Origin: an uncultured Kineosporia sp.
GTDB taxonomy: Bacteria > Actinomycetota > Actinomycetes > Actinomycetales > Kineosporiaceae
Assembly (NCBI GenBank): GCA_937859855.1
Contig: CALMAR010000349.1
Coordinates: 1-12,227, forward strand
DNA length: 12,227 bases
Reading direction: 5' to 3'
Made by a program: the position numbers and the translations under genes. Below are positions 1 to 12,227 of this stretch, one piece after another. Every line of letters starts with the position of its first letter. The first letter of the stretch is position 1. The notes under the pieces were generated by a model. The model ran no database searches. It saw only the letters and a list, made by a program, of their open reading frames with translations, and was not told the origin of the DNA.

Positions 1-143
1 CCGGCAGGCAGTGCCACGGACTGGTCCGTGATGCCGGCCGGGCGGGCGTCCAGGGCGAGCACCAGGTGCTCGGCCGTCCTCCGGAGCGGGACCACCCGAT
101 CGATCTCCACCACGATCTCCTCGATTTCGGACCAGCCCGTCAC
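1..143 (-). CDS. Partial unrecognised protein, N-terminal 47 residues
   Basis: An open frame enters from the left edge. Only its N-terminus is visible, beginning VTGWSEIEEIVVEIDRVV and continuing to DQSVALPA at the edge. Third codon positions are almost all G or C, as in the neighbouring genes, which supports coding. GTG at 143 is the first usual start after an upstream in-frame stop that lies inside the 29-codon gene. No good Shine-Dalgarno sequence precedes it. It follows the small peptide gene by 25 nt, so co-transcription and perhaps coupled translation are likely. The visible part is soluble and amphipathic, with an acidic start and an Arg-rich patch (PLRRTAEH). I do not recognise the family and infer no function. 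Confidence 0.6.
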   Translation of the reverse strand, partial: MTGWSEIEEIVVEIDRVVPLRRTAEHLVLALDARPAGITDQSVALPA

Positions 144-168
144 GGGCCGGTGTTCAGCGGTGGATCGA

Positions 169-258
169 TCACCACTTGATGCCGGCGCCTCCGACCGCAG
201 CGACGGCGATCAGGCCGCCGAAGGTGATCGTGGCCCGGACGTAGAGGTTCTTCAGCAT
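169..258 (-). CDS. Small hydrophobic 29-residue peptide
   Basis: This short gene runs from ATG 258 to TGA 169. It starts MLKNLYVRAT, continues with a Gly/Ala-rich hydrophobic stretch (ITFGGLIAVAAVGGAGI, about residues 11-27) and ends KW. The layout, a basic N-terminus followed by one possible membrane-spanning helix, suggests a single-pass inner-membrane peptide. Coding support comes from a good ribosome binding site (AGGGAG at 264-269, five bases before ATG) and from G or C at nearly every third position (27 of 29 sense codons). It lies 25 nt before the next gene on the same strand. I know no family for it. It could instead be a leader peptide controlling the downstream gene, which the foldable leader just upstream would fit. 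Confidence 0.6.
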   Translation of the reverse strand: MLKNLYVRATITFGGLIAVAAVGGAGIKW

Positions 259-295
259 CTGAACTCCCTGTGCTCCTGCAGGAGGCCAGTCCTCC
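259..295 (-). promoter_or_regulatory. Leader with mutually exclusive hairpins before the small peptide gene
   Basis: Read on the minus strand, GGAGG (295-291), loop ACTGG and CCTCC (285-281) form one hairpin. The palindrome CTCCTGCAGGAG (284-273) overlaps it. Its CTCCTG half could instead pair with CAGGGAG (270-264), which contains the ribosome binding site. The two folds compete for the same CCTCC, so one exposes and the other hides the start signal. The complementarity is seen directly; a switching role is inferred. Confidence 0.35.
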
Positions 296-429
296 GCATC
301 ACCAGAGTGCAGGGCAACGATCCTTGGCACCAGAGAGTCAACGATTGTTCACCCAGAGCGACCATCTCTGCCGGCGAACACGCAGAGAGCTGCCGGCTCC
401 GGCCTCAGCAGCTCCGTTGACGACGATCA

Positions 430-456
430 GTCACCACGGCGCTCCCGCCGCGTGAC
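430..456 (-). terminator. Hairpin after the ABC ATPase gene
   Basis: GTCAC (430-434) pairs with GTGAC (452-456), and CGGCG (437-441) with CGCCG (446-450), around a CTCC loop with a small internal bulge. It lies about 35 nt beyond the TAG stop of the ATPase gene. There is no T-run on either side, which is common for terminators in high-GC actinobacteria. It probably ends the aminotransferase-ATPase transcript before the small peptide gene. Confidence 0.45.
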
Positions 457-491
457 CAACCGACCCGGGGCAGGACGCGGACGGGACTGCG

Positions 492-1679
492 CTATCGGGA
501 CAGGACGCGCACGGCGTCCGGGGTGCACACGCACTGCACCTTCTGTCCCTCGATGAACCCGGACGAGCGTGGCCCGCCGTGGTTGGCCAGCTCGACCACC
601 AGCGGCACCTCGGCCGGTTCACCCACCGACAGCTGCGGCCGCAGGCCGACCCGCACGTGCGTGATCGCGCCCAGGTACACGACGTCCCGGACGACGCCGG
701 GCAGCACGTTGCAGCCGCGCGGCGCCGGTTCGCCGTCCACCAGCAGGGACACCCGCTCGGGCCGGAGCATCACCGCGGCACTGCCGGGACCGGGAGCCTC
801 GAACGAGGGGTCCAGCGCGGCGTCCACGGTGGTGCCGAGCACGGAGCAGGTGGCCACCGAGGAGGTCGCCGAGAGCACCTCGGCGTCGAAGATGTTGGCA
901 TTGCCCAGGAATCCGGCCACGTACCGGGTGGCGGGCGCGGAGTAGACCTGCTCCGGGGTGTCGACCTGCTCGATCCGGCCGTCGGCGAGGACGGCGATCC
1001 GGTCGCTCATCGTCAGCGCCTCCTCCTGGTCGTGGGTCACGTAGACGAACGTGATGCCCACCTCCCGCTGCAGGGAGCGCAGTTCCAGCTGGAGCTGCTT
1101 GCGCAGCTGCGCGTCCAGGGCACCGAGCGGCTCGTCCAGCAGCAGCACCCGGGGGTTCAGCACCAGTGCCCGGGCCAGCGCCACCCGCTGCTGCTGGCCG
1201 CCGGACAGCTGGCCCGGGCGGCGCTTCGCGAAACCGGCCATCCGGGTCAGTTCCAGGGCCCTGCCGACCCGCTCGTCGGTCTCCTGCCGCCCGGCCTTCT
1301 GGTAGCGCAGGCCGAAGGCGACGTTCTCCCGGACGTTCAGGTGCGGGAACAGCGCGTAGTTCTGGAAGACGGTGTTGACCGGACGCGCGTTCGGCGCGTC
1401 CTGGGCGACGTCCCGCCCGTCCAGCAGGATCTGACCGGCGTCCGGCCGCTCGAACCCGGCGATCATCCGCAGCGTGGTGGTCTTGCCGCAGCCGGAGGCG
1501 CCGAGCAGGGAGAAGAACTCGCCGGCGGCGATGTCCAGGTCGATGCCCTGCACGGCCGGGACCCCGTCGAACGCCTTGGTCAGCTTCGAGATCCGGATCG
1601 CCCCGCCGCCGGAGGCGGAGCCCGGCGTCGTACCCACCGCCAGCTGGAGCCGGTCGCCCCGCCTGACCTCGGCGCTCAT
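492..1679 (-). CDS. potA: Polyamine-type ABC transporter ATPase (PotA family)
   Basis: This is the cytoplasmic ATP-hydrolysing subunit of an importer for polyamines or related cationic amines; it would pair with the two permeases encoded at 4561-6352. Its 395 residues show all ABC motifs in order: Walker A GASGCGKTT (60-68), Q-loop glutamine 106 in VFQNYALFPH, signature LSGGQ (158-162), Walker B VLLLDE (178-183) and switch histidine 216 in THD. Residues from about 285 to 390 form the TOBE-like C-terminal domain typical of PotA/UgpC-type ATPases. Sequence similarity begins near residue 27, so the first 26 residues are a non-conserved extension. ATG 1679 is the last of seven iterated RTGA start/stop overlaps leading out of the aminotransferase gene. 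No separate ribosome binding site is visible, so expression probably depends on translational coupling. The substrate is inferred from family and context. Confidence 0.93.
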   Translation of the reverse strand: MSAEVRRGDRLQLAVGTTPGSASGGGAIRISKLTKAFDGVPAVQGIDLDIAAGEFFSLLGASGCGKTTTLRMIAGFERPDAGQILLDGRDVAQDAPNARPVNTVFQNYALFPHLNVRENVAFGLRYQKAGRQETDERVGRALELTRMAGFAKRRPGQLSGGQQQRVALARALVLNPRVLLLDEPLGALDAQLRKQLQLELRSLQREVGITFVYVTHDQEEALTMSDRIAVLADGRIEQVDTPEQVYSAPATRYVAGFLGNANIFDAEVLSATSSVATCSVLGTTVDAALDPSFEAPGPGSAAVMLRPERVSLLVDGEPAPRGCNVLPGVVRDVVYLGAITHVRVGLRPQLSVGEPAEVPLVVELANHGGPRSSGFIEGQKVQCVCTPDAVRVLSR

Positions 1680-1751
1680 CGGGCGCTCATCGGGCGCTCA
1701 CAGGACGGCGCTCATCGGGCGCTCACAGGACGGCGCTCACAGAACGCTCAT
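1671..1751 (-). repeat. Seven tandem RTGAGCGYY repeats at a gene junction
   Basis: On the minus strand the 9-mer RTGAGCGYY starts at 1751, 1740, 1726, 1715, 1701, 1690 and 1679. The steps are 11, 14, 11, 14, 11 and 11 nt. The 14-nt steps carry an extra GTCCT-type insert, giving two near-identical 25-nt units (1740-1716 and 1715-1691) that differ only in the first base (G or A). The last copy is the start of the ABC ATPase gene and the first overlaps the stop of the aminotransferase gene. The pattern fits tandem duplication or slippage of the ATPase start region. Confidence 0.92.
1676..1751 (-). other. Chain of six overlapping mini-ORFs (translational relay candidate)
   Basis: Every repeat copy opens a frame of four or five codons that ends on the next copy: 1751-1737 (MSVL), 1740-1723 (MSAVL), 1726-1712 (MSAR), 1715-1698 (MSAVL), 1701-1687 (MSAR) and 1690-1676 (MSAR). 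Each TGA overlaps the next ATG or GTG as RTGA. The aminotransferase TGA (1750-1748) overlaps the first ATG, and the last TGA overlaps the ATPase ATG. All seven junctions keep a 4-base overlap, and each step shifts frame. A ribosome ending the aminotransferase would have to terminate and restart seven times to reach the ATPase frame by this path. No Shine-Dalgarno sequence lies within the repeat. The peptides themselves are unlikely to matter. The overlaps are seen directly; the relay function is inferred. Confidence 0.6.
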
Positions 1752-3139
1752 GCGGCGATCTCGCCCGCGGCGACCTCGGCGGCGAGCCGGTCGAAGTTGG
1801 CCGCGAGCCGGTCCACGTCCGCCTCCTCGTGCTGTACCGACAGCAACCACTGCTCGACCTTTCCCCAGGGTGGCAGGAACACCCCGCCGTTGTGCTGGAC
1901 CAGCCAGTGCGCGTGCCCGAGCCGGGCGTCGACCTGCAGGAAGTGACGGTATTCGCGGACCGGCTCGGCACGGAAGGAGATGCACCCCTTCGCGCCGACG
2001 CCGACCACCCGCCAGGGGTGGCCGTACCGCTCGACCGTCGCCTCCAGGGCGGTCCGCAGCCGGTCCGCCAGGGCGTCCAGCCGGGCGTACCCGGCGTCCG
2101 TCAGCACCTCGGACAGCGTGGCCCGGGCGGCGGCCATCGCCAGCGGGTTGCCGTTGAAGGTGCCGACCTGCTCGTACCTGCCGTCGGCTATCGCCGCCAT
2201 CACGGTGCGCGTGCCGCCGATCGCGGCGGTCGAGATGCCGCCGCCCATCGCCTTGGCCAGGCAGACCAGGTCCGGCACCACCCCGTACCGGGCGGTGGCG
2301 CCGCCCGGCCCGGTGGTGAAGCCGGTCTTCACCTCGTCGAAGGTGAGCAGCGCGCCGTGCGCGTGCAGCAGCTCGCGCAGGCCGGCCAGGTAACCCGGGT
2401 CCGGCGGGATGATGCCGGCGTTCATCATCACCGGTTCCAGGATCATCCCGGCGACCCGCCCCCGGTGCTGCGCGAGCGCCCGCTGCACGGCGTCCAGATC
2501 GTTGAACGGCACGATCACCACGAGGTCGCGGATCGCCGCCGGGATGCCGCCGTTGCCCGGCACGCCGGTGGGGCGCTCGCGCGGGCCGATCTCCTCCGCC
2601 TCGGGCAGCACCGAGACCTGCACCGAGTCGTGGTGGCCGTGGTAGCAGCCCTCGACCTTGAGGATCAGGTCCCGCCCGGTCACGGCCCGCATCAGGTGCA
2701 CGGCGTCCATCGTCGCCTCGGTCCCGGAGTTGGCGAACCGCCAGAGCGGCAACCCGTAGCGGCGGCCCAGTTCGCGGGCCACCCAGATCGCGTCCTCTGA
2801 CGGCTGGGCGAAGTGGGTGCCGAGCCGGACCCGCCGGGACACCGCCTCGACGATCGCGGGGTGCGCGTGGCCGGCGATCGAGGCGCCGTAGCCGCCGTGC
2901 ATGTCGACGTACTCGGTGCCGTCCACGTCGTACACCTTCGAGCCAGCGCCGTGACTCATCCAGACCGCCTGTGGCAGGGCTATCTGCCAGTTGGACGTCG
3001 CGCCGCCGGCGAGCACGGACTCCGCCTCACGGATCAGCTCGGCGCTGCGAGGCTGCCGGGCCATGAAGGCGGCCTCCTCCCGCGCCACCAGGTCGTCGAG
3101 GAGCCTGTCCCGAGGGATTGCTGACATCGTGGAAACCAC
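1748..3139 (-). CDS. Class III PLP aminotransferase, glutamate-1-semialdehyde aminomutase-like
   Basis: This is a fold-type I, pyridoxal-phosphate enzyme of the class III aminotransferase family, closest in pattern to glutamate-1-semialdehyde 2,1-aminomutase. Visible marks are NSGTEA (137-142), the following GRDLILKVEGCYHGHHD stretch (155-171), DEV (268-270) for cofactor contact, and LAKAMGGG (294-301) with the likely Schiff-base lysine K296. At 463 residues it is about family length. The chosen start is GTG 3139, seven bases after GGAGG (3147-3151); ATG 3127, four codons later, is the alternative. The open frame continues upstream without a better signal. Linked to an amine importer rather than haem genes, it more likely removes an amino group from an imported amine or its product than makes 5-aminolevulinate. 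Its stop overlaps the first unit of the mini-ORF chain leading to the ATPase gene. Confidence 0.9.
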   Translation of the reverse strand: MVSTMSAIPRDRLLDDLVAREEAAFMARQPRSAELIREAESVLAGGATSNWQIALPQAVWMSHGAGSKVYDVDGTEYVDMHGGYGASIAGHAHPAIVEAVSRRVRLGTHFAQPSEDAIWVARELGRRYGLPLWRFANSGTEATMDAVHLMRAVTGRDLILKVEGCYHGHHDSVQVSVLPEAEEIGPRERPTGVPGNGGIPAAIRDLVVIVPFNDLDAVQRALAQHRGRVAGMILEPVMMNAGIIPPDPGYLAGLRELLHAHGALLTFDEVKTGFTTGPGGATARYGVVPDLVCLAKAMGGGISTAAIGGTRTVMAAIADGRYEQVGTFNGNPLAMAAARATLSEVLTDAGYARLDALADRLRTALEATVERYGHPWRVVGVGAKGCISFRAEPVREYRHFLQVDARLGHAHWLVQHNGGVFLPPWGKVEQWLLSVQHEEADVDRLAANFDRLAAEVAAGEIAA

Positions 3140-3146
3140 GCCGAAA

Positions 3147-3171
3147 CCTCCGTGCCGCAGCGATAATCGTA
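3147..3171 (-). promoter_or_regulatory. Ribosome binding site and possible -10 box of the aminotransferase gene
   Basis: GGAGG at 3151-3147, seven bases before GTG 3139, decides the start. TACGAT at 3171-3166 fits the actinobacterial TAnnnT -10 pattern and would give a short leader. No convincing -35 box is seen; its expected place abuts the inverted repeat at 3192-3219. On the plus strand GATAAT (3162-3167) is a comparable -10 candidate for the lipoprotein gene, also without a good -35. The promoter part is weak; the ribosome binding site is solid. Confidence 0.4.
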
Positions 3172-3191
3172 CCGAAATCGTGGCTGGAGAA

Positions 3192-3219
3192 TGCATTGAC
3201 TGAGCATTCAGTCTATGCA
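3192..3219. promoter_or_regulatory. 28-bp inverted repeat, likely operator in the divergent promoter region
   Basis: TGCATTGACTGA (3192-3203), four spacer bases GCAT, then TCAGTCTATGCA (3208-3219) form 12-bp arms with one mismatch (position 6). It stands in the 153-nt gap between the two divergent operons, about 50 bp from the aminotransferase start and 73 bp from the lipoprotein start. The core TTGACTGA...TCAGTC resembles sites bound by TetR-family dimers such as BetI-type regulators. A repressor here could control import and catabolic genes on both strands. The symmetry is seen; the regulator is inferred, and no regulator gene lies in the window. The rest of the gap holds GC-rich palindromes (GGCCTCGCGGCC at 3251-3262, GGGCCGGCCC at 3266-3275). 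Confidence 0.65.
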
Positions 3220-3292
3220 ACAGTCTGGACGCTCGACAAGCGCCGATCCAGGCCTCGCGGCCTCCGGGCCGGCCCGACCACCCGGGAGTCGA

Positions 3293-4561
3293 ATGTCGGT
3301 CCACAGGCGGCGACCCATTCCCCGCGGGCCGAGTCGCCGGTCCCTTCTGCAGGTCTCCGCCCTGATCGCGGCCGGGGTGCCGGTCTCGGCTGCGCTGGCC
3401 GCCTGCACCCGGCAGCCGACGTCCTCACCCAGCGCGGTGAAGAACCTGTCCGCGGCCTCGCCGCAGAACCCGGTGACCTGGCCGATCAACCCCGCCAACG
3501 CGCCGATCGCGGACAACCTGACCCCGGAGCGCGACGCCACCCTGCGGCTGTACAACTACGCCGACTACATCGACCCGGCGGCGATCAAGTCGTTCGAGAA
3601 GAAGTACGCCAAGTACAACGTCAAGGTCCGGCTGTCCACCTTCAACGACAACGACGAGGCGCTGACCAAGGTCCGGCAGGGTTCCGTGCCCTTCGACATC
3701 TGGATCGGCGGCGGCTACGACTTCACCTCCAGGCTGGTCGCCGGCCAGCTGATCCGGCCGCTCAACCACACCTACATCCCGAACATCGCGAACGTCTGGC
3801 CGACGTTCAGCAACCCCTGGTACGACCGGGGCTGGCGGTACACCGTGCCGTACACCGTGTACACCACGGGTATCGGCTGGCGGCACGACCAGGTGAAGAC
3901 CGACATCGCCGGCCTGCCGAACCCCTACGACGCGCTCTGGGACCCGAAGTACCGCGGCCGGACGGCGGTCCTGGACGACTACCGGTCGACCATCGAGATG
4001 TGCCTGCTGCGCGCCGGCATCACCGACGTGAACACCGACAAGCCCGCCGACCTGGCGAAGGCGCAGCAGCAACTGCAGGCGCTGGCCAAGAGCGTCGCCC
4101 CGAAGGTGACGATCACGATGTACCAGGCGCTGCCGGCCGGCGACTTCGGCCAGTGCGCGATGTGGTCCGGGGACATCGTCAATGCCGTGTACTACCTGCC
4201 GAAAAAGACGCCGGCATCGGTGCTCGACTACTGGTACCCGGCCGACGGCAAGGGCATGATCGACAACGATCTGCTGGTGGTGCTCAAGGGCGGGCACAAC
4301 CCGGTGCTGTCCCATCTGTTCCTGAACCACATGCTCGACCTCAAGGTGGCGAAGGGAAACTTCGGCGCCACCGGCTACCAGCCGCCGCAGACCGCCCTGG
4401 ACATCGACAGCCTGGTCGAGGACGGCTACCTCCCGAAGAACCTGTCGGCGGCAGTGGTCAAGGAGCAGTACTTCACCGACGGCTACCCGGGGCTGGCGCT
4501 CAGCGTGGCCAACGACGCCGCCTGGCACAAGATCTGGCTGGCGTTCAAGGCCGGGAGCTGA
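3293..4561 (+). CDS. potD: Tat-exported lipoprotein, polyamine-binding (PotD/PotF family)
   Basis: This is the extracellular substrate-binding lipoprotein that delivers an amine to the permeases encoded just downstream. From ATG 3293 (422 residues) it has a twin-arginine signal (SRRSLL, 14-19), a hydrophobic core and a lipobox LAAC with C38 as the lipidated residue. So it folds in the cytoplasm, leaves by the Tat route and is anchored in the membrane. The mature part shows PotD-like blocks: LRLYNYADYIDPA (84-96), VPFDIWIGGGYDF (132-144) and YTVPYTVYTTGIGW (183-196). GGGAG (3284-3288) lies four bases before ATG. The frame stays open back to 3215, but that extension would place 26 residues before the Tat signal. 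The TGA overlaps the next ATG by one base. Cationic-amine binding is inferred from family; betaine-like ligands are possible. Confidence 0.93.
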   Translation: MSVHRRRPIPRGPSRRSLLQVSALIAAGVPVSAALAACTRQPTSSPSAVKNLSAASPQNPVTWPINPANAPIADNLTPERDATLRLYNYADYIDPAAIKSFEKKYAKYNVKVRLSTFNDNDEALTKVRQGSVPFDIWIGGGYDFTSRLVAGQLIRPLNHTYIPNIANVWPTFSNPWYDRGWRYTVPYTVYTTGIGWRHDQVKTDIAGLPNPYDALWDPKYRGRTAVLDDYRSTIEMCLLRAGITDVNTDKPADLAKAQQQLQALAKSVAPKVTITMYQALPAGDFGQCAMWSGDIVNAVYYLPKKTPASVLDYWYPADGKGMIDNDLLVVLKGGHNPVLSHLFLNHMLDLKVAKGNFGATGYQPPQTALDIDSLVEDGYLPKNLSAAVVKEQYFTDGYPGLALSVANDAAWHKIWLAFKAGS

Positions 4562-5472
4562 TGCTCCGCCCGGCGCCGCGCGCGCGTCGTGCGGGCGCCG
4601 GCGTCTGGCGGCTGTTCGCACTGCCCGGGCTCGCCTGGCTGGCACTGTTCTTCATCGCCCCGATGTACATCGTGCTGGCCATCACGTTCGGCCAGGTGGA
4701 CCCGATCTTCCGCACCGCGGTGCCCGTGTTCAACCCGCTGGACTGGGACTTCAGCCAGTTCACCGCCGTGCTCGGGCAGACCCTGGGGCGGCACGCGGTG
4801 TTCGGCCCGGCGCTGCTGCGCACCGTGGTCTTCGTCCTGCTGTCCAGCCTGGGCTGCCTGCTGATCGCATTCCCGGTGGCGTACTACGTGTCCCGGCTGG
4901 CCGGGCGCCGGCGCGGGCCGCTGCTGGCCCTGCTGATCGCGCCGTTCTGGATCAGCTACATGATGCGCATGCTGGCCTGGGTCAACCTGCTCGCGGACGA
5001 CGGGCTGGTGAACCGGGTGCTCAGCCTGGACGGGCACCTCGGTCTGCACCCGAACTGGCTGAACGGCAACGGCCTGGTCGTCGTCCTCGGTCTGGTCTAC
5101 GGGTACGTGCCGTACATGATCCTGCCGCTGTACGCCGGCCTCGACCGGCTGCCGCAGTCGGTGCTGGAGGCCGCCCGGGATCTCGGCGCCGACCGCGGCT
5201 CGGCGTTCTGGCGGGTCACCCTGCCGATGTGCCGCCCGACGATCGTGGCCGGTGTGCTGCTCACCTGCCTGCCGATGCTCGGTGACTACTACACCAACGA
5301 CCTGCTGTCCGCCTCGCCCCGCACGTCGATGGTCGGCAACCTGATCAACGACACCGTGCTGATCCCGGGTCAGACCGGCGCTGCCGGAGCCTATGTGCTG
5401 CTGGTGCTCGTGATCTCCCTGCTGCCGATGCTCTTCTACGTGCGCAGCGTCTCCGCCGAGGTCCGCTCGTGA
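4561..5472 (+). CDS. potB: ABC transporter permease 1 (PotB type)
   Basis: This is an inner-membrane permease, half of the channel through which the importer moves its amine. The 303-residue protein has about six membrane segments (near 18-42, 84-109, 120-143, 170-192, 226-248 and 276-295). The cytoplasmic EAA loop that docks on the ATPase is LEAARDLGADRG...LP (202-222), with its conserved Gly at 209. It begins at ATG 4561 on the last base of the lipoprotein stop (TGATG), with GGGAG a few bases upstream, so translation is coupled. Its TGA (5470-5472) overlaps a GTG that opens a short frame leading into the second permease. As in other polyamine systems the ATPase partner is encoded elsewhere in the locus, here on the opposite strand. 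Confidence 0.93.
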   Translation: MLRPAPRARRAGAGVWRLFALPGLAWLALFFIAPMYIVLAITFGQVDPIFRTAVPVFNPLDWDFSQFTAVLGQTLGRHAVFGPALLRTVVFVLLSSLGCLLIAFPVAYYVSRLAGRRRGPLLALLIAPFWISYMMRMLAWVNLLADDGLVNRVLSLDGHLGLHPNWLNGNGLVVVLGLVYGYVPYMILPLYAGLDRLPQSVLEAARDLGADRGSAFWRVTLPMCRPTIVAGVLLTCLPMLGDYYTNDLLSASPRTSMVGNLINDTVLIPGQTGAAGAYVLLVLVISLLPMLFYVRSVSAEVRS

Positions 5473-5483
5473 CGGCGTCGTGA
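5469..5483 (+). other. Mini-ORF bridging the two permease genes
   Basis: GTG 5469 overlaps the first permease stop as GTGA. It reads four codons (MTAS) and stops at TGA 5481-5483, which overlaps the GTG start of the second permease (5480), again as GTGA. The step is 11 nt, the same as in the mini-ORF chain at 1676-1751. It may hand terminating ribosomes on to the second permease; a chance product of short spacing is the alternative. Confidence 0.4.
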
Positions 5484-6352
5484 GGAGCTGGTGGTCCAAC
5501 CCGTGGCGGAAGCCGCGGGTCCTGGCCGCGATCACCCTCGGCTACCTGGCCTGGTCCCTGCTGCCGGTGCTGATCGCCGTCCTGTTCTCGTTCAACGCCG
5601 GGCGTTCCCGCACGGTCTGGCAGGGCTTCTCGATGCGCTGGTACACCGGCGACGCGACCCGGTCGGTCTGGCACGACGCCTCGCTGCACGCCGCGCTGCT
5701 GCAGACGCTCAAGCTGGGTCTGATCACCACCCTGGTGACCGTGCCGCTGGGGGTGGCCTTCGCGATCGGGATGGACCGCTGGCGCGGCCCCCTGCCGCAG
5801 TCGGCGAACGTGGTCATGCTGTTGTCCTTCGTGATCCCGGAGACGCTGCTGGCGGTGGCCCTGCTCTTCCTGGTCAGCACCATCGCGCTGCCGTTCGCGC
5901 TGGGCACGACGGCGCAGGTGGTGGGCCTGGTGACGTTCCAGATCTCCTACCCGGCGGTGATCGTGCGGGCCCGGCTGGCCACGATCGGGCGGCAGTACGA
6001 GGAGGCGGCCCGCGATCTGGGCGCCACCGCCCTGGGGGCGCTGCGCCGGGTGCTCCTGCCGATGCTGGCACCCGCCGTCCTGGCCAGCACCGTGCTGGTG
6101 TTCGCCGACGTGATCGACGACTTCGTGATCGTCCGGTACCTGTCCGGCGACGCCTCGACCGAGCCGGTGTCGGTGAAGATCTACAACTCGGCCCGGGCGG
6201 CGCCGACGCCGGCGCTGAACGCGATGGCGTCTCTGCTGCTGCTCGCCGCACTGCTGGCGGTGCTGCTCGGTTTCGCCGTGTACCGGCGGCTGACCCGCGG
6301 CGACGACACCCAGGCCGACCGCAGCATCGGCGCCTTCGCCGGCGAGCTCTGA
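5480..6352 (+). CDS. potC: ABC transporter permease 2 (PotC type)
   Basis: This is the second inner-membrane permease, which should pair with the first to form the transport channel. At 290 residues it has about six hydrophobic segments (near 13-38, 72-97, 108-132, 140-163, 197-216 and 247-267). The EAA loop YEEAARDLGATALG...LLP (173-194) contacts the ATPase. The GTG start at 5480 is the only usual start near the expected N-terminus, and the protein opens MRSWWSNPWRKPRVLA, a basic segment before the first helix. There is no strong separate ribosome binding site; the gene seems coupled to the first permease through the 11-nt mini-ORF. The gene ends 93 nt before the oxygenase gene, which has its own promoter. 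Confidence 0.92.
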   Translation: MRSWWSNPWRKPRVLAAITLGYLAWSLLPVLIAVLFSFNAGRSRTVWQGFSMRWYTGDATRSVWHDASLHAALLQTLKLGLITTLVTVPLGVAFAIGMDRWRGPLPQSANVVMLLSFVIPETLLAVALLFLVSTIALPFALGTTAQVVGLVTFQISYPAVIVRARLATIGRQYEEAARDLGATALGALRRVLLPMLAPAVLASTVLVFADVIDDFVIVRYLSGDASTEPVSVKIYNSARAAPTPALNAMASLLLLAALLAVLLGFAVYRRLTRGDDTQADRSIGAFAGEL

Positions 6353-6410
6353 CCTGCCCCACCCCGTCGACCGCGCTCTTGGGATGCTCGGATGCACGCG
6401 AGCCGGGGTC

Positions 6411-6439
6411 TGGACCGGCCCATCGTTCCCGCCTACCCT
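6411..6439 (+). promoter_or_regulatory. Promoter giving a leaderless oxygenase mRNA
   Basis: TGGACC (6411-6416) and TACCCT (6434-6439) are 17 bp apart and resemble -35 and -10 boxes. The last T of the -10 box is seven bases before ATG 6446, so transcription should begin at or next to the A of the start codon. No Shine-Dalgarno sequence precedes that ATG, which fits. The oxygenase and flavoenzyme genes may therefore be expressed apart from the transporter genes. Confidence 0.55.
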
Positions 6440-6445
6440 GACTGT

Positions 6446-7684
6446 ATGTTCAATCAGCTTGCCGGCACGCCCGCGCCCGTCCCCGCAGAGGGCCTCGCCG
6501 ACTCGCTCGCGGACTTCGGCCGGTCCCGGTTGCTGCCCCCGCAGGCCTACACCGACCCGGCCGTGTTCGCCTGGGAGCAGGCCAACATCTTCGCCGGCTG
6601 GACCTGTGTCGGGCACGCCGCCGACCTGCCCGACGTCGGCTCGCAGCGGCCGGTGCGGACCGGTGCCGGCGGCGTCCTGCTGGTGCGGGGCGAGGACGAC
6701 CGGATCCGGGCCTTCGCCAACACCTGCCGGCACCGGGGCCATGAGCTGCTGCAGTGCGGGACGACGGCCAAGCGGCACAGCATCGTCTGCCCGTACCACT
6801 CGTGGTCGTACAAGCTCGACGGCTCGCTGCGCAACGCGCCCGGCTTCCGCGGCGTCGACGGCTTCGAGGAGGACCGGCACGGCCTGACCGAGCTGAGGCT
6901 GGTCAGCTGGCACGGCTGGCTGTTCGTCGACCCGGGCGGGCAGGCCGGCGACTTCGCCGAGCAGGTGGCAGGTTTCGCCGACGTGATCGGGCCGTACAAC
7001 CCCGCCGAACTCACGGTCGTGACCCGGCACTCCTACGAGCTGGCAGCCAACTGGAAGGTCATCGTCGAGAACTACCAGGAGTGCTACCACTGCTCGACCA
7101 TCCATCCCGAGCTGAGCCGGATCTCGCCACCGACCAGCGGGGAGAACCTGGTGGTGCAGGGAGCGTGGATCGGCGGCTGGATGGACCTGATCCCCGAGGC
7201 CGAGACCATGTCGCTGGACGGCCGCAGCGGCGGGGTCGCGCTGAGCGGCCTGTCCCAGCACGAGTTGCGGACCGTGATGTACATCGTCGGCTACCCCAAC
7301 CTGCTGGTCAGCCTGCACCCGGACTACGTGATGACGCACCTGATGACGCCGCTGGCCGCCGACCGCACGCTGGTCGAGTGCGCCTGGGCCTTCTCCCCCG
7401 AGGCCTCGGCGAAGCCGGGTTTCGACCCCTCGTACGCGGTGGACTTCTGGGACCTCACCAACCGGCAGGACTGGGCCGCGTGCGAGTCGGTGCAGCGCGG
7501 GCTCAGCTCGCCGCACGCGATCGCCGGGCCGCTGGCTCCCGACGAGGACGGCGTCTACCAGTTCGTCACCCGGGTCGCCCGCGCCTACCTCGGCGAACCC
7601 CCTCGGGAGACGGGCGGATCGATGGCGGCCGGGGCGGCACGGCAGGAGACCAGGCAGGCCCGCTGGGAAGGGGCGCAGTCATGA
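6446..7684 (+). CDS. Rieske non-heme iron oxygenase, quaternary-ammonium type
   Basis: This is the oxygenase alpha subunit of a Rieske system: electrons pass from the [2Fe-2S] cluster to a mononuclear iron that activates O2. From ATG 6446 it has 412 residues. The Rieske ligands are CRH (C94, H96) and CPYH (C115, H118). The iron site lies in NWKVIVENYQECYHCSTIH (202-220), with H215 and H220 as ligands and E212 where ring-hydroxylating enzymes usually have Asp. That Glu is known from the carnitine oxygenase CntA and related glycine betaine and stachydrine oxygenases. The third iron ligand is probably an Asp near 333-342. With a neighbouring amine importer, N-demethylation or C-N cleavage of a quaternary or cationic amine is the best guess, not aromatic hydroxylation. 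The partner reductase is not in the window. The start is supported by a -10 box seven bases upstream. The stop overlaps the next gene (ATGA). Confidence 0.88.
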   Translation: MFNQLAGTPAPVPAEGLADSLADFGRSRLLPPQAYTDPAVFAWEQANIFAGWTCVGHAADLPDVGSQRPVRTGAGGVLLVRGEDDRIRAFANTCRHRGHELLQCGTTAKRHSIVCPYHSWSYKLDGSLRNAPGFRGVDGFEEDRHGLTELRLVSWHGWLFVDPGGQAGDFAEQVAGFADVIGPYNPAELTVVTRHSYELAANWKVIVENYQECYHCSTIHPELSRISPPTSGENLVVQGAWIGGWMDLIPEAETMSLDGRSGGVALSGLSQHELRTVMYIVGYPNLLVSLHPDYVMTHLMTPLAADRTLVECAWAFSPEASAKPGFDPSYAVDFWDLTNRQDWAACESVQRGLSSPHAIAGPLAPDEDGVYQFVTRVARAYLGEPPRETGGSMAAGAARQETRQARWEGAQS

Positions 7685-9288
7685 CGATCGACGCCGGGAA
7701 TTCCGTCGCCGCCGTGCTCGGCAGGGTCGGCCTGCCCGAGCCGGTCTCGGCGCTGGCGGGGCGGACCTGGGACGTCGTGGTGGTCGGCGGGGGCCACAAC
7801 GGGTTGACCTGTGCGGCCTACGTGGCCCGGGCCGGCAAGGGGGTGCTGGTGCTGGAGGCGCGCGACAGGCTCGGCGGGGCGGCCACCCTGGACCAGCCGT
7901 TCCACGACCCCGACTACGTGATCAGCCCCTGCGCCTACGTGGTCGGGCTGCTGGACGACGACGTGATCCGCGACCTGGAGCTGCGCCGCCGGGGCCTGGA
8001 GATCTACGTCGCGGACCCGCAGCTGTGGGTCCCGTTCGACGACGGGACGGCGTTCAGCCAGTGGATGAGCCACGAGCGCACCGTCGCCGGCCTGCGCGAC
8101 GACCTGAAACTGCCGGACAAGGAGATCGACGGCTACCTGGCCTACGAGAAGTTCTTCGACGACATGCGGCTGCGGCTGCGCAAGGGGCCGCGCGACACCT
8201 GGGTCGGCGACTCGCCGTCCCGGCCCGAGCTGGAGGAGCTGCTCGGCGACCAGTTCATGATCGACGCACTGTTCTCCGCCTCGATCTCGGACGTCCTGGA
8301 CGAGTTCGTCTCCGACCAGCGGCTCAAGGACGCGCTGTTCGGCCAGGGCGTGATCGGCACCTTCGCCGGGCCGCGCGATCCCGGCACCGCTTCGGTGAAA
8401 CTGATGCACTTCCAGGGCGACCTTGGGGGCGAGGGCCCGGTCTGGGGGTACGTCAAGGGCGGCATGGGCATGATCAGCTTCGCCATCGCCGACGCCGCCC
8501 GGGACGCCGGTGCGGTGCTGGCCGCCGGCGTCCCGGTGGCCGAGATCCTGCCCGGCGAGGGCGTCCGCCTGGACGACGGGACCTTCATCGCCGCCCCCGT
8601 CGTGGTCAGCAATGCCGACCCGAAGCGGATGCTGGGCATGGTCTCCGCCGACTCCGTGCCCGACGGCTACCGGAAGCGGCTGCAGGACTGGGACATCCGC
8701 TCACCCGTGGTCAAGTTCAACGCCGCGCTGGATCGGTTGCCGACGTGGACCGCCGCGCCCGGGCAGGATTTCTGGGCCCGGGGCACGGTCGACGTCACGG
8801 GTGGCATGGACGCCGCGCAGCGGGCCTTCGAGGCCTGCTCCGCCGGTGAGCCCGCGGTCGGTTTCGGCGAGATCTACGTGCAGACCCTGCACGACCCGAC
8901 CCCGGCGCCGCCCGGCAAGCACCTGATGAGCGTGTTCGGCCAGTACGCACCGTACGACCTGAACGGCGGCTGGGATGCCCGGCGGGAGCAGGTGGCGCGC
9001 CAGTTCATCGACCTGATCGGCCGCTGGGCACCGGATTTCGAGGACTACCTGGCCGCCTACGAGGTGCTCGGCGCGCCCGACATCGAGACCAAGGTCGGGT
9101 TGACCGGCGGGCACATCTTCCAGGGCGAGGTACGGCCGGACCAGATGTGGGAGCACCGGCTGACGCCCCGCACCCCGATCCCCGGCGTCTACCTCTGCGG
9201 GGCGGCGACCCACCCTGCCGGCAGCGTGATCGCCACCAACGGCCGGAACGCGGCGTCCGCCGTCCTCGCCGACACCGCCAGTCCGTGA
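7681..9288 (+). CDS. FAD-dependent oxidoreductase, phytoene dehydrogenase/PYROXD2-like
   Basis: This flavoprotein of 535 residues starts with ATG 7681, which overlaps the oxygenase stop by four bases, so the two are translated together. An FAD-binding Rossmann motif GGGHNG (36-41) follows a beta strand (DVVVV), with the acidic end of the second strand at LVLEARDRLGGAA (56-68). The C-terminal flavin block reads GVYLCGAATHPAGSVIATNG, with GRNAA just after it. The pattern is that of CrtI/PYROXD2-like proteins of the amine oxidase superfamily, whose substrates are mostly unknown. It lacks the ferredoxin and NAD domains of ordinary oxygenase reductases, so it is probably not the electron donor but a second catalytic step, perhaps oxidising an amine or the oxygenase product. 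It has no obvious signal peptide. Confidence 0.85.
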   Translation: MTIDAGNSVAAVLGRVGLPEPVSALAGRTWDVVVVGGGHNGLTCAAYVARAGKGVLVLEARDRLGGAATLDQPFHDPDYVISPCAYVVGLLDDDVIRDLELRRRGLEIYVADPQLWVPFDDGTAFSQWMSHERTVAGLRDDLKLPDKEIDGYLAYEKFFDDMRLRLRKGPRDTWVGDSPSRPELEELLGDQFMIDALFSASISDVLDEFVSDQRLKDALFGQGVIGTFAGPRDPGTASVKLMHFQGDLGGEGPVWGYVKGGMGMISFAIADAARDAGAVLAAGVPVAEILPGEGVRLDDGTFIAAPVVVSNADPKRMLGMVSADSVPDGYRKRLQDWDIRSPVVKFNAALDRLPTWTAAPGQDFWARGTVDVTGGMDAAQRAFEACSAGEPAVGFGEIYVQTLHDPTPAPPGKHLMSVFGQYAPYDLNGGWDARREQVARQFIDLIGRWAPDFEDYLAAYEVLGAPDIETKVGLTGGHIFQGEVRPDQMWEHRLTPRTPIPGVYLCGAATHPAGSVIATNGRNAASAVLADTASP

Positions 9289-9325
9289 CCGTCTCTCGCG
9301 ACGCGTCGCCGCTGGCAGCAGGTAT
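9289..9325. other. 37-bp gap between convergent genes
   Basis: The flavoenzyme stop and the RNase J stop face each other across 37 bp. The only structure is the palindrome GCGACGCGTCGC (9298-9309). As a hairpin it would have at most a 4-bp stem, so it is a weak terminator candidate. Run-through transcription from either side would be antisense to the other gene. Confidence 0.4.
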
Positions 9326-11011
9326 TCAGGCCTCGATCACCAGAGGGATGATCATCGGACGGCGGCGGTAGGACTCGTTCACCCAGCGGCCGACCACGCG
9401 CCGGACCACCTGCTGCAGCTGGTGGGTGTCCGCCGGGCCCTGGTTGGCGGCGTCCCGCAGCGCGTCCACGATTCGCGGGCGCACCGCGTCGAAGGCCGAC
9501 TCGGTCTCGGCGAACCCGCGCGCGTGGATCTCCGGTCCGGCCACGACCTTCCCGCTGGCGGAGTCGACCACGACGATGATCGAGATGAACCCCTCCTCGC
9601 CGAGGATCCGCCGGTCCTTCAGGTCGGCGTCGGTGATCTCCCCCACGCTGGACCCGTCCACGTAGACGTAGCCGCACGGCACCTTGCCGACCACCCGGGC
9701 GACGCCGCCGGCGAGGTCGACCACGACGCCGTCCTCCGCGATCACCACCCGTTGCCGGGGCACGCCGGTCTTGATCGCCAGCTCCGCGTTGGCCACCAGG
9801 TGCCGCGCCTCGCCGTGCACCGGCATCACGTTGCGCGGCCGGACCACGTTGTAGCAGTAGAGCAACTCCCCCGCGCTGGCATGCCCGGACACGTGCACCC
9901 GGGCATTGCCCTGATGCACCACCTTGGCGCCGAGCCGGGTCAGGCCGTTGATCACGCGGTACACCGAGTTCTCGTTGCCCGGGATCAGCGAGGAGGCCAG
10001 CACCACCGTGTCCCCGGCGCCGACCAGGACCCGGTGGTCGCGGTTGGCCATCCTGGACAGTGCCGCCATCGGCTCGCCCTGCGATCCCGTGCACATCAGC
10101 ACGACCCGGTCGTCCGGCAGGTCGTCCACGGCCTTCGCGTCGACCAGCACGTTGCGCGGCACGGTGAGGTAGCCGAGATCCCGGGCGATGCCCATGTTGC
10201 GCACCATCGAGCGACCGACGAGTGCCACCTTGCGGCCGTGGTCGTGCGCGGCGTCCAGCACCTGCTGCACGCGGTGCACGTGGGAGGCGAAGGACGCGAC
10301 GATGATCCGGCGCTCGGCGGCGGCGAACACGGAGTCCAGGACGGGCCTGATGTCACGCTCGGAGACGGTGAAACCCGGGACCTCGGCGTTGGTCGAGTCG
10401 ACCATGAAAAGGTCGACGCCGGCCTCGCCCAGCCGGGCGAAGGCGCGCAGGTCGGTGATCCGCCCGTCCATCGGCAGCTGGTCCATCTTGAAGTCGCCGG
10501 TGTGCAGGACCGTGCCGGCGCTGGTGGAGACGGCGACCGCGAGCGCGTCCGGGATCGAGTGGTTGACCGCCACGAACTCGCAGCCGAACGGCCCCAACTG
10601 CTCCCGGCCGCCCTCCTTCACGGCCAGCGTGATCGGGGTGATCCGGTGCTCCTTCAGCTTGGCCTCGACCAGGGCCAGGGTCAGCTGCGACCCGATCAGC
10701 GGGATGTCCTGCTTCAGCCGCAGCAGGTACGGGACCGCGCCGATGTGATCCTCGTGGCCGTGGGTCAGGATCACCGCGACGACGTCGTCCAGCCGGCCCG
10801 CGATGTAGGAGAAGTCCGGCAGGATCAGGTCGACGCCGGGCTGGTGGTCCTCGGGGAACAGCACCCCGCAGTCGATCACCAGCAGCTTGCCTGCGTGCTC
10901 CAGGACGGCCATGTTGCGGCCGACCTCGCCGAGCCCTCCCAACGGCACGATCCGCAGCGCGTCCCGGGCCAGACCTGGCGGCGTCCCCAGCTCGGGGTGC
11001 GACTGACTCAA
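9326..11011 (-). CDS. rnj: Ribonuclease J
   Basis: RNase J is a zinc-dependent ribonuclease of the metallo-beta-lactamase/beta-CASP family. It acts in the cytoplasm as a 5' exonuclease and endonuclease in mRNA decay and rRNA maturation. The 561-residue protein has the usual length. Zinc ligands are visible in HGHEDH (84-89), at H151 and D173, and in the PVHGE block (H399). The beta-CASP region holds DSTNAEVPGF (205-214), ASFASHVHR (239-247), GRSMVRNMG (266-274) and CTGSQGEP (307-314). HVSGHASAGE (373-382) and the C-terminal domain to 561 follow. The start is the rare TTG at 11011, which overlaps the DapA stop as TTGA; AGGAGG lies ten bases upstream. It is co-transcribed with dapA, an order common in actinobacteria. 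Confidence 0.97.
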   Translation of the reverse strand: MSQSHPELGTPPGLARDALRIVPLGGLGEVGRNMAVLEHAGKLLVIDCGVLFPEDHQPGVDLILPDFSYIAGRLDDVVAVILTHGHEDHIGAVPYLLRLKQDIPLIGSQLTLALVEAKLKEHRITPITLAVKEGGREQLGPFGCEFVAVNHSIPDALAVAVSTSAGTVLHTGDFKMDQLPMDGRITDLRAFARLGEAGVDLFMVDSTNAEVPGFTVSERDIRPVLDSVFAAAERRIIVASFASHVHRVQQVLDAAHDHGRKVALVGRSMVRNMGIARDLGYLTVPRNVLVDAKAVDDLPDDRVVLMCTGSQGEPMAALSRMANRDHRVLVGAGDTVVLASSLIPGNENSVYRVINGLTRLGAKVVHQGNARVHVSGHASAGELLYCYNVVRPRNVMPVHGEARHLVANAELAIKTGVPRQRVVIAEDGVVVDLAGGVARVVGKVPCGYVYVDGSSVGEITDADLKDRRILGEEGFISIIVVVDSASGKVVAGPEIHARGFAETESAFDAVRPRIVDALRDAANQGPADTHQLQQVVRRVVGRWVNESYRRRPMIIPLVIEA

Positions 11012-11907
11012 AGAAGTTCTGCCTCCTCGAGGTCGGCCCGCAACAGGCCGACCTGATCATCGGTGGCGTCGACCAGGGGCAACCTGGTCCGCCGGTTGGC
11101 CAGCACGCCCTGCAGTTCGAGGCCGGCCTTGGCCATGATGGCCCCCTGCGCGCGGGTCATCACCCCGCGCACGGCGGGCAGCAGCCTGCGGTGCACCCGC
11201 ACCGCATCCTCCAGCCGACCGGCGTCCACGGCCCGGACCAGCTCGACGTACCGGCTCGCGGCGACGTGCCCCACCACGCTGACGACGCCCGACCCGCCCT
11301 GTGCCAGCCAGGCCAGGTTGAGCTCGTCCGCGCCGGAGTAGAACGCCAGATCGCTGCGCGCCATCACCCACGAGCCCTCGTAGAGGTCGTTCTTCGCGTC
11401 CTTGACCGCCACGATCCGCGGATGCTGGGCGAGCCGGACCAGCGTGTCGGTGGCGATCGCGGTGGCCGACCGGCCCGGGATGTCGTACAGCATGACCGGC
11501 AGGTCGGTGGAGTCCGCCAGCGCGCCGAAGTGCGCGAGCAGGCCCTCCTGCGGCGGCTTGGAGTAGTAGGGCGTGACCGCGAGGAGGCCGGTGGCGCCGG
11601 CCTTGGCCGCCTGCCGGGCGAGTTCGCAGCTGTGCCGGGTGTCGTAGGTGCCGACCCCGGCGATCACGGACGCCCGGTCGCCCACCGCATCGACGACGGC
11701 CCTGATCAGCGCGACCTTCTCGTCGTCGCTGGTGGTGGGCGACTCGCCGGTGGTGCCGGAGACGACGAGCCCGTCACAACCCTGGGCGACCAGGTGCTCG
11801 GCCACCGCGGCGGTGGCGGTCAGGTCGACCTCGCCGGCGTCGTCGAACGGGGTGACCATGGCGACCAGGACGGCCCCGAACGGGCGGGTGACTCCGGTCG
11901 TGGACAT
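11008..11907 (-). CDS. dapA: 4-hydroxy-tetrahydrodipicolinate synthase
   Basis: DapA condenses pyruvate with aspartate semialdehyde in the cytoplasm, the first committed step of the diaminopimelate and lysine pathway. The 299-residue TIM-barrel protein has the expected length and residues: GTTGES (51-56, with T52 and T53), YY (114-115), Y141 in YDIPGR with R146, and the Schiff-base lysine K169 in VAVKDAKND. These match T44/T45, Y107, Y133, R138 and K161 of the E. coli enzyme. ATG 11907 has little ribosome binding sequence but a -10-like TAGGTT seven bases upstream, so the mRNA may be leaderless. Its TGA overlaps the TTG start of rnj by four bases. Confidence 0.97.
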   Translation of the reverse strand: MSTTGVTRPFGAVLVAMVTPFDDAGEVDLTATAAVAEHLVAQGCDGLVVSGTTGESPTTSDDEKVALIRAVVDAVGDRASVIAGVGTYDTRHSCELARQAAKAGATGLLAVTPYYSKPPQEGLLAHFGALADSTDLPVMLYDIPGRSATAIATDTLVRLAQHPRIVAVKDAKNDLYEGSWVMARSDLAFYSGADELNLAWLAQGGSGVVSVVGHVAASRYVELVRAVDAGRLEDAVRVHRRLLPAVRGVMTRAQGAIMAKAGLELQGVLANRRTRLPLVDATDDQVGLLRADLEEAELL

Positions 11908-11913
11908 GCGGCC

Positions 11914-11944
11914 AACCTACCGGGCTGCGCGGGCGGCAGGTCAG
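11914..11944 (-). promoter_or_regulatory. Likely promoter of dapA-rnj, leaderless
   Basis: On the minus strand TAGGTT (11919-11914) ends seven bases before ATG 11907, and CTGACC (11944-11939) is a -35-like box with a rather long 19-bp spacer. Transcription would begin at the start codon. An AGG within the -10 box could act as a weak ribosome binding site if a leader exists. Confidence 0.4.
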
Positions 11945-11955
11945 AGCGGGCCGGG

Positions 11956-12036
11956 CATCGGCGGGAATTGGAGAGGTCCCGGTGTGTTCGCTCGGGGGTT
12001 CGAACACACCGGGACCTTGCCATTCCCATCGGCGGG
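11956..12036. repeat. 10-bp direct repeats flanking a long hairpin
   Basis: CATCGGCGGG occurs at 11956-11965 and 12027-12036, on either side of the long inverted repeat. The arrangement recalls a small inserted palindromic element with a target duplication. In GC-rich DNA a 10-mer pair can also arise by chance, and there are no clear terminal inverted repeats just inside the direct repeats apart from GGGAAT/ATTCCC. Confidence 0.3.
11963..12027 (-). terminator. Long hairpin between the thyX-like gene and dapA
   Basis: GGTCCCGGTGTGTTCG (11975-11990) and its perfect complement (12001-12016) form a 16-bp stem around a 10-nt loop. Outer arms GGGAAT (11963-11968) and ATTCCC (12022-12027) can extend it after a small internal loop. 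It lies about 80 nt past the stop of the thyX-like gene and just before the dapA promoter, so it most likely ends the upstream transcript. There is no T-run on either side, so it would act as a strong stem without a U-tail in either direction. Confidence 0.7.
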
Positions 12037-12093
12037 TGCCCGCGATTCGTTACCCGGCTCACCCGAATGGGGCAATCCCGTGCTCGACACCCC

Positions 12094-12227
12094 TCAGGGC
12101 GCGACCCGGCCGTGGGCCTGGAAGACCTCGTGCGTCAGCGGCATCAGCTGCGCCCAGGCGGCCTCCATCTGCTCGGCGCACATCTCGATCTCGCGCTGCG
12201 GGAAGGACGGGTGGGCCGACTCGGGGT
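12094..12227 (-). CDS. thyX: 3' end of a probable flavin-dependent thymidylate synthase
   Basis: Only the last 43 residues are visible, from PESAHPSF through REIEMCAEQMEAAWAQL to HGRVAP and TGA 12096. Third positions are G/C-rich and the frame is open to the edge, so coding is clear. An EIxxxAxQM helix followed by a final segment ending GRVAP suits the C-terminus of some ThyX proteins, though it differs from the mycobacterial type. The thyX-dapA-rnj order known in actinobacteria supports the call. ThyX makes dTMP from dUMP using FAD and methylenetetrahydrofolate. The catalytic part lies outside the window, so the identity rests mainly on context. Confidence 0.5.
   Translation of the reverse strand, partial: PESAHPSFPQREIEMCAEQMEAAWAQLMPLTHEVFQAHGRVAP

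Follow-up and report, generated by a model that had tools for sequence, protein, structure and literature searches.

The stop codon of an aminotransferase gene and the start codon of an ABC transporter ATPase gene are linked, on the minus strand of the window (the whole stretch of DNA that was analysed, 12,227 nucleotides), by a chain of seven RTGA overlaps enclosing six mini-ORFs. We read this array as a minisatellite that grew at an ordinary ATGA overlap and that serves as a length-tolerant spacer, keeping coupling between the two genes as copy number drifts, and we give this reading a probability of roughly 0.64. Four elements of it are supported directly: the anatomy of the array, its recurrence, a phase bias in the arrays examined, and the single-overlap orthologues of two other expanded borders.

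Anatomy of the aminotransferase/ATPase junction

The relay runs along the minus strand from 1751 to 1676, as read from the sequence and its ORFs. Its RTGA tetramers lie at 1751, 1740, 1726, 1715, 1701, 1690 and 1679 (plus-strand coordinates), with spacings of 11, 14, 11, 14, 11 and 11 nt, and each combines a stop with the next start; the first is the aminotransferase stop (TGA 1750-1748) and the last is the ATPase start. The six mini-ORFs have 4-5 codons each, all end in TGA, and encode, in order and with the first residue as encoded, MSVL, VSAVL, VSAR, MSAVL, VSAR and MSAR. The two full genes stand 68 nt apart. The features of the junction are as follows.

1748..3127, minus strand: class III PLP aminotransferase (glutamate-1-semialdehyde-aminomutase-like); PF00202, E 5e-62
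1737..1751, minus strand: mini-ORF 1, ATG AGC GTT CTG TGA; start overlaps the aminotransferase stop as ATGA
1723..1740, minus strand: mini-ORF 2, GTG AGC GCC GTC CTG TGA
1712..1726, minus strand: mini-ORF 3, GTG AGC GCC CGA TGA
1698..1715, minus strand: mini-ORF 4, ATG AGC GCC GTC CTG TGA
1687..1701, minus strand: mini-ORF 5, GTG AGC GCC CGA TGA
1676..1690, minus strand: mini-ORF 6, ATG AGC GCC CGA TGA; stop overlaps the ATPase start as ATGA
1682..1739, minus strand: 25-nt higher-order tandem repeat (11 + 14 nt), 2.3 copies, 100% match (TRF)
492..1679, minus strand: ABC transporter ATPase, polyamine PotA-like, start ATG 1679; TIGR01187 potA, PF00005, PF08402

The earlier note had described this structure (seven 4-base overlaps, six nested frames, 11/14-nt spacing) and had held it to be free of internal ribosome-binding sites. 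Sequence and ORFs confirm the former; the latter agrees with our finding of no Shine-Dalgarno match at any relay step (best duplex -1.9 to -3.8 kcal/mol). Four overlapping TRF rows, the perfect 25-nt repeat among them, cover 1671-1750 in head-to-tail copies, as in a minisatellite or VNTR. The longest RTGA chain in the window is seven on the minus strand and two on the plus strand; 1000 dinucleotide shuffles of the window gave a longest chain of one to four RTGA in 997 cases and of five in three, and since no shuffle exceeded five, a chance origin of the seven-RTGA chain is unlikely. Scans of 1600-3400 returned no terminators and no sigma-70-like promoters (a scan with the sigma-70 consensus only, which covers actinobacterial promoters poorly). 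Strong RNA structure at the junction was also considered, and rejected because folding was no greater than in shuffles (z 0.50).

That the array might be an error of assembly or sequencing is a thought invited by its setting, as the window is a metagenome contig, and one we regard as extremely improbable: at 80 nt the array fits in one read, its units vary, two contigs have records of the encoded proteins, and a similar array is present in the complete chromosome of Nocardioides ungokensis (L082).

The flanking genes belong to a polyamine-type ABC cluster that is split between the strands: the plus strand carries the genes for the solute-binding protein and both permeases, the minus strand that for the aminotransferase and, after it, that for the ATPase. 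The ATPase exceeds the TIGR01187 potA cut-off (376.7 bits against 355.6), the aminotransferase matches PRK00062 and hemL below their cut-offs, and the closest other protein to the aminotransferase stands at 91%. GC by codon position is 0.71/0.67/0.96 in the first 24 codons of the ATPase and 0.74/0.46/0.95 in the remainder; third-position GC is thus high from the first codons, which makes this segment coding-like at position 3 and less so at position 2. The split cluster holds a second, shorter relay:

5469..5483, plus strand: one-step relay between permease 1 and permease 2 (ORFs 4561-5472 and 5480-6352), GTGA to GTGA, 11 nt

Here the stop of permease 1 (TGA 5470-5472) overlaps the four-codon frame GTG ACG GCG TCG TGA, whose own stop overlaps the start of the second permease (GTG 5480). 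Other overlaps in the window are an ATGA between the Rieske oxygenase and FAD oxidoreductase genes (7681-7684, plus strand), a TTGA between dapA and the RNase J gene (11008-11011, minus strand), and a TGATG between the binding-protein and first permease genes (4559-4563). The RNase J of the window shares 91% identity with its counterpart in Spongisporangium articulatum and 84-89% with those of several Kineosporia, which points to a probable origin of the DNA in a Kineosporiaceae-like actinobacterium.

Repeat length and phase in RTGA arrays

When a unit bearing RTGA undergoes duplication and has a length of 2 mod 3, the frame opened by the start in one copy closes at the TGA of the following copy. 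Both 11 and 14 nt are 2 mod 3, so every overlap is kept, and the higher-order unit of 25 nt (11 + 14) adds two links per copy. A unit length of 0 mod 3 produces instead an in-frame extension of the downstream protein, and one of 1 mod 3 breaks the chain unless units are paired, the relay then proceeding in two-unit steps. The earlier note was therefore right that an 11-nt duplication of this start creates such frames automatically, which holds for any 2 mod 3 unit. Because duplication alone yields the relay form, the question becomes whether phase matters. The note's further suggestion, that slippage alone could explain the form, holds in that duplication yields it and falls short in that the avoidance of chain-breaking lengths in border arrays is left unexplained.

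A probe of four RTGA at 11-nt spacing matched in 2 of the 10 genomes that contain relatives; in both, one ORF ends at the array's first TGA and another begins at its last RTG. The survey sample comprised 197 Actinomycetes genomes and one probe genome (that of L082, in the period-11 set). Arrays occurred, among the 197, in 14 genomes at period 10, 26 at period 11, 99 at period 12, 24 at period 13, 62 at period 14, 33 at period 16 and 39 at period 17; a reversed-pattern control at period 11 matched in 6 of the 197 genomes, against 26 for the pattern itself (counted by eye). We scored an array as lying at a border when its first TGA closes one ORF and its last RTG opens another, both with coding-like GC by position, gene calls in the fetched loci being based on ORFs and the GC-by-codon-position test, not on annotation. 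The GC test had two versions, taken over the whole ORF or over the nearest 300 nt, and the final figures use the latter (L093 and L109 are borders by the whole-ORF test only, L097 by the nearest-300-nt test only). Every listed place was classified for periods 10, 11 and 13, the period-14 set held 92 arrays among the matches listed, and for periods 17 and 16 the arrays in 30 fetched loci each were classified (32 and 24 arrays).

Among the matches listed, 18 of the 124 arrays of periods 11 and 14 lie at borders, compared with 0 of the 55 of periods 10 and 13 (p 0.0019); the difference is weaker when the sole requirement is that a downstream coding ORF start at the last RTG (32/124 versus 6/55, p 0.029). 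An excess of period 17 over period 16 at borders was written down as a prediction before counting, and the counts were 4/32 versus 0/24 (p 0.13, not significant alone), with the first TGA ending a coding ORF in 11/32 versus 1/24 (p 0.008). For periods 11, 14 and 17 together against 10, 13 and 16, again among the matches listed, borders number 22/156 versus 0/79 (Fisher p=8.5e-5, in a test that treats arrays as independent although several share a genome, namely G155, G018 and G025), and the first TGA ends a coding ORF in 51/156 versus 2/79 (p 1.3e-8). An exclusion rule absent from the advance prediction removed six half-period (8-nt) arrays of the period-16 loci; with these six included, the border counts among the matches listed become 22/156 versus 1/85 (p 4.6e-4), and with L082, which lies outside the 197 genomes, omitted the p value is 1.5e-4. 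A looser rule, under which a coding stop and a coding start may fall anywhere within the array, gives 26/156 versus 2/79 among the matches listed (p 0.0011). The two 1 mod 3 cases under this rule are L120, an ordinary short gap, and L240, the sole period-13 array with coding ORFs on both sides, which has six units from stop to start and an intact relay in 26-nt steps. By the nearest-300-nt test, period-11/14 borders are present in at least 15 of the 197 genomes.

One of the six half-period arrays, L422, is itself a relay: its 8-nt unit GTGACGGA, repeated seven times, gives a complete chain of three-codon frames from one coding ORF to another. G037:C4:44504-44699 is a very long array of the 8-nt unit GTGAGCCT, in a genome with 51 period-16 matches counted. 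Period-12 arrays were considered as a neutral control and dropped as uninformative, since 99 of the 197 genomes match and 15 of the 30 arrays classified fall within an antisense coding ORF. Four of the 30 start from a gene stop, and three of these four are borders with in-frame extension, where phase is tolerated for another reason.

Many phased arrays show no target gene. Twenty-nine period-14 arrays, among the matches listed, start at the stop of a coding ORF; 10 of these reach a coding ORF at the last RTG, five have a coding ORF only 38-167 nt beyond it, and 14 have no downstream coding sense ORF within about 400 nt, four of the 14 leading into a frame that is either long or truncated where the stretch or contig ends. 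The phase bias of these targetless arrays falls outside the relay explanation, unless downstream genes have been lost or were missed. Loci with an exact coding-stop origin at period 14 and no downstream sense gene found are L195, L201, L267, L268, L281, L282, L285, L291, L294 and L298. Several other relays (for example, L082, L107, L270 and L287) have Shine-Dalgarno-like units, so that fresh initiation could replace a relay there.

Window-like TGAGCGCC arrays occur in 2 of 396 genomes of the phylum, G199 and G614. In G199, around which the genus search covered G199 alone, four ATGA with the identical unit ATGAGCGCCCG stand before a glycosyltransferase-28 gene (MurG-like by eye) at a contig end; in G614 a 193-codon open frame stops at CTGA and is followed by three GTGA, the last of which opens a 161-codon frame. 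Neither of these two arrays from the 396 genomes lies at the window's own border.

The border in relatives and expansion elsewhere

For the window's border, the best 80 of 270 loci were fetched, and 59 of the 80 have the ATPase next. The earlier note had proposed comparing this junction in related strains for repeat number and for conservation of the RTGA overlaps. Repeat number is not conserved: in this best-80-of-270 sample the 11/14-nt array is present in 0 of the 59 syntenic loci, and an unbroken RTGA chain into the ATPase is absent from 49, indicating that coupling by the RTGA route is not required at this border. Within the same sample, a direct RTGA overlap into the ATPase is found in four of the 59 (L005, L008, L057 and L062) and a one-step relay of 6-10 codons in five (L016, L021, L022, L029 and L069), and the Nocardioides MAG L061 has an independent two-step relay made of two tandem units of 59 nt, each of which is a frame of 20 codons containing AGGAGG.

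The relatives bear on the possibility that the array is a neutral, untranslated bystander and that the ATPase starts independently, from its own mRNA, leaderless, or by direct entry, whether at ATG 1679 or at a GTG further in (1637, for example). Conservation is lacking over roughly the first 23 ATPase residues, and relatives often have their nearest in-frame start two codons ahead of the position that matches residue 25; together with the 49 chainless loci, these observations speak for such independence. A phase bias at borders is not, however, expected of untranslated repeats, the scan of 1600-3400 (sigma-70 consensus only) found no promoter-like site, and third-position GC is high from ATG 1679 onward; on balance we consider a bystander array unlikely.

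The earlier note suggested an attenuator, in which a share of ribosomes fails to restart at each step and repeat number would set the ratio of ATPase to aminotransferase. In a selected form of this idea the share is fixed and repeat number has been tuned to give a low ratio. Seven restarts without a Shine-Dalgarno match should cost some ribosomes, a yield effect at each relay step is plausible, and chain length does vary at this border across lineages (zero, one or two mini-ORFs, compared with six here). Against selection for a set dose, the absence of the array from all 59 syntenic relatives (best 80 of 270) means that any dose set in this way is not conserved; relays also join genes of other functions, and related genomes do not agree in copy number. 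We therefore regard a selected attenuator as quite improbable. Under the spacer reading, a lowering of ATPase yield by the array may be a side effect, and nothing shows that it is used.

Differences in copy number between related genomes are seen at two other borders. At the Nocardioides phosphatase/fructosamine-kinase border (PF01451, PF03881), for which loci came from 30 of the 58 matching genomes, G155 is the sole expanded locus of the 30, with three extra 11-nt units; in 20 of the 29 other loci an ORF ends at a single RTGA overlap, and a relative 85% identical to G155 has a single ATGA. For the permease/permease border (both PF00528) in the genus of G142, 61 large genomes were searched and 30 loci fetched; 12 of the 30 have a single ATGA, two have one extra 14-nt unit, G142 has six, and the remaining 14 are arranged differently. 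In L336 four in-frame 12-nt units extend the permease start at this border, the outcome expected of a 0 mod 3 unit. Repeat number thus varies between related genomes and the single overlap is common at both borders, which favors slippage combined with tolerance.

Proposed coupling through the array, and known counterparts

On the spacer reading, the ancestral junction would have been one ATGA stop-start overlap, which slippage or tandem duplication would then have expanded. A ribosome finishing the aminotransferase would terminate, reinitiate at seven successive 4-nt overlaps and so reach the start of the ATPase; the array would grow and shrink by slippage with coupling maintained, lengths that keep the stop-start coupling would persist, and some yield would probably be lost at each link, possibly leaving less ATPase. 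Coupling in six native gene pairs goes from strongly reduced to almost nothing at distances of 20-38 nt, and the last 15 nt of the upstream gene suffice for coupling (PMC10666635, as far as its available text goes). Given this published loss with distance, the ATPase, lying across a 68-nt gap without a Shine-Dalgarno sequence, would probably be uncoupled; a chain of 4-nt overlaps need not be.

The available text of PMC10666635 also cites a study with reinitiation across a 73-nt gap, so that a relay may not be needed. A ribosome could then slide from the aminotransferase stop directly to ATG 1679 and leave the mini-ORFs untranslated. We judge such scanning very unlikely in view of the strong loss of coupling at 14-38 nt in the native pairs of the same source; moreover, six starts at ideal distance lie in between, and phase would not matter to a sliding ribosome. 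One published point counts against the relay itself, in that very short frames can lose peptidyl-tRNA (PMC8708949, in the part available). A wider version of the coupling idea would make relays from phase-locked minisatellites a general, unnamed class of actinobacterial coupling element, in which ribosomes hop across six or more frames of 3-9 codons, the chain survives any change in copy number, and copy number is a heritable, slippage-adjusted dial on the ratio of neighboring proteins; we hold this to be a tentative and rather doubtful extension.

The closest known system is the MIRU (mycobacterial interspersed repetitive unit), reportedly described by Supply et al. in 1997 and covered in a 2025 review (PMC12548453). 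MIRU units are about 53-101 bp long and have a family sequence, and the lengths 53, 77 and 101 bp are all 2 mod 3. MIRUs are short, apparently mobile repeats that insert at start codons, and an internal ORF coupled to the gene with -4 spacing likely lets the insertion affect the gene little (PMC12548453, in its available portion). The likeness lies in a short repeat at a start codon with an ORF that overlaps its neighbor at -4 spacing. The differences are that the units here are 11/14 nt, not about 53-101 bp, a comparison made by length only, and that other borders carry arrays of different sequence with the look of local duplications, whereas MIRUs are called mobile in the available portion of PMC12548453; the array is not classed as a MIRU.

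Three further systems share single features with the array. Each link is an ordinary ATGA or GTGA overlap, as in termination-reinitiation at 4-nt overlaps (PMC6728339, PMC10666635), where one link joins two full genes; here six mini-ORFs lie between. Regulation by minigenes, as in axe-txe (PMC8708949), likewise involves frames of a few codons before a gene that affect its translation in cis, but the two leader minigenes there have Shine-Dalgarno sequences and the repeats here are chained to the stop of the upstream gene. Bacterial VNTRs and minisatellites resemble the array in their short tandem units; they also change in copy number, as the repeats between the two permease genes do in the genus of G142. 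Known phase-variable repeats act by switching a frame or the spacing of a promoter; here, by contrast, any whole number of units keeps the chain. Among the matches listed in a search of the open-licence literature (titles and starts of abstracts), we found no micro-relays of this kind. We know of no measurement of whether a ribosome can restart serially, many times over, after termination where no ribosome-binding site is present.

Orthologous borders whose natural chains differ in length offer a ready series for testing serial reinitiation, and in evolutionary terms the phase bias signals that coupling of stop to start is of consequence at some actinobacterial borders. Should yield change with copy number, bacteria would possess a dial, driven by slippage, for setting the ratios of proteins within an operon. 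At such borders gene callers may also place starts wrongly.

Two minor observations concern the proteins compared. The ATPase N-terminus has an apparent in-frame insertion that includes GQERSD (by eye) in the Mycobacterium loci L031 and L038, and in L031 it contains a unit of about 36 nt twice. The protein search also returned an RNase J relative of 802 residues (P0124), compared with the usual 561, possibly a fusion with a neighbor.
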